Positions 1-64,000 of a DNA stretch of 64,000 nt are shown one piece after another. This DNA is from Diacronema lutheri (Eukaryota; Haptophyta; Pavlovophyceae; Pavlovales; Pavlovaceae), in the NCBI GenBank assembly GCA_019448385.1, contig JAGTXO010000009.1:682001-746000 (forward strand), read 5' to 3'. Under the pieces are notes generated by a model. That model was not told where the DNA came from. It saw only the letters and a list, made by a program, of their open reading frames with translations, and ran no database searches. How positions within the stretch are numbered: position 1 is the stretch's first letter; each line of letters starts with the position of its first letter. The position numbers and the translations under genes were made by a program.

Positions 1-3000
1 TGCTGGCATCCGACGCTCGCGGCTCGGCAAATGGCGCGCGCGCGCTCGCCGAAGCGCCGGGCTCGCCACCAAGCGGGCCCGTGTCCGGACGCAGCAGCAC
101 GTCTGCGCCGGCGTCCAGGGCCGCGTCGCCCGGCGGGTCGCGCGTGTCCTCACCGTCGGCGTCGGATCCGGCGAGGAGTTCGAGCTCGCCGTCGGTGCCT
201 CGCCTGCATAGCACGCCGCGCGCGTCCACCGCGAATGGCAGCAGCGCCGGCCTGTAACCGCGCGCGAACAGCACGAAGCCGCTCAGCGTGCCCGCGCCGC
301 TTGCGCCGGGCGGGTGTGCGCCGCCGTGCGCAGCCGCGAGCGCCGCGCCCTCGGCGTCCGAGCCGCCGCTGAGCATCAAGTCAGCCGTGCCGCCTGGCTC
401 GAGCGTGCGTACATCGCCGCCGTCGCCATCGGCGCGTTCGCCGCCCAGCTCGTCGCTGAGGGTGCGCGGCACGGCATCTCTGTACTCGAGAAAGGTGTGC
501 GAGTCCATACGAACGGTGGCCACTCTCAGCCGCACGGGGCATCGGTTGGTGAGCGAAGCGAGCGGGCGGAAGCAGACGGTGGCCGGGCCGCAGCCGTGCA
601 TCGGCGCGATGCCCGCCCCGCTGTCGTCGCGCGCAGCCGGCCGCGCGGCTGCGAGCAGCCGGCGCGCGCCACTCGCACCGCGGCCGCCGCTGGCAGCCAC
701 CGTCGCCGGTGCCGACGGGAGCGCGCTTGCCTGCAGGGCGACCGTGCAGCAGACGAGCGTCGTGCCGCTTAGCGTCGTATAGCGCTGCGAGGGCAGGGAC
801 AGCACCGCGCTGCCCTCGTACCGCCGGCCGCCACCGCCTTCGTCGCGCAGCGGCAGCGGCACGCACTGCGCGGCGGGCGGATGCGCGCGCGCGGTCGCCG
901 CTCGTCGCGCGAGCGACGGCCCTGCCGGGAGGAGCGCGCGCACGTCCGCCCACGTCGGCTCGGCAGACGAAGGGGCACGGTCGGTTGGTGAGGCGCCATC
1001 ACGCGAGCACGGCTGTGACAAGCGCAGCATGGAGAGCTCGACACTGCCGTGCGCCGGCAGGACAAGCACCGCGGCAGCGCGTGCGGCAGCGGGCGCGGCA
1101 GCGGGCGCGGCAGCGCGCGCGGCGGGCTCCGAGGCGGCTGGTGCCGTGACCGGCGCGGCGGCCGGCGCGGACGACAGCGCGCCCGATGGTGCGCTCGCTC
1201 GAGCACCAGCCGGCGCACCTGCCCGCTCGTTTGCCGGACAATCTGCCAGCGTTTCCGCCGTCTCGTCCACGCCGCACGGGGCGTCGGCTCGCGTAGGGAG
1301 TCCGGTGGAGAGTCCGGTCGTGGCCCACACGCACTGCCGCGCGAGCGCGCCGTGCAGGTGGAGGTAGAGCGGCATTGCGGTCTGGTTGGTCAGGAGCACG
1401 TCGGCGTGCAGCGCGAGGCAGAGGCAACCGCCGCCGTCTGACGAGGCGAGCGCCCACAAAGGCACGGCGCACGCTGACACACCGGCGCGTGCAGGCAGGA
1501 GCATTTCGACCCAGCGCGGCGCGGCGCCGGCGAGCGCAGGTGCGGTGGGCACGTGGGCGAGCAGCGCGCCCGCCTCGTCGTCAGGGTCCGATGGCGGCGC
1601 ATGCGGCCACGGCTGCGCGCAGGCTGCGGCCTTGCTGGCCGCCAGTCGCACGGACATGAGCGCCGCGCCGGCAGCAGCGATGCCCGGCCCAGCGCCCACG
1701 CCGCTCTGAACGGAACCTTTGGCAAAGGTTGCCCGGCCGGGCGGCGTACCTGTGCCCGTCTGCTGCGGCGAGGTCGCGTGTGCGTCAAAGCACGCAGTCT
1801 CGCCCGGCGCGATGCGCAACCAGCGACCGGTGCCGCCGCGCGCATGCCGCCGCCCACTCGACGCGCCGGTCCATCGCCACTCGACGCCGACGGCCGTGTG
1901 GTTGGCCACACGAACGCGCACGCCAAGCGGTCGCGCGTCCGCAACGCCACCCGTGGCCGCAACGCGCCACGGCGAGCGGGGCGCAGCGCCTGCACGCGCG
2001 AGCGCGCCTGCGAGGGCCGCGGCGACGTGCATGCCAAGCCGTGCCGCGCGTGGGCTCACACCCACGCGAACTTTCTCGGAACGTACGAGGAGCATCGCAG
2101 AACGCGCGGCGGTGCCACCGGCTGCGGCGGACGCGCCGCGCCCGCCGCCAAGCCCGGCCGCGTCGGCGCCGCGCGCGCCTCCGCCTGTGCGCCCGTCTGC
2201 CTCTTTCTCGCCTTCGTCGCGACCCATCGACAAGCAAAAATCAGAGACAAAGATCCGCTCAGCGCCCGCGCGGCCGGCCGGTGAGGCGCTCAGCTGCGCG
2301 CGCGCGCGCACGTCAAGCATCGCGCGCTCTATCGCCGCGCCGCCGCGCTCGCCGGCGGTCGGCGCCGCCGATCGCAGCGCGCATCGCGCGCGGGCAATGC
2401 CGAGCGATAGGCGGCAGAGCGGCTCGCCGTCGCCGCCGTCGCCGTCGCCGTCGCCGCCGCCGTCGCTGCCGTCGCCACTCTCAGCGCCACCCTCAGCACC
2501 GCCATCATCGCCGTCACCGCCGATCCCATCGCTGCCGTCACCACCGCGCTCATCCCCGTTACGCTCGTGCCAGCCGATGCTCAGCTGCACCGGCCAAAGG
2601 AGGCGAGCGCAGACCACGAGCTGGTCTGTCGACCGCGCGTACGGCCGCTCCGAGTCCACCTGCACGTAGTGCGCGAGCGAGGCGAGCAGAGGCAGCGACG
2701 CGCCGCCGACCGCCCGCATCCGCCATACCACTGCGCAGACGCTGCCCAGAGCACGCCGACCGCTCGACGCGATATCGCCGTCGTCCTCGACCCGCGCGCG
2801 CGCGTCGACGGCGTCGCTGCCGGCACCGCGCAAGGTCACTGTGGCCACCGGCTCGAAGCGCTCCTCAAACGGCAGCCATGCTTCCACAGCGCACACGACC
2901 GCACAGCGCGCAGGCAGCGGCAGCGGCAGTGCCGCTCCGCGCGCTCGCACGCGCGTCACGCACCGCGCCGCCGTGTACCGCCACACGACGCTCGCCTCCT

Positions 3001-6000
3001 TGAGCGCGTCCGCAACGGCCGCTCGATCGCCAGCAGCCGCGTGCACGGAAGGCGACAGCGGCGACTCGAAAATCGCGAGCTCGCCCGCGCGCGGACGGCG
3101 CGCGCCAGCGGGCGCGCGCGCGAGGACGCCAGAGCGAAGGTCGTCCAACGAAGGCGCGCGCAGCTCGGCATCGTCCGGCACGGCGCCCGCATCGGCGTGC
3201 GCGTGCGCGACGGCCGCCGGCGCGAGGGTGGCGGTCAGGTGCGCCGCCTCCGCGGCGCCCTCGCCCTCGCAGCGCACCGTGCGCGCGCGCATGCCGACGG
3301 CCGCGCCCACGTCACGACAGACAGCCGCGCACGCTGCGACGGCGCGCGCGCACAGCGTCACACGCATGGCTGCCGGCGCGAGCGAAACGAGCACGTTGCG
3401 CTCGGTGTGCACGCAGCTGCGCCGCTGTCCGTCCAAGACCGAGTCGCGCACGTAGGCCACCTCGAAGCCCACTCCACGCATCACGAGCGCCGCGCGCGCC
3501 AGCCGAGTGCGTGCGGCAGAGCGCGCGCGCCGATCGCCCTGCGCTCCGGCCGGCAGCGCGCTCTCGGCGCGGGTGCGCTGCGCGTTGCTCGCGGCTGACG
3601 ATGCCCGGCGGTCGATCTCGCGCGCCTCCGTGCTGCGCGTGTAGAGCGCGAGCTGCGAGCAGGTGAGACGGAGCTGCTTGCGCTGCTCGGCGATGATCGG
3701 CGCCGCGTCGCGCTCGTCGCCCGCGTCCGGACCGGCCGGACCGTCCGTTGCGCCCGCCGCGGCGGGCTGATCGATTTCGGAGGTGCGCACGACGAAACCG
3801 ACCGTGCAGCTGACCTCCATGCTGTCAACGCGCCCGCTCGGCGACGCCGCGTGCAGCGCGCAGCGCACGGCGTGAAGCCGGACGGCGAAGACGGCCCGGC
3901 CGCGCTCGTGGCGCGCGGCGCGTCGCTCGGCCTCAGCGGCGGCTGCCCTGCCGTCGCCCGCCTGCCCGGCGGCGGTGCCCCTCAGCCCGCCATCGCCATC
4001 GCTCGCATGTGCCTCGGCACGCGTCCCGTCCAACGCGCCCTCGCGCTCGCGCGCTCGCGGCGGCGCATCGCCTGCGCTCGCCGCCGGTGACGTCGCCGAT
4101 GGTGACGCCGCCAAGGACGCGCCCGCGTTTGTACTGCCGGCCTCGCGCGCCGCGCGCCGCGCCGCGGGCAGCCAGCCGGCAGCTTTGCCCACGCGCACAG
4201 CCATACCGACGAAGGCGGCCAGATCAACGAGCGCGTCGAGTGAATCCGTGCGCGCGCGCCCGCTCGCCGTGCCGGCGCGAATGGCAACGTCGAGGGGCGC
4301 AACGTCAACGGCAAGGCATCGGCGCCGCGCGCGCGCCGGCGTCCGGCTACGCCGCGCGCGCGAGCTCGGCGAGAGCGGCGGGCGCGCTGCGAGCGCGGCG
4401 CGGCGCGGCATGTCGTTCGATGCCGCCCCCTCGCCCTCGCCCTCGCCTTCGCCCTCGATTTCGCTTTCGTCGCTTTCGTCGCCCTCGCCGCCCTCCTTGC
4501 CCGCTGCAGCTTCTCGCGGTCCGAAGCTGACGCCCGCTGCTGCGGCGGGCGGCGAGGGCGAAAAGATCGGGTGGGGCGAGGAGGGCCGCCCGAGGGTCAC
4601 GCGAAACGCACAGCTCGGGCAGCCCGACGCCGCCGCCACCCCGCCACCCGCCGCGGCGCCATGGCGCGGTGCAGCGTCGCTGCCGACGGCGTCGGCGCTG
4701 AGGGCAGCCGCCGCGCGCGGGCAGACGAAAATGAAGACGACATCGCCAGCGGGCACGCGCGCATCCAGCCGCTGGCACGCTGCGCCGGATCCATGCCCGC
4801 CGTCGTCTTCGCCGTCGTCTTCGCCGCCGTCCACGCCGCCGTCTCTGCTATTGCGCCCGCAATCCTCGCCGACAGCACCCTTGACACCGACACGCTCGTC
4901 GCCCGCACCCTCATCGCGCGCGCGCGCGCGCGGCAGCAGCGCGAGGCTGCGCGCGCTCAGCTCAGCGACGCCGCGCGCGCATGTCGCCGACACGTCGCCC
5001 ACGCACAGCGTCGCAAACGCGCGCTCGTCCACGCAGCCGAGCGCGCGCGCGCCTGACGCGACGCCCGCTGCGGTGGCCGTGTGCGCCGCTCGTGCAATCG
5101 CGAGGTGGATTTGAAAAGAGACGGGGCTTAGCGCGAGGTCAAGGTCAAGCGCGCGGGCGCGCGCGCGCGGGGAAGAAGCGCGCGCGTCCGCCGGGCCGCT
5201 TGCTCGCAGCGCGCCCGGGGGCGGCGCGGCGGAATCGCGCGGCGCGGCGTGCGTGCGCTCGCTGGCAGGGCTGCTTGCAAGGCTGCTTGCCGCTGTGCCC
5301 GGCTCAGCGGCCTGTCCGTGCGCGAGCGAGCGGACAAGCCCGATGAGCACGCCGAGCGAGAGGCCGTCGAGCACGACGGGGATTGGCCCGTGCTCCCCGC
5401 ACCGCGCCTCCAACGCGCCGCTCGCGCCGCCGTCGCCCACGAGGCTCTCGGCGTCGGCGCGGCCACTCGTAAAGTCGTTTTGCGTGTCGCACTGGCGCAA
5501 CGCCCAACGCTCCGCGCGCGCGCCGTCCGACGCGGCGCGGCGCACGGTGAGGCCGACGTGCAGCGTGCGCGCGCGCATCTCCTCCTCCGCCGCGCCTGCC
5601 GCGCTGCCCTCGCGCCGTTGCGCCGCCGCCGCCGCGTCGGCCTCATCCGCGCCCGAGCGCGCAAGCGCCGCGCGCAGCTCGACTTGGCAGCGCGCGATGA
5701 TTGATCGCGCAGGCAAGATGGCGGCGCACGCGTCGTCGCCCGGTGCTGGGTCTGCGCGCACAAACTGCGCGAACGGCGCGCTCGCGCCGCGCCCGTGCCG
5801 CGCCGCGCCGTCTGCGCTCGCCGAAGGTGGCCTGGCGGCGGACGCCGCGTGCAGCACAGCTACCTCCACGGCGCCAGCGCCGATCTCGAGGCTTGCGACA
5901 TGGCCGACGCGCGCGCATGGCTGCGGCCAGGCAGCGACGCCGTGGCCGTCGTGCGCCGTGCCGCCGGCGGTTGCGTCGAGCTGCAGCGCGTGCACACAGA

Positions 6001-9000
6001 CAGCAAGCGACGGCACGGCCAGAGGCAATCCGCCGTGGCGCATGGTGTGGCGCTCGGCGCTCGGCGCGCATCGTGCGCCGTCTGCGCCGAGGCGCGCATC
6101 GCGGCACGGCGCGGCGGCTGCGTGCGCCTCCTCGCCGTGCGCCGCGTCGGCGTGCGACTCGAAGGTGGGGAGCGGCGCGTCTGAGCGTGGGCACATGAGG
6201 AGCAAGAGAGGCAGCTTGATGTGTACGCTCAATGAGGGCGAGGGCGATGGCTGCGGAGGCGCGTCGCGCGCGCGCGCGGCCACGCCGACGTGCGCAAATG
6301 GCAAGGGTGCGGGGCTCGGCTCGCCGTGCGCCGCGCTGGCCGCTTCAGCGCCAGAGCCCGTCGTCTTCCAGCCCGCCGTCTCCCAGCCCGTCATCTCCCA
6401 GCCCGCTGTTGCGTGAGTCAACGCACCCGCCGCTGGCGAGAGCGACGGCGGCATGGCGGCGAGCGGCGAGCGGGGCGAGCCGGGCGAGGGGGCGCACCGC
6501 GCGCCCACGTCCGCCCAGTCTGACGCGCCGCTGTCGCCGCACTCGCCGCTGGCGGTCGGTGAGGGCGCGACCGCGTCGAGCGGCGCCCACTCGACGCTCG
6601 CGGAACGGACAGTGCGAGCATCGACCGGCGTGTCGGCCCCAACGCCGCATGCGCCCTCAGCAGCCGCGCCATCGCTGCTAGCTTTGCCCACGCCACCATC
6701 GACGCGCGCACCGCGCTCGCCGCCATCACACGCCAAGCCGGCATCGCCACCGCCGCTGGCCGCGCGCACGACACTACGAGCGTTGCACGGCGGTGCTCGC
6801 ACGACCGCGCGCAGAGCGGCGGCAAGCTCGAGCACGGCGCGGTATGGGTACACGACGACGAGCGGCTCGAGCCACGCGTGCACGCACACCGCGGCCGCGC
6901 TCGCGCTCGCCTCCCTGCCGCCCTCCGCGCCCTGCCCCGTCCGCGCCGCGCGGCGCGCCTCGCCCGCAGCCGACGGCGGGCTGGCCGCGTCGGCCCAGGA
7001 GCGATCCACTTTGTTGCGTGCCGCGCGTGCCGCCGAATAGCTCAGGTGCAGGCCGAGGGCGCATGGCGGCCGCGCTGCTCCCGGCGCCTCGTCCGCCGCG
7101 CCGTCCGCCGCACTGTCCGCCGCGTCGGCCGGCACGTCGGCCTCGGCCCAGAGCGGCGGCGGCTTCTCGCCGTGCGCACAGCCCAAATGCGCCGCGCGGA
7201 GGCGGCGCAGCCCCGCGAGCGGCAGCGTGGCCGGTCGGCCGCCCCGCGCGCGCGCCTGCGTGCAGAGGATCAGGCCTTCCGCGCGCGTACCCGGCGCGCT
7301 GCCAGGCGCGTCGCATGGCGCGAGCGCACGCGCCGCTGAGCTCGCCGCAACGTCCGCGCGCGCGCCCGTCTCGCGCGCGTGGGCGGGCGCGGGCGCGGGC
7401 ACGGGCGCGGGGCCACTGCCGCCGCTAGCCTGGCCCACGCTCATGTCCGCGACGACGAGCCGTGCGCTCGCGCAGAGCAGCGCGCCCCCGGGCTGCACGT
7501 CGAGCACCGCGTCGAACGCCGCGCCCTCCGCACGCGCGCGCAGCAGCTCGTTCGAGGCGGCCGTCGCGCGCTCGCTGAAGAGCGCGCGCAGCCGGGGCCG
7601 CGGCGAGCCGAGCACGCGCGCGCTCGGCAGCGCCGCGTCGGCGGCTGCGGCCGCCGCAGCCGCCGCCGCCGCCGCGCGCGCGCTCGCGTACTCAGCGGCG
7701 CGCGCGTCGTCGCCCGCGCGTGCCCCGACGTCCGCCGGCGCCGCGAGCAGGAGCGACGCGGAGATGGAGGGCACGAGCACGACGAGCGCGATGCGCACGG
7801 GGCCAGCGAGCGCCGCCGCCACCGCGACGGCGCTCGATGACGCCTCGACGTACGAGCCGCCGCCGTCCAAGCCGCCGCTCGAACCATTCGCCAAGGCGCC
7901 GCCGCCGCCGCCATCGATCGACCCGCCACGACCAACTGCCCGCGGGCTCGCGCACGCCGCGGCGGACGCGGACGCCAACGCGGACGCGGAAGCGCTCGCA
8001 GAGCCCGCGAGCGCGCGGCGCCCGCCGCTCTGAGGTGCGCTCTCGTCGTCGCCGTCGCTCTCATCGTCCGTGCCGGCTGCGTCCGTGATCACGGCGCGCG
8101 CCCACCCCCACCAGCTCGCCGCGCCTGACGCGCCGTGCGGCCGCGCGCTCGCGGCCGCGGCGGCGGCCGGCGCGTGCGCAACCGGCGCGCCGGCTTCGGG
8201 CTCGCCGCACGCGCGCGCGAGCGCATCGTCGCCGCCCGCAGCGGCGCGCAGCGCGCACGCGCCGGCCCGCGCCGGCTCTGTGAGCGCACGCGAGCCGCTG
8301 GCGGTTGGTGGTCGGCCACCGAGCGGGGGAACGACGACCCATTCGCCGACCGCGCCGCCGCACTGCGGCGCGCACAAACGCGGCGAGAGCGGCGCACGCG
8401 CTGCCGACGCGGCGGATACGCGCGCCTCGGCCGTGGATGCGCCGCCGCCTGCGCCGCGCGCCTCGGCGGCCGCCGCTGCGCTACCGCCGCCGGCGCCGGC
8501 GCCGCCCGGCGCGCGCGGGCGCGCGAGGCGATGGCCGGACACAGCCGCAGCCGCCGACGGCAGCGGCGCGCGCTCGCCGCGCCGACGTCGCTCGCTCGCA
8601 TCGCGTCTGGTGCGGTGGAGCGCAATTCCCGCGCGCACCACGGCCGCGACCATCGCGCCCTGCGTGTCCGAAAGTGAGAGCGCGCAGCGTGAGAGCTCGA
8701 CCTCGATGCTTGCATGCGCGGCCGGCGTGCGCGCCGGCGGCGGCGCGTCCGCGCTCGCGCTCAGCGCCAGCGCAGGGTTTGGCGGCGCCGCCGTGCCGCG
8801 AGAGGCGGCACGGGCCATGCGAGGGGGCTGCTCGAGCTGCTCGGGCGCGAGATGGCATTGCAGACGCGCGCGCACGTGCACCTCGCTCAGCACCGGCGCC
8901 TCGGAGCGCGCGGCGGTCGCGCCGGCTCGCACGGGCGCGCCGAGCGCGGGCGGCAGTCGATCGAGCCGCAGGCTCACGTCGCCAAGTGAGAGCTCCTTGC

Positions 9001-9649
9001 GCACGCGCCTCGACTCGCCGTCGGGCTCCTGCCCTGCGCTGCTCGGCCGCCACTCCTCGTCCGCAGAGGTGAGCAGCAGCTCGGAGAGCGCGAGTGTCGC
9101 GACAATGTCGGCCTCCTCAAAAGCGATGCGCACGCCGCGCACGCGGCACACGACGCTCGCAAACGCGGCGATGAGGAGCGGCCGGACAAGCGAGAGCGGC
9201 GTCGCGCCCTCGTCCAGCGGCTCGGGTCCACCCCTCGACTCGACACGCGCGCCGCCGCTGCCTCCCGCGTGCGGCGCTCCCGCACGTGCGCCGGCGCACC
9301 CCACGCCGCCGTCGCCGCTGCCGACGCCGCCATCCGCCGCCTGCTCCGAACGCCGCAGGTCGGCCGGATGGCGCAGGGAGAGGGTGAGCTCGAGCGTGTC
9401 GACAATGATCTCAATCGGGTCGCTCATGAGCTTGGCCCACGGAATGTGCACCGAGAGCCTGCGGATTGCGCCACGGCTGAAGCGCAGCGGCAGGTGCGAC
9501 GCGAACTGGGACCGCAGCGCCTCGAGGTCAAGCTCGACGTCGGTGAGCGACAAGTCGCCGCTCCACAAGGACAGGCGCAGCTGCGACAGGTCAGTCTTGA
9601 TGTACCGCTGCACCGCGCGCAGCACCCACCCGGCCAGCAGCCGCGCCAT
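1..9649 (-). CDS. VPS13B-like bridge-type lipid transfer protein, N-terminal part (runs off left edge)
   Basis: One frame stays open from the ATG at 9649 down to base 1, giving 3216 codons with no intron needed; the 3' end lies outside the window. The first 90 residues are a chorein_N domain (RYIKTDLSQLRLSLWSGDLS near residue 15, then LSVHIPWAKLMSDP near residue 65), closest in my reading to VPS13B/COH1. Family knowledge: VPS13 proteins are long hydrophobic grooves that move bulk lipid at membrane contact sites, VPS13B at the Golgi and endosomes. Residues about 2500-3150 hold VAB-type repeats marked by NHTAVGVEWRW, LLTNQTAMPLYLHLHG and SLTNRCPVRLRV. Between them are low-complexity insertions, including a Gly/Asp run near residue 2400. 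RuvX lies 68 bp upstream on the same strand. Family is certain; the B-type assignment is likely. Confidence 0.88.
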   Translation of the reverse strand, partial: MARLLAGWVLRAVQRYIKTDLSQLRLSLWSGDLSLTDVELDLEALRSQFASHLPLRFSRGAIRRLSVHIPWAKLMSDPIEIIVDTLELTLSLRHPADLRRSEQAADGGVGSGDGGVGCAGARAGAPHAGGSGGARVESRGGPEPLDEGATPLSLVRPLLIAAFASVVCRVRGVRIAFEEADIVATLALSELLLTSADEEWRPSSAGQEPDGESRRVRKELSLGDVSLRLDRLPPALGAPVRAGATAARSEAPVLSEVHVRARLQCHLAPEQLEQPPRMARAASRGTAAPPNPALALSASADAPPPARTPAAHASIEVELSRCALSLSDTQGAMVAAVVRAGIALHRTRRDASERRRRGERAPLPSAAAAVSGHRLARPRAPGGAGAGGGSAAAAAEARGAGGGASTAEARVSAASAARAPLSPRLCAPQCGGAVGEWVVVPPLGGRPPTASGSRALTEPARAGACALRAAAGGDDALARACGEPEAGAPVAHAPAAAAAASARPHGASGAASWWGWARAVITDAAGTDDESDGDDESAPQSGGRRALAGSASASASALASASAAACASPRAVGRGGSIDGGGGGALANGSSGGLDGGGSYVEASSSAVAVAAALAGPVRIALVVLVPSISASLLLAAPADVGARAGDDARAAEYASARAAAAAAAAAAAADAALPSARVLGSPRPRLRALFSERATAASNELLRARAEGAAFDAVLDVQPGGALLCASARLVVADMSVGQASGGSGPAPVPAPAPAHARETGARADVAASSAARALAPCDAPGSAPGTRAEGLILCTQARARGGRPATLPLAGLRRLRAAHLGCAHGEKPPPLWAEADVPADAADSAADGAADEAPGAARPPCALGLHLSYSAARAARNKVDRSWADAASPPSAAGEARRAARTGQGAEGGREASASAAAVCVHAWLEPLVVVYPYRAVLELAAALRAVVRAPPCNARSVVRAASGGGDAGLACDGGERGARVDGGVGKASSDGAAAEGACGVGADTPVDARTVRSASVEWAPLDAVAPSPTASGECGDSGASDWADVGARCAPSPGSPRSPLAAMPPSLSPAAGALTHATAGWEMTGWETAGWKTTGSGAEAASAAHGEPSPAPLPFAHVGVAARARDAPPQPSPSPSLSVHIKLPLLLLMCPRSDAPLPTFESHADAAHGEEAHAAAAPCRDARLGADGARCAPSAERHTMRHGGLPLAVPSLAVCVHALQLDATAGGTAHDGHGVAAWPQPCARVGHVASLEIGAGAVEVAVLHAASAARPPSASADGAARHGRGASAPFAQFVRADPAPGDDACAAILPARSIIARCQVELRAALARSGADEADAAAAAQRREGSAAGAAEEEMRARTLHVGLTVRRAASDGARAERWALRQCDTQNDFTSGRADAESLVGDGGASGALEARCGEHGPIPVVLDGLSLGVLIGLVRSLAHGQAAEPGTAASSLASSPASERTHAAPRDSAAPPPGALRASGPADARASSPRARARALDLDLALSPVSFQIHLAIARAAHTATAAGVASGARALGCVDERAFATLCVGDVSATCARGVAELSARSLALLPRARARDEGAGDERVGVKGAVGEDCGRNSRDGGVDGGEDDGEDDGGHGSGAACQRLDARVPAGDVVFIFVCPRAAAALSADAVGSDAAPRHGAAAGGGVAAASGCPSCAFRVTLGRPSSPHPIFSPSPPAAAAGVSFGPREAAAGKEGGEGDESDESEIEGEGEGEGEGAASNDMPRRAALAARPPLSPSSRARRSRTPARARRRCLAVDVAPLDVAIRAGTASGRARTDSLDALVDLAAFVGMAVRVGKAAGWLPAARRAAREAGSTNAGASLAASPSATSPAASAGDAPPRAREREGALDGTRAEAHASDGDGGLRGTAAGQAGDGRAAAAEAERRAARHERGRAVFAVRLHAVRCALHAASPSGRVDSMEVSCTVGFVVRTSEIDQPAAAGATDGPAGPDAGDERDAAPIIAEQRKQLRLTCSQLALYTRSTEAREIDRRASSAASNAQRTRAESALPAGAQGDRRARSAARTRLARAALVMRGVGFEVAYVRDSVLDGQRRSCVHTERNVLVSLAPAAMRVTLCARAVAACAAVCRDVGAAVGMRARTVRCEGEGAAEAAHLTATLAPAAVAHAHADAGAVPDDAELRAPSLDDLRSGVLARAPAGARRPRAGELAIFESPLSPSVHAAAGDRAAVADALKEASVVWRYTAARCVTRVRARGAALPLPLPARCAVVCAVEAWLPFEERFEPVATVTLRGAGSDAVDARARVEDDGDIASSGRRALGSVCAVVWRMRAVGGASLPLLASLAHYVQVDSERPYARSTDQLVVCARLLWPVQLSIGWHERNGDERGGDGSDGIGGDGDDGGAEGGAESGDGSDGGGDGDGDGGDGEPLCRLSLGIARARCALRSAAPTAGERGGAAIERAMLDVRARAQLSASPAGRAGAERIFVSDFCLSMGRDEGEKEADGRTGGGARGADAAGLGGGRGASAAAGGTAARSAMLLVRSEKVRVGVSPRAARLGMHVAAALAGALARAGAAPRSPWRVAATGGVADARPLGVRVRVANHTAVGVEWRWTGASSGRRHARGGTGRWLRIAPGETACFDAHATSPQQTGTGTPPGRATFAKGSVQSGVGAGPGIAAAGAALMSVRLAASKAAACAQPWPHAPPSDPDDEAGALLAHVPTAPALAGAAPRWVEMLLPARAGVSACAVPLWALASSDGGGCLCLALHADVLLTNQTAMPLYLHLHGALARQCVWATTGLSTGLPTRADAPCGVDETAETLADCPANERAGAPAGARASAPSGALSSAPAAAPVTAPAASEPAARAAAPAAAPAAARAAAVLVLPAHGSVELSMLRLSQPCSRDGASPTDRAPSSAEPTWADVRALLPAGPSLARRAATARAHPPAAQCVPLPLRDEGGGGRRYEGSAVLSLPSQRYTTLSGTTLVCCTVALQASALPSAPATVAASGGRGASGARRLLAAARPAARDDSGAGIAPMHGCGPATVCFRPLASLTNRCPVRLRVATVRMDSHTFLEYRDAVPRTLSDELGGERADGDGGDVRTLEPGGTADLMLSGGSDAEGAALAAAHGGAHPPGASGAGTLSGFVLFARGYRPALLPFAVDARGVLCRRGTDGELELLAGSDADGEDTRDPPGDAALDAGADVLLRPDTGPLGGEPGASASARAPFAEPRASDAS

Positions 9650-9717
9650 CGCCGCCGCGCCCGCCGCGGCCGGCGGCACCCTGAAAATGCACGATGGCGG
9701 ACGTCAGTCATCAGTCA

Positions 9718-10425
9718 TCACCCGCCCTCGCGCTGCTGGCGCGCGCGCTCCCTTGCCTGCCGCTGCCACTCCTTGTACGAGGGCGCGGGTCCATCTAACA
9801 AAGCTCTTCTTGGCGTGCTCGCCTGACGCTCGCGCGTGAGCCGCTCGGCGCCACGCCCGTCGGCCGCGAAGAAGCCCTCGAGGATCACGGCCGCCGCCAG
9901 CGCGTCCACGCGCTCGAGCGCGCGGTTGCGCTTGAGCATGGCGTTCTGCGTGCGCATGCGCGCCTCCATGGTCGATCCTCGCTCATCCCACACGAACACG
10001 TGGTAACCGTTCACCTCTGCCGCCTCGGCGAGCCGCATGGCAAACGCGCGCGTCGCGGGCGACTGGTCGTTGGCCTCGCCGCCGGCCTGGTCGAACGGCA
10101 TGCCGACGACGAACTGGACGCTGGCGGTGCGACTGGCGATGGCGATGAGCTCTGTGACCAAAAACGTTTGCGCAACGCTGCTGTTGTCTGCAGTCTCGAG
10201 CACCTTGAGCGGCTCGGGCGAGTAGCCGGTCGACAGCGCGACGCCCGTTCGACGGAAGCCATAGTCGATGCCGACGGTGCGGCGGCCAAGGTGGGACTCG
10301 TGCTGCTCGTCGGGCACGTCCCCAGTCCGAGTCATTCGCGCGCCGGCCGCCACCCGGCGCAGCGTCACGTGCGGACGCCGCGCGCCGAGCGACAAGAGCG
10401 CGCCCAGGACGAGCACTTGGCGCAT
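9718..10425 (-). CDS. YqgF/RuvX family RNase H-fold protein, probably organelle-targeted
   Basis: 235 residues. The RNase H-fold core carries RTVGIDYGFRRTGVAL (catalytic Asp), QFVVGMPFD, the FVWDERGSTMEA motif and the closing VDALAAAVILEGFF, the YqgF/RuvX pattern. Bacterial members process the pre-16S rRNA end and have been proposed as Holliday junction resolvases; plant homologues work in plastids. I chose the Met at 10425 because it starts a hydrophobic leader (MRQVLVLGALLSLGARR) followed by a basic stretch, as in bipartite plastid presequences. The frame stays open to 10758, but that extension is low complexity and would overlap the divergent UBE2S gene. It ends 68 bp before the VPS13B-like start. 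Confidence 0.85.
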   Translation of the reverse strand: MRQVLVLGALLSLGARRPHVTLRRVAAGARMTRTGDVPDEQHESHLGRRTVGIDYGFRRTGVALSTGYSPEPLKVLETADNSSVAQTFLVTELIAIASRTASVQFVVGMPFDQAGGEANDQSPATRAFAMRLAEAAEVNGYHVFVWDERGSTMEARMRTQNAMLKRNRALERVDALAAAVILEGFFAADGRGAERLTRERQASTPRRALLDGPAPSYKEWQRQARERARQQREGG

Positions 10426-10554
10426 TTCATGTGCGTTTCGCGATTTTTGCCCGAATTCACAGCAGCCCGTCGACTTTTTGAACCCCACATCAGCCAGCAG
10501 GTTCACGCCCAGCAGGCCGGACGAACCGGGCCGGCAGCCACGGAGACCCAACAC

Positions 10555-11521
10555 ATGGTGCGCGCGCTCGCGCGCGGCGCGGCGCACTCGCGCCCTGCTT
10601 TCTAGCCGCGCGTTCGCCCCACGGCCCCGTCGCTCATCCGGCCGCGCCGCTGTCGCGCTCGCGCGCGCTCGGCAGGCGGAGAACATTGCGCCCGCGGTGA
10701 TCAACAGCATCGCAAAGGAGCTGCGCAAGCTGTCGCTCACGCCGCCGACGGGCATCAAGATTTACGTCAACGAGGAGGATGTCACGGACATTCGCATCGA
10801 CGTCGAGGGCCCCGGTGCGGCACGCGCGCGGGCGCGGAGCCGTTCGCGCGGAGCGGAGCGCGCGTCCCATCGCGCCTCGTCCTCACGCCGCGCGCCCGCA
10901 CCGCGCCGCGCTCGCCCTGGGCGCGCGCGCAGACGGGACGCCGTACGAGGGCGGCGTATGGCGCGTGCGGCTTGCCCTGCCGCAGGACTTTCCCGCGTCT
11001 CCGCCCAAGGGTGCGCTGCCCGCGCCGGCCGCGGCCTCGGCTGCGACGCGCCACCGCTGCCGCGCCGAGCGCGTGCGCTCACGCGCGCGAACCGGCGTGC
11101 GGGCGTCGCTCGCGCGCGCGCAGGCTATTTCCTCACCAAGATCTTTCACCCGAACATTTCGAAGATGGGCGAGATCTGCGTCAACACGCTCAAGCGCGAC
11201 TGGAAGGATGACATCGCGCTTGGTCACATCATGGCGGTGATCCGCTGTCTGCTCATCAACCCATTCCCAGAGTCGGCGCTCAACGACGACGCGGCCAAGC
11301 TGTTCATGGAGGACTACACCGAGTACGCCAAGCAGGCGCGCCTCATGTGCGAGATCCACGCGCGTCCAAAGCTCGCCGACCGGCCGAGCAGAAACGCGGA
11401 GGCGGACGGCTCGACGAGCGGCGATGGCACCCAGCAGCAGAAAAAGCAGCGACCGGGCGCCGAGCAGGCGTTGATAGACAAGAAGAAGCTCGAGAAGAAG
11501 AAGAGTCTCAAACGGCTTTGA
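10555..11521 (+). CDS. UBE2S: Ubiquitin-conjugating enzyme E2 S (APC/C chain-elongating E2)
   Basis: Joined from exons 10555-10557, 10676-10814, 10933-11010 and 11124-11521, giving 205 residues. The join reads MAENIAPAVINSIAKEL, then EGPDGTPYEGGVWRV, FPASPPKGYFLTKIFHPNI and the active-site loop GEICVNTLKRDW. Each junction restores UBE2S order and length (human 222 residues). The Lys-rich C-terminal tail ends KKSLKRL, matching the tail by which UBE2S docks on the anaphase-promoting complex. Known role: Lys11-linked ubiquitin chain elongation in mitosis. The introns are 118, 118 and 113 nt and all start GTGCG. The first lies directly after the ATG, so the first coding exon is one codon. Divergent from RuvX with 129 bp between starts. 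Confidence 0.93.
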
Positions 11522-11670
11522 CGGCGCGTGCGCGCTGACGCGGAGGGATCGGTGTGCGCGCGCGGCGTGGAGGCGACGGGGGGGCGATGACGACGAGGGA
11601 GGGCGCACTGTACGGATGAGACTCGTACAGGTTTGACGTTCGATGCCACGGCACTGCAAATAGCAGCCTG

Positions 11671-13056
11671 CTATCTCGGGGCCGCTGGTGCCGCCGGCAC
11701 GCGGCCAGTGAGTCCCACGGGCCCCGGCGCCCGCTCGTCGGGCACGAGCGCGCGCGCGAGCGCGATCGGGACGAGGGCGACGAGCTGCGCGGACGCAGTC
11801 ACGTAAAAGTTGGCGACCATGCCGTACCGGTCAATGACGAGGCCGCCGAGCGCCGCCGAGCCCGCCCACGCCGCCTGGTTGATCGAATCGATGGACGCGT
11901 ACCGCGCGCGATGCGAGGGCGGGACGAGATCGTGAATGATCGATTTTGTAATGCCAAAGGTGCTGTTGATCAGGCCCATGCGCACCAGGTAGGCGGCGAT
12001 GACGGGCGCGCGCGGCGCCGATGCGCCCGCGAGCGCGGCCATCGCCACGAAGCTGCACACGCCGGCGAGGCGGAACGAGAAGGCCACGGGCACGCGGCCC
12101 GCGACCGCGGCGAGCGCGTGCGCTGCTGAGCCAAACGCGGCGGTCGTTGCCAGCGCGCCGATGCTGATCGTGCTGACGGCGACGGGCGAGAGGGCAAGGT
12201 CGCGCATGAAGAAGATTGGGAAGAAGCGGATCACCAGTCCGGCGGCGAGCGCCGAGATCACGTCGTAGAGCAGCACGAGCGCCGGCGCCGCGACCAGCCG
12301 CCCACCGCAGCAGCGCGTGGCCGGCGCGCGCGCGCCGCCCGGAGCGGGCGGTGGCGCGATGGCGGCGGCGGCCGGCGCGGCTCGGTTCGACTCGTCGAGT
12401 AATGCGGCCGTGAGCGGCCCGCGCGTCTCGCGCGCATCGCACCCCCCGCGCACGTCCACGAGCGCGAGGATGAGCGCGTTCGGGATGAGCGCGAGCGCGC
12501 ACCCAATGTCGAGGACGAGGACGCAGGTGCGCAGCCGCCACATGTCGTTAGCATGGACGGAAAAGACGACAATAGAAATGGCGGGGCCGCAGACCCCCGC
12601 CAGCTGGATCAGCTGGTACTTGGCCGTGAACCACGACGAGCGCGAGCCCGCAAAGATCGAGTCGGCAAACACGGCGTCGGCGGACGGGTTCGCCGCCGCC
12701 CAGTGCGCGCCCCACACGAGCTGCGAGAGGCACATCCCGACGGCGCTGCGCATGTGGGCGGCAAGACTCGTCAAAATCGCGCCGATCACGCCGAGCAGCG
12801 CGCCCGCGCGCAGCGCTGCTTCTCGGCTGCGCGTGTCGGCGACGTAGCCGAAGCATGGCGCGAGCAGCAGCTGCGACATGCCGCGCAACCCCATCACAAC
12901 ACCCACGTGCGTGGAGCTGCCAGAGACGAGATAAAGGAAGGCTGAGAAAACGTCGCCAGACCATACCGAGCGGGACAGCGCGCCAGAGAAGGACGCGGCC
13001 ATCCCCACGAGCCGGTTGCGGCGCATGATCTTGGGGACGTCCATTTCGGGGTTCAC
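11671..13056 (-). CDS. Major facilitator superfamily transporter
   Basis: 461 residues, no intron. Repeated hydrophobic segments fit about 12 membrane helices split by a central loop near residue 230. The loop between helices 2 and 3 has the MFS motif-A-like stretch FGYVADTRSREAALRAG. The second half holds RMGLINSTFGITKSIIHDLV and YASIDSINQAAWAGSAALGG, typical of bacterial and algal drug-efflux-like MFS proteins. Substrate cannot be read. It converges on UBE2S with 149 bp between ends and shares a 79-bp AT-rich promoter with the divergent hydrolase gene. Confidence 0.88.
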   Translation of the reverse strand: MNPEMDVPKIMRRNRLVGMAASFSGALSRSVWSGDVFSAFLYLVSGSSTHVGVVMGLRGMSQLLLAPCFGYVADTRSREAALRAGALLGVIGAILTSLAAHMRSAVGMCLSQLVWGAHWAAANPSADAVFADSIFAGSRSSWFTAKYQLIQLAGVCGPAISIVVFSVHANDMWRLRTCVLVLDIGCALALIPNALILALVDVRGGCDARETRGPLTAALLDESNRAAPAAAAIAPPPAPGGARAPATRCCGGRLVAAPALVLLYDVISALAAGLVIRFFPIFFMRDLALSPVAVSTISIGALATTAAFGSAAHALAAVAGRVPVAFSFRLAGVCSFVAMAALAGASAPRAPVIAAYLVRMGLINSTFGITKSIIHDLVPPSHRARYASIDSINQAAWAGSAALGGLVIDRYGMVANFYVTASAQLVALVPIALARALVPDERAPGPVGLTGRVPAAPAAPR

Positions 13057-13135
13057 AGGCTCTGTGGCGATTTCAGATTATTTATTTTTGAGATTTCGAT
13101 TTTTAAAATTGTGTTGACAACTTCGCGCGCGAGCC
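13057..13135. promoter_or_regulatory. AT-rich bidirectional promoter, 79 bp
   Basis: The only sequence between the start codons of the MFS gene (-) and the hydrolase gene (+). It contains runs such as TTATTTATTTTTGAG and TTTTTAAAATTG and stands out from the GC-rich genes on both sides. It must hold both promoters unless the hydrolase starts at a later Met. Confidence 0.6.
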
Positions 13136-14248
13136 ATGGCCCCCGCACTGGGAATGGAGTACATTCTCTCGTCGTTCGCGATCCTGCTCATGCAGTTCGC
13201 CGAGATCTGCCGTGGCGGGGCCACGCTTGTGCCCACCATGCCCGCGCTCCGACCTTGGACCACGCACAGGTATCAATGGGCCTGCCGTTCGACTGGGCGC
13301 GAGCACATGCTCACGTACGCGACGGCGGGCTGTGGCGAGCCCGTCGTGCTCCTTCACGGCTTTGGCGGCAGCGTCGACTACTGGCGCGCCACGATCCCGC
13401 CCATCGCCGCCGCGGGCTACAAGGTGTACGCGCTCGATATGCTCGGTTTTGGCTCGAGCGACAAGCCGACCGACGTGCGCTACTCGGCCGAGCTGTGGGC
13501 GGAGCTCACGCTCGACTTCCTCGACGAGTTCGTGCAGCGGCCCGCCGTGCTGGTCGGCAACTCGCTCGGTTCGCTCGTCGCTTTGAGTGCTGCCGCCGGC
13601 TGCGTAGCCCGGCGCGCGAGCGACGCCGAGGGCGGCGACGCGGGCGGCGCGCGGCCGGTGGTCGGCGCGCTCGCGCTGCTCAACTGCGCAGGCGGCATGA
13701 ATTCAAAATTTGTGCTCACGGATCCGGAGCGGCCACGCTGGCAGCGCGCGCTCTCCGCGCCCATCTTCGCGCTGATCGACTGGGTGCTCACGACTCCCGC
13801 GCTACGCGACCGCGCTTTTCGGGCGTACGCGTCCGAGAGCACCGTGCGCTCCATCCTGCTGTCGGTGTACACGCGCAAGGAGCGGGTGGACGACGAGCTC
13901 GTGCGCGCAATCTTGGCGCCCGCCGCCGACCCGGCGGCTGCCGAGGTCTTTGGCGCGATCCTGACGGGCGAGCCGGGCGTGCAGCCGCGCGAGCTCGTGT
14001 CGCGCGTGCGCGTGCCCATCCTCGCCATCTGGGGCGAGCGCGACACGTTCACGCCGCTTGACGGGCCGACGGGCCGCCTTTTCGCGCAGCTCGCGCGCGA
14101 GCGGCCGGCGAGTGTGGCGATGCGCGTGATCGACGCGGGCCACGTGCCGCACGACGACGACCCGGCCGCTGTGCTCGCCGAGCTCCTTCCCTTCCTCGCT
14201 GCGCACCTGAAGCCGCAGCCTTGCAAGACCGTGGGCTTGCGCGTGTAG
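13136..14248 (+). CDS. Alpha/beta-fold hydrolase
   Basis: 370 residues, no intron. Oxyanion-loop motif HGFGG at 74-78, nucleophile elbow VGNSLGS with Ser143, acid candidate Asp303 in IWGERDTFTP and His336 in DAGHVPHDDDP: a complete catalytic triad. The arrangement resembles plant and cyanobacterial chloroplast hydrolases of the pheophytinase-like group, but the substrate is not deducible. The N-terminus (about residues 7-25, MEYILSSFAILLMQFAEIC) is hydrophobic and could be a signal or plastid leader. Met7 or Met35 are alternative starts. Confidence 0.88.
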   Translation: MAPALGMEYILSSFAILLMQFAEICRGGATLVPTMPALRPWTTHRYQWACRSTGREHMLTYATAGCGEPVVLLHGFGGSVDYWRATIPPIAAAGYKVYALDMLGFGSSDKPTDVRYSAELWAELTLDFLDEFVQRPAVLVGNSLGSLVALSAAAGCVARRASDAEGGDAGGARPVVGALALLNCAGGMNSKFVLTDPERPRWQRALSAPIFALIDWVLTTPALRDRAFRAYASESTVRSILLSVYTRKERVDDELVRAILAPAADPAAAEVFGAILTGEPGVQPRELVSRVRVPILAIWGERDTFTPLDGPTGRLFAQLARERPASVAMRVIDAGHVPHDDDPAAVLAELLPFLAAHLKPQPCKTVGLRV

Positions 14249-14282
14249 TTTTGGTCGGTCACGCCCGTCAAATGTCGCGCAC

Positions 14283-15827
14283 TCAACTCGTCTCGCGTCG
14301 AAGCGCCAGCCCGCCAGCCTGAGCCTGAGAGTGGGACTGCAAAGCCTCGCCCTGACGGTGCCACGCGAGCGCAGACTCTGGGGCGAGCGCCGCGCTCTTC
14401 CCAGCCTCGTCCGCAGGATGGCCGAGCGTGCCCGGCAGGAGCGTCGGCTCGCCGAGCCGCGGCACGCCGCAGTTATCGCAGATCTCGTCGAGCGTCCGTC
14501 TCAGCTCCGCGCTGTCCACCGTCGGTGCGCGAAAGTGCGCGAGCCGGCTGCGGCTAAAGATGGATGCCTGGTGCGCGTCGCCAGCGTGCGCGGAGGCGCG
14601 CGCGGCGAGCGCGGCGTGCGCGGCATCGATGCCGCACCACTCGAACACCTCGCGGCAGAACCGATCGCGGTCGCGGTCGAGGTCGTCCAGGCGGCACGCG
14701 GCGATCAGCAGCCCGTCCGCGCGCGCGAGGAGGTACGTGCGGCAGACCACCGCCCAGAGGAGCGCGTACTTTGCGAGCGGGGGCAGCGCGGTGAAGTAAT
14801 CCTCGGCGCGCGCCCACTCAAGCAGCGGGTCGTCGGAGATGACGATGAGCGCCTTGGCCATCGCCGCGTCCGCTGGGAACAGCCGCCGGACCATGGGCGA
14901 TTGCAAAAGCCAATGGCGGGTGAGGTGGACGGGTTCAGAGCAGAAGGCGCGCGCCATAGACTGCGCCGTGAGCAGGCCGTCGCGGTAGAGGAAAAGGTGC
15001 CGACAGCCGGGCACCGCGTCAGCCATCAGCTTGAGCAGCTTGATGCAGTGCCCGCGCGGCTTGATCGCGACGATCGCGTGCGGAGCGCCTCCCGCGACCG
15101 GCGCGCCGCCGCCAGCGCCGCGCCCGTCGCCGCCTCGGCCAATGGCCGCGGTGCGCGCGGCGGCCGCGGCGGGCTTGCACAGCATGCGCAGCGCGCCTCG
15201 AAGGATCGCGCGTTGCGCGTCGAGCGAGACGTGCTGCAGCAGCAAGACGCACGTGAGCGCATCGGGCTCGCGCAGCACGCGCACGCGCGGCGCTGCCTCG
15301 AGCATATCGCACAGAAGCATGGAGCCGCAGCGCGTGGTGTTGGAGAGGATGATGAGTCGGGAGGCCTCGAGCTCGACCTGCGACGCCAGCCGGAGCATCA
15401 CCTCCAGCGGCAGCCGGACCACGCGCACCGCGAGCTCGAATTGCGTGTCAAAGAGGAAGGGCGACGGCGCGCGCGATCCTGCGTACACGTCGCACGCGGC
15501 GGGCACCTCGACGAAGATGGCCTCGGCCTCGGTGAGGCAGTAGAGCGAGACGGTGTCGGCGAGGACGTATTCCGCCGGATGCGCCGTCGGCGGCCCGAGG
15601 ATGAAGTCAGTCGCGCTCGCGAGCGACACGGGCAGCTTGCGCTTGTGCAAAATGTCGCATACGAGCGCGCATCCGCGCTGCTCCCCCACGCGCGCGTGGC
15701 GCAAGCCGGGCGCGAGCTTGAGCGCCCAGCTGACAAAACCGCGCACGAGGCTAAATTGGCGCATGCGCAGCAACGCGAGCGCCGAGCTCAGGCCCCATTG
15801 GAGCGTCCGCAGGAGCCGCTCGACCAT
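14283..15827 (-). CDS. Sulfotransferase-like P-loop protein
   Basis: 514 residues, no intron. Near residue 160 is LIILSNTTRCGSMLLCDMLE, the 5'-phosphosulfate loop pattern (TxRCGSxLL) of PAPS-dependent sulfotransferases. HLFLYRDGLLTAQSMARAF matches the 3'-phosphate binding segment with its Arg and Ser. The rest follows the sulfotransferase-like proteins of algae and invertebrates. The first 45 residues contain hydrophobic stretches, so Golgi membrane anchoring is possible. Acceptor unknown. The 34-bp gap to the hydrolase stop makes these convergent genes almost abut. Confidence 0.72.
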   Translation of the reverse strand: MVERLLRTLQWGLSSALALLRMRQFSLVRGFVSWALKLAPGLRHARVGEQRGCALVCDILHKRKLPVSLASATDFILGPPTAHPAEYVLADTVSLYCLTEAEAIFVEVPAACDVYAGSRAPSPFLFDTQFELAVRVVRLPLEVMLRLASQVELEASRLIILSNTTRCGSMLLCDMLEAAPRVRVLREPDALTCVLLLQHVSLDAQRAILRGALRMLCKPAAAAARTAAIGRGGDGRGAGGGAPVAGGAPHAIVAIKPRGHCIKLLKLMADAVPGCRHLFLYRDGLLTAQSMARAFCSEPVHLTRHWLLQSPMVRRLFPADAAMAKALIVISDDPLLEWARAEDYFTALPPLAKYALLWAVVCRTYLLARADGLLIAACRLDDLDRDRDRFCREVFEWCGIDAAHAALAARASAHAGDAHQASIFSRSRLAHFRAPTVDSAELRRTLDEICDNCGVPRLGEPTLLPGTLGHPADEAGKSAALAPESALAWHRQGEALQSHSQAQAGGLALRRETS

Positions 15828-15897
15828 ACTTAATCCATGGTTGCGGCGATGACGGATTCACGTCCACTTTCGGTCGGATCTCTCAGGCGCCCGACCG

Positions 15898-16578
15898 TCA
15901 TCGCCGGTCGCAGCCGCCTGCGTCGTGACGACGTTCGTACCCGTGGCGCGGCGGTGAGCCTGAGACGCGTCTGCGCTGACTCCGCTCGTCCGCGTACGCG
16001 TCCTCGCGGTAGCGCTGCGAGCCGGGGCGCCCGTCGTCAAAGCTCCTCGGCGGCGGGCGCGCGCGCGGGTCGGTGCCGGCGCGGGCGCCGTGGCTCGCGC
16101 GCAGATGATCGTCGATGTGCGCGACCGCCTCTTCAATCGCGCGCGAAAGCGCCGGCTGCTGCGGCACGGGTGGGGTCGGGGCCGGCGCGAGCGATCCGCC
16201 CTTCAGCTCGAGCCGGATGTTGCGCGAGCCGAGCCGGAGGCCGTTGAGCACAGAGAGGGCGTAGTGGGCGGAGCGCGGGTCAGCAAAGTCGCAGAAGGCG
16301 AAGCCGCGCAGCCGCCCGCCTTTTTCGCGGGGCACGCTCACCGCCTGCACGTGCCCCATCTGCATGAAAAGCTCGAGCAGCACGCCCTCGATGTCCGGGA
16401 GCGTCGTGTCCACGTTGCCCACGAAGAGCGTGGCCGATGGCGTCGCGCCCAACGCGCCGGCATTTGGCGCGTCGAACGCAAGGTCGGGCAGTACCGGCTG
16501 CACGTCCTTCGCCTCTGGGCCGCCAAGGAAGGGCGGAGGTAGCTCCTCAAGCGGGTTGAACGGGGGCAAGGCGGCCAT
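15898..16578 (-). CDS. Single-RRM RNA-binding protein, SF3B4-like
   Basis: 226 residues. RNP2 is LFVGNV at 51-56 and RNP1 is RGFAFCDF at 91-98, within a canonical RRM. The spacing and the LLLELFMQMGHVQAVSVPRE segment recall the first RRM of SF3B4/SAP49, a subunit of the U2 snRNP. After the RRM comes an Arg/Ser/Asp-rich tail ending in repeated RRR and YERRHD. SF3B4 normally has two RRMs, so this may be a different splicing factor. Start chosen at the Met before the conserved PPFNPLEELPPPFLGG; the frame is open far upstream but over the neighbouring gene on the other strand. Confidence 0.78.
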   Translation of the reverse strand: MAALPPFNPLEELPPPFLGGPEAKDVQPVLPDLAFDAPNAGALGATPSATLFVGNVDTTLPDIEGVLLELFMQMGHVQAVSVPREKGGRLRGFAFCDFADPRSAHYALSVLNGLRLGSRNIRLELKGGSLAPAPTPPVPQQPALSRAIEEAVAHIDDHLRASHGARAGTDPRARPPPRSFDDGRPGSQRYREDAYADERSQRRRVSGSPPRHGYERRHDAGGCDRR

Positions 16579-16662
16579 CGTTCGCCGAGGAACGCACCCG
16601 CGCCGCGCATGGCCGACGTGTTCCACGCGCCGAGCTGAAGAACGTCCCCCTCCTCCGCCGCG
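16579..16662. promoter_or_regulatory. Bidirectional promoter between two RNA-binding protein genes
   Basis: 84 bp separate the divergent start codons at 16578 (-) and 16663 (+). Unlike other promoters here it is not AT-rich; a CT-rich stretch (CCCCCTCCTCC) precedes the plus-strand start. Confidence 0.4.
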
Positions 16663-18405
16663 ATGATGATGCCGGGCAACCCGCACGCCTACTTTTACGC
16701 GCAGCCTGGCATGGCTGGGCCCTACGCGCAGCCCATGCACATGTCGTGCGCGCCCGCCCACCCTGGCGCGACGCGCCGGCGCCGAATGGCCCCCGCCGAG
16801 GCTCGCCTCGTGCGCCGCGCGCGCTGCCCGCGCTGCCCAGCGCATGCGCCGCACCGCGCCTGCTGATTCGGAGAGGAGAGGAGCCTCACCGCTCCCGCGG
16901 CTTGCCGCGCGCGCGCGTGCCTCGCGTCGCGCAGCGCTGACGGCAGGGGCGTGTACGGGCAGGGGCCGGGCGCGTACGGCGCGCAGCCGCAGGCGCAGCC
17001 CGTCCCTCCGGCGCAGCAGCTGTGGCCGCTGCGCATGCGCGGGCTCCCGTTCGATTCGACCGAGCTCGACGTCGCCGAGTTCTTCTACCCGCTCCCGCTC
17101 GCGCCGTACGGAGTCTCGCTGCAGTACCACCCGCCGCCCGCACCAAACGTGCCGCCGCGTCCGAAGGGCGAGGCGTACGTCGCGTTCAGTTCGGAGGAGG
17201 TGCGCGCACTCGCGCTCGACCGGCACAAGCAGCTGATGCGCACGCGCTACATTGAGCTCTTCGAGGTGTCCGAGGCGGACTTTGCGCAGTCGCTCCACCC
17301 GGCCGCGCCGCCGCAGCAGGCGCAGGCGCGGTCCGGCGCGGGCGCGGGCGGGTACGTGGCCGGCGGCGTGCCGATGGGCATGGGCGCGCCATACGCGCAG
17401 ATGGGCGCGCCGATGCGGTACGCGCACCAGCAGCACGCGCAGCCCGCGCAGGGCGGCGGTGGCCAGCTCGCGTACGCGTACACGCCGCCGGCGAGCGCGC
17501 ACGGCTGTTACGCGCAGCCGCAATACGGGGGCCAGCAGGGGTGCGCGCACCAGTACATGGTCGGCGCGGGCGCGGGCGCGATGGCGGCGGGCGTCGCGCA
17601 CCACGCCGGTCACGCGTACCAGACCGCGCCGTCTACGGGCAAGCCGATCGGTGCCGGCGCGTACGGCGCGGCACACGCGCTGGGCGCAGCGCAGATGCAG
17701 GGCGGCGGGTGCAGCTTTGCGCCTCTCGGCATGCCTGCGGACCACGCGCTGCTGCCGACCGCGGGCTATCTGGGCGAGATGGGCGCGGAGCTGCAGCAAC
17801 AGCAGCCGCAGCAGCAGCCGCATCATCCTTACGCATATGGGTACGCGCAGCAGCCTCAGCAGGCGCACGGGCAGCGCGGCAGCGCGCCCGGCCTAGCTGC
17901 CGCCGCCGGCGCGCCCGGTGCGGGCAGCGGCATGCTGTACGTGCGGATGCGCGGCCTCCCCTTCTCGGCGACCGAGGCGGACGTGCTGCGCTTCTTCGCA
18001 CCGCTCCGCCCCCTGCCCAACGGCATCGCGCTCAGCCGCGGCCCGACCGGCGCCGCGACGGGCGAGGCGCACGCGCTCTTCGCCTCCGAGCAGGACGCGC
18101 GCACGGCGCTGCAGCGCAATCGGTGCGTGAGCGCGGCCGGCGCGCGCGGCACGTGCGGCGGTGCGCGCGCGCTCCCAAGCTCACGCCGCCCCCCGGCTCC
18201 GCGCGCGCTGCGCCTGCGTGCGCGCGCGCGTCGCGCGCACGCTCCGCCCGCCCCCGCTGGTCACCGCGCCCGTCCGCGCAGCCAGCTGATGGGGCAGCGA
18301 TACGTTGAGCTCTTTCTCGTCTCCTCGCCAGACGCGCCTCGCGCGCGCGCTGCGGCCGGCGCGCCGAACGGAGGCCGTGCGCAGCTCGCGGGCGCGGCAA
18401 TGTGA
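16663..18405 (+). CDS. hnRNP F/H- or ESRP-like protein with two quasi-RRM domains
   Basis: Exons 16663-16745, 16947-18122 and 18282-18405 give 460 residues. The two qRRMs start at PLRMRGLPFDSTELDV and YVRMRGLPFSATEADV, the signature of the hnRNP H/F, GRSF1 and ESRP group that binds G-rich RNA. The first ends TRYIELFEVS. The second is restored by splicing to NRQLMGQRYVELFLVS, which fixes the 159-nt intron 18123-18281; that intron is a multiple of three and stop-free, so retention would insert residues. The first intron (16746-16946, 201 nt) joins codon TC|G. The linker is rich in Gln, Ala, Gly and Tyr with QQQQPQQQP, typical of a disordered splicing-factor region. Confidence 0.85.
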
Positions 18406-18654
18406 CAGGCAGCTCGCCCGGCGCGCCCTCGCGCCCCCTTGTTGAACGTCGCGCGCGCCCGGCGCGCCCGCAGCGCTTTCGAAACAGCGCCTCGCGCTTT
18501 CGAAACAGCGCCTCGCGGTGGGTGCGTGGGTGCGGCATGTTGTGCGGCGCTTTGCGCGCATGCGCGCGGCAGACGCCGGCTGTGCGGCTGTTTGCAAAGA
18601 AAGGGAGACTTGAGAAAAAGGGACAAATTTCTGTCAAATTCTGGTTTAATTCCG
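18406..18654. other. Convergent intergenic spacer with a 21-nt tandem repeat
   Basis: 249 bp between the 3' ends of the qRRM gene (+) and the F-box gene (-). It carries two abutting copies of a 21-nt unit (18473-18493 and 18494-18514) and an AT-rich stretch (18594-18655) likely to hold the 3' ends of both transcripts. No coding content seen. Confidence 0.5.
18473..18514. repeat. Two perfect 21-nt tandem copies, each with a short hairpin
   Basis: Unit begins GCGCTTTCGAAACAGCGC and repeats exactly. Each copy can fold with GCGCT pairing to AGCGC around a TTCGAA palindrome. Position in a convergent 3' spacer would suit a 3'-end structure. Confidence 0.7.
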
Positions 18655-20529
18655 CTAGGAGGCGCGTGCGGGCGCCAAGCCGCAAAGCGCGGCCAGCGCG
18701 ACCGCGACGACGGCGATCGCAAGGGCGCCGCACGCGCCAAGCCAGAGCGCGCGCTCCGCGCCGACGAGAGCGCGCCAGCCGCCGAGCGCGCCGCGAGCGA
18801 CGGCCGCGCGCCAACCGGCGCGCGCCGGCTGCGCGGCCGCGCATGTGAAATCGAAGACGTGCACGCACCCGCCCTGCGTGCCGACGACGAGCACGTCCCA
18901 GCGCACGAGAATCGCCGACGGGCCCGTCGCGAGGAGTAGCCGCGCCGGCCGAGCTGGCCGGCGGCGGTGCGCGCCCGCGTTGGCACCGGCGGCGCGCGCG
19001 GCGCGCACGGCGGCGGACGCGTCGTGTATGAGCACGCACGCGCCGGCCGGCTGCGTCGGCGCTGCGCCGGGCGGGTTGGTCGAGCGGCAGCCGACAAGCG
19101 CAACGGCCGCCTCGGGCAGAAGCGCGCAGCACGATGCCGCGCCGGCGCAGTTGAAGCTCGCCTCCGTGTGCACACCGCTCGGCGTGCCGTGCACGGCCGG
19201 GTCGCCGTCGCCCGCCGTCCGTCCGCCGGGTGGGTGCGGCGCGCGGTCGGAAAAGCACAACGAAGCGAGGACGAGCTCGCGATGTGAGCAGAGCGCGAGC
19301 GCGAGCGCGCCGCCGCCGGACGCGCGCCGCGCGGCGCGGATGTGCGCGCTGACAAACTTGGACGGGTCGGCGAACTCGTCGTACAACGCGACCAGCTCGG
19401 CGGGGAGGGGCTGGCCGTTGGGCAGCCGCTGGTGCGAGGCGCGCGCGGCGGGCTGCGTGCACGGCAGCGAGGGTGGTGCGAGCACCTCACACGGCGACAC
19501 GTACCACTCGCCGCCGCCCGCCGCGGCCGCGCCGTCGGCGCGCGAGCCCGTGGCCGGCGCGCCGCTGGGCGCACCGCCGTCCAACGCATCGTCCGCATCG
19601 TCTGCGTCGTCTGCCGAAGAGCTCGCGTCAGCGGTCGGCGCCGCCCAGCGCGCCGACGCGAGCTCGAGGTCGTCGCCGCAGCCACGCGCCGCCTCTGCCG
19701 GCGCGAGCTGCGTGCGCCACGCGCGCACCGATCCGTCGGCGAACGCCGCGACGGTCGCGCGCCCGTTGAGCTCGAGCGCGAGAATCGGCGATGCGTGCCG
19801 GCGTGTGCGCACGCGCGCGCCAGTGCGCAGGTCCCACCAGACGACGCGGCCCTCGCCGCCTGCTGAGACGAGCAGGTGCTCCGACACGAGCGCGAGCGCC
19901 ATCACGCACCGCTCGTGCCCGCCCGCCAGCAGCTGCTCGCACGCGCCCGAGCGGACGTCCCACCTGCGGATCGTCTTGTCCCACGCACCCGAGAAGAGGG
20001 CGCCGTCGGCGCAGCCGCGGAGGAGGAGGCAGCGCACGGCGCCCGTGTGCCCGCGCAGCGTCGCCACTTGCCGGCGCGAGCGCAGCTCCCACACGCGCAC
20101 GCAGTGGTCCGAGCCGCCGGCGGCGAGCGTGAGGTCGTCGAGCTCGAGCGCGGTCACCATGCCCGCGCGCTCCTTTCGCGGCTCGAGGACCCACTCGCGC
20201 GTGGCGGGCTGCGCGCTGCGCCAATTCGCAAGCGCAGCCTTGCGTACGGCGAGGGCGCGCGCGAGCGGCGCGCGCGCGCTCGCCGACGGCGCGAGCGCGA
20301 GCGCGCGCCGCGCGACGTCGTCGTACGTTGCGCGTCCGCCGAGGTGCGCGGCCCACAGAGTCTCGGCGGCCATCACCTTGCGGCGGAGAGAGGTGCAGAC
20401 AGCGGCGAGGCGCTCAAAGTCCTCGGCCGCCAGGTGCTGCAAGAGCACGCCGAGCACGTCGTTGTGGAGGAGGTCGAGCATGGACGGACTGGGCGGTGTC
20501 GCGGACTCGATGGTGGCGTCTGACGTCAT
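18655..20529 (-). CDS. F-box/WD40 protein with C-terminal transmembrane anchor
   Basis: 624 residues from the Met at 20529. Residues about 16-60 form an F-box (MLDLLHNDVLGVLLQHLAAE, then AVCTSLRRKV and LWAAHLGG), the Skp1-binding module of SCF ubiquitin ligases. WD40 repeats follow: AAGGSDHCVRVWELRSRR, FSGAWDKTIRRWDVRSGA, SAGGEGRVVWWDLRTGA, AAFADGSVRAWR and a late VVGTQGGCVHVFDF. The last 30 residues (ALWLGACGALAIAVVAVALA) are one hydrophobic helix with a very short tail, suggesting tail anchoring to an internal membrane, which is unusual for an F-box/WD40 protein. The frame is open to 20598, but the Met at 20529 fits the promoter and the F-box position. Confidence 0.85.
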   Translation of the reverse strand: MTSDATIESATPPSPSMLDLLHNDVLGVLLQHLAAEDFERLAAVCTSLRRKVMAAETLWAAHLGGRATYDDVARRALALAPSASARAPLARALAVRKAALANWRSAQPATREWVLEPRKERAGMVTALELDDLTLAAGGSDHCVRVWELRSRRQVATLRGHTGAVRCLLLRGCADGALFSGAWDKTIRRWDVRSGACEQLLAGGHERCVMALALVSEHLLVSAGGEGRVVWWDLRTGARVRTRRHASPILALELNGRATVAAFADGSVRAWRTQLAPAEAARGCGDDLELASARWAAPTADASSSADDADDADDALDGGAPSGAPATGSRADGAAAAGGGEWYVSPCEVLAPPSLPCTQPAARASHQRLPNGQPLPAELVALYDEFADPSKFVSAHIRAARRASGGGALALALCSHRELVLASLCFSDRAPHPPGGRTAGDGDPAVHGTPSGVHTEASFNCAGAASCCALLPEAAVALVGCRSTNPPGAAPTQPAGACVLIHDASAAVRAARAAGANAGAHRRRPARPARLLLATGPSAILVRWDVLVVGTQGGCVHVFDFTCAAAQPARAGWRAAVARGALGGWRALVGAERALWLGACGALAIAVVAVALAALCGLAPARAS

Positions 20530-20543
20530 CCATTCATGACGTC
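20522..20543. promoter_or_regulatory. CRE-like inverted repeat spanning the F-box gene start codon
   Basis: GACGTCAT (20522-20529) and ATGACGTC (20536-20543) are perfect 8-bp inverted arms around a 6-bp loop. With base 20521 the left arm is a full TGACGTCA, the bZIP/CREB site. The left arm contains the proposed start codon on the minus strand; TTTTAAAGAGTC lies just upstream of the gene. Confidence 0.4.
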
Positions 20544-20673
20544 CACATTTTAAAGAGTCAATTGAGAGCCGGCCCGCAGCGAGCTCGGCACGGGCCACGG
20601 GGACGTTTGTGACTCGTGAGAGGCCGTGGAGACAAAAGAAGAGCCGCAGAAAGTGCTCCGTGACGATGATGAT

Positions 20674-21065
20674 TCACAGCAAAACGGAACGCCTCTCAAC
20701 GGGTGACTCAAGACTGATTGGCAAGCCCGGGTCGAGGACAACGCGGTCGAACTCGCCCACCATCTGCCCATGCGTGAAGATTGACTGAAGACGCGGAGAT
20801 CGCCATCTTTTTCCTTAGACGGGCAGAGCGAGCGCTTCCTCGCGAGCATTGCAAAGTCGGAGCACGCGCGCAGCATCTCGGCATGGCGCTGCAAAATGCC
20901 CTCCTCCTCGATGAGGATGTGCGAGGCGCGAGCAGAGGGGTTCGCGCGCGTGCTCGTGACGAGGAGCGAGCACTCCAGCACGCTGGCGAGCGCTGCTCTG
21001 AGCTCGCAGCCCGACGAGCGGGACGGCGCGTGCGCGTGCGGCGCGCGCGAGTGAGCGCGCGCCAA
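20674..21065 (-). pseudogene. Parvulin-type (PpiC) peptidyl-prolyl isomerase, frameshifted
   Basis: One frame encodes a parvulin N-terminal half from about 20933: ARASHILIEEEG, CSDFAMLARKRS, LCPSKEKDGDLRVF. The next conserved block, GQMVGEFDRVVLDPGLP, is in a different frame starting at 20769. The 17 nt between (20770-20786) are not a multiple of three and hold no plausible intron. That second frame hits TGA at 20674-20676 just where the family continues; IIIVTEH follows directly after the stop. Two lesions in about 200 bp argue for a decaying gene or sequence errors. Family members speed proline isomerisation; the CPS and GDL spacing recalls plastid or bacterial PpiC-type enzymes. Confidence 0.6.
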
Positions 21066-21319
21066 AGCGCGCCGCGCGCCGCGGCGCGCGGCGCTCGCTG
21101 CAGTCGAAGGTCATAGAATGGATATTTGATGTTGGTATCGGCTCATGGCAAGTCGCTCGCCACCGATTAGGCTCTAATCACGCCCCGAGGCGCCGCGCAC
21201 GCGCCGCGCGAGCGGCCCGCGGCACCGCGCGCACCGACCTCGGCTCATGGGATCACGGCCACGAGTCCCAAACTTCCAAGGAGAGAAAGTAAAAAGTTTA
21301 CGTATTCATACTTGACAGA
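21066..21319. other. Spacer upstream of the DUF2779-like gene
   Basis: Holds the region upstream of the broken parvulin and the promoter of the DUF2779-like gene. A small inverted repeat GATTAG-gct-CTAATC lies at 21165-21179, and an AT-rich stretch ending TACGTATTCATACTTGACAG directly precedes the ATG at 21320. No gene seen. Confidence 0.4.
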
Positions 21320-23494
21320 ATGGCGGCCGAGCGGCTTCGGCCGGCGCTTCGTCTGCTCTCGGTCGCGTGCGCGGCCTCGGCGCACGCGCCGGCGGCGGTA
21401 CGCGCCGAGGCAGGGTCGACACCGCTCTTCCACAAGGGCGTGTACGACTCCGCCGCGAAGTGCGCGCGCCTCGGCTGGTTCATCCGCAGGCGCCAGTTCG
21501 TCAAGCCGCGCAGCGCCGGCGCCGACTTTTTCGCCGAGCAGGGGCGCGCGTTCGAGCTGCACGTGCTCGCGTCGGCGGACCTCGCGCCCAACGTGGTCGA
21601 GCTTCCGGCGGGGCTATCTGCCGTCGAGGCCGCCGCCCAGACGCGCGCCGCAATGGCGGACGCGGTGCGCGAGCTGTGCGCGACGGGTGACACGAGCGCG
21701 ATCCTGCAGCCGACGTTCGTCGCCGGGCCGCTCGTCGCGCGCGCGGACGCAATTGTGCTCGCGCCGCTCGACAGCGAGGCGGCGGTGTCGGCAGCGCGCG
21801 CGGCGGCGGTGGCGGGCGACGACATCGCCCTCCTCTCCGCCGTCCGTTGGGACCTGCTTGAGATCAAGTCGGTCCTCGCGAGCAACGCGTGCGGGAAGGC
21901 GGCCGACCTCGCGTTCACGTTGCACGCGGCGCAGGCCGCGGGCACGCGCGTACGCGACGCGCTGCTCTACGCGGTCAATCCGCTTTATCGGCTGGGTACG
22001 GCCGACACCGTGCCGCTGCACGCCGCGGTTAACCTGACCGAGCAGGTGCGGCAGCTCGTCAGCGCCGTGCTCGCGCCGGACGCGGCCGCGCCATGCGACG
22101 ACGCGCCGGCCGGCGGCCGCGGCGCGACGGCCTGCGATGCGAACGCGGAATCGGACGCGGACGAGCCGAGCGGCGCGCCGTTCGTTGATCGGAGCGTCGC
22201 GCGCCTCGAGCGGCTCACCGCGCTGCCCGAGCCGGCGGGCGCCACCCCATTCCTCGGGTGCAAAGGGTGCGTAGCCGAGAGCGAGTGCGCCGGCCGCGGC
22301 GTCTCGCACCCGCTCTGGGAGTTGCCGCGCATCGGCGACAAAGCACTGAACGCGCTCGTCGCCGCCTCGTCGTCGCTCGAGATCGCGCACGCCCACCCCG
22401 ACGACGTCGCCGGCCTCACGCTCCCGCAGGCGCGCTTCTACCGCGCGGTGCTGCGCGGCGACACGGCGCCCATACTTGCCGACGCGCCCGACGATCTCCG
22501 GCGCGCGCTGCGCGCGATCGAGCTGCCGGTGCGCTACCTCGACTTCGAGGCGGCGGGCCTGCTCTTCCCGCCGCTCGACGGCCTCGCCCCCTTCGAGCCG
22601 CTCCTCACGCAATACTCCGTGCACACGCTCAGCGCGGCGCACGTCGAGCGCGCTCCGGGCGGGCTCGCAGCCGCGCTTGACGCGGCGTGCGGCGCGCTCG
22701 CGCGCTCGGCGCGCGGCGAGCACGAGGAGGTGGATCACCGCGAGTACCTCGCGGACGCGACGCGCGACTGGCGCGAGGAGTTGCTTTGCAACCTGCTGCG
22801 CGACCTGGGCGAACCGGAGACGGCGCCGGACGTCGGCGCGCGCGCGCGCGGCTCGATCGTCGTCTACTCGTCGTACGAAGGGACGCAGCTGCAGAGGCTC
22901 GCGGCCGAGTTCCCGCAGCTCGCAGAGCGGACGCTGCGCGTGCGCGCGCGGCTCGTCGACCTCGAGGTCGTCGTGCGCAAGTGCGTCTCGCACGCGCTCT
23001 TCCGCGGCAGGTCGTCGCTCAAGGTCGCGCTGCCGACGCTCGCGCCGCATCTGAGCGACAGTTACGCGCGCGACGCGATTGGCGACGGCAGCGCGGCGGC
23101 GGCCGCGTTCGCGCGGCTCGCGGCGGGCGAGCTGAGCGACGCCGAGACGGCCGCGCTGCGCGCGCAGCTGCTCGACTACTGCGCGCTCGACACGCGCGCC
23201 ATGGTCGAGCTGCACCGCGCGCTGCTCGCGCTCGCCGAGCCCGTCGAGGATAGCTCGGCGCGCGCCGGCGCGCCGCGCGGGGCGCCGGCCGCGCGCGTCG
23301 GGCCGGCCGAGGCGCTAGGGGGCGTGGCGGATGTGCCGCCCGATGCGAGCGCGGCGCCTATCGAGCGCATGCTCGTGTGCGACCTGAAGGCGGAGCTCGG
23401 CCTGCTCGGCGAGCGGCGCACGGGCACGAAGGCCGAGTTGGCCGCTCGGCTGACGGTGGCGAGGCAGCGGGCGGCTGTCGCGCGCGCCTTATAA
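21320..23494 (+). CDS. DUF2779-like protein: Fe-S PD-(D/E)XK nuclease, DEDD exonuclease and SAP domain
   Basis: 724 residues, no intron. The N-terminal half has the layout of Cas4/AddB-like Fe-S nucleases: Cys48 in AKCARLGW, an Asp in RADAIV (143), Glu181 and Lys183 in WDLLEIKS, then CxxC-x5-C at Cys314, Cys317 and Cys323. The C-terminal half follows bacterial DUF2779 (PF11074): YLDFE (Asp408, Glu410), GSIVVYSSYEGTQLQRLA, VDLEVVV (Asp547), SLKVALPTLAPHLSDSY and LLDYCALDT (Asp624), a DnaQ-like 3'-5' exonuclease set. Residues about 682-716 look like a SAP DNA-binding motif (CDLKAELGLLGERRTGTKAE). Inferred role: a DNA or RNA processing nuclease. The first 35 residues could be an organelle leader. 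I know DUF2779 from bacteria; the SAP tail suggests a gene adapted to a nucleus or organelle. Confidence 0.8.
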   Translation: MAAERLRPALRLLSVACAASAHAPAAVRAEAGSTPLFHKGVYDSAAKCARLGWFIRRRQFVKPRSAGADFFAEQGRAFELHVLASADLAPNVVELPAGLSAVEAAAQTRAAMADAVRELCATGDTSAILQPTFVAGPLVARADAIVLAPLDSEAAVSAARAAAVAGDDIALLSAVRWDLLEIKSVLASNACGKAADLAFTLHAAQAAGTRVRDALLYAVNPLYRLGTADTVPLHAAVNLTEQVRQLVSAVLAPDAAAPCDDAPAGGRGATACDANAESDADEPSGAPFVDRSVARLERLTALPEPAGATPFLGCKGCVAESECAGRGVSHPLWELPRIGDKALNALVAASSSLEIAHAHPDDVAGLTLPQARFYRAVLRGDTAPILADAPDDLRRALRAIELPVRYLDFEAAGLLFPPLDGLAPFEPLLTQYSVHTLSAAHVERAPGGLAAALDAACGALARSARGEHEEVDHREYLADATRDWREELLCNLLRDLGEPETAPDVGARARGSIVVYSSYEGTQLQRLAAEFPQLAERTLRVRARLVDLEVVVRKCVSHALFRGRSSLKVALPTLAPHLSDSYARDAIGDGSAAAAAFARLAAGELSDAETAALRAQLLDYCALDTRAMVELHRALLALAEPVEDSSARAGAPRGAPAARVGPAEALGGVADVPPDASAAPIERMLVCDLKAELGLLGERRTGTKAELAARLTVARQRAAVARAL

Positions 23495-23578
23495 GTCGTA
23501 TGTGTACGCATTTCCCAAAAGTCACCTCGGAATCACGCATCCACACGCACAGCCAGGTTGCGCGCGCGGCGGCTGGAC

Positions 23579-26500
23579 TCACAAGCGCGGTGCCGGCGTC
23601 GGACGCACGCGCGCATACGTCTCGGCGAGCCGCGCGTTCAGCCGTGACGACCAGCCGTTGCTCATGTTCGCGACGGACTTGCTGTCGTCCACGCCCATGT
23701 CGTCCTTGTCGACGGCCGCCGGCGCGTCGCTCGTGTCGCTCAGCCGCCACAGGTGCGGGCCCTGCAGCAGCCGAGCCATCGCCGACGCGGCCTCGGCGTT
23801 GGTCGACGCGGGCGGCAGCACGGCGATCGGCTTGTCGCGCGGCGCGGCGAGGAGCGTGACGGCGAGGTGCGACGCGGCGAGGTCGGCGTGGATCGGCACG
23901 ACGCCGAGCGCCGCCATTGCCTCGCCCCACGCGGGCGAGGCGAGCAAGACCGTCTGCCGGACGGCGCGCAGGTGCGAGAGCTTGGGCGCACCCAGCATCG
24001 CCACGGCGACGGCGCGCGCCATCGCGTGCGCGAGCTCGTCGTCGTGCAATGCGTACACGACTGCGGCGCTCGTCGTATCCCGAGCGATCGCGCTCACGAA
24101 CGGCTCGAAGAGCACCGCGTCCGCGTCCGGCTCGGCGCGCACGTACCCGTTGCCCGCCGCGTGCCGGCCGTGCAACCCGTCGGGCGCGGCGCCCGAATGC
24201 TCGAGCGACGGCTGCACGCCCGCGCTACGCCCGTTCGGCGGCGCTTGGGCATGCCGGCCGCCACCGAGCACGAGCGCGGTGAAGTTGTCGGGCGTGATGT
24301 GCAGCGCGTGCCCGATGGACTGCGCGGCGGCGGACGGCCGCACGGACGACTGCTTGGCGGTGTGCGCCGGCAGCGCGCCGCTGCCGCCCTGCTGAGGCGC
24401 GCCATTGCTGCGCGTGTGGCCGTGTGCGGCCGTGGCGCTCGTCGGCTGCGGCAGGCCGCTGCTGCCATTCGTATCGGAGCGCGGGCCGAGCGCAATGGGC
24501 GCGAGGCCGAGCATGGACGGATGGAGCATTGTCGACGACGAGCGCGAGCCTGTGCGGCGAGTGGGCGGCGCGCGCGTGCGGCGTGCGGCGAGGGGCGGTC
24601 GGCGTCGCGGGCACGGCGCGGCAGAAGCGCAGCGACGCGCGGCGGCGCGGTGGCGGCGCGCGCACCGGCGACAATTGCCGTCGCGCCCTCCGCCGCGAGC
24701 GCGCCCTGCTCCACCGCGTTCGGCGAGACGGTGACGATGGGCTCGTCGACAAATGGCGGGCTGCTCTCGGCGGTGACCTGCGCCTCGTGGAAGTCGTTGC
24801 GCCGCGTGAGCAGGTCGGAAAGGTCGACCTTTGCAACGTCCTCGCGCGCCTTGAGATGCGCGCCCGCCGCGTACTCCGCAAGCCGCGCGCTCGCCGCCGC
24901 CGCGCGCGCCTCGGACGCGGCGAGGAGCTTGACGTGCCAATTCTGCGCGAGCAGCCGGCCGGCGACGGCGAGCGCGAGCGGGCTGTCGCCCACGACGAAG
25001 GCGGTGCGGTGGGACGAGCCGTGCTCCACGTCGGACGCGGCGTTGCCCTTGCCCGCCTCGCCCATGCGAAAGACGGCGCATTTAAAAAGGATCGGCCCGG
25101 CGATCTGGTTGACGAAGACGATCGCGACGATCGTCGCCTGGAAGCGCGAGCCCCAGCCGTCAAAGGAGTGCGAGATCTCGGCGGCGAGGCCGAGCGAGAC
25201 GCCCGCCTGCGTGAGGAGCGTGAGCCACATGTGCGTGTTGAAGCGCGAGAGCGCGGGCGTCGAGCCGGCGGCGTACAGGCCGATGATCGCACCGAGAGCG
25301 ATGGACGCGGCGCGGAGCACGACGATAATGAGCGCAAAGGGCAGCGACTCGACGATCGCGGGCAAGTTGAGCGTCGTGCCGACGTACGTGAAGAAGATGA
25401 GGAAGACGGGCGGGCCGGACGAGGCAAGCACCGCGTGGAAGTGGTTCAAATGCTCGGAGTAGTTGCCGCACACAAAGCCCGCGGCGATCGTCATGAGCAG
25501 CGGCTCAAAGGCGATCGTGTGCGCAAGCGAGTGCTCTGAGAAGGCCTTGAGCTCCTGAAAGCGAACAGGGCAGGGCAGGGCACAGCAGAGCAGGCCAGGG
25601 CAGGCCAGGGCAGGGCAGGGCGGTTGAGGGGGGAGAGGGTGGCAAGCGCGAGCGGCAGGCCGGCGCACGGCGCGGCGCGCGCACGTCGCACGCCACAAAG
25701 ATGGCGAGGCCGAGCGGCAGGATAAGGAAGTGCGCAATAGGCCAGCGCACGCGCATGAGGAGCATGAGCACGTAGCCAAGAATAGCGCCAACGATGATCG
25801 ACGCACCGATCCCGACGCCGACGGTGAGGCCGATCGTCGCGCCCTCGAATGGCCGATCCGCGCACGAGATCTCGGCGAGCGAGAGGGTGATGGAGAAGGC
25901 CACGAGCACAAACAGGTCGCCGAGGACGGTGATCCCGAGGGTCGAGCTCACGAAGGGGCCGTGCGCGCGCAGCTCCTTGATGACCGCGATCGCCGACGCG
26001 GGGCTGCGCGCCATCATGATACTACCCATCACGGTGGAGACGGAGACGCGGCACTGCGGCGAGAGCTCCTCAAGGTATAAAAGCACGCCTGTGCCCGGCT
26101 CCATCAGGCCGAGAGAGCCCACGACCGTGACCGCGAATGAGATGCAGCAGATGGCGGTCGTCGCAAAGACGATCCGCTTGAGCGTCTTGCGCAGCTCAGG
26201 CATGTAGAGCTCGGCGCCGGCGCTGAACGCAATGAACGCGAGCGCAAAGGCCGTGACGAGCGGCAGCCGCTCGACGTCTTCTGCGTGCAGCAACTTGAGG
26301 ACATACGGCCCCGCGACGGCGCCCACGACGAGGTACCCCGTGATGAGCGGCAGGCCGACGCGCGGGAAGAGCGGCCCCATCGCGCGCGCGGCCATCACGA
26401 TGACGAAAAAGCCCAGCCACGACACGATCACCGCGCCCGGCGGAGCCGCGTCGAGCGCATCCTCGCCTGCGTGGGCGGCGTTGGACTCTCCCGCCGTCAT
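23579..26500 (-). CDS. CPA2-family cation/proton antiporter with RCK-like C-terminal domain
   Basis: Exons 26500-25685, 25554-24666 and 24549-23579 give 891 residues. The N-terminal membrane domain (PLITGYLVVGAVAGPYVL, AFIAFSAGAELYM, SPASAIAVIKELRAHGPF, TVLGDLFVLVAF) is a Na+/H+ exchanger fold of the KefB/CPA2 type. Splicing restores FVACDELKAFSEHSLAHTI and then GTTLNLPAIVESLP. The second half holds AFVVGDSPLALAVAGRLLAQ, a Rossmann-like TrkA-N/RCK fold expected to sense nucleotides and gate the channel, followed by a low-complexity linker and another alpha/beta segment. Intron 1 (130 nt) contains CCCTG repeats; intron 2 is 116 nt. Likely exchanges K+ or Na+ for protons at an internal membrane. 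Start chosen at MTAGESN, just before the membrane domain. Confidence 0.82.
25566..25621. repeat. CCCTG-type pentamer repeat in antiporter intron 1
   Basis: On the plus strand the segment reads as variants of CAGGG (CAGGGCAGGGCAGGGCACAG, then GGCCAGGGCAGG). In the transcript it is a CCCTG-rich pyrimidine tract running up to the acceptor CGCTTTCAG. It probably serves as the polypyrimidine tract. Confidence 0.7.
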
Positions 26501-26892
26501 ACTGCCCTCCGACGCCGCCTTCTCACGTTCGTTTGGTTGCACCGAAGGTTTTTGCCCCAAGTCTGGCGAATTGTTGAAGGTCGTCAATCCGTCTCCGCCC
26601 AATCGACGCCACGTCGCCCTCTTCTCCCGGAACGAGCAAGTACGGAGTGAGAAGGATCGACGCGTTGAGCTCAGGGAACGCGCGGCCCAGTCCGTCCTTA
26701 CACCACCAAACCCAAGATGAAGCAGTCTTGGGCGCGTGGGGGCTATCATCGCCAAACCCAAGATGAAGCAGTCTTGGGCGCGTGCGGGCTCGATCGCCAG
26801 CCCCCCCTTTTCCTTTTCCACTTCCACACGAGCCGCAGGCGACAGTCATTTTTGACTGCGCGCGACAAACGCGCGCGTCCCGCCGCCTCGCG
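26501..26892. other. Spacer between myosin 3' end and antiporter start
   Basis: 392 bp between two minus-strand genes: it holds the myosin 3' untranslated region and the antiporter promoter. The main feature is a pair of 33-nt direct repeats with a hairpin core (26706-26784). The frame in front of the antiporter ATG is open but low complexity, so I did not extend the gene. Confidence 0.5.
26706..26784. repeat. Two perfect 33-nt direct repeats, each with a 7-bp hairpin
   Basis: Copies at 26706-26738 and 26752-26784, start-to-start 46 bp. Each contains CCCAAGA and TCTTGGG as perfect inverted arms around the 8-nt loop TGAAGCAG. The hairpin can form in RNA of either strand. Confidence 0.8.
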
Positions 26893-29800
26893 TCACGCGT
26901 CGGCGCCGTCGGCCGGCGGCCTGCTGCCCGCGCGTCCGCCGGCCGGCGCGCCGCCCGCCGGCTTGCGCACGCGGCTCCGCCGGCCGAACGAAGCCGACCG
27001 GCGCAGAATCTCGGTGCGCAGCACCTCCTCCATGCTGATGCCGATCGAGCCCGTGCCGAGCGGCCCGGGCGTCGCCAGCGCGGGCGGCGCGTCGGCCGCG
27101 CCGCCGGCCGCGCCGAGCGCGTTCGCCGCGGTCGCGCCGGCGGCGCCGGCGCCACCGCCCCGCCGCCTGCGGCCGAAGGACTGCTTGCGCTGCATGCCGC
27201 CGCCCGCCATGCCCAATGCGCCGCCCCCATGCTGCGCCGCGCCCGCGCCGCCCCGGCCCGCGCGCGCGCCAGCTTCTTCGACGCCGTCAGCGGGGCAGCG
27301 CGGCTGCAACAGCGACCGCTCGCCGCTGCCCGGCCCGTCCCAGCGCGGCCGTTCCCATGGCTGCACGAGGCGCGGCGCGCACGGCGCGAGCGCGCCGGCG
27401 CACGCGCCGTCAATTGGCGAGCTGCGCCGTTGCTCGACCCGTGCGCTGCCGTGAGTGCCGCCGGGCGCGCCCGGCGCACGGGCGGAGGCTACGGCTCGCG
27501 CGCTGCCCACCGTGGCGGTGAGCTCGGCGGCGGTGCCGTCGGGCGCACGGTCGGACAAGGGCGCACGCGCCGCGTTGCTCCGCCGCACGACGTCGCGAAG
27601 GTCGACGACGCCTCCGTCTTGCGCGCCCGGTGGCGGCGGCGGCGGCGACGAGAGCGGCGGCGGCGGTGGAGTGCCCACTTGCGGCGTGCGCCGGCCGCTC
27701 GACCGCTTGGGCGGCGTGGCGAACGGACCGGGCGCGCCGCGAAGCGCGCCGTGCGCCGCGTGCGCCGGCTGCTGGAGCTGCTGCGGCGGCAGCGTGAAGA
27801 GGATGTGGTCGAGGGATGGCGCCGCCCCGTTGGCGGGCGGCGGCGTGCGCGGTGCGCGCGACGCGCCGTGCAGCGTCGCCGCGCCAAAGACCTGCGGCTG
27901 CGGCTGCGGCTGGCGGAGCGGCTGCGCGCAGCACGCAGCGCCCGCGCCGCCACCGGCGCCGCCGTTCGGCGCCGGCGCGCGCTGGCCGCCCACGCGCCGC
28001 TCGCCGGCGCCGCGCGCGCCGCCGTGTGCGCGCGGCGGCGTGCCGACCGGCAGCGGCGAACCGTCCGCGACGGCCGTCGCCCAGCCGCCAGGCGGCGCGC
28101 TCGGCGCGCGCGCGCCGCGTTCGTCGCCTGCCGCCGCCGCCGCCGCCGCGCGCCGCCACGACGCAAGCTCGCGCGCGAGCTCGCGGCAGCGCGCCTCCGC
28201 GCCCGCCGCGCGCGCGCTCGCGTCGGCGGCTGCGTGCTCGGCGCCGAGGGATATGCGCGCCTGCGCGCGCGCGGTGCCCTCGGCGGCGGCAGCGCGCGCA
28301 AGCGCCGCGCGCTTGGCCGCCGCCTCCGCCGCGAGCTGCCGGCGCAGCTCGGCCACCTTGGTGCTCAAGCCATCGATCAGCGCCTCGGCAGCCGCGAGCG
28401 CGCGCGTGCCCGCCGCGCCGCCGCCGCCACCGCCGCCCGCCGCGCTCGGCGCGCCCGGCGCGGCGGCGGCCGCGGCGGCCGCCGCGTCCGCCGCCGCTGC
28501 GGCCGCGGCGATCGCCGCCCCAGCGCCCGCCCCGTCGTCGGCGGCGGCGGCGGCAGCGGCGGCAGCGGCCGCCGCCGCGGCGCGCTGCAGCGCGCGCGCG
28601 TGCGCCTCGGCGGCCTCGCGCGCGTGCGTCTCGGCGCTGAGCGCGCCGCGCAGCGCGGCGAGCTGCCGGTGCACGTCCGCGGCGGCCGCCAGCTCGCGCG
28701 CGCGCACCGCGCGCAGCACGCGCGCCGCACGCGCGCGGTGCGCCGCTTGCACGCGCGTTGCGGCCGCGCGCGCTGCGCGCAGGGCGCGCGCGGCGGCCAC
28801 GCGGCGCTGCGCGGCTTGCACGCGCGTCGCGGCGCGTGCTTCGCGGCGCGCGCGCAGCTCGGCGCGCGCCTGCCGGCCGCGCGTCGCGCGCTGCAGCGCG
28901 CGAGCGGCGGCGCGCGCGGCGGCGAGCGCGGCGCGCGCGGCCGCGCCGCGCGCGCTCGCCTGCACGCGCTGCGCGGCCGCGCGCGCCGCGGCGAGGCGCG
29001 CGCGCGCGGCGCGCGCGCGCGCAGCGCGCTGGCACGCGCATGCCGCCACGCCAATCCGCCGCGCGAGCACGCCCTCGAGCGCGGCGAAGGGGCGTGCGCG
29101 CAGGAAGAGGGTCGTGACGCCGACGGCGAAATCAAAGTCGCACGCGCGAGCTGCGCCGGGCACGCCGTGTCCCGCGCCGGCGGCGTCGATGCCGTCGTCG
29201 TCTTCGTCCGCGCGACCACCGCCGCCGCCGTCGACGCCGCAGTCGCCGCCGCGCGCGCGCGCGCGCGGCCCGACGAGGGGCGCGCACAGCGCACCGTCGC
29301 CGAGCAGCGCGCGCACGACCGCCACGCACGCGTCGCGTGCCGCGCCGCCCGTCGCGGCCGCGTCGGCGGCGCGCGCGGCGTCGGCCCAGCCGGGCGCGCA
29401 GCCGGCGGGCGCGAGCGGGCCGTACCGCCGGAGCGCGGCGCTGTGCGGCATCCGATGCGGGTAGGCGGCGCGACCAATCTGGACGGCATGCACGACGCCC
29501 GCCGTGCGCAGCTGCCGTCCGACGCACGCGCCGTCCCAGTGCTCGGCGCCGGCGCGGCCGTCCTCGTTGGGGCGCACGCAGCGCACGTACTGCACGTCCG
29601 TCGCGCCGACCGACGCGAGCAGCGCGGCGAGCTGCCGGCCAAACTGCGCGGCGAGCCCGGCGGCGTGCCGGCGCGCCGGTGCCAGTGGCCGGCCCGCTCG
29701 CGGCCCGTCCGCGCCGCGCGCGTCCGCACCGGGCGGCGGCGGCGCGCCGGCGGCGAGGACGGCGGCGACGATCGGGTCGGCCGTGCGCGCGCTGACGAAG

Positions 29801-32013
29801 GCGTGCAGATCGGGCCGGCCGACGTCCTTGTTCTTCTCACGCCAGCCGCTGCCGCCATACGCGACGGTCGCGGCATAGTGCCTTACGCAAAAGCCGGCGG
29901 CGGGCGTGAAGCCGTCGGCGGCGAGCGCGGCGGCCGCCGCGCCGGTCGGCGCGGGCGCGGGCGCGAGCAGCGGCTCGTCGCCGCCCGGCGCGGGCGCGCC
30001 ACCATGCGCGCCGAGTGCCTTTGCGACGAACGCGCCGTCCGAGCCGTTCTGCAGCGATGCCTCCTCACTGAGCAGCTGCAGCAGGCCGACGGGCGGCCGC
30101 TCGAAGAGCGCGATGCGCGCGGCGGCGAGCTCGTCGGTGCGCACGCGCGCCCACGGCACGCCCTCCAACTCGTACTCTGCCTGCTGCGCGAGGAGCACAT
30201 CCGCGGCGAAGAGCGCCTGCAGCTTCTCGTTGGCGTAGTTGATGAGCAGCTGCTCGAAGCCGTCGCGCCCGCCGCCAAACGTCTCAAAGCCGAAGAGGTC
30301 GAGCAGCCCGATGACCGCCACGCGCGCGCCGTCGTCGTCGCTGCCGCCGCCGCCGCCTCCGCCGCCGTCGGCCGAGCCGCGCGCCTCCGTCTCGCGCGCA
30401 CGTGCTGCCGGCGCGAGGCTCGCGTTGGCCGAGCCGAGCACGTGCGCAAAGACGCTCGCGTATATTCCTTTGGCGAGCGCACGCGCGCCGTCGGCGGCCT
30501 GCTGCGGCGAGAGGCGGAGCTCGATCGGCTCGTCGTCTGCGCCGACGCGGATCGTCCGGCGCAGCAGCTGCGAGAGAAGCGCGCGCGCGCCGCTGCACGC
30601 GCGCGTGCCCGCGGGCCGCGCCGGCTCGTCGGCCGCGCCGCCCGCCTCGAGCCAGTCGGCGAGCGCGAGCGACTCGTCCTCGCCGTCGAGCGCCGCCGCC
30701 TCGGCCTCGCCGTCGAGCGCCGCCGCCTCGGCCTCGCCGTACGCGTCGCCGCCGTCATCCGTGCCGCCGGCGGCGGCGCCGCCGCCGTTGGCACCGGCTG
30801 CGACGGCGCCGGCCGACGACGCATCCGCGACGCCGAGCAGCCGCGCCGCCGCGATGAGCGCGCGGCGGCCGTCGTCGCCGCCGAGCGTAGCGCCGTCGGC
30901 GCCGCGCGCGCGCGCGACGAAGTCGCTCGCGACGGTCGCGAGCGCGAGGACGGCACCGATGATGCCGAGCACCGCGCTCGAGCCGCGCTCGTCGAGGCCC
31001 GTCAGCGCCATCGCGCGCGCTGTGCGGCGCAGCGCGAGCGCGTCGTCGACGCCGCGCAGCTCGTACCTGCCGGAGAGCGCGAGCGACGGGTGGGCGGCCG
31101 GGTCTGCGCGCAACCCGACGGCGCCGTCGGCGCGCGAGAAGAGGCGGGCGAGCGTCGCGCGCAGCGCCACGCCCACGCGTGAATCCATGCCGTCATCCGC
31201 GCACTCGTTTTCGTCGACAATGCCGCCGCCGCCACCGCCGTCGTCGCCGCCAGGGCCGGCGACCGGTGCGGTGTCGCGCGCGGCCGGCGCGCCAGCGCAC
31301 GCGCCGTCGCGCTCGGCGAGCGTGCGGCGGCCGCCGGCGAGGAGCTGGTAGAAGATGTGAAAGGAGCGCTCGTCTGGGCCCACCGCGACGACACGGCTGC
31401 GCTCGAGCAGGAAGACGCGCACCTCCGCGGAGACGAGCGCGCACGCGTGCGCGCGCCGGCCGAACCGGAGCGCGACGTGTTTGCCGAAGCGGCTCGAGTT
31501 GTCGTTGCGCAGCGTGCGCGCGTTGCCAAAGGCCTCGAGCAGCGGGTTGGTCGCGGCAATTGCCGCCGCAATCGCGTGCGCCGCGCCCGCGCCCGCGCCG
31601 CTCGCGCGCGCGAGGAAGGCGATCGTCAGCTTGAGCGTCTCCGTCTTGCCCGCGCCCGACTCGCCCGAGATGAGGATCGACTGGTCGGCTGGAAGCTCGT
31701 CCGCGTCGGTGCCGGCGTGAGCAAACAAGCGCAGCGCCGCCTTGCGGTACGCGCGCTCCGCGATTGCGTACACGTGCGGCGGCAGCGTCTCGTCGCCGGG
31801 CGCAGCCGCCGCGCCCGCCGCGCAGTATCGGCGCGCCGCGTCGGCGCCATAGAGGCCGGCGGACACCTCCCACGAGAAAGGGTTGGCAAAAAGGACGACG
31901 CCCGGGCAAACGTCCGTGTACAGCGCGCCTGCGGCGAAGCGCTCGCGCACCGCCGCGACGAGCGATTCCTCGTCCGCGCTCGCCAGCGATGCGATCGGCC
32001 GGTCCCGCGCCAT
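26893..32013 (-). CDS. Myosin heavy chain, unconventional
   Basis: 1706 residues from the Met at 32013, no intron. Motor motifs are complete: P-loop GESGAGKT at 117-124, switch I NDNSSRFGK at 170-178, and switch II with DLFGFETFGG. The actin-binding half has HYAATVAYGGSGW and YVRCVRPNEDG. The motor is widened by Ala/Gly/Asp-rich loops. After the converter come several degenerate IQ motifs ([20 protein letters not shown], then RVQASARGAA and TRVQAAHRARAAR) for light chains or calmodulin, a coiled coil, and a long low-complexity tail with FGRR repeats near the end. An actin motor for transport or motility; class not assignable by eye. The frame is open to 32148, so an upstream start adding 45 residues is possible. 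Confidence 0.9.
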   Translation of the reverse strand: MARDRPIASLASADEESLVAAVRERFAAGALYTDVCPGVVLFANPFSWEVSAGLYGADAARRYCAAGAAAAPGDETLPPHVYAIAERAYRKAALRLFAHAGTDADELPADQSILISGESGAGKTETLKLTIAFLARASGAGAGAAHAIAAAIAATNPLLEAFGNARTLRNDNSSRFGKHVALRFGRRAHACALVSAEVRVFLLERSRVVAVGPDERSFHIFYQLLAGGRRTLAERDGACAGAPAARDTAPVAGPGGDDGGGGGGIVDENECADDGMDSRVGVALRATLARLFSRADGAVGLRADPAAHPSLALSGRYELRGVDDALALRRTARAMALTGLDERGSSAVLGIIGAVLALATVASDFVARARGADGATLGGDDGRRALIAAARLLGVADASSAGAVAAGANGGGAAAGGTDDGGDAYGEAEAAALDGEAEAAALDGEDESLALADWLEAGGAADEPARPAGTRACSGARALLSQLLRRTIRVGADDEPIELRLSPQQAADGARALAKGIYASVFAHVLGSANASLAPAARARETEARGSADGGGGGGGGSDDDGARVAVIGLLDLFGFETFGGGRDGFEQLLINYANEKLQALFAADVLLAQQAEYELEGVPWARVRTDELAAARIALFERPPVGLLQLLSEEASLQNGSDGAFVAKALGAHGGAPAPGGDEPLLAPAPAPTGAAAAALAADGFTPAAGFCVRHYAATVAYGGSGWREKNKDVGRPDLHAFVSARTADPIVAAVLAAGAPPPPGADARGADGPRAGRPLAPARRHAAGLAAQFGRQLAALLASVGATDVQYVRCVRPNEDGRAGAEHWDGACVGRQLRTAGVVHAVQIGRAAYPHRMPHSAALRRYGPLAPAGCAPGWADAARAADAAATGGAARDACVAVVRALLGDGALCAPLVGPRARARGGDCGVDGGGGGRADEDDDGIDAAGAGHGVPGAARACDFDFAVGVTTLFLRARPFAALEGVLARRIGVAACACQRAARARAARARLAAARAAAQRVQASARGAAARAALAAARAAARALQRATRGRQARAELRARREARAATRVQAAQRRVAAARALRAARAAATRVQAAHRARAARVLRAVRARELAAAADVHRQLAALRGALSAETHAREAAEAHARALQRAAAAAAAAAAAAAADDGAGAGAAIAAAAAAADAAAAAAAAAPGAPSAAGGGGGGGAAGTRALAAAEALIDGLSTKVAELRRQLAAEAAAKRAALARAAAAEGTARAQARISLGAEHAAADASARAAGAEARCRELARELASWRRAAAAAAAGDERGARAPSAPPGGWATAVADGSPLPVGTPPRAHGGARGAGERRVGGQRAPAPNGGAGGGAGAACCAQPLRQPQPQPQVFGAATLHGASRAPRTPPPANGAAPSLDHILFTLPPQQLQQPAHAAHGALRGAPGPFATPPKRSSGRRTPQVGTPPPPPLSSPPPPPPGAQDGGVVDLRDVVRRSNAARAPLSDRAPDGTAAELTATVGSARAVASARAPGAPGGTHGSARVEQRRSSPIDGACAGALAPCAPRLVQPWERPRWDGPGSGERSLLQPRCPADGVEEAGARAGRGGAGAAQHGGGALGMAGGGMQRKQSFGRRRRGGGAGAAGATAANALGAAGGAADAPPALATPGPLGTGSIGISMEEVLRTEILRRSASFGRRSRVRKPAGGAPAGGRAGSRPPADGADA

Positions 32014-32233
32014 GTTTTTAAAAAGTTCATCGTCGGTCAGGCGACTCCGAGAACAGAAGGGAGAAGACACGACCGTGTCGATCGAAAAATCTCCCGCGTT
32101 TCGAAAGGCGCGCGGTCTCGCCGGCGCGCAAGGCGGGGCCGCGCGCAATCCGCGGCGAGTGGCGCGGCGCGCAGCCGCGCGCGCGCACGACGCCTCCGTA
32201 GGCTCGCTCCGCGCCGCGCCGCGCCGCGCCGCA

Positions 32234-34888
32234 TCACGCGCGGTGCGGCTGGCCGGCGATCGGCGGGAGGGGATTGCGCGGCGTTGAATTGGTCGAGCCG
32301 CCTTGCGAGCGCGGGCTGCTCACGCTCGTGAACGCCGAGCGCGGCGAGCCGATCGATACGTCGGAATGTGACGTGACGAGGCCGCGGGGCGATGCGCGCG
32401 TCGCATCCTTGGTCGCGCCGTCGCCGCCGGCCAGCAGGCGCCCGCCGAGCGCGCGCGCGCCGCCTTGGCCGTCGCCGGGCGCCGAGTGGGGCCTCTCCGT
32501 CTCGCGCAGGTCGAGACGCGGGACCGTGCGCGCGGGGCGCGCGGGCACGGGCAGCGAGATCTCGCCCGCGCCCGCAGCGAGGTCTGCGCCGAAGAGCGAC
32601 GTGCCGTTCTGCTTGGGCGACTTGGCCGCGGCGTGCGCGCCGGCGCACACCACGTCGTCGACGCCCCACGAGCCCGTGCGGCGGTGCGCGTGCGCGCCGG
32701 CGCTGAGCGTCGACTCCTCCGACTCACCATCGCGCTCGGCCGAGCGCACTGGCGTCTGCTCCGTCGTCGCGTCGCGCAAGATCGGCGAGCACGCGAGCCC
32801 AGTGTGCGCCACGTGGCCGCCGCTGCTCGAGCTGCCAACACCGATGCCGATGCCGACGTTCACGATGGCGGTGTCGCCGCCCGCCGCGCGCGGGCTGTCA
32901 ATCGCAAAGCCTCGGCTGCCCAGCCGTGCGAGGCGCGTGTGCGGCGAGCTGGGCATCGAGCGTGAGACTGTCGAGCCTGCGCGCAGCGGGCGGCGCGGGC
33001 GGCGTGCGCGCGCCCGTGCGCGCGGTGCGGGCGCGGCGGTGTCAGCGCAAGGTGCGCCGGCGCGCGCCGCCGCCGCGCGCGCGCGCGCGCGCGCGCGCGC
33101 ACCCGTGCCAAACATGGACGCGACGTTGTGCTTGCCGTCCGAGAGCATCTTGATTGGGTCGGGGCCAGGCGCGTGCGCATATGCGGCGTAGGGCGGCGGA
33201 AGCGGCAGCCGCGACGCGTCGCGGCGCGACATGTCGAGCTCGCGCATGTCGTCGTCGTTCTCGTCGTCCGTGTTCCAGCCGAGGCTGGCGCCCTCGAGGA
33301 GGCCCGGCGGCTCGGGGCCCGCCTGCGCGGCGTGCGCCGCCGCCGCCGCGAGCTCGGTGTCCGTGTCCCACTCGCCCGCGCTCTCGCGCTCGCGCGCAAG
33401 CTGCGAGCGCGTGAGCGCGTGGAGCACAGAACCGGGCGTCGGGCGCATCTGGCGCGTCGGCGCCTGCTCAGCGTGCTCCGCCGCGACCAACCTCGCGCGC
33501 ACCGCCGCGCCCGCGGCGCCATCGCCAAGCAGCCGCTCCCTCCGTTCGGGTGTGCTACGCGCGCTCCGCTGCTGCTGTGCATGCGCGTCTGCGCCGCCGG
33601 CGTGCACGGGCAGCGGCTTGGGCTGGCGTGGCCGCTCGATTGAGCCGGCCGCGGCGGCGTGCGACGAGATGCCTGCGGGGCAGGCCGGCGCGCGCGCAAT
33701 GCCGCGCTCAGCGCGCGGGGCGGAGAGACGCGCGCGCACACACCATCGCAACGCGCGCGCGCGTGCGGCGTGCGCGGCCTCATCGCCGCGCTGCATGCAG
33801 TGGCTGCGCCGGGCGCGGCGCGGCGCTCGCGGCGACGTACCGAGCCCCATCACCATCTCTACCGGCGTAGACAAGCCGCCGCCCTCGTTGTAGTCGCCGC
33901 CGCCGCGCGAGCCATAGCCGCCGCTCAACCCGCCGCTAAACCCGGCCGCCTCTGAGCCGGCGGAGGAGGAGCGCGAGCGGCGGAGGAAGGATGGCGTGCC
34001 GCCAGCGCGCGCGGCGTGCAGCACGCCTCGCTCCGTCCCCGCCAGCGCGAGCTGCGCCACCTCGCGGTCGTCGCGGTCGTCGCCGTCGTCAGCCGCGCCG
34101 CCCGCGGCGGCGCCGCCGGTTGGCTGCGTCTGCGTGCCAACGTCGGAAACGGTCTGCGTGCCGGCCTCGAGGGTGCGGCCGCCAATGCGGCGGAGCTCCT
34201 TCAGCCGGCTCGCGAGCGCATCAACCATCTTCATGTCCTGCCCCGGCAGGAAGCGCCGAAGCTCGGAGAAGTCGCCATCGAGCGACGGCGTCGGCGGCGT
34301 CGCGCGCGAGCCGCTCCCGCCCGAGCGCGACGGCGGCTGCGAGCGGGCGAGGCCGGGCTCGCCCTTGTGGCGCGGGAGTTGGACGGCAGACATGGAGCGC
34401 TTGATCGCCGCCGGCCCCGTGCTCCGCCGCGGCCCGTACGTGCGCCGGCTGGCGGCCGCCGAGCCGCCAGGCGACGGGTCGGGCGAGCGTCGCGACTCCG
34501 ATGGGCTCGGCGTCTTGCGCGGCGTCGTGCTCGCCGGGCGCGTGATGGGCGAGACGAGCGGCCTCTGCCCCGCGGTGCGTGGCGACGGCGTCTTGCGCAA
34601 CCGCTCGCCAAACGACGTGGGCGACGGCGTGTGCGCGCGCAGCGCCGGCGCGCTCGTCGGCGACGGCGACTTGCGCAGCCGGTCGCCGGTGGGCGACGGC
34701 GTCTTGCGCAGCCATTCGGTCGCAGTCTTACCTGGGAGTGAGCTGGACGGCGTGTCCGCGCCGCTCGGCTTGTAGATCGTGTGGTCCGCCTTCACCGGCC
34801 CCTTCCCCGCGCGCGCCGACGACATGCGGCCCGACGAGTGCTGGTTAGAGGGCGTGCGAATGCCGGTCCCAAAGAATTTCCGTACCAT
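32234..34888 (-). CDS. Unrecognised Ser/Pro-rich protein with TPSP repeats
   Basis: Exons 34888-33841, 33672-33103 and 32976-32234 give 786 residues. Near the N-terminus are repeated LRKTPSP, LRKSPSP and HTPSP units about 16-20 residues apart, ideal targets for proline-directed kinases. A short ordered stretch follows (FSELRRFLPGQDMKMVDALA), then TQT-type motifs and disordered tracts with many SP sites. Both introns (168 and 126 nt) are multiples of three and stop-free, so they were placed from donor and acceptor sites and the low-complexity translation across them; the second contains a CG dinucleotide run. The TQT motifs and basic TPSP repeats would suit a cytoskeletal or microtubule-binding protein, but that is a guess. 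Start at MVRKFFGTG; an earlier Met exists at 34981 in the divergent gene. Confidence 0.65.
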   Translation of the reverse strand: MVRKFFGTGIRTPSNQHSSGRMSSARAGKGPVKADHTIYKPSGADTPSSSLPGKTATEWLRKTPSPTGDRLRKSPSPTSAPALRAHTPSPTSFGERLRKTPSPRTAGQRPLVSPITRPASTTPRKTPSPSESRRSPDPSPGGSAAASRRTYGPRRSTGPAAIKRSMSAVQLPRHKGEPGLARSQPPSRSGGSGSRATPPTPSLDGDFSELRRFLPGQDMKMVDALASRLKELRRIGGRTLEAGTQTVSDVGTQTQPTGGAAAGGAADDGDDRDDREVAQLALAGTERGVLHAARAGGTPSFLRRSRSSSAGSEAAGFSGGLSGGYGSRGGGDYNEGGGLSTPVEMVMGLGTSPRAPRRARRSHCMQRGDEAAHAARARALRWCVRARLSAPRAERGIARAPACPAGISSHAAAAGSIERPRQPKPLPVHAGGADAHAQQQRSARSTPERRERLLGDGAAGAAVRARLVAAEHAEQAPTRQMRPTPGSVLHALTRSQLARERESAGEWDTDTELAAAAAHAAQAGPEPPGLLEGASLGWNTDDENDDDMRELDMSRRDASRLPLPPPYAAYAHAPGPDPIKMLSDGKHNVASMFGTGARARARARAAAARAGAPCADTAAPAPRARARARRPRRPLRAGSTVSRSMPSSPHTRLARLGSRGFAIDSPRAAGGDTAIVNVGIGIGVGSSSSGGHVAHTGLACSPILRDATTEQTPVRSAERDGESEESTLSAGAHAHRRTGSWGVDDVVCAGAHAAAKSPKQNGTSLFGADLAAGAGEISLPVPARPARTVPRLDLRETERPHSAPGDGQGGARALGGRLLAGGDGATKDATRASPRGLVTSHSDVSIGSPRSAFTSVSSPRSQGGSTNSTPRNPLPPIAGQPHRA

Positions 34889-34924
34889 ATGAGTGAGTAA
34901 GTATGGGACGTCGATAGGATTAGG
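34889..34924. promoter_or_regulatory. 36-bp spacer between divergent start codons
   Basis: Separates the TPSP-repeat gene (-) from Obg (+). It reads CATATGAGTGAGTAAG at its left edge and is AT-richer than its flanks. If Obg starts at its second Met (34961) the spacer is 72 bp. Confidence 0.5.
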
Positions 34925-36553
34925 ATGTTTTCTCGCGTCGGGCGCGAAACGTACTGTAGGATGGCGCGCGCGGCCGTCCACGTGGCCATCCTGCTCGCGG
35001 CGTGGCCGAGGGTGGGCCGCGGGGCGCGAGCGGCGGTGCTCGCGGCGCGCGGCACGCGCGCGCTAAGCGTGCCACCCCGCGCCGCCGTCGCCTTGTGCGA
35101 CGCCGCCGCCGCCGCCGGTGCTCGCGCGCGCGTCGCGGCGCGCGCGGGCAGCGGCGGCGGCGGCGGCGGCGGTGGTGCGAACGCAGCTGGCCGCGACGCG
35201 CGGCAGGAGAAACTGTTGGGCGAGTTTGATCTATCGCGAATCTCGGTGCGCGGCGGGCGCGGAGGCGACGGGCGCGTCGAACGCACCCCAGCTTCGGTCG
35301 GCGGCCTCGACCGCGACGACGGCGGCGAGCTCGTGCCGCCGTTTGGCGGCGGGCGAGGCGGCGACGTGATCCTGTACGTGAACACGTCGGTGCAGACGCT
35401 GCTCAACCTGACGGCCAAGGTGCGCGTGGCGAAGGGCTTTAAAGCCGAGGACGGCGGCCACTGCGAGGGCCTCGTCAATTACCGCAGGCAGCGGAGGTGG
35501 GCCGCCGAGCAGAGTCGACTGCGCGGCGTCCCGCAGTCGCTCCTCAACCTGTACGACGGCGCGCACCTGCGCGTGGGCGTGCCGCCCGGCACAGTGGTGA
35601 AGACGCGCGCCGGCCGCGTCATCGCTGACCTCGTCTCGCCCGGCGACGAGGTTGTCGTCGCCGCCGGCGGCGCGGGTGGCCTCTTCCTCTTCGACGACGA
35701 CCCGCGCGGCGCCGGCCGGCGCAGCGGGCGGCGCGCGGGCGGCGCGCCGGACGACTTTGGCGACTATGCGGGTGGGTCGGACGAGGCGCGCATGTCGGTC
35801 GAGGATCTCAAGGAGATGTCGCGCGGCCAGCCCGGCGCATCCGTCGACCTCGAGCTGATGCTGCGCACCGTTGCGGACGTCGGTTTCATCGGCTTCCCAA
35901 ACGCGGGCAAGTCGACGCTCCTCGCGCGGCTGACGCGCGCCAAGCCGACAATTGGCGCGTATCCCTTCACCACGCTCATCCCCAACGTGGGCATGCTCGC
36001 CACGCCGGCCGCGGCGCCGCCGGCCGACGGCGGCGGGCCGGGCGGCGCCAGTGCGCCGGCCGCTGGCGCAAACGCGCGGCCGGTGCTGGTTGACCTGCCC
36101 GGGCTTATCGCGGACGCGCACCTGGGCAAGGGCCTCGGTCGCGTCTTCCTGCGCCACGTGCGCCGCTGCCGCCTGCTGCTGTACGTGCTCGACGCGCTCG
36201 ACGCGTCCGGCTCGGGGCTCAGTCCGGCAGAGCAGTACCGCGCGCTCCACCGCGAGCTGAGCTTGTACAACCCCGAGTACACGCGCCGGCCGCATATTGT
36301 CGCAATCAACAAGCTTGACATGCTTCTCGAGCTCGAGGGGCGCGACGCGACCGCCGCGCGCAAGGCGGCCGAGGTGCAAGCCGTCCTCGCCGCCGCTGCC
36401 GAGCTGAGCGCCGCCGACCCGCTGCTCTCGACACCGCTCGGCGTGCTCGGCATCTCGGCCAAGGCCGCGCGCGGGCTGGACAAGCTGCAGCAGCTCATCG
36501 ACGCCGGCCTCTCGAGCGCAGGGGCAGCGTCGCTCACACTGGACGCCACATGA
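34925..36553 (+). CDS. Obg GTPase (CgtA/ObgC type), probably plastid-targeted
   Basis: 542 residues, no intron. The Gly-rich Obg fold precedes the G domain (VRGGRGGDGRVERT, FGGGRGGDVILYV, GVPPGTVVKTRAGRVIADL). G1 is GFPNAGKST near residue 320, G2 IGAYPFTTL, G3 DLPGLIADA, G4 NKLDM and G5 ISAKAARGL. Obg proteins assist assembly of the large ribosomal subunit; plant ObgC acts in chloroplasts. The leader has a hydrophobic segment (AVHVAILLAAWPRVGRG) and then an Ala/Arg-rich stretch before the Obg fold, consistent with bipartite plastid targeting. An Arg/Gly insertion separates the two domains. The stop codon overlaps the 3' end of the convergent gene by 20 nt. Confidence 0.92.
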   Translation: MFSRVGRETYCRMARAAVHVAILLAAWPRVGRGARAAVLAARGTRALSVPPRAAVALCDAAAAAGARARVAARAGSGGGGGGGGANAAGRDARQEKLLGEFDLSRISVRGGRGGDGRVERTPASVGGLDRDDGGELVPPFGGGRGGDVILYVNTSVQTLLNLTAKVRVAKGFKAEDGGHCEGLVNYRRQRRWAAEQSRLRGVPQSLLNLYDGAHLRVGVPPGTVVKTRAGRVIADLVSPGDEVVVAAGGAGGLFLFDDDPRGAGRRSGRRAGGAPDDFGDYAGGSDEARMSVEDLKEMSRGQPGASVDLELMLRTVADVGFIGFPNAGKSTLLARLTRAKPTIGAYPFTTLIPNVGMLATPAAAPPADGGGPGGASAPAAGANARPVLVDLPGLIADAHLGKGLGRVFLRHVRRCRLLLYVLDALDASGSGLSPAEQYRALHRELSLYNPEYTRRPHIVAINKLDMLLELEGRDATAARKAAEVQAVLAAAAELSAADPLLSTPLGVLGISAKAARGLDKLQQLIDAGLSSAGAASLTLDAT

Positions 36554-37769
36554 ACGCAGGCTGTGACGCAAAGCGCGCCAGGTGCGTTGCGTTGCACCGC
36601 ACCGCCGGCCCCGCGCAGCTGCGCTCGATGCCCAGGAAGATGCTCTCGTTGTGCATCTCGCGCAGCTCGCGCGCACGCTGCACGACGAGCGAGGAGCCGA
36701 ATCGCCCGTCGACGAGCGCGGCGGGCCGCAAGCCCGCGCAGCCGAGCGGCTTCTCGAGGTACCGAAGCACGTAGTGCGCCGAGCCAGACAGGTAGCGGCT
36801 CGCGGATCCCCGCAGCGCGCACGCCATCGTCGTCGCCCAGCGCGCGGGCAGCACAAAAAGGTGGTCGCATGCCGTGCGCCACCTGCCGTTCGCCTCGATG
36901 GGGTCGAGCCACGGCACGTTGACCGAGCGCCAGTCGAGCACGTGTGACGTGAGCGGCACAAAGTGCTGCACGTCAAAGCGCAGCAGTACGAAGACCTCCT
37001 CCGAGCTGTCGCCCTGCACACCCTCGCCGGACGGTGCTGCAACGGACGTCTCGACGGCGTCGGACAGCGCGGCGGACGCGCGCTCGAGCTCGGGGGCAGG
37101 GCGCACGCGCGCGGACGCAGCACGTAAGGCCCTCGCGCTACCAGCCGCCGCCTTGGCGCGCGAGGGCACGCGTGCGCTGGCCACGCCGAGGCTGGCGGGC
37201 GGCAGGCAGCTCGCGGGCAGTTGCGGACCATGGCGCGCGAGCGGCGTGTGCGCGAGCGCCAGGAGGAGGACGCGCACGTACGAGTCGATGATCCGCGGCA
37301 GCGGCGCGCGCGAAAATTCAAAGGCCGTCGGTCGGAGCGCGGCGAGCAGCGCGGCGTCCGCCGCCGCGCAGCGCGTGCTGAAGGTGTGCACAAACACGCG
37401 CATCAGCTGCTCACCCGCGTCTGCGCGCTCCCTCGCGAGCAGCGGCGCAAAGACGGCGGCTCGCAGGTTGTGCGCCGACTGGAAGAAGTCGGAGCAGCCG
37501 CCACGCTTGGTTGAGGCGCGCGCGTAATGGCCGTGGAAGAGGAGCGAGACCGCGCGCCCTCGCCACGCCTGCTCGTTGGGCACGGCGCCGCCAGCCGCGA
37601 CGCGCTCGTACGGCAGCGAGTGCGGGACGGGTGACAGAGCGGCGCCCGACGCAACGGCAGTGTTCGAGACGCCGCCGCAGGTCACAGGGACCGTTCCGAC
37701 GCTTCGAAGCTGCACCCCCATTGACCACACCGCGAGGAACGGGCGCGCGCGCAAGGCGGACCGGCCCAT
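36534..37769 (-). CDS. Unrecognised protein, possible glycosyltransferase-like enzyme
   Basis: 411 residues, no intron. Conserved-looking stretches are LLFHGHYARASTKRGGCSDF, APLPRIIDSYVRVLLLALAH, VLLRFDVQHFVPLTSHVLDW, WRTACDHLFVLPARW and ALVDGRFGSSLVV. The RFDVQ and W...DHLFVLP arrangement reminds me of uncharacterised algal glycosyltransferase-like proteins, but I cannot name a family. The N-terminus (ALRARPFLAVWSMGVQ) is mildly hydrophobic and could be a signal anchor; a Met at 37721 is an alternative start. Its last 20 nt overlap the end of Obg on the other strand. Confidence 0.65.
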   Translation of the reverse strand: MGRSALRARPFLAVWSMGVQLRSVGTVPVTCGGVSNTAVASGAALSPVPHSLPYERVAAGGAVPNEQAWRGRAVSLLFHGHYARASTKRGGCSDFFQSAHNLRAAVFAPLLARERADAGEQLMRVFVHTFSTRCAAADAALLAALRPTAFEFSRAPLPRIIDSYVRVLLLALAHTPLARHGPQLPASCLPPASLGVASARVPSRAKAAAGSARALRAASARVRPAPELERASAALSDAVETSVAAPSGEGVQGDSSEEVFVLLRFDVQHFVPLTSHVLDWRSVNVPWLDPIEANGRWRTACDHLFVLPARWATTMACALRGSASRYLSGSAHYVLRYLEKPLGCAGLRPAALVDGRFGSSLVVQRARELREMHNESIFLGIERSCAGPAVRCNATHLARFASQPAFMWRPV

Positions 37770-37996
37770 CGACCCGCGCGAACGGTGACGATCAATGCGA
37801 CCAAACGAGCTTTGAAAGTTGAAACATGTATTAATTAGTGAATAATACTGGGGAGCAACGAAATTCGGGAAATCCAGTTACTTTTTATTTTTGTACACGT
37901 TCCGATATACTTATCATCTTTTTTGTATTCCAATACCATACCATACAGTTCTAGACGCAAAGAGTGAAAACAGCTCTCTGTGGACTATCGCTGAGC
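37770..37996. promoter_or_regulatory. AT-rich promoter and 3' spacer, 227 bp
   Basis: Lies upstream of the 36534-37769 gene and downstream of the coiled-coil gene, both minus strand. It is the most AT-rich stretch of the left half, with ATTAATTAGTGAATAAT and TTTTTATTTTTGTAC, and the doublet CCATACCATAC near 37940, a motif also seen at 52558. No gene fits. Confidence 0.5.
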
Positions 37997-40231
37997 TCAG
38001 CTGCCGTCGGACCCCGAGTCCGATCCGCTGTCCGACGGCGACCGCGTCGAGCCCGTGGACGACGATGCGCGCGCAGCTCGCGTCGCAGGCGGGCGCGGGC
38101 GCGGCGGCGCGCCGGCGTCGCTGGTCGCGTCCGAGCCCGAGCCCGAGCTGGACGGCGGCGAGCGCGACGGCAGCGGCGGGCGCGCGGTCGCGGCTGCTGC
38201 CGCGCGCCGCGCGACGGCTGCGCCCTCGTCCGAGCCGCTGCCTGAGCCGCTCGCCGAGCCGGAGCTCGACGCCGATGCGGCGCGGCGCGCCTCGGGCGCG
38301 GCGTGAGGCGGCGCGCGAGGCGGCGGCGGCTCGCGCTCGCGCGCGTCGCCGTCGCTCGGCGCTTCCGAACCGGAGCCCGACGACGACGACGACGCGCGCG
38401 GCGGCCGAGCGGGCGGGCCGCGATCGCCGCTGGCCGCGGCCGCAGCCACCGGCGGCGGCGGCGGCGCTTGGCCGGCGGCGGGCGCCGCCGGCGCGCCCAC
38501 TCGCCCGGTGCCGAGCAAAAGCGCGCGAGCGCGCGGCGACGGCTCGGTGGGCTGCGCCGTGGCGGGCGGCGCGGGCGGCGCGCTTGCGCCAACGGCAAGG
38601 CTCGGCGCCGAGCCGCCGTGCGCCCAAAAGTCGCGCGCGTCCGCCCACCACTCGTCCGCGGCCGATCCCGCCCAGCGCGCGCACGCGCCGCCCGGCGCGC
38701 CAAACGGCTCCGCGCGCGGCGCGGGCGGCGCGCACGCATCCGCGCCGCAGCGCGCGCGCGCGAGCTCGACGAGCTCCGGCTCTGCCCGGCGCTCGGCGCG
38801 CGCGCTGCGCGCTCGCTCGCGCGGCGAGCGGAGCGGCGTGGGCGCGCGCGGGCGCAGCCGAGCGAGCGCCGCGTCCACTTTGGCGACCGTGAGGCCGCCG
38901 GCCGTGACCGTCAGGTAGAGCGCGCGCGCCTCGTCGTCGAGCGCCGACGGGCCGCGCGTGCCGCGCTCGGCGCGGCGGAGCTCGTCGAGGCGCTGCGCGC
39001 GGAGCGCGTCCTCGGCGCGGTCCGCCTCGCGCAGTGCCGCCACCTCCGCCGCGACCGCCGCGCGCCGCTCGCGCCGCTCGTGCCGGCGCTGCAGCCGCGC
39101 GGCAGCGGCCACGTCGCGCTGCGCGGCCGATGCACGAAGCTGCTCCGCGTCGGCGGCGCGGACGAGCGCGGCGTCTGCGGCATGCGCCGAGGCCTCGCGC
39201 AGCCGCTCGTCCGTGGGCACGGCGCGAGATCGCCGCGCGGCCGCGGGCTGCGCGCCCTCCGCTCGCCGCTGCCGCTCGGCAGCGGCGCGCGCGAGCCCAG
39301 CGGCGCGCAGCTCGGCGGCGCCCGCAGCGTCGGCCGCGCGCAGCGCGGCGGCGGCGCGGCGCTCGCGCGCGGCGCGCGCGGCGGCACCGCGCGCAACGTC
39401 GCGTCGCTGCGCCGCGATCATCACGCCCACGTCGCGTGCCTCCTCGGCCGCGCGCAGCCGAGCGGCGAGGCGCGCGGCGGCGCGCGCGCGCTCGACGACC
39501 GTCGCGTCGGCCACCGCCGGCTCGGCGCGCGCGCGCTCGACGTGCGCCTTGTGGGCGCGCGCGATGCGCTCCGAATTGTGCCAGTACGCCTCGACATCCG
39601 CGTCCAACGCCCACGCCGCCGCCTCGCGCGCCGCCGCTTCGCGCTCGGCGCGCTCGCGCCGCGCGTGCGCCGCGCGCGCGTCGCGCACGGCGGTGCGCAG
39701 CCGCCGCAGCCGCAGCTGGCGCGCGCCCTCGTCGTCGAGCTCGCGCAGGCGCGCGTCGCGCACGGCGTCGCGCTCGGTCACGCGCGCCTCGCGCTCGCGC
39801 GCATCCGCCTCGAGCCGCGCCAGCACCGCCGCGCGCTTAGCGTCCGCCTCGAGCGCGCGCTCGCGGAGCGCGCGCAGCATCTCGACCGGGTCGGGCGGCG
39901 GGAGCGGCGGCGGCGCGGGCGGCGTGAGGCGCGGCGCGCGCTTGCGCGCGTCACCGTGCACGAGCCGGCGCATCTGCCGGCGCAGCAGCCGCAGCCGCGC
40001 GGCGTGCCGCTCCGCCTCGTGCGACGCGCGCACCGCGAGCACGTCGGGCGGCGCACCGTCGGCCGCGAGCTCATCGAGCGGCACGGGCACGAGCTGCTCG
40101 AGCTCAAAGCCCTGCAGCCGCGCGGCGAGCGCGACCGTCAGCGCGCCTAGGTCGTCGCCCACGTGCAGCGCCGGCGCCCGCACCGCTGCCGCCGCCCACG
40201 CACGCGGGCTGCCCGGCGCCCCCGACATCAT
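37997..40231 (-). CDS. Unrecognised Ala/Arg-rich coiled-coil protein with Ser-rich tail
   Basis: 744 residues from the Met at 40231, no intron. Residues about 10-130 look folded (ALTVALAARLQGFELEQLV, ERHAARLRLLRRQMRRLVHG). The middle 300 residues are Ala/Arg/Glu heptad-like sequence expected to form a long coiled coil. After a short ordered part (ALYLTVTAGGLTVAKVDAAL, WWADARDFWAHGG) the tail is proline-rich and then repeats SSSGSGS and SGSDSGSD, an acidic Ser-rich end suited to casein kinase 2. Function unknown; axonemal or centrosomal proteins often look like this. 65 bp separate its start from the divergent LRR gene. Confidence 0.68.
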   Translation of the reverse strand: MMSGAPGSPRAWAAAAVRAPALHVGDDLGALTVALAARLQGFELEQLVPVPLDELAADGAPPDVLAVRASHEAERHAARLRLLRRQMRRLVHGDARKRAPRLTPPAPPPLPPPDPVEMLRALRERALEADAKRAAVLARLEADAREREARVTERDAVRDARLRELDDEGARQLRLRRLRTAVRDARAAHARRERAEREAAAREAAAWALDADVEAYWHNSERIARAHKAHVERARAEPAVADATVVERARAAARLAARLRAAEEARDVGVMIAAQRRDVARGAAARAARERRAAAALRAADAAGAAELRAAGLARAAAERQRRAEGAQPAAARRSRAVPTDERLREASAHAADAALVRAADAEQLRASAAQRDVAAAARLQRRHERRERRAAVAAEVAALREADRAEDALRAQRLDELRRAERGTRGPSALDDEARALYLTVTAGGLTVAKVDAALARLRPRAPTPLRSPRERARSARAERRAEPELVELARARCGADACAPPAPRAEPFGAPGGACARWAGSAADEWWADARDFWAHGGSAPSLAVGASAPPAPPATAQPTEPSPRARALLLGTGRVGAPAAPAAGQAPPPPPVAAAAASGDRGPPARPPRASSSSSGSGSEAPSDGDAREREPPPPRAPPHAAPEARRAASASSSGSASGSGSGSDEGAAVARRAAAAATARPPLPSRSPPSSSGSGSDATSDAGAPPRPRPPATRAARASSSTGSTRSPSDSGSDSGSDGS

Positions 40232-40296
40232 GATGGGAACGTCCGGAGGGAGAGAGAGATGCTCCGCGCCGCGGAGCGAAGCTGCAACGGCCGAAA

Positions 40297-42771
40297 ATGG
40301 CCGCGCGCGCTCTGCCGCGCCCCGAGTTCCTCGCCGCGCAGGCGCTCGCACGCGACGCGCCGACGGGCACGCGCAAGGTGGCGCTCGCGCACCGACGCGC
40401 ACGCGCGGATGGTGTGCTCCTCCTCGCCGACTGCGCGCTCGAGCAGCTCCCCGCCGGCGTGTTTGACCTGCTCGCGACCGTCGAGCCGGGCGAGCTCGCG
40501 CTCTCGTGCTGCTCGAGCGGCGAGCTGACCAAGCTGGACGTGTCGCACAACGCGCTGCGCGAGCTCGGCGAGGACGATCTGTGGGACGCTCTGCCGTCGC
40601 TCGCTACCCTTCGCGCGCACGACAACCAGCTCGCGCGGCCGATCGACGGCGCGATCGGCCGGCTGCGCGCGCTCGAGCTGCTCGACGTGAGCGGCAACGC
40701 GCTGACCGGCGAGTTGATGCCGGCGGGGCTTGCGGCGCTCGCGGCGCTGCGCGAGCTCGACGTGAGCCGCAACGCGCTCATCGGCCTCGGCCCCGACCTG
40801 CCGCCCGGCCTCGAGGTGCTCCGCGCGTCGCGCAACCGGCTCGTGGCGCTGCCCGCGGCGCTCGGCGCGTGCGCCGCGCTGCGCGTGCTCGATGCGAGCC
40901 ACAACGAGCTGACGCACGTGGAGTTGGCGCTGGGCGCGCTCGTGCAGCTCGAGCTCTCGCACAACCGCCTCGGCACCGGGGCGTGCCGCCTCGACGGCTG
41001 CGCGAGCCTCGAGACGGTCGACGTGCGCGACAACGCGCTCCGCGCGCTGCCGAGCCTGCCGCGCGCAAGCCGCATCGTCCGGCTCTTCGCGTCGTTCAAC
41101 CGAATCGAGCGGCTGGACGGCGGCGGTGGTGGTGGCGCGCCGCTCGCCGACTGCCTCGGCGCGCCGCTCACCGAGCTGTTGCTCAACGACAACCGGCTGG
41201 CCGAGTTGCCCGCCACGCTCGCGCCGTCGCTGGTGGGCGTGCAGCGCCTCTCGCTCGCCAACAACGCGCTGCACGACCTGCCGCACGAGCTCGGGTACCT
41301 GCCGCGGCTCGCGCACGTCGCGCTTGACGGTAATCCGCTCCGCCAGATCCGCAGGCCGCTCCTGGCATCTTGCGAGGCGCTCAAGAAGCACCTGCGCTCG
41401 CGCGGGCCGCCGCCCGGCGGCGGCGCGGACGCGTACTTGCCCGCGGAGGACGACGAGGGTGGTGACGGCGGCGGCGGCGGTGGCGGCGGCAGCGGCGGCG
41501 GCACGAGTGCGCGCGCGCGCGCGGGCGCGCCAGGCTGGGAGCTCGCGCCCGCCGAGCTCACGCGCATCGTGCGCGACGCGTCCGCCGGCGGGCGCGTGCT
41601 CGACTGCGGCGGCCTCGGTCTGACCGCGCTGCCCGTCGACGCGCTTCGCCTCCTCGCCGCTGCCAAGCACGCAGCGCGCGCGCCCGCGCGCGGGGCGGAC
41701 GCGGGGCGCGCGCCGTGGGCGGACAGCCGCGACGCGCCGCCGCCCGACGAGTCGAGCGCCCTCAGCGCCGTCGTCGAACTGCGCTGCGCGCGCTCGTCCT
41801 TTGGCGCGCGCGCGCCCGCCGCCGTGCGCGCGCAGCTCGATGAACTGCTGCCACTCATGCGCTCCCTCCGCACGGTCGAGCTGGCGGGCAGCGGCCTAGA
41901 TGGGCTGGACGATGTGCGCGCGCTGCGTGCGCTGCCGGTCGAGTTTCTTCTCCTCGCGCGCAACGCGCTGCGCGCGGGCGACGTTGACGCGTTGCTCCAT
42001 GGCGCGGCCGGCGCGCCGCTCGACGGCACGCCGCTCTCGCGCTCGTTGCGCGTGCTCGACCTGTCGAGCAACCGGCTGAGCGAGATGCCCAAGGCGGCGC
42101 TCGCGCTGCCGCAGCTGCACACGCTCTCGCTCGCGCACAACACGATCCGCACGCTCCTTGGCTGCTGGCCGCCCGCCGCGCGGCACGCGCCGCCGCGCGC
42201 GCTCGCGCACCTCGACCTGTCGAGCAACGCGCTGTGCGATCTCGCCGAGCTGCCCGCCGCGCTGCTCGCGGCGGGGCCGACGATCCTCACTCTCTCGCTC
42301 GAGGGCAACGAGCTGACGCACCTGCCCCCCGCCCTTGGCCGCCTCGCATCTCTCACGTCGCTCCTTGTGGGCGCAAACCCGCAGAAGGCCGTCCGCTCGG
42401 CGGTGCTGCAGCGCGGCACGACCGCGCTCCTCGCCTTCTTGCGCGACCGCGACGGCGCGGACGGTGCGTTGGGCCCCGCCGCGTCGGACCCGCCGCCATC
42501 GCTCGCGCAACCGCCATCGCGCGCCAGCGCCGAGCCGGGCGCGCTGGACGAGCGCGCGCTCGTCGAGCCGGGCCACCCGCCAGGCGCGCGCGCGGACGAC
42601 GGATCGGTGCGCGAGCTGCGTGCCGCGCACGCCGCGCTGGTCGCGCAGCTCGACGGCGCGACCGGCGGGCCGGCGCTGACTGAGGCACGTCGCTTTGCGC
42701 TCAAGAAGGACGCGGCGCGCGCACGTGCGGCGCTCATCCGGATGGAGCGTGCCGTGCAGCAGCACGCCTAG
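40297..42771 (+). CDS. LRRC40-like leucine-rich repeat protein
   Basis: 824 residues, no intron. Tandem LRRs of the LxxLxLSxNxLxxLP type fill residues 30-365 and 440-720 (LTKLDVSHNALREL, LRELDVSRNALIGL, LRVLDASHNELTHV, VLDLSSNRLSEMP, LSLEGNELTHLP). Each half closes with the cap seen in LRRC40: LDGNPLRQIRRPLLASCEAL and GANPQKAVRSAVLQRG. This two-block layout with caps supports LRRC40 over generic LRR proteins. A Gly/Asp-rich spacer separates the blocks and a C-terminal helical tail (LRAAHAALVAQLDGA) is added. Role of LRRC40 is poorly known. Confidence 0.82.
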   Translation: MAARALPRPEFLAAQALARDAPTGTRKVALAHRRARADGVLLLADCALEQLPAGVFDLLATVEPGELALSCCSSGELTKLDVSHNALRELGEDDLWDALPSLATLRAHDNQLARPIDGAIGRLRALELLDVSGNALTGELMPAGLAALAALRELDVSRNALIGLGPDLPPGLEVLRASRNRLVALPAALGACAALRVLDASHNELTHVELALGALVQLELSHNRLGTGACRLDGCASLETVDVRDNALRALPSLPRASRIVRLFASFNRIERLDGGGGGGAPLADCLGAPLTELLLNDNRLAELPATLAPSLVGVQRLSLANNALHDLPHELGYLPRLAHVALDGNPLRQIRRPLLASCEALKKHLRSRGPPPGGGADAYLPAEDDEGGDGGGGGGGGSGGGTSARARAGAPGWELAPAELTRIVRDASAGGRVLDCGGLGLTALPVDALRLLAAAKHAARAPARGADAGRAPWADSRDAPPPDESSALSAVVELRCARSSFGARAPAAVRAQLDELLPLMRSLRTVELAGSGLDGLDDVRALRALPVEFLLLARNALRAGDVDALLHGAAGAPLDGTPLSRSLRVLDLSSNRLSEMPKAALALPQLHTLSLAHNTIRTLLGCWPPAARHAPPRALAHLDLSSNALCDLAELPAALLAAGPTILTLSLEGNELTHLPPALGRLASLTSLLVGANPQKAVRSAVLQRGTTALLAFLRDRDGADGALGPAASDPPPSLAQPPSRASAEPGALDERALVEPGHPPGARADDGSVRELRAAHAALVAQLDGATGGPALTEARRFALKKDAARARAALIRMERAVQQHA

Positions 42772-42888
42772 AGCGATGGTCGATGTACGGATGCCAGCAT
42801 GATTCAGGCCAGCAGAGCTCAGCAAGTGCTGTGCGCGGCGTATGCAGCTGCACGTGCTGCACGTGCCTGCCCATGCTGCGCCATGTGC

Positions 42889-45800
42889 TCAAGGCGTGCG
42901 TGCACGAGAGTGCGCGCCATCGCGCTGCGCGCCCCACGGGGTGGCGGCCGACGGGCGCGTGAGGCATGGCGCTCCGCTGGTGGCGATGGGTCCATGCGCG
43001 AGGGCATGGCGCGTGCGCTTGCACAGCGTCGCAGGGTCCGTCGCACACACGCCGCCCGCAACGCACGAGCTGCGCTCTGCGCAGCTGCAGCCGGGCGACG
43101 TGAAAGGCTCGGGCGTAGCGAGCTCGGACGAGCCCGAGTGCGCGCGGCTCAGCTGCGGCGGCGTTTCCGCCGCGCCGTCGGGCATCGCGACGCCGCGCGG
43201 CGCGCCGTCGTCCGCCTTCGCCGTTGCGCCGGCGGATGCGCCGGCGGGCGCGGAGCCGAGCACGAGGAGCGTGGCGACGGTCTCGTCGACCCACGCACAC
43301 GCGCGCGCGGCCTTTGGGCCCAGGCTCGCAGCGAGCAGCGCGAGCTCGGAGCCCGGCGCGCTTTGCGCCGCGCCGCGCGCGCGACCCTCGTAGCCGTCCC
43401 GCTGGCGTGCGCCACAGCCGTGCGCGCCTCCCGCCGCGCAGCCGTCGAACGGCGCAAAAAAGTCGCGCGTTGCGGCTGTGCGCGCGGCGACGAGGCAGAG
43501 GCGCTCGATGCGGCCTTGCGGAGACGCGCGCGCCGCGAGCGCGCGGAGGGGCGGGCGGAGGGACGCGGCTGCACGTCAGCGCGGCGCACACGCGCGCGAG
43601 GAGGGGGGAGGGGGGGGGGGGGAATTTTGGGGGGAGGTGGCGCACCTGCCGCCGCCAGGAGCCGATCCGCGTGCGCACGGTCGCCGACGGCGTGCGCGTG
43701 CGTGGCCGCGGCCCCAAAGGCCGCCGCCGCCGGGCGCAAGACGGGCAGCCGCAGCGCGTGGCACTGCGGCGCGGGCGGCGGCGCGGGGCGAGGCGCGCGC
43801 CGCGCCTGAGCGCGGGCGTGTGCGCGGCGCGCGCGGCGCGCGCGCGCAGGAGGCCGATCACGGCGCGCGGCGGCAACGCATCGCACCTCGCGCGCAAGCA
43901 GCCGCTGCCGCTGCTCGTGCGCGCCGCGCCGCCGCTCGCCGCCTGGCGCGCTCGCGCGCGCGCGCTCGCCGTCGCGCAGCCGAAGGCTGAGCTGGTGCAG
44001 CCGCCACACGCGCAGCAGCAGCGCGCACTCGACCGACGCTGCGAGCGCGCCCGCATCGTCGTGCGTGGCGAGCTGCGCGCGCACGACCGCCCACACGCCG
44101 CACCGCTCGTCGACGCTCGCCGGCGGTGGCCGCGGCGGCCGCTGCGCCGCGCCGCCCTCGAGCACGTCAGTCTCGCACTGCAGCGCGCGCTCGGCCGCGC
44201 CTGAGAGCGCGGCGAGCGCGTCCGCCGCGCGCCGCGCGCGCGCGCAGAGCGCGCGCTCGGCGGCCTCGGCGGCGGCGGCGCTCGGCGGCGGCTCGTGCGG
44301 CCAGGCGAGCGAGCCGTCGAGCGCGTCGCACAGCGCGCTCGCCAGCGCGACGTACGCACCGCGCGCGTGGGCGCGCTGCGCGCTGAGCAGCTCGCCGGCG
44401 TCGTGCGCGCACTCGCCCGGCGCGCAGCCGCTGCCGTCGGCGCTGACGAGGCACAGCGCGCAGCCGTCGTCGGCGTCGGCGGCGCTCGCCGCCGCGCGTC
44501 CCCGCGCCGTGCTCGCCGCGCCCTCGTCGGCGTCAGCGCGCAGCGCAACGGCCATCGCCTGCAGCATCGGCGTCGCCGCCTCGGCCTCGCACGCGCCGCA
44601 CCGGCCGTGCGCGCACAGCCTGTGCGCCCACGCGACGCGCGCGTTGCGCGCGCGCTGCGCTCCGCGCGCGGCGCTCGCGGCGGCGTGCAGCAGCGCGCTC
44701 GCCGGCGTGGGTGTTGTGGGCGGCTCGGCCGCGCCGCCGTCGGCGTGCGCGCGCCGAGGCGCGCCGAGCGTGCCCTCGACGGCCGCGCACGACCCGCGCG
44801 GCGACGGCGTGCGCACGGCCTCGCGCGGCAACAGTCGCGCGACGGCGGACGATGGCGTCAACCCCGCCGAAGGGCGGCTGCTCGGCGAGAGGCCGCGCCG
44901 CGCCATGCGGCGCGCACGCGCATCGCGCCGAGCGTCGTCGTCGTCGCCGAGCGCGAGCGGCCGCGCGGCGCGCGGGTGGCGCGCCGCCGGCCGCGCGCGC
45001 GCGCGCGACGTGGCCGCCGCGCGCAGCCGCTGCTGCCGCACGACGACGCTTTCCCACCCGCTCGCCTGCCCCGCGGCACGCAGCGCACGCGGCGCCGGGT
45101 CGGAGGGCTCGAGGCAGGCGCGCGGCGAGCGCACGGCGCACGCGTCGGCCATCCTGGGCGCCTCGGCGCGCAGCCGCGCGCGCGCCTCGCGCCTAAGCCG
45201 GCTGAGCAGCGCGGGCTGCAGGTGCAGCGCGCAGAGCGGCAGCCGATCGGCCGCGTGCGCCTGGCGTGGGAGGCAGAGTGTGCCATACTGCGAAACGTCG
45301 CCCAGCGGCTGCACGACGAGCGTGCAGCCGCGCACCAGCGCGGGTGGTGGCGGCGACGCGCGCCGCCCGTCCTCGCCGCCGCGCTCGGGTCGCGCGCTCG
45401 CGCCCTGCGCCCAGCTCCAGCGCAGCCTGTGCGCCCCCGCCGCGTTCGCGCCGAGCGGCAGCAGCGCGCGCTCGCACGCGGGCACGAGCGCGCGCACGGG
45501 TTGTGGGACGCTCGCCGTGCGCGATGGCGCGCTCAGCGCGCGGTGTCGCGGTGGCGCGAGCGCGCGCAGTCGATCGGAGCAGCAGCAGCAGCAGCCGCTG
45601 CCGGCGGCGCAGTGCGCGCGCAGCAGCAGCGCGTGCGCTTCGCTGCCGTTGCGCAGCGCGAGCTCACAGCCGGCGGGCGCGACCCACTCACCCTCCGACT
45701 CCCACGGCGTCAGCGTGAGCTCGAAGCGCGCGCACGCCGCCGCGCGCAACGAGGCGAGCCACTCGGCATGCGCCGCAGCCGCACGCGCGTCGAGGTGCCT

Positions 45801-46709
45801 GCCCACCTCCGCGCAGCTTGAGAGGCGCGCGTTGGCGAGGTCGCGCAGCCGGAGCAGCTCACACCCGAGGGCGCACCGACGCGTCGCGAGCTCGGTGCTC
45901 TCGGGCGAAAGCGGCAGCGCCGTGCATTGGCGCTCGCGCGCGCACCGGCGCAGGTGCAGCTGCACGTGCGGCACGTCGGCCGATTCGACCAGCCACAGCG
46001 CGACGGGCGCGTAGCTCAGCAGCCGAGCGCCACGCGCCGCTGGGCGGACGTCAACGTCGGCGCGGCTGAGCGCGAGCACGCACACGGCCGCAACGCCGTC
46101 GCGCGCGCCGCTCGCGCCGAGGTCAACCCAGCGCCAATCGAGCGGCGGCTCGGCGGGCAACGGCCGCTCAAAGCGCACGAGCGCGCGCGCGATCGCGTCG
46201 GCGGAGACGCCAGCTGAGGGGACGGCGGCCGCCATCGCGAGCAGCCGCGGGACCGCGCGCAGCCACACGTGCGCGGACGGGCATGGCGGGCCGCAACGCA
46301 GCTTCCAGTTGAGGACGTCAACCCACAGCGACAGCACCTCCGCGCGCCGGCACGCCTCGAGATGCACGCTCAGCCCGAGCGGCGCAGACGGCGCGAGCAG
46401 CCGCGCGAAAGGCTGCGCGCAGTCAGGGTCGCACGACGCGTCGGCCGTGCCACCGAGCGCGCGCGCGGGCCGAGCGTCGACCAGCGCTTGCGCCGCGGCT
46501 TCGAGCAGCCGAGCCTGCCGCCGGATCGTCGCGGCCTGTAAGGCCGCGGTGCGCACGGCGAGGGCCGCGACCGACGCGAGGGCCCACGGGCTGCACGACG
46601 GGTCCCGGCGGCGGCGCGCGGCGAGGACGATGAGCCAGGCGGTGCGGCAGCGCGCGAGCAGGCGAAAAACGTCTCGCGCCGACGCTGCCGCCCCGAGCGG
46701 GCCGTGCAT
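42889..46709 (-). CDS. Large unrecognised Cys-rich protein
   Basis: Exons 46709-43887, 43763-43646 and 43568-42889 give 1206 residues. The frame changes across the second intron: splicing leads into the frame reading IERLCLVAARTAATRDFFAP, then AWVDETVATLLVLGSAP, ending at 42889. Without splicing the original frame reads into Arg-rich junk. The first 500 residues seem globular and rich in Cys, Trp and Leu (RAEVLSLWVDVLNWKLRCG, PVALWLVESADVPHVQLHL). Near residues 700-780 are Cys/His clusters (LCAHGRCGACE, CALCLVSADGSGCAPGECAH) that could bind zinc. Intron 1 is 123 nt. Intron 2 is only 77 nt, with a 14-C pyrimidine run in the transcript. No family recognised. Confidence 0.68.
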
Positions 46710-46875
46710 GCGCTCGGCCCCTCCGGCCAGTGCAGCCGAGCGGCAGAAGCGCGATGGCCAACGTTTTTGAACTCACGACCGAAACTTTTCATTGCAAAAC
46801 ACTTAAAAATGTGCATGTAGCTCACGGCGAACACGAAGTCCAAGCTGCTTTGGACTTCGTGACGCTCGTACACAC
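46710..46875. promoter_or_regulatory. Divergent promoter with a perfect 12-bp inverted repeat
   Basis: 166 bp between the Cys-rich unknown (-) and the JmjC gene (+). It contains AT-rich sequence (GAAACTTTTCATTGC, ACTTAAAAATG) and the inverted repeat CACGAAGTCCAA / TTGGACTTCGTG at 46832-46861 with a 6-nt loop, ending 14 nt before the JmjC ATG. The repeat could be a binding site or a hairpin in the 5' untranslated region. Confidence 0.6.
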
Positions 46876-48540
46876 ATGCCTGGTGCGGCGCCCAGCTTCG
46901 CCTTCTTGACGGCGGCGGAGCGCGCCTCGCTCGGCACGAGCTTGGCGCTGATCGAAGAACGTGAGGCTGAGAGCGTGTGCGCCAGTTCCCTCCCCGCCGG
47001 CGTGGCGCGCGAGCCGCCCGCACGCAGCGCATTGGTCGCGCCCATTCCCGAGCTCGACGGCGCGGCCGTCGCGGCCGACCCCGCTCTCGTCGGCGCGCTC
47101 ATCGCGTCGGGACAGCCCGTGATCGTCCGCGGCCTAGCCAATGCGCTTAGCTGGCCCGCGTGCGCCAAGTGGGCAAGCGCGGAGGTCTTCTGCGCGCACT
47201 ACGCGCGCGTGCCCTTCAAGCTGACCGAGCTGCGGCTGCCGGCCGCGATGGGCCGGCAAAAGCCATTGCCGCTCCGGCTGCCCCTCGGAGTGTACGCGCA
47301 GTACGCAGACGCGACGCGCGCCGACTTTCCGTGGTATTGCTTCGGCGACGACTTTTGCGACGAGCGCGCCGCCTTCCTCGCTGACTTTTCGGTGCCGCCG
47401 GCATGCGCGCTCGACCTGTATGAGCTGAACGACTCGTTACGCGCCGCGTTCCCCGTATATCGATACATGTGCATCGGCGGCGCGCGGACGGGATCAAACT
47501 TGCATGTCGATCCCGACTTTACGGCCGCGTGGAACGCCCTCCTCGCCGGCACGAAACGGTGGGCGCTCTTCCCGCCGACCGCGCCGCGCGAGCAGCTCGG
47601 CGTGCCGCAGAGCGGCGTGCCGCCGCTCGGCTGGTGGCTCGAGCACTACGAGCGGCTCGCGAGCGCGCCCGAACTCGGAATGCTCGAGTGCGAGCAGCGG
47701 CCCGGCGACGTCATCTTCGTCCCCGCCGGCTGGTGGCACTGCGTGCTCAACTGCGTGGGCGCCGGTCTGACGATCGCTGTCACGCAGAACAGCCTCCCGC
47801 CACAGGCTCTCGGCGGCGTCTGGCCGCAGCTCGTCGAGGGGAACCCGTGGCTCGCCGCGGCCATCGCGCGGGAGCTCGCCGCGCAGCCCTGCACGCCCGC
47901 CGTCCGCGCTGTTCCCGTCGCCGCGCTCGAGCGCGTTGCCGCGTGGCTGCGCGAGCGGGAGGCTGTGGCGCACGCTCTGCGGCCGGTGCCGTCGCCGCCG
48001 AGCGGCGGTCGCGACGACGGACGGGCGGAGCTGCCGCCGGCGGTGATCTTCTTCGCATGTGATGGCGTGCTCGCGCCGAGGCACGTCGGCGCCGAAAGCC
48101 AGCTCGCGCTCGACAAGCGCTGTGCCGCCGAGTTGGCGCGCATCGTGCGTGAGACGCGTGCCGAGCTCGTCCTGACCGCACCGTGGCGAGCGTCGGAGGA
48201 GGCAAAGGCGCAACTCGGTCTCCTGCTCGCGGGCCAGGGCCTCGTGTTCAGCCGCGCAGTCACGACAGCTGAAATGCACGGCGGGCTCGCCTCGCAGATC
48301 CTCGACTTTGCCGTGCAGCCGGCGAGCGCCGTCGAACGCTGGGCAATCGTCGACGCGACCGATCCGCTCGATGGCCGGCGCGACGACGAGCTGTCGCTCA
48401 TGCAGGCCGTGCTGCGCGCACGCTTTGTGCGCACCGAGCCATCGGCCGGCCTCGACGCAACGGCCGCCGATCGGCTCATCGCCATTCTGAACGAGCCCGA
48501 CGAAGGAGAGGAGAGGCCATCGCGCGACACCTGCCGGTAG
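46876..48540 (+). CDS. JmjC-domain protein fused to a HAD-like domain
   Basis: 554 residues, no intron. Residues about 60-310 form a JmjC/cupin-8 oxygenase domain close to the JMJD6 type: iron ligands His210 and Asp212 (SNLHVDPDFTAAWN), His288 (FVPAGWWHCVLN) and the oxoglutarate-binding Lys227 (GTKRWALFPP). Family members hydroxylate or demethylate proteins. Residues 388-530 match the HAD-like domain of Swiss-army-knife RNA repair proteins (VIFFACDGVLAPRHVG, ELVLTAPWRASEEAK, RWAIVDATD). In active HAD enzymes motif I is DxD; here the first, nucleophilic Asp position is Ala394, so phosphatase chemistry looks lost. Confidence 0.82.
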   Translation: MPGAAPSFAFLTAAERASLGTSLALIEEREAESVCASSLPAGVAREPPARSALVAPIPELDGAAVAADPALVGALIASGQPVIVRGLANALSWPACAKWASAEVFCAHYARVPFKLTELRLPAAMGRQKPLPLRLPLGVYAQYADATRADFPWYCFGDDFCDERAAFLADFSVPPACALDLYELNDSLRAAFPVYRYMCIGGARTGSNLHVDPDFTAAWNALLAGTKRWALFPPTAPREQLGVPQSGVPPLGWWLEHYERLASAPELGMLECEQRPGDVIFVPAGWWHCVLNCVGAGLTIAVTQNSLPPQALGGVWPQLVEGNPWLAAAIARELAAQPCTPAVRAVPVAALERVAAWLREREAVAHALRPVPSPPSGGRDDGRAELPPAVIFFACDGVLAPRHVGAESQLALDKRCAAELARIVRETRAELVLTAPWRASEEAKAQLGLLLAGQGLVFSRAVTTAEMHGGLASQILDFAVQPASAVERWAIVDATDPLDGRRDDELSLMQAVLRARFVRTEPSAGLDATAADRLIAILNEPDEGEERPSRDTCR

Positions 48541-48627
48541 GCGCAGTCATGCGGACACAGGGGCGGCGGGCGAGCGCGCCATCGTCTGGGAAGACAAGTT
48601 GACAAGCAGCCACTGTGCATTTTTAAG

Positions 48628-48649
48628 GGGGGGGGGGGGGGGGGGGGGG
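48628..48649. repeat. Poly-G tract, 22 nt
   Basis: Uninterrupted G on the plus strand, preceded by TTTTTAA. Able to form G-quadruplexes. Confidence 0.9.
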
Positions 48650-48832
48650 AGGCCAGACAGGCAGGTCAGTAAAGTGATGAACGAAGCGCCGGCCTCTATC
48701 GCCTCTTCGCGGACATGGCAGCGGCGTGCGCCAAAGGCCTGTTGGGTGCGCGGGGCGCGCACGCGCACCCGGTGCGCTCCGCTGAAGGATGCTTCGAGTT
48801 CAAGGCGCTGCTGCGGCAATTTTCTGGCGAGG

Positions 48833-48833
<1 letters not shown>

Positions 48834-48874
<41 letters not shown>
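48834..48874. repeat. Poly-G tract, 41 nt
   Basis: Uninterrupted G on the plus strand between GAGGC and AGGCGAAG. Length in the true genome may differ because such runs are hard to sequence. Confidence 0.9.
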
Positions 48875-48875
<1 letters not shown>

Positions 48876-49125
48876 GGCGAAGGGTTTTGGGAGGGTCGTT
48901 CGTATTTAGCTCGGAAAAGTCGTCGCCGTCGTTCGGTCTGCGTCGGACTGGCTCCTCGTGCTCGTTAGTCTGCGCCCCCTAGATGCGCGTCGGCGCGTGG
49001 AGCCCGCTGCAGCGGCGGACGTTGCTGCGGACGACGAAATACGTGAGCGTCGTCAATTCGGCCCCAGCTGCTCGGCTCGAATGCCGAACGCTGAGGGGCC
49101 CGGAGGGAGGCTCTTTGCTCCCCCT

Positions 49126-49234
<109 letters not shown>

Positions 49235-50599
49235 ACCCTCCCCCCGGCACTCCGCATCCGCCTCCGCGTCCGTGTCTGCCTCCGCGTAAGCGTGCGTGTC
49301 CGTCTCCGCCTTCGCCTCCACAGCCGCCGCCACCGCCTGAGCCGCCACCGCTTGCCGCGTCGGGCGCCAGATGACCACAAGGTCGCGCGTGCTCAAAATT
49401 GGCGCGTGCCGATGAACAAGTCGTAGGCCGCGCCTGCTGCATAGTCCTGCGGCCCGATGCTGTCGAGGCCGCGATGGTGGTGAAAAAGCTGTGCGCGCCC
49501 GAGATGTGCGGCGGGTTAGGCGTTTACGACGCGGACGTCACCCATGTTGGCATTCTCGATGCTTGCGTCATGCGTTTGTCAGTGGCTGCAAAGGCAGGGG
49601 CGGAGACGAAAAAGGGCGTGGACAGAGGCAGATATGAGCGCGTCCTCAACTCAATATCCAGAGTCCCCATTTCGGGTGTCGTATGCTACTTATTATTGCG
49701 ACACTTTTCCCTTTTTCTCCTCCCACACTCTTGTGACGCATGCGAGCGTGCGGCGCGGCGCACTCGGCTGCCCGCGTTGCGCGCATCATGTCTTTGCCGT
49801 CGCGACGCCATCATCCCTCCAAGCCGAAATCAAAGTGTTCGTAAGCGACGACATGGCGCTTCCGGCGCGGGGGCACGCTGGTAGTATAATGGCGATGTAG
49901 GTCAGCTGTTAAGCTCATGCAACGACACGCCTTGCGCGACGTCTTGCACTCCGAGCATCTCTCACATGCGACGCGCACGCGAAATCTCAGTGGCAAGCCC
50001 AGCGTTTGTGCCACGGGCAGATGCGCTGGCATCATATGCTCACGATTTTCTGCTTCAGAAGCACACGCGTCTATGGACTCAAAGATTGCTGCAGACTCAC
50101 AGAAATCCTCTTCAGTGCTTTTTGCTCGCTCCACTCGGTTGCGTTGTTTCAGTTACCGGCCATGCGACGATCGAGTCGGATGTCAATGCGCTCAACGCGG
50201 CCGGTCCGTGAAAGTGTACGTGCACAACACGCGCCCGATGGTCGTGATCGCCGTCGGTGGACGCGCGTAAGGAAAAGGAGACAGTATATTTAATCTCCCG
50301 GCTAGTAAGCAGCCTCGTCCTCGCAAGGCTGATGGAAAGGCACACGCCAGCAGAGTAGCGCGACGCGGCTTGCACGATCAGCGACCTACGCGTCGCTCGT
50401 CGGCAAGCGCGTAGTGGCGTCGACGTGTTGATGCCTTTATGCCGTGCAAAGGGCGCGGCCGCTTTAGCCGAGGCGAGGTCTTTAGCTCGACACAATACGC
50501 CCTCTGTAATAAAGTTTAGCCGAGAGCCCGTTAGCAGATTGAGGAAGGTAAACTCACGCTCGCGGGGAACAGGTCGGCGCCGCGGGCACGCTTTAGTAG

Positions 50600-50934
50600 C
50601 TGCACGAGCGCCGCGTGAAGAAGTTCATGTTGCGAATCTTTTTGATGGCATCAATCGCGGCGGCAGTCCTCGGCGCGCTAGGCGAGAAAAAGCTGATGAC
50701 AACAATCGCCGACGCAGCCGATTTTCATCAAACTCGGGCCGGATCAATGGCTTGTTGATGGCGACCTACTTGAAGCTGCAGATCGACGCGGGAATTGTCG
50801 GCAACCGGCCTATTTGTATCGACACGGATGGGCACTTCACCGCTGAGCACAAGGTGCTTGCCCTCATCCCGCCGTTGCGCAGGTCAGCTGGAAACGACTC
50901 GGCTCCTGCCCGTGCCCGTCGGTCGCGCCGGTGA
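50600..50934 (+). pseudogene. Frameshifted coding-like fragment, unrecognised
   Basis: One frame reads LHERRVKKFMLRIFLMASIA, then AAAVLGALGEKKLM and IADAADFHQTRAGSMAC before TGA at 50759. The next frame, one base off at that point, continues with LLMATYLKLQIDAG and GNRPICIDTDGHFTAEHKVL up to 50934. The two together look like one protein broken by a single indel. No family recognised. Confidence 0.3.
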
Positions 50935-51416
50935 CGGCGCCCGCGCCGGCGCCCGTGTTGACGCATGCGCTCGTGCTGACGATTGCGCCGACGCCGGCGC
51001 CCGTTTTCGCGCTGCTTGCGCGCATATCGGCGGCCGGCCTTGCGGCCAGCTTGTCGACATCGCCGCTGAAAACAAAGCAACCCGCAGCCGACCAACATCA
51101 GCCGCGTTCGCGGTGCGCGACGGGCTTTTGGTGGCATGCATGTGGCGCACGTGCAGCTCGGCCTGACTTGCGCTCGTGTCCATGCTCGTCCTTTCGCACG
51201 CAGTTGGTCGCGTGTATTTCAACCAGCTGCACGTTAGGCACGCCAAACATGACCTTCGCATCGGGTAAGCGCTCGACCAAGCTCGATGTGGCGTATTGCA
51301 TGCTCTTCGTCTCGCAGGCGTCGACCGGGCCAATCCGCCGCGACGCGAATCGCAGGCGGCACAATAGGCCCGGCTGCGTCGTCGGCTCGGCTGAGCACCT
51401 CGCGGTTGTCGATTAA

Positions 51417-51608
51417 ATGCAGGGTAGCGAGGCAGAGCCCGTGCAGAAGAAGCTCACTGCGCAGAAGAAGCTCACTGCGAAGAAGAAGCTCACTGCGAAG
51501 AGAGGCTTTCGGTGGGCAATCTCAGGCGCTCTTGCTTTCACGCACAAGCAAGCTCATGGTATCAAGGCCAGGAACCCCAAGGACGGCGTGCTGCTCAAAA
51601 AAGGCTGA
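51417..51608 (+). CDS. Small ORF with KKLTA repeats
   Basis: 63 codons starting MQGSEAEPV and containing QKKLTA, QKKLTA, KKKLTA from three 18-nt tandem repeats, then AKRGFRWAISG. Basic and short; could be the end of a larger decayed gene. Unrecognised and uncertain. Confidence 0.25.
   Translation: MQGSEAEPVQKKLTAQKKLTAKKKLTAKRGFRWAISGALAFTHKQAHGIKARNPKDGVLLKKG
51444..51497. repeat. Three 18-nt tandem repeats
   Basis: Copies at 51444-51461, 51462-51479 and 51480-51497; unit (C/A)AGAAGAAGCTCACTGCG, differing only in the first base of the third copy. Confidence 0.85.
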
Positions 51609-51846
51609 GCGCGCGACGCGCAACGCAGATCGCGACGCTGATGCCACCACAATGGCGACTCTCGCGACATCGTTAACCGACGAGGGACGCGAGGGCGGCG
51701 GCGGTGGGTCCGGCGGCACTGACAAGTGTTCTGGCAGTGCGACGACTGCGACGACAAAGTGACGACGGTGCAGCACCTAGAGCCTGATACTATGGATGGG
51801 CGCTTTTAAGGCCCATGCCGTGCAATGAGCGCATTAACGCGCTATT

Positions 51847-52311
51847 ATGACTCGTACCCAATCCTTCGTCTTTGAAAACCGAAACGAGCTCGTGCACGCG
51901 ATGCATGCGCGAGACCGTAGCGCATCGCTCATCAAGTGTATATGCCTACCGCGTTGGATTGGCTCTTTCAAACGACGTCAATGGTGCATCGGGCCCGAAG
52001 ACATTCGCTACGCGCGCCGTGAACCTTACGCCGCTGAGTGCTTTCGTGCGCACCTAGCAGACGTGAGCAGACGCGTCGGTGCCTTTTTTGAGCACGTGCA
52101 ATTTGACCGACGTTGCACACCAATGAGTTTGAGCTTAGAATGCCTGACGTGCAGCTTGGGCAACGCCGGCGAATGCGATGACTTCGCCGGCGTTTCCATT
52201 ATTGGAGACGCAACGCCGGTGACGCAGGCAGCGCAGGCGGCGCGGGTCGTGGTCGGCGCCAAAGTTGCTGACAACCGTAGCGACGAATGTGTTGAATTTG
52301 CGCACGCGTAG
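51847..52311 (+). CDS. Possible 154-residue ORF, unrecognised
   Basis: Longest reasonably composed frame of the gene-poor region (starts MTRTQSFVFENRNELV). The C-terminal third, with CLTCSLGNAGECDDFAG and then VGAKVADNRSDE, has mixed composition, but no family is visible. A perfect 12-bp inverted repeat lies within it at 52162-52194. May be non-coding. Confidence 0.2.
   Translation: MTRTQSFVFENRNELVHAMHARDRSASLIKCICLPRWIGSFKRRQWCIGPEDIRYARREPYAAECFRAHLADVSRRVGAFFEHVQFDRRCTPMSLSLECLTCSLGNAGECDDFAGVSIIGDATPVTQAAQAARVVVGAKVADNRSDECVEFAHA
52162..52194. repeat. Perfect 12-bp inverted repeat, 9-nt loop
   Basis: AACGCCGGCGAA and TTCGCCGGCGTT around TGCGATGAC. A strong hairpin in DNA or RNA. Confidence 0.8.
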
Positions 52312-52666
52312 GACAGGCGTGCGCTGCGCAGCGAGCGAGCGCGCGGCGGCGAACGCAGTCGGGCGCGGTCACGCGGCGGCGCGTGGTGAGTGCGCAAGCA
52401 GCGGGCGTGGCGACGACGGGCTCGCCAAACGAGATGCTGGCGTCGACGTTTGCAATGGCCGCATCGCGCCGTGCGACCTTGTGCCTTGCCTCGGCTTGTG
52501 AAGCCGGCACTTGTCTAGGTCGCAGCCACGATAAAAATTAGATTTTGTAGCCTTCTCCATACCATACGTTGCGAGTGACATTCGACGGCTCACGCGAGGT
52601 CAACAAGCGCGCGCACGGTCCTCTACATGGCCACTGCGGCACCGACGTCATGAAATCCTGGAGACC

Positions 52667-52692
52667 CCTCAGCTTTTTCAACAGAGCTGAGG
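52667..52692. repeat. Perfect 8-bp inverted repeat, 10-nt loop
   Basis: CCTCAGCT and AGCTGAGG around TTTTCAACAG. Could be part of a structured RNA; no known RNA family recognised. Confidence 0.6.
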
Positions 52693-53117
52693 TGGACACT
52701 GAGCCCTGAGCAGCTATAATCGAGACAAATTTATCCGACGGGTTCGTCATTTTGAAACCGGCCAATCGATTGAACCGGTAAATCGAACGTCTTGTCCCAC
52801 GAGTTCCTGCCTTTGAACCGGCCAACAAAAAAACGGTCGGAGATATGGCGCACTTTTTGGTAGATGACCAGCCGCAACCAAGCGAGAACCTCTTTTCCTC
52901 AGCCCGCTGGGCGGCCGTGCTCCTCCGAGATGGCGTGCGAAGCATTTGCGGCATTCCCTGCCACCGAGTGCTGCGTGCTACCCTCGCCCACTCTCCCGGA
53001 CGACCCCTGCGTCTCGCCGCCGCCGTCGCCGCCGCTGCCGTCGCCGCCGCGCGCCGCCACTCCACGAGCGCTGGCGCGCGCCGCCAAGACTGAGCCGCCG
53101 CGCGCGGTGGCCGTGCC

Positions 53118-53771
53118 GTGCGCCCGCGCCTCGCGTCGACTGCCGGCCTCGCTGCTCCTCTCGGACTCGTGCGTCCTGTTCGTCCGGCGAGCCACCCAAT
53201 TCTCAACGCGCACGCCGGCGGTGACCTACTCGCGCTCGGCGGCGCCCGCCACACGACGGACGGCACAACGCGTCACGTAACCGTGGCCGTCGCCGGCATC
53301 AGCCGCTCCGCGGCGAACGCTGCCGCCGCGTCCGCCGGCACGGGTGACCGTGCCGTGCGCCAACGCCTGGCACCGATTGCTGCGCACGTGGCTGCGCGCG
53401 GCGGCGGCGCGCGCGCTCTGGGCGCGGCAGGCGACGCGCCAGACTCGACCGGCAGCGCCGCGCCCGGCATCACGCACGCCGGCGCCAGCACCTCGCGCAC
53501 CGCAGGGCATGCTCCCGCCGCCGACGCTTCCGGTCGACTCGAGCGTGCCCTCGGCCAGGCGCAGTACGCGACTCTGCGCGCATGCCTCTCCAGCCTGTGC
53601 CATTCGCACAACCAGACCGCCATGCGCCTGCACCTCCTGGATTTGCGCCTCTCGCACGGCGAGGGCATGGGCGGCTTGCCTGCGGTACGACCGTACGCCA
53701 GCTCGCTGCACAACGCGCAACGCGTAGTGCAGGTCGTGGTCATGCTCGTGCGCGTAGTGCAGGAATGGTGA
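53118..53771 (+). CDS. Possible ORF in a GC-rich island, unrecognised
   Basis: 217 codons. The 3' part, reading LGQAQYATLRACLSSLCHSH, MRLHLLDLRLSHGEG and RVVQVVVMLVRVVQEW, has balanced composition. The 5' part is Ala-rich, and an overlapping frame from 52930 (MACEAFAAFPATECCVLPSP) looks equally good, so an intron or frameshift may join them. Uncertain. Confidence 0.25.
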   Translation: MRPRLASTAGLAAPLGLVRPVRPASHPILNAHAGGDLLALGGARHTTDGTTRHVTVAVAGISRSAANAAAASAGTGDRAVRQRLAPIAAHVAARGGGARALGAAGDAPDSTGSAAPGITHAGASTSRTAGHAPAADASGRLERALGQAQYATLRACLSSLCHSHNQTAMRLHLLDLRLSHGEGMGGLPAVRPYASSLHNAQRVVQVVVMLVRVVQEW

Positions 53772-54587
53772 TCAATTTTCAGGCAGCCCGTGCCCAAAAA
53801 GTAGGTAGACACCGGACAAGTCAAGGAGCAGGCTAGAAGATAGGGTAAGCGCAAATTTTATTGTCTAGAGGCTGCCCAAAAAGGCGTTAGATCGCAAAAG
53901 AAAGGAAGCCGAATTTGCAAAAAAACGCGACGTGGACGACCACACTGACTTCCATGAAAGTTGATCTCGTGATAGAAGCTTAAGAAGCACTTAGCTGGAG
54001 ATGCACGCAGTGCTTCACAACTATGAGCAGCCTGCGGCGAGGGCAGGCCAGGGCTTCGCAAAGCTACGTTAACACGCGATGCAGTCTCCGCAGCGGGTCA
54101 AGACTGGTGTTGCGCGAAGAGAACTACGCATATCAACACGGCTTTGCAATGCCGAACATTTGTTCAATCTGGTCAATATCGATTGCAGGATGCCACGGGC
54201 GCAAACTTGTCTTAATATTCGGAGATGTGCAACGTTTAGCTTGTGCGAATATGCGTCGTCGGCGCAAGGGCACATGAAGGTTCGCCATGGTAAGTACGAG
54301 CGCGGCGCATCGACCCGCCACGAAATATGTTTATACGACATGTAGCATCGGTTTACCGATCCTCGCGCATGCATTGGGAGAGGATGCAATGCAGAACTAG
54401 CCCTCCCCTTCCTTGTGAGGAGGCGACACGTCGTCAGGTTTGTTCAACAGCGCACGATTGCACGAGATTGCAAACAAACGCCTTGATTCTCTCTCGCGTT
54501 GGAGTTACACCAGCGACGAGATTATGAAAAGTAGGAAGCCGTGCTCACCAAGACTTTGTGCTCTATACATGTGCCTACGCACACGCG

Positions 54588-54839
54588 TCAGCGGTTTGCG
54601 GCAAGCTGAGCTACGGCATCAACGGTCTCGTCGAGCAGCTGCCGCATGAGCGCATGCTCGAGCTGCGCGAGCACGGTGCGCAGGTCTTCCCGAAGATCTT
54701 GGGCTTCGGCTTCAAGCTCAAAGACATCCACACGCACCGCCGTAGAAAGGTCTGCCACCAATGCGCCGCTCGCCGCTGAGATCGTTGAGGCAAGCTGCGA
54801 CCTGGCCTGCGCACATCGCGGGCACAACGCGGACGGCAT
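54588..54839 (-). CDS. Small ORF with CPRC motif and helix, unrecognised
   Basis: 83 codons reading CPRCAQARSQLAS near the start, then a helical stretch FELEAEAQDLREDLRTVLAQ. Composition looks coding and the frame is open back to 54905. It may be an exon or gene fragment. Confidence 0.3.
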   Translation of the reverse strand: MPSALCPRCAQARSQLASTISAASGALVADLSTAVRVDVFELEAEAQDLREDLRTVLAQLEHALMRQLLDETVDAVAQLAANR

Positions 54840-55088
54840 GCGTCGGTCAACCAGAACACCACATGCGATTTTGCGCGCAGGGCGCGCATACCCTCATGAT
54901 CTGATGCCTGGCGGGGGTTGCAGCACCCGCAAGTGGTAGCGCCAAGTCCTGTAAAAGCGCGCTGGCGCTGACTGCTCCTTTGGGACCCTCGCGAAGGGCG
55001 TCCGCGAGCACGCGCGCAAGGACATGCTCACCCTGCGCGGCCCTGCCAGCACAAGACGTCTTATCGCCCTCGCGGCTGTTCGCCCCGC

Positions 55089-58000
55089 TTATAGCCGCCG
55101 AGCAGATGAAGTCAAGCTCGCGAATGACGCTCTCGGCCTGCCAGCCAGGAGGGACGTGCGAGGGCGCACGCGCGTGTTTGGGTGAGGTTGGGCGAGGCGT
55201 TGGTGGGTGCGGAGCCCGGTGCGCAGGTCGCGACAGCCAAGGCGGAGTGCAGCGCGCACCGCGAGCACCGAGTCGCCCGCCACCGTTCCAAGTGGGCTCG
55301 ACGCGCTCATGTACTGAACCTCGCTTTCCTCCACGGGCGCCTCGCTGCGTCGGCCCGGCTGCACGGACGCATACGGAGCGAGCGCGAAAGGCGACGCACG
55401 CCTCGCGGCGAGAGCCGTCGGGCTCAGCGCTGGTTGCGCGGCGGAATGCCGCGCACCAAAGCTGTGAGGGGGAGAGACCTGCCGGATCTGCGGCGAGTGC
55501 GTCCTTGGCGAGGTGGGCGACACGGCACTCGGGTCGGCTGCGGGCGCCACGTGTTGCTCGTCAGCGGGGATCGCGGTCGGCGAGGTTAATGCCGGCCGCC
55601 CTGAGGGGCACCGTGTGAGTTGGGCGGCGGAGCGACCTGGCGGGCTGGCGAGGCCGACCGGGCTGGTCGGAAAGTGCGCCGCATGCGCTTTCGGGCTGTT
55701 TGGGCTGCGCGCGAAGCACAGCGTGGCGCCGGACGCCGCCTCGACGTGCGCACACCCATGCGCGCCCACCGCAGTGCGTTGCGGCGACGATTGCACGCCA
55801 AACTCGACGCTGGCGCTGCTCGTGTGCACAGGCCGAGGTGCCAGCGCGGAGGGCGCAGTCGGCATCGCCGTGCTCACTGCCGCGCAAAGGCAGCTGGTGA
55901 AAATAGCAGACGTGAGCGCCTCGACCTGTGATGCCTCAACCTGCAATGCAGCCGCCGCCGTCAGTGCAAATCGCTCCGGCTCGTGCGGCTCAGGCGCGCC
56001 GCGCGCAGCGCCGCCGGGCGCGAGGCTGGGCCCCGCGGCCCGTGCGCCCCACGCGCGCAGGTGCAGCTGCGTCGCCGGCAGCGGCGCATCTTCACAGAGC
56101 GCGCGCGCGTAACCGTTCGTCGGCGCTGGCAAGACACCACGGCTCGCAGCGCCCAACGTCTCATTGGCAGAGCCGATGGATTCCGGCCGCGCGCTCGACA
56201 CCCATCGCGGGGCAGCCGCCGCCAGCCGCTGCAGCACTGCGGCCTCGCTCTGGCGGATGCGGTCGCGCGCGTGCTGCAACGATGCGTCTGCGCCCGCCGT
56301 GGATGCGCTCGTCGCCAGCCGCTGATCGGCAGGACCGTCCCCTTCCGCCTCCACCGTTGCGCGCGCGCTGACGTGAGTCTGCTGCAGCCGCTCGCCGCAA
56401 GCATCGATCCGCTCCGGCAAAGGCGCCGCTTCGGCAGACGGCGGCAGCACGCCCACGTGCGCGACCGCCGCGCGAGCGTGCGCGGCAAGAGCCGGCTCGG
56501 GGGCCGGCGCCGACGGCGCGTCTGCGTGCTGCGCCATTGGCGCGCGCGCGTCGACCGGCAAACGCGCGCTCGCCTCCTCAGGACGCAGCCGCGGCGCGGA
56601 GGTGGCGGGCGCGAGCTGGGCGCGCGGCGTGGCGCTCGCCGCTGGCTGCGTCGGGCGCGCGGCGTGCGCGGCCGAGTGGAATGAGGACAGTCGCGCAAGC
56701 GCAGCGCCGCGCGCTTGCTTCTCGCGCTCACTCGCCGCGCGCACTTGCCGCTCCGCCTGTCTGCGCGCGGCGCGCTTTGCGAGCATGAAGGCAATCGCAG
56801 CCGCGCGCTTGTCCGACGACAGCCGGCGGCTGCGTTGCAGCTCGTGCGCGCGCGCCGCCTCCTCCGCCTCGCGCGCGCGCGCGACGTGTGCATCGGTGCT
56901 CGCGCTCAGCGCCGCGACGAGCGCAGCGCGCACGGCCGGAGGCGGCGGTGGCCGCCATGTCCTCCCCGCGCCAGCCGCGAGGTCCGACGGTTGCGTGGAT
57001 GCGCGCGCTCGGCGTGGGGCACGCGATGCGCCAGCGTCACCAGCCGCGCCTGCTGATGCTGCACGCATGGGCGGCGCAGATGCGCGCCGTGCACGCACCG
57101 CCCTGCGCGGCGCGCGCGCGGCGGCAACGCTGCCCGCGGGTGGCGCGCCGCCAGCTGCGCCCGCCTCGTCGCCACCGCCCTCGCCGCAATCCGCGCCGGC
57201 CGAATGCGCGGGCAGCGGCAGGGAGAGCCGAGGCCCGCGCTGCGCGCAAGAATCGGCCGTGGACCCGACGCCTTGCAACCCCAACGCGTGCGCGCCGCTC
57301 GGCCCGGGGGCGGGACGCGCGCGCCGCGCCCTCGGTGCGGTCGCCGCGCGGCCGGTCGAGAGCCGGGCCCTGCGAGGCTGCGCGCGACGCGCGGCGGACG
57401 CGCCACGTCGGGTTGAGCGCGGGAAGGGCAGCTGCCACGGCGAGACAAGCGCTGGCCCGGACGATGCGTGCTCCATCGTGCAGCACGCACGCTCACGCTC
57501 GGCTCCCGCGCCGTGTGGCTGCGCTGTCGTCCCTAGCGCGCCGCCGTGCGCGCCGCGCACAAGCGCACGCTCGCGCTTCGCCGTCTCGAGCGCCGCGCGC
57601 GCGTCGGCGAGGGCGTCTGCGCTCGCGCCCTGTGCGTGCGCGTGCGCACGCTCCAAGGCGAAGGCGACGGCGTCCGGAGCGGCGCAGAGCGATATCGCGT
57701 CGGCGTCCAGGGCGCCGCCGCGCGGCGCGGCGGGCTGCGCAGCCAATGTCCCGATGCGCGATGCGGGCTCGGCTCCCCAGCCGGTGAGCGGTAGGTCGTC
57801 GAGCGGCGTGGCCTCGTCGTCGCCTCGGAGCGCGCGCGGCTCCTCCGTCGGCGCGCCGCTCGCGGGCTGACCGCTGCGGCCAACGTGCGCGTCTCGCGCG
57901 TAGCTGCATGCGTCAACGACCACACGCTTGATCTCGCCACTTGCCCCGCTCGGCAGGTCGACGACGCCGAGGGTGGGCACGAAGACGGCGTGCGCGCGCG

Positions 58001-58559
58001 ACGCGGCGGCCGCGTGCTCGCTGCCGCACGCCGACGGCGCGGCCGTTGGGGGCGCGGCGGCGCGCGCAAGCCGCGCTTGTCCAAGCGCGGCGGAACAACC
58101 ACCCGCGGACGACGCAAGCCGGCCGAGCAATGACGACGAGTCGGCGACTGACGGCGGCGGCGGCGCGGCACGCTGCGGCGTCGTACGGCCGCGCGCCGTG
58201 CCCACTTTCGGCGCACGGACCGCCAACGCTCCTCGCGCAATGCGCGAGGGCAGCGGCACATCGGCCTTTGCCAGCACGCGTGGCGCGCCGGTCGATGAGG
58301 CGAGCGAATGCCGAGCCGTCGTCGGCGTCGGCTGCCACGAACAAACCGCACAGCCCGCCGCGCGCGGCGTCAGCGGCGCGCGGGCGCCCGGCGTGCTGTC
58401 GCGCACGGTACCGGGCTCGAGCGGCGCGCGGTGCGTCGCCGCGAGGACGGCGGTGCGGTTGAGCGGCCCACCCTTGCCGCTCACCTCAGACGGCTCGTCC
58501 GAGAACCGTCGGCACACCACCTCCCCTCGAGCTGCAGCTCGAGCTCCAGCTCCCTCCAT
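55089..58559 (-). CDS. Large unrecognised SP-rich protein with central coiled coil
   Basis: 1156 residues from the Met at 58559, no intron needed. Mostly low-complexity Ala/Pro/Ser/Arg. Around residues 575-650 a charged helical block (AREAEEAARAHELQRSRRLS, SSDKRAAAIAFMLAKRAARR, QAERQVRAASEREKQ) should form a coiled coil. The C-terminal 250 residues have many SP sites (SPNSP, FPTSPVGLASPPG, VSPTSPRTHSPQ). Shares a 43-bp divergent start region with a C2-like gene of similar style. The pair may be structural proteins of the cytoskeleton or centriole, which is inference only. The frame is open to 58631, but that start lies in the neighbour. Confidence 0.6.
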   Translation of the reverse strand: MEGAGARAAARGEVVCRRFSDEPSEVSGKGGPLNRTAVLAATHRAPLEPGTVRDSTPGARAPLTPRAAGCAVCSWQPTPTTARHSLASSTGAPRVLAKADVPLPSRIARGALAVRAPKVGTARGRTTPQRAAPPPPSVADSSSLLGRLASSAGGCSAALGQARLARAAAPPTAAPSACGSEHAAAASRAHAVFVPTLGVVDLPSGASGEIKRVVVDACSYARDAHVGRSGQPASGAPTEEPRALRGDDEATPLDDLPLTGWGAEPASRIGTLAAQPAAPRGGALDADAISLCAAPDAVAFALERAHAHAQGASADALADARAALETAKRERALVRGAHGGALGTTAQPHGAGAERERACCTMEHASSGPALVSPWQLPFPRSTRRGASAARRAQPRRARLSTGRAATAPRARRARPAPGPSGAHALGLQGVGSTADSCAQRGPRLSLPLPAHSAGADCGEGGGDEAGAAGGAPPAGSVAAARAPRRAVRARRASAPPMRAASAGAAGDAGASRAPRRARASTQPSDLAAGAGRTWRPPPPPAVRAALVAALSASTDAHVARAREAEEAARAHELQRSRRLSSDKRAAAIAFMLAKRAARRQAERQVRAASEREKQARGAALARLSSFHSAAHAARPTQPAASATPRAQLAPATSAPRLRPEEASARLPVDARAPMAQHADAPSAPAPEPALAAHARAAVAHVGVLPPSAEAAPLPERIDACGERLQQTHVSARATVEAEGDGPADQRLATSASTAGADASLQHARDRIRQSEAAVLQRLAAAAPRWVSSARPESIGSANETLGAASRGVLPAPTNGYARALCEDAPLPATQLHLRAWGARAAGPSLAPGGAARGAPEPHEPERFALTAAAALQVEASQVEALTSAIFTSCLCAAVSTAMPTAPSALAPRPVHTSSASVEFGVQSSPQRTAVGAHGCAHVEAASGATLCFARSPNSPKAHAAHFPTSPVGLASPPGRSAAQLTRCPSGRPALTSPTAIPADEQHVAPAADPSAVSPTSPRTHSPQIRQVSPPHSFGARHSAAQPALSPTALAARRASPFALAPYASVQPGRRSEAPVEESEVQYMSASSPLGTVAGDSVLAVRAALRLGCRDLRTGLRTHQRLAQPHPNTRVRPRTSLLAGRPRASFASLTSSARRL

Positions 58560-58602
58560 TCGCACTCCCGCCGTTGGCGTTTTGAATCGTGTGCAAAGCA
58601 CG
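58560..58602. promoter_or_regulatory. 43-bp spacer between divergent start codons
   Basis: Contains TTGGCGTTTTGAATCG and little else. Either the promoters extend into the coding regions or both genes are read from one very compact bidirectional element. Confidence 0.45.
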
Positions 58603-60684
58603 ATGTACGTCCTCTTCCGGCTGGATAGCATCGCGGGCGTGCTGCCAGTGGTGGACGCGCATGCGTCCGAATCGGCGCTTCGCGTGGAGGTCGGCTTCGC
58701 TGGGCAGATTCAGGCAACCGACGACTTTTGCGTGCCGAGCCGCAGCGAGCGCGTCGAGGTCGAGGCGCGCACGCAGCTTCTCTGGACGGCGCCCGCCGAG
58801 CCCGCGTCGGCAGGCGCGCTCGACGTGGCGCTCTACCAAGACTGGCCGGGCGCGCGCGAGGCGCATCCCGCACGCATCTGCCTCGGACGCTGTGCGATCA
58901 AGCTGCCCGCTGAGCAGTGCGCCGCAGAAGGGCATGCCGCGCTCGCCGTCGCAGTGGCGCTCGACCTGAGCACCCACCCGCTGCCGTCGGCCACACACTG
59001 GTTTGCTGCGCCGCTTGGCCGCGCGAAGCACGGCCGCGCGCGCTCAGCACGTGCCGTGCGCGACATCGCGCGCCTCCCGTCTTTCTCACGCGCGCCTCCC
59101 TCACGCTCGCTGCGCGTGCCCCTTCCTTCGCGCCGCCCACACGCGCCCCTCGGCGGCAGGCCGGCGGCCGTCGTGCACGGCGTCGTCGAGTGCGCGGCCC
59201 TTGCCACGCGCCCGCGCGCCGGGCTGACCGCGCACGTGCCGCCCACCCCAGAAGCCGTGGCGCCCGACGCGGAGCGCGCCGCGCGCTCTGCAGCGCGCAT
59301 CGAGGCGCTCCGCCCAGCGCCGGCGCCGGCGCCCGTGGCGCCGGCCGCCGAGCGCGTCGGCGATCAACGGCGGCCGCAAGCTCGCGCCGCCCGTCGCGCG
59401 CGGCCGGCGGCCGCAGCAGCCGTCAACATGGCAGCGCCGCCGCTCGACGTACACGATACGCCCACGCCTGGCGCTCGCGCTGCGCGCACCGCTGCGGCCG
59501 CCGCGGCCGCCGCGGCGCGCGTGACGTGCGCAGCGCCCTTCGAGTCGGCGCTCGCCGCCGCAAAGGCGGCAGCCGCGCGCGACCTGGCGCGCACGGCCCT
59601 TGGCGAGTGGGCGCTGCCCGACTCGTGCGGGCAGCATACGGCATTGATGCCGCCGCACATCGCACACCTGGCGCCAACGCACGGCGCATGCAGCAACGCG
59701 GCGAGCTCGCTCGTCGGGTCCGCGGCCGGCACAGCCGGCGCGGCCGGCGCGTCGCGTGCGCGCGGGGTGCACGCGCACGTGGCGCCGGCGAGCTCGTTCG
59801 CCTTTGGCGAGAGCGTAGCCGTGCCGATGTGCAGTCCGGGTGGCCCTGCGCTCGGCCCGGCAGCCGTGCGCGGGCCGCCGCCCTCGAGTGCGCCGACGAG
59901 CGTCGACGCACGCATCTCCGCCGCCGATGTTACTGGCGAGCGTACCGTGCGCGCGCCGGCCGCGAGCTGCGCGCCGCAGCCGTTCGCGTTTGGCGAGCAA
60001 TCAACGATCGGCTCGGACCACGCGGCCGCGCCGAGCGCCGCGCGCGCGCGCGTCGAGCAGCGCGCGGTCAGCTCGCTCAGTGAGCTGTCTGACGCGCTGC
60101 TGCTTGAGATTGCAAGCGACCCGCGCGCGCTCCCGTCGCGCCAGCCGGGCGTACACGCCCGAGCGCTCGCTGGCGCTTCGGCCGCTACGGTGGCAAAGGG
60201 CGCCTCGCCGCGCGCAGCGAGCGTCATGCGCCATCCGCTGCAGCCCGCACTTTCGCCCAATCGCGCCCCGCCCGGGGCCGTACCCCACGCGGCGACAGCG
60301 CAGCCCGCGCACCGCCCAGCGAGCGCGCGCTCGACGCCGGCGCGCGCGGGCGCGGCGAATGTACGCTTTCGGCAGGCGAACGGCCTCAACCACGCTCGGC
60401 CGCAGACGCCAACCGGACGCGCACAGCGGAGCACCTTACAGCCGGCGGCGCGCGCGCAACCCCGAGTGCGTGAGATCCCATCCGACAGCCCGACGGCCGG
60501 CGTGCTGCGCGGCCGATTCGATGCGCTCGAGCAGCGCATTGCGCTCGTGCGCGCGCCCGCGCCCGCCCGCCCGCGCACCGCCTCAGCCCCGCTCCGCTCT
60601 GCCTGTGATGACAAGTTGTGCCGCGCGCCCGACGACACCCGCCCGTGCTGCGCCGCTACAGGCGCTCAAGTCGTGCGAGGCTGA
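58603..60684 (+). CDS. Protein with N-terminal C2-like domain and disordered tail
   Basis: 693 residues, no intron. Residues 1-125 look like one folded beta domain: MYVLFRLDSIAGVLPVVDAH, LRVEVGFAGQIQATDDF, TQLLWTAPAEP, LDVALYQDW and ICLGRCAIKLP. The pattern of a first strand, an ATD turn, a LLW strand and a late LG..I..L strand is that of the C2-like domains in centrosomal and ciliary proteins such as CEP120; this is a visual match only. The rest is Ala/Pro-rich and disordered, with one short helix (SSLSELSDALLLEIASDP) and a repeated FAFGE motif (residues near 404 and 461). Confidence 0.6.
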   Translation: MYVLFRLDSIAGVLPVVDAHASESALRVEVGFAGQIQATDDFCVPSRSERVEVEARTQLLWTAPAEPASAGALDVALYQDWPGAREAHPARICLGRCAIKLPAEQCAAEGHAALAVAVALDLSTHPLPSATHWFAAPLGRAKHGRARSARAVRDIARLPSFSRAPPSRSLRVPLPSRRPHAPLGGRPAAVVHGVVECAALATRPRAGLTAHVPPTPEAVAPDAERAARSAARIEALRPAPAPAPVAPAAERVGDQRRPQARAARRARPAAAAAVNMAAPPLDVHDTPTPGARAARTAAAAAAAAARVTCAAPFESALAAAKAAAARDLARTALGEWALPDSCGQHTALMPPHIAHLAPTHGACSNAASSLVGSAAGTAGAAGASRARGVHAHVAPASSFAFGESVAVPMCSPGGPALGPAAVRGPPPSSAPTSVDARISAADVTGERTVRAPAASCAPQPFAFGEQSTIGSDHAAAPSAARARVEQRAVSSLSELSDALLLEIASDPRALPSRQPGVHARALAGASAATVAKGASPRAASVMRHPLQPALSPNRAPPGAVPHAATAQPAHRPASARSTPARAGAANVRFRQANGLNHARPQTPTGRAQRSTLQPAARAQPRVREIPSDSPTAGVLRGRFDALEQRIALVRAPAPARPRTASAPLRSACDDKLCRAPDDTRPCCAATGAQVVRG

Positions 60685-61061
60685 GCTGACGCTCTCCACC
60701 TAGGGCCGCATGCTGGATGATCTGGTCTCCTGACGAAGGGGGGGGGAACAATGACTCGTCTCTCATGCCGCGCAAATTCACTGTTGACTCCGACTGTGTG
60801 TGCCTTGACTTGATTGTTCGTTCTGTGGTTCGGGATGAGAGCGGCCACACACGCCGCGTCGTCCCGACCGTCGGCATGCTCCGCCATCTGCGCTCGTCAG
60901 CTTGCTCGCAGCTGCCGCCGCGGAGTGCGCATGCCGTGGTACAACACGGCGGTGGTACTGCCACTGCGTCGGGCCGCCTTCGCGACGCCGCCAATGCCAC
61001 ACTGCCGCCACCGGGCCGCCGTCGATGCCCGCTACGCGCCCCGCGCGCACGCGCCTCGACC
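60685..61061. other. Convergent intergenic spacer
   Basis: 377 bp between the C2-like gene (+) and SHMT (-). It has a short G run near 60740 and a T-rich stretch near 60810 (TTGACTTGATTGTTCG). Likely only 3' untranslated sequence; no gene seen. Confidence 0.5.
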
Positions 61062-62779
61062 TCAGCAGCCCCACACCTCACGGCCGGGCATAAAATACTT
61101 GCGCGAGAAGGCCTCGGCGTCGGCGCGCAGCTCGAGCACCTTCGGGTGGTTGTCGAGCGCGGCGAGGAAGTCGACCAGCTTCTTGCTGCGCTCCGCGGCG
61201 CGCGGCGCGGAATGTGTGGGAATGGACGCACGCACGGGCGCGTCAGCCATCGGTCAGACGGTCGGTCAGACGCCCCCCCCCCCCCCCCCCCCCCCCATCC
61301 CCCTCCCCGTCAGCGTGGCACGGCGCTGGGCGGCGCGCCGCCGGGCTCGGCTTGCGCGCCCCACACACGCACCCGCTGGTGCTCTGGATCTCGATCGCGA
61401 TCTGAATGCCGCGGTGGAGCAGCTCGGCGACCTCGTCAAAATCCTTCTCGACGAGGCCGCGCGTGGTCATCGCGGGCGTGCCGATCCGGATCGCGCCGGG
61501 CGTCATCGCCGAGACGTCGCCGTGCACCGAGTTCTTGTTGAGCGTGATGTGCGCCTTGTCGAGGAGCGTCTCCATCTTGGAGCCCGTCAGGCCGAGCGGG
61601 CGCAGGTCCCACAGCACGAGGTGGTTGTCCGTGCCGTCCGTCGCGAGCTTGTAGCCCTTGTCGGTGAGCGCCTTGGCGAGGTGCTTGCAGTTAGCCACGA
61701 CCTGCTGCGCGTACGTTTTGAACTCGGGCTTGGCGGCCTCAGAGAGCGCGGTGGCGAGCGCGGCGATCTGGTGGTTGTGCGGGCCGCCCTGCAGCGCCGG
61801 GAACACCGCCATGTTGATCGCCTCCTCGAAGGCGTAGACCCCGCCCGGCGTGCCATCGGGCAGCGCGGGCCGCGCGCCCTTGCGGTAGAAGATCATCCCC
61901 GAGCGCGGGCCGCGAAGCGACTTGTGCGTGGTCGTCGTCACGATGTCGCAGTGCGGGAACGGGCTCGAGTGCAGCCCGCTCGCGACGAGGCCCGATACGT
62001 GCGCAATGTCCGCGAGCAGCAGCGCGCCGACCTTATCGGCAATCTCACGGAACTTCGCAAAGTTCCAGTCGCGCGGGTAGGCGGATGCACCGGTCACGAT
62101 CATCTTAGGGCGGAAGAGGAGGGCCATCTTCTCGATCTCGTCAAAGTCGAGCAGCCCAGTCTCGTTGCTCACGTGGTAGGGCAGCGACTCGAAGTAGATC
62201 GACGTCGCCGAGATGCGCTTCTTGGGCGTGTAGTGGCCGTGCGTCAGGTGGCCGCCCGACGCGAGCGCGAGGCCCATGATGCGGTCGTGCGGCTGGAGCA
62301 GCGCCGTGTACACGGCAAAGTTGGCTGCGCGTGCACGGCACGTGCGCGCGTTGGCAGCACCGAACGTGGCGTCGCGCTGAGCGCGGACGCGCAGAACGCG
62401 CGCCCCAGCGCGACGCTGCTCGGCTGCGCTCCGCAGCGCTCGGCGGCGCGAGCGCGTGCTCACCCGGGCTGCCCGAATAGGGCTGCACGTTGACGCCCCA
62501 CTCCTGCGGGTCGACGTGGAATACCTCGAGCGCGCGCTTCACGCAGAGCAGCTCCATCTGGTCGATGAACTCGTTGCCGCCGTAGTAGCGGTGGCCCGGC
62601 ATGCCCTCGGAGTACTTGTTCGTCATGCACGAACCGAGCGCGTCCATCACGGCCATTGAAGTGAAGTTCTCCGAGGCGATGAGCTCGATGCCCTCGCGCT
62701 GTCGCATGCGCTCCTTCTCAATGATGTTCCACACCTCCGGGTCGGACTCCTTGAGCGCGGTGTTCGGCTGCGTCGGCAT
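61062..62779 (-). CDS. SHMT: Serine hydroxymethyltransferase
   Basis: Exons 62779-62464, 62324-61373 and 61185-61062 give 463 residues, the usual length. Motifs: [53 protein letters not shown] across intron 1, and [14 protein letters not shown] with the PLP-binding Lys. The C-terminus reads [15 protein letters not shown] across intron 2. It interconverts serine and glycine with tetrahydrofolate. Intron 1 (139 nt) starts GTGAGC, one of two non-GTGCG donors here; intron 2 is 187 nt and contains a G24 run in the transcript. The Met at 62779 gives a cytosolic form. The frame is open further upstream and could encode an organelle leader, but that would overlap the cyclin start. Confidence 0.95.
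61273..61296. repeat. Poly-C tract, 24 nt, inside SHMT intron 2
   Basis: Uninterrupted C on the plus strand (G in the SHMT transcript), followed by ATCCCCCTCCCC. Potential RNA G-quadruplex close to the intron acceptor. Confidence 0.9.
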
Positions 62780-62945
62780 GGTGAGAAGCTCCTCGAGCGG
62801 AGGAATGGCGTGTGCGTGTGACGGAAAAGACGCACCCGGACCTACAGGACCAGCTCGAAGTTCAAAAGCCCTTCTCTTGGCGCGTGAAAGTCGAGGTCGT
62901 TGCGGGAGTGGCAGGTTTGTGCTCCGCGCCGTCGCCCGACGCCGG
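62780..62945. promoter_or_regulatory. Divergent promoter of SHMT and the cyclin gene
   Basis: 166 bp between start codons. GC-moderate with CTTCTCTTGGCGCGTG; the TTGGCGCG element resembles an E2F-type site, which would suit a cell-cycle gene, but one match of this size is weak. Confidence 0.4.
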
Positions 62946-64000
62946 ATGAGCATGTTCGACGACACGTTCGGCGCGGCGGATGAGGATCTGTGCGGCGCGG
63001 ACGAGCACACGCACAGCGTTGCACTCGAGCGCCTGCAGCACGATCTGCGCCTCACCATGCGCGCGCACGAGCAGCGCGCGCGCGGCTGGCCGTCGGCCGG
63101 CGCGTGCGGCGCCTTCGCACGCCAGCGGCGCGCGCTGATCGAATGGATGTGCGACGGCGCGGACCGCCTCGCGCTGCATCGTTCGACTTTTCACACCGCC
63201 AGTGCGCGCGCCGCTTGACGCGTGCGCCCGCCCGCCGACGGCGCGGTGTGCGGTGCGCTGCCACCGGCTGCTGACACTGCGCGCGCGCGCGGCGCGACGC
63301 TCGGGCAGGCAACCTGCTCGACAGGACACTGTCGCAAACCACGCTCGCGCACGAAGGCCGACTCGGCCTTATCTCGATCGCGTGCCTGCGCATCGCCGCG
63401 AAGCACTGCGAGGCCGAGTCGGCGGTGCCGCACCTCGCCGCGCTCGTCGCCGAGTGCGGCGAGCGGTACACGGAGCTGGACATTGCGCGGATGGAGATCG
63501 CGGTGCTCACGCAGCTCGAGTGGCGCGTGCACTGCAACACCGCCTACGACTTTGTCGGCGTACTCGGCCTGACGTCGCTGATCCGTGCGGGCGACGAGAT
63601 CAACGGGATGGCCGTCGGCCCGTCCGACCCGCCAGGCCCGCACACCGCGGACGTCGACCTGCTGATCAGGCGGTACGCCGGCTTCTTCGTCGATCTTTCC
63701 GTGTATGAGTTCCCGCACGGCAGCCAGCCCGCGTCGCTCACCGCCGCCGCCGCCGTCGCGGCGGCGCGCGTGCTCTTCAGCGTGAGCCCGACGTGGCCCG
63801 ACTGCTTACGGCGCGACTCGGGCTACGCGCAGCCCGCGCTGCACGAGACGCTCTCTATGCTGCTCGAGTGCGCGCGCCGCCACCGCCGCGCGCGCGCGCC
63901 GTGCGCGCGCCGCGCGCTTGCGCGGGCTCAACCTGTGCCTGCCGCTTCCGCTTGCGTGTCCTGCCGCGCAGCATCTTCATGCACGACTTCAGCGACGACT
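62946..64000 (+). CDS. Cyclin, N-terminal part (runs off right edge)
   Basis: Exons 62946-63201, 63309-63867 and 63972 onward. The cyclin box begins at [20 protein letters not shown]; splicing gives [20 protein letters not shown], then [20 protein letters not shown] and [20 protein letters not shown], the core of the first cyclin fold. A second fold follows ([20 protein letters not shown], then [14 protein letters not shown]). The last intron (63868-63971, 104 nt) leads into IFMHDFSDD. Cyclins bind and activate CDKs; A/B- or D-type cannot be fixed without the remainder. Introns of 107 and 104 nt both start GTGCG. Met at 62952 is an alternative start. Confidence 0.85.

Follow-up and report, generated by a model that had tools for sequence, protein, structure and literature searches.

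A DUF2779 double-nuclease protein with a SAP-like tail in pavlovophyte algae: probable bacterial origin and a tentative role at organelle DNA ends

In the classification of Majorek et al. (2014), DUF2779 is family F.17 of the RNase H-like 3'-5' exonucleases, and its proteins also carry a DUF83 domain resembling PD-(D/E)XK nucleases (PMC3985635). Disruption of one member, Mbov_0804 of Mycoplasma bovis, has been reported: the transposon mutant grew like its parent alone and more poorly beside host cells, a phenotype which names no substrate (PMC7373297). Here we describe a DUF2779 protein from the alga Diacronema lutheri. A first-pass annotation of the locus had offered it as a candidate for an undescribed system. 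This part of the claim does not stand, because the two-domain layout was already described in 2014 and the two-headed core is therefore of a known kind (Majorek et al., 2014). What is new is a eukaryotic variant of a known bacterial nuclease family, with a SAP tail and possible import into an organelle. Broader topic searches of the literature gave no title on this algal protein among the matches listed, and no literature pairing TM0106 with a nuclease was found.

The nuclear assembly of D. lutheri NIVA-4/92 comprises 43.503 Mb in 103 contigs, with 73.25% GC (PMC8379373). The window analysed here is one stretch of 64,000 nucleotides from this species, in whose ORF list an intronless gene at 21320..23494 (plus strand, stop codon included) encodes a 724-residue DUF2779 protein. 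That this is one intronless gene, as first proposed, is borne out on several counts. An in-frame stop (21290-21292) lies 30 bases upstream of the ATG, and GC3 is 0.92, close to the 0.88-0.90 of three ORFs nearby. Among 7,995 candidates scored in a search of 5.8 billion proteins, full-length homologues had 53, 53, 46 and 42% identity; four such homologues exclude a chance ORF. The absence of introns is ordinary, since single-exon genes make up 45% of the genes reported for D. lutheri (PMC8379373). Across the 43.5-Mb genome there was only one match to PF11074 by profile search, and only one to the gene's own sequence. A near-identical protein on other contigs, P0001, differs solely by R648L, probably a strain or allele difference; codon 648 (23261-23263) reads Arg in the window and Leu in P0001. 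Inside the gene, on the minus strand, lies a 533-residue antisense ORF (21614-23215) which is a by-product of 75% GC, and because it overlaps the DUF2779 gene, ORF length alone proves no gene in the window. Nearby genes include those for a WD40 protein and a myosin, the latter at 26893-32148 on the minus strand (Myosin_head E 4e-112, open frame of 1,751 codons). An ORF at 24094-25911 (minus strand) resembles a membrane transporter by reading; in the frame tested, Pfam found nothing at E up to 0.001.

With its high GC and lack of introns the gene looks like a bacterial one, as would be the case if the locus were bacterial contamination or an assembly artefact. We consider this extremely improbable. 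The contig, of at least 0.74 Mb, also bears the WD40 and myosin genes, GC3 is near that of host genes, and, as noted above, nearly half of the host's genes have a single exon. SAP-bearing homologues occur in Pavlovales sp. CCMP2436, where the full-length homologue is on a 155-kb contig, and in three further sequences. Contamination, which the first-pass annotation had itself raised, thus shows no sign here and is refuted by the homologues, unless all of them are contaminants. This is a genuine gene, conserved among the pavlovophyte algae; of the proteins that we count as algal, P0002, P0004 and P0005 were assigned to pavlovophytes by tree and architecture.

PF11074 (DUF2779) matches residues 406-566 with E 5.4e-21 and 75.6 bits, over the Pfam cut-off of 23.3, which confirms the family proposed earlier. 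Neither Exo5 (PF09810) nor Dna2 (PF08696) matched in the algal protein at E up to 1, in searches whose filters drop most weak matches, and the UU173 family (NF045869) gave 11.6 bits, short of the NCBI cut-off of 225. All features of the protein are on the plus strand. The first head is a PD-(D/E)XK nuclease domain, residues 37-361 (21428..22402), with Asp143, Glu181 and Lys183. By alignment, the codon for Cys48, first cysteine of a predicted Fe-S site, is at 21461..21463, and the last three cysteines of this site, Cys314-x2-Cys317-x5-Cys323, are encoded at 22259..22288. Between these lies a low-confidence insertion, residues 259-285 (22094..22174), which differs among the aligned algal proteins and has pLDDT <50 in both structure models. 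The second head is an RNase H-like 3'-5' exonuclease domain, residues 398-640 (22511..23239), with Asp408, Glu410, Glu520, Tyr620 and Asp624. After it comes a linker, residues 641-683 (23240..23368), which is predicted to be poorly ordered.

The whole-protein AF2 model was built on nine sequences and has pLDDT <50 at residues 1-62, 252-355 and 644-679, the last of these within the linker. Together with comparison to solved structures, AF2 modelling gives a RecB/Cas4-group PD-(D/E)XK fold in the first head and an RNase H-like exonuclease fold in the second, so that both nuclease folds of the original reading are predicted. The fold of the first head is Cas4-like, and MGME1, Dna2 and Exo5 are among its structural relatives. 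For the second head VIA-align ranks DNA polymerase proofreading domains highest. Searched with Foldseek by itself, neither AF2 model had a match at E <0.001.

Alongside TREX1/2, 3'hExo is among the Foldseek rows, and some RNase H-like exonucleases are RNases. The protein could accordingly process RNA or RNA-DNA hybrids, its RNase H-like head trimming RNA 3' ends or hybrids while the first head binds. This is quite improbable in our judgement, given that proofreading domains of DNA polymerases head the VIA-align matches for the second head. The first head is also unlikely to serve for binding only, because the D/E/K residues of its active site persist in 201 of the 208 rows of our alignment (5 algal and 203 prokaryotic rows, including near-duplicates and four partial loci).

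The same alignment bears on the other predicted catalytic residues. Cys48, Cys314, Cys317 and Cys323, together with Asp143, Glu181, Lys183, Asp408, Glu410, Asp547 and Asp624, are present in all five algal proteins. This agrees with the Fe-S PD-(D/E)XK layout first described for the locus, and with the impression that both active sites are intact, the catalytic residues being conserved in nearly all of the 208 rows. All four cysteines are kept in 186 rows; the Cys48 column has Cys in 183 of the 203 prokaryotic rows, a gap in the other 20 and another residue in none. We infer that these cysteines hold a 4Fe-4S cluster. In the second head Asp408, Glu410, Glu520, Tyr620 and Asp624 are jointly kept in 207 of the 208 rows, the exception being the partial locus L016.

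Of the DEDD residues first named for this head, Asp408, Glu410 and Asp624 are conserved; Asp547 is less convincing. Its column has Asn in 24 of the 208 rows, all prokaryotic (23 proteins found with P0006, and locus L016), and this residue is unlikely to be the Exo II acid. In the exonuclease topology the Exo II acid sits after the fourth strand. Glu520 is Glu in all 208 rows and opens the helix after the fourth strand of the exonuclease domain in the AF2 model, and because of this invariance and position we favour it as the probable Exo II acid, in place of the usual Asp. Comparison of the DUF2779 exonuclease with a Pol delta ORF of the D. lutheri genome and with RNase_H_2 proteins (hhalign) recovered Exo III. 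However, by hhalign and joint MAFFT the Exo II region of RNase_H_2 falls near residues 546-560, contrary to the placement at Glu520.

The C-terminal SAP domain of the first-pass annotation is supported as a match shared by the algal proteins. SAP (PF02037) matches residues 684-712 (23369..23455) at E 9.4e-4 with 19.2 bits, below the Pfam cut-off of 23.9; three of the four algal homologues are above it (P0002 25.9, P0003 33.2, P0005 30.5) and P0004 is below (16.1). At E up to 0.01 SAP was found in 5 of the 87 DUF2779 members scanned, and these are the five algal proteins; none of the 82 prokaryotic members had it. A family profile gave two weak matches to solved SAP domains, E 0.14 and 0.63, at the expected place.

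SAP domains are best known in nuclear proteins, and both of the solved domains so weakly matched belong to what we take to be nuclear-type proteins. Dna2 and Exo5, to which the first head is structurally related, act in the nucleus. The algal protein might therefore be a nuclear nuclease of DNA repair or recombination, in which SAP docks on chromatin, the heads resect or trim ends and the N-terminal extension has no part in targeting. A six-frame search, in which intron-split genes can be missed, found one Dna2 match and no Exo5 match in the D. lutheri genome. Replacement of Exo5 is thus conceivable, while Dna2 is already represented. Against a nuclear role also stand the acid-poor extensions of the five algal proteins, none of which (0/5) has a simple nuclear-localisation pattern. 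We regard a nuclear role as unlikely, if less so than RNA processing. Nor does a SAP domain imply the nucleus, because the SAP protein pTAC3 is located in the chloroplast nucleoid (PMC4080259).

The N-terminal extension, residues 1-36 (21320..21427), is defined by its composition and by comparison with the prokaryotic proteins. In the five algal proteins 27-44 residues precede the core, with 0-6% acidic residues against 12-13% in the rest of the protein. At the same place 123 prokaryotic proteins have a median of 4 residues, and only 8 of them have 25-64. The second Met of the algal protein is residue 112, past Cys48, so the first ATG is the sole ATG start that retains this predicted Fe-S cysteine. 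The extension shows moderate hydropathy and a moderate moment, and that of P0005 has two basic residues only. Judged from these sequence features, the extension is slightly more likely than not to be an organelle presequence, mitochondrial or plastid.

We favour the explanation that this nuclear gene encodes an exonuclease of DNA ends, bacterial in origin, which carries two active sites per chain and works in an organelle. We advance this whole statement tentatively; the passage from fold to activity, polarity, organelle and role is by inference. The N-terminal extension would direct the enzyme into the organelle, where it would erode or process broken or linear DNA. There the first head may trim or clip 5' single-stranded ends, or both kinds of end, and the second head would remove the 3' strand, with SAP keeping the enzyme on the duplex next to the end. 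MGME1, the helicase TWNK and the POLG 3'-5' exonuclease are reported to clear linear human mitochondrial DNA (PMC5928156). One algal chain would then combine both kinds of activity, as MGME1 and the POLG exonuclease jointly do in human mitochondria. By this analogy the removal of linear organelle DNA could be the main role, which we rate as rather doubtful. More speculative, and in our view unlikely, is that a single imported two-strand enzyme has replaced or supplemented separate organelle exonucleases as a helicase-free eraser of linear DNA, perhaps descended from a bacterial nuclease of defence. Here a Cas4/MGME1-like head would work on one strand and a proofreading-like head, with its Glu as Exo II acid, on the other, while SAP would hold the duplex.

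The D. lutheri genome also has family A polymerase matches at three places in the six-frame search, and a separate RecB-type nuclease of 516 residues (L090:931-2481, on contig C8; PDDEXK_1 E 1.5e-33). The latter was the sole PF12705 match found in this genome, and its N-terminus, judged by eye, resembles an organelle address tag. Because of this other RecB-type nuclease and the family A polymerase matches, the role of the algal DUF2779 protein may be redundant.

The bacterial relatives may point to a different function. We compared 80 prokaryotic loci, the best 80 of 221 confirmed stretches from a scan of named genomes, one of which (L026) is archaeal. Near their DUF2779 genes are 17 shared ORF families. 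By their coordinates, 8 of these are antisense shadows over the DUF2779 gene itself, and 6 form one block of NDK, DHH and FKBP genes in the Bacteroidota loci L061, L063, L067, L070, L072 and L082. The other 3 comprise WYL/WCX regulators, integrases and short-chain dehydrogenases. In raw counts, 5 of the 80 loci have a WYL regulator no more than about 4 kb from the DUF2779 gene, and 4 have integrase genes at up to about 6 kb.

Several genes of defence type adjoin a DUF2779 gene on the same strand. These are SIR2 genes in L005 (3990-5114) and L015 (7380-8579), both recognised by Pfam/PADLOC, WYL/WCX regulators in L038 (4889-5914) and L056 (4822-5865), an IetA-like ATPase in L040 (4212-5882), a type I restriction gene in L049 (7518-9956) and GmrSD in L060 (4047-5891). 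PADLOC was run on 52 neighbours, namely 51 of the 60 same-strand neighbours within 200 bases and the WYL gene which meets DUF2779 in L038; the 9 left out overlap far, are partial, are spare for a represented locus or lie beside partial genes. These 52 matched 78 PADLOC families, and at E up to 1e-10 the matches listed include SIR2 (2), WYL (2), type I restriction (1), HEC-05 (1) and MzaE (1). Pfam was run on 26 of the 52, chosen by eye. Ordinary neighbours were seen too, such as pyrophosphatase, nitroreductase, PHP, NDK and FKBP.

The algal protein may thus be a nuclease from bacterial defence, kept against viral or other foreign DNA. Besides these neighbours and the Cas4-like fold of the first head, Cas4 profiles in PADLOC match 2 of the 5 bacterial relatives tested (best E 2.4e-7), and occurrence is patchy, with none in 14 control genomes. 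However, the neighbours were chosen by position and partly by eye and many of them are ordinary, so that a defence role of the bacterial family is a possible lead from raw neighbour counts. PADLOC matches at E up to 0.01 are absent for the algal-type P0001 and P0003, and the algal gene is single-copy, sits near WD40 and myosin genes and may have gained a presequence. For the alga a defence function seems to us improbable, a little more so than a nuclear one. On our evidence the N-terminal extension leans towards the organelle role, while the defence-type neighbours in bacteria keep the defence idea alive.

Protein and profile searches with the algal sequences, each with about 8,000 candidates scored, returned the same nine proteins, five of algal and four of bacterial type, the latter of 473-495 residues. 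The nearest bacterial-type protein, P0006, gave 2,384 relatives when used as query, and among the matches listed all four assigned organisms are Acidobacteria. Since the algal queries found 9 proteins where one bacterial query found 2,384, the apparent absence from other eukaryotes carries little weight.

In a tree of 43 hand-chosen rows, drawn, as in the larger tree, by similarity to P0006 and with odd letter composition flagged in both (algal rows included), the five algal proteins group together as a clade (100/100) on a long stem (1.42), within a 98/94 set that also contains Gemmatimonadota, Anaerolineae and one further sequence. A quick tree of 89 rows (5 algal proteins, 8 other proteins and 76 of 82 loci; L001 and L002, the window itself, and the partial loci L016, L028, L035 and L071 are left out) recovers the algal clade (100) and the same broad grouping. 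We read this most readily as a single ancient transfer out of bacteria that predates the divergence of the sampled pavlovophytes, in line with the transfer suggested at the outset. The architecture and bacterial origin given here we hold with high confidence. A viral origin was considered and rejected: none of the 26 pattern matches of the algal profile to viral contigs was confirmed, 3 of the 31 obtained with the mixed profile A2 were, and 6 of 50,697 phage records match, each over 14% of the query.

The algae have retained both active sites over pavlovophyte divergence and added a probable DNA-binding tail and a possible address tag. Because both sites were kept and these parts were gained, the double-nuclease core is likely to be useful outside bacteria and to act on DNA. 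The algal protein therefore offers a testable handle on the whole DUF2779 family, which is numerous in bacteria, and bears on how haptophytes deal with DNA ends.

Among known systems, the RecB-family proteins of COG2251 / PF13482 (F.13) also combine DUF83 (Cas4-like) and RNase H-like domains, and unlike the algal protein they often bear AAA domains (Majorek et al., 2014; PMC3985635). PF13482 is a separate Pfam family, with weak matches in 24 of the 87 DUF2779 members, and six PF13482 proteins that we aligned have Asp in the Exo II motif. MGME1 has the same fold as the first head; to our knowledge it lacks a SAP domain, a four-Cys site and a second nuclease domain, and we know of no polymerase-type exonuclease attached to Cas4, AddB, Dna2 or Exo5. 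The POLG exonuclease falls in the broad superfamily of the second head. The proofreading domains of family B DNA polymerases have an Exo II Asp where the algal protein probably has Glu520, and they are part of a polymerase, whereas the algal exonuclease domain is not. Closest are the bacterial DUF2779 proteins, which have the two nuclease domains in the same order, with the same catalytic residues and four cysteines. They are mostly of about 470-515 residues, compared with 724 in the alga, usually lack the N-terminal extension, and differ from all five algal proteins in the SAP tail.
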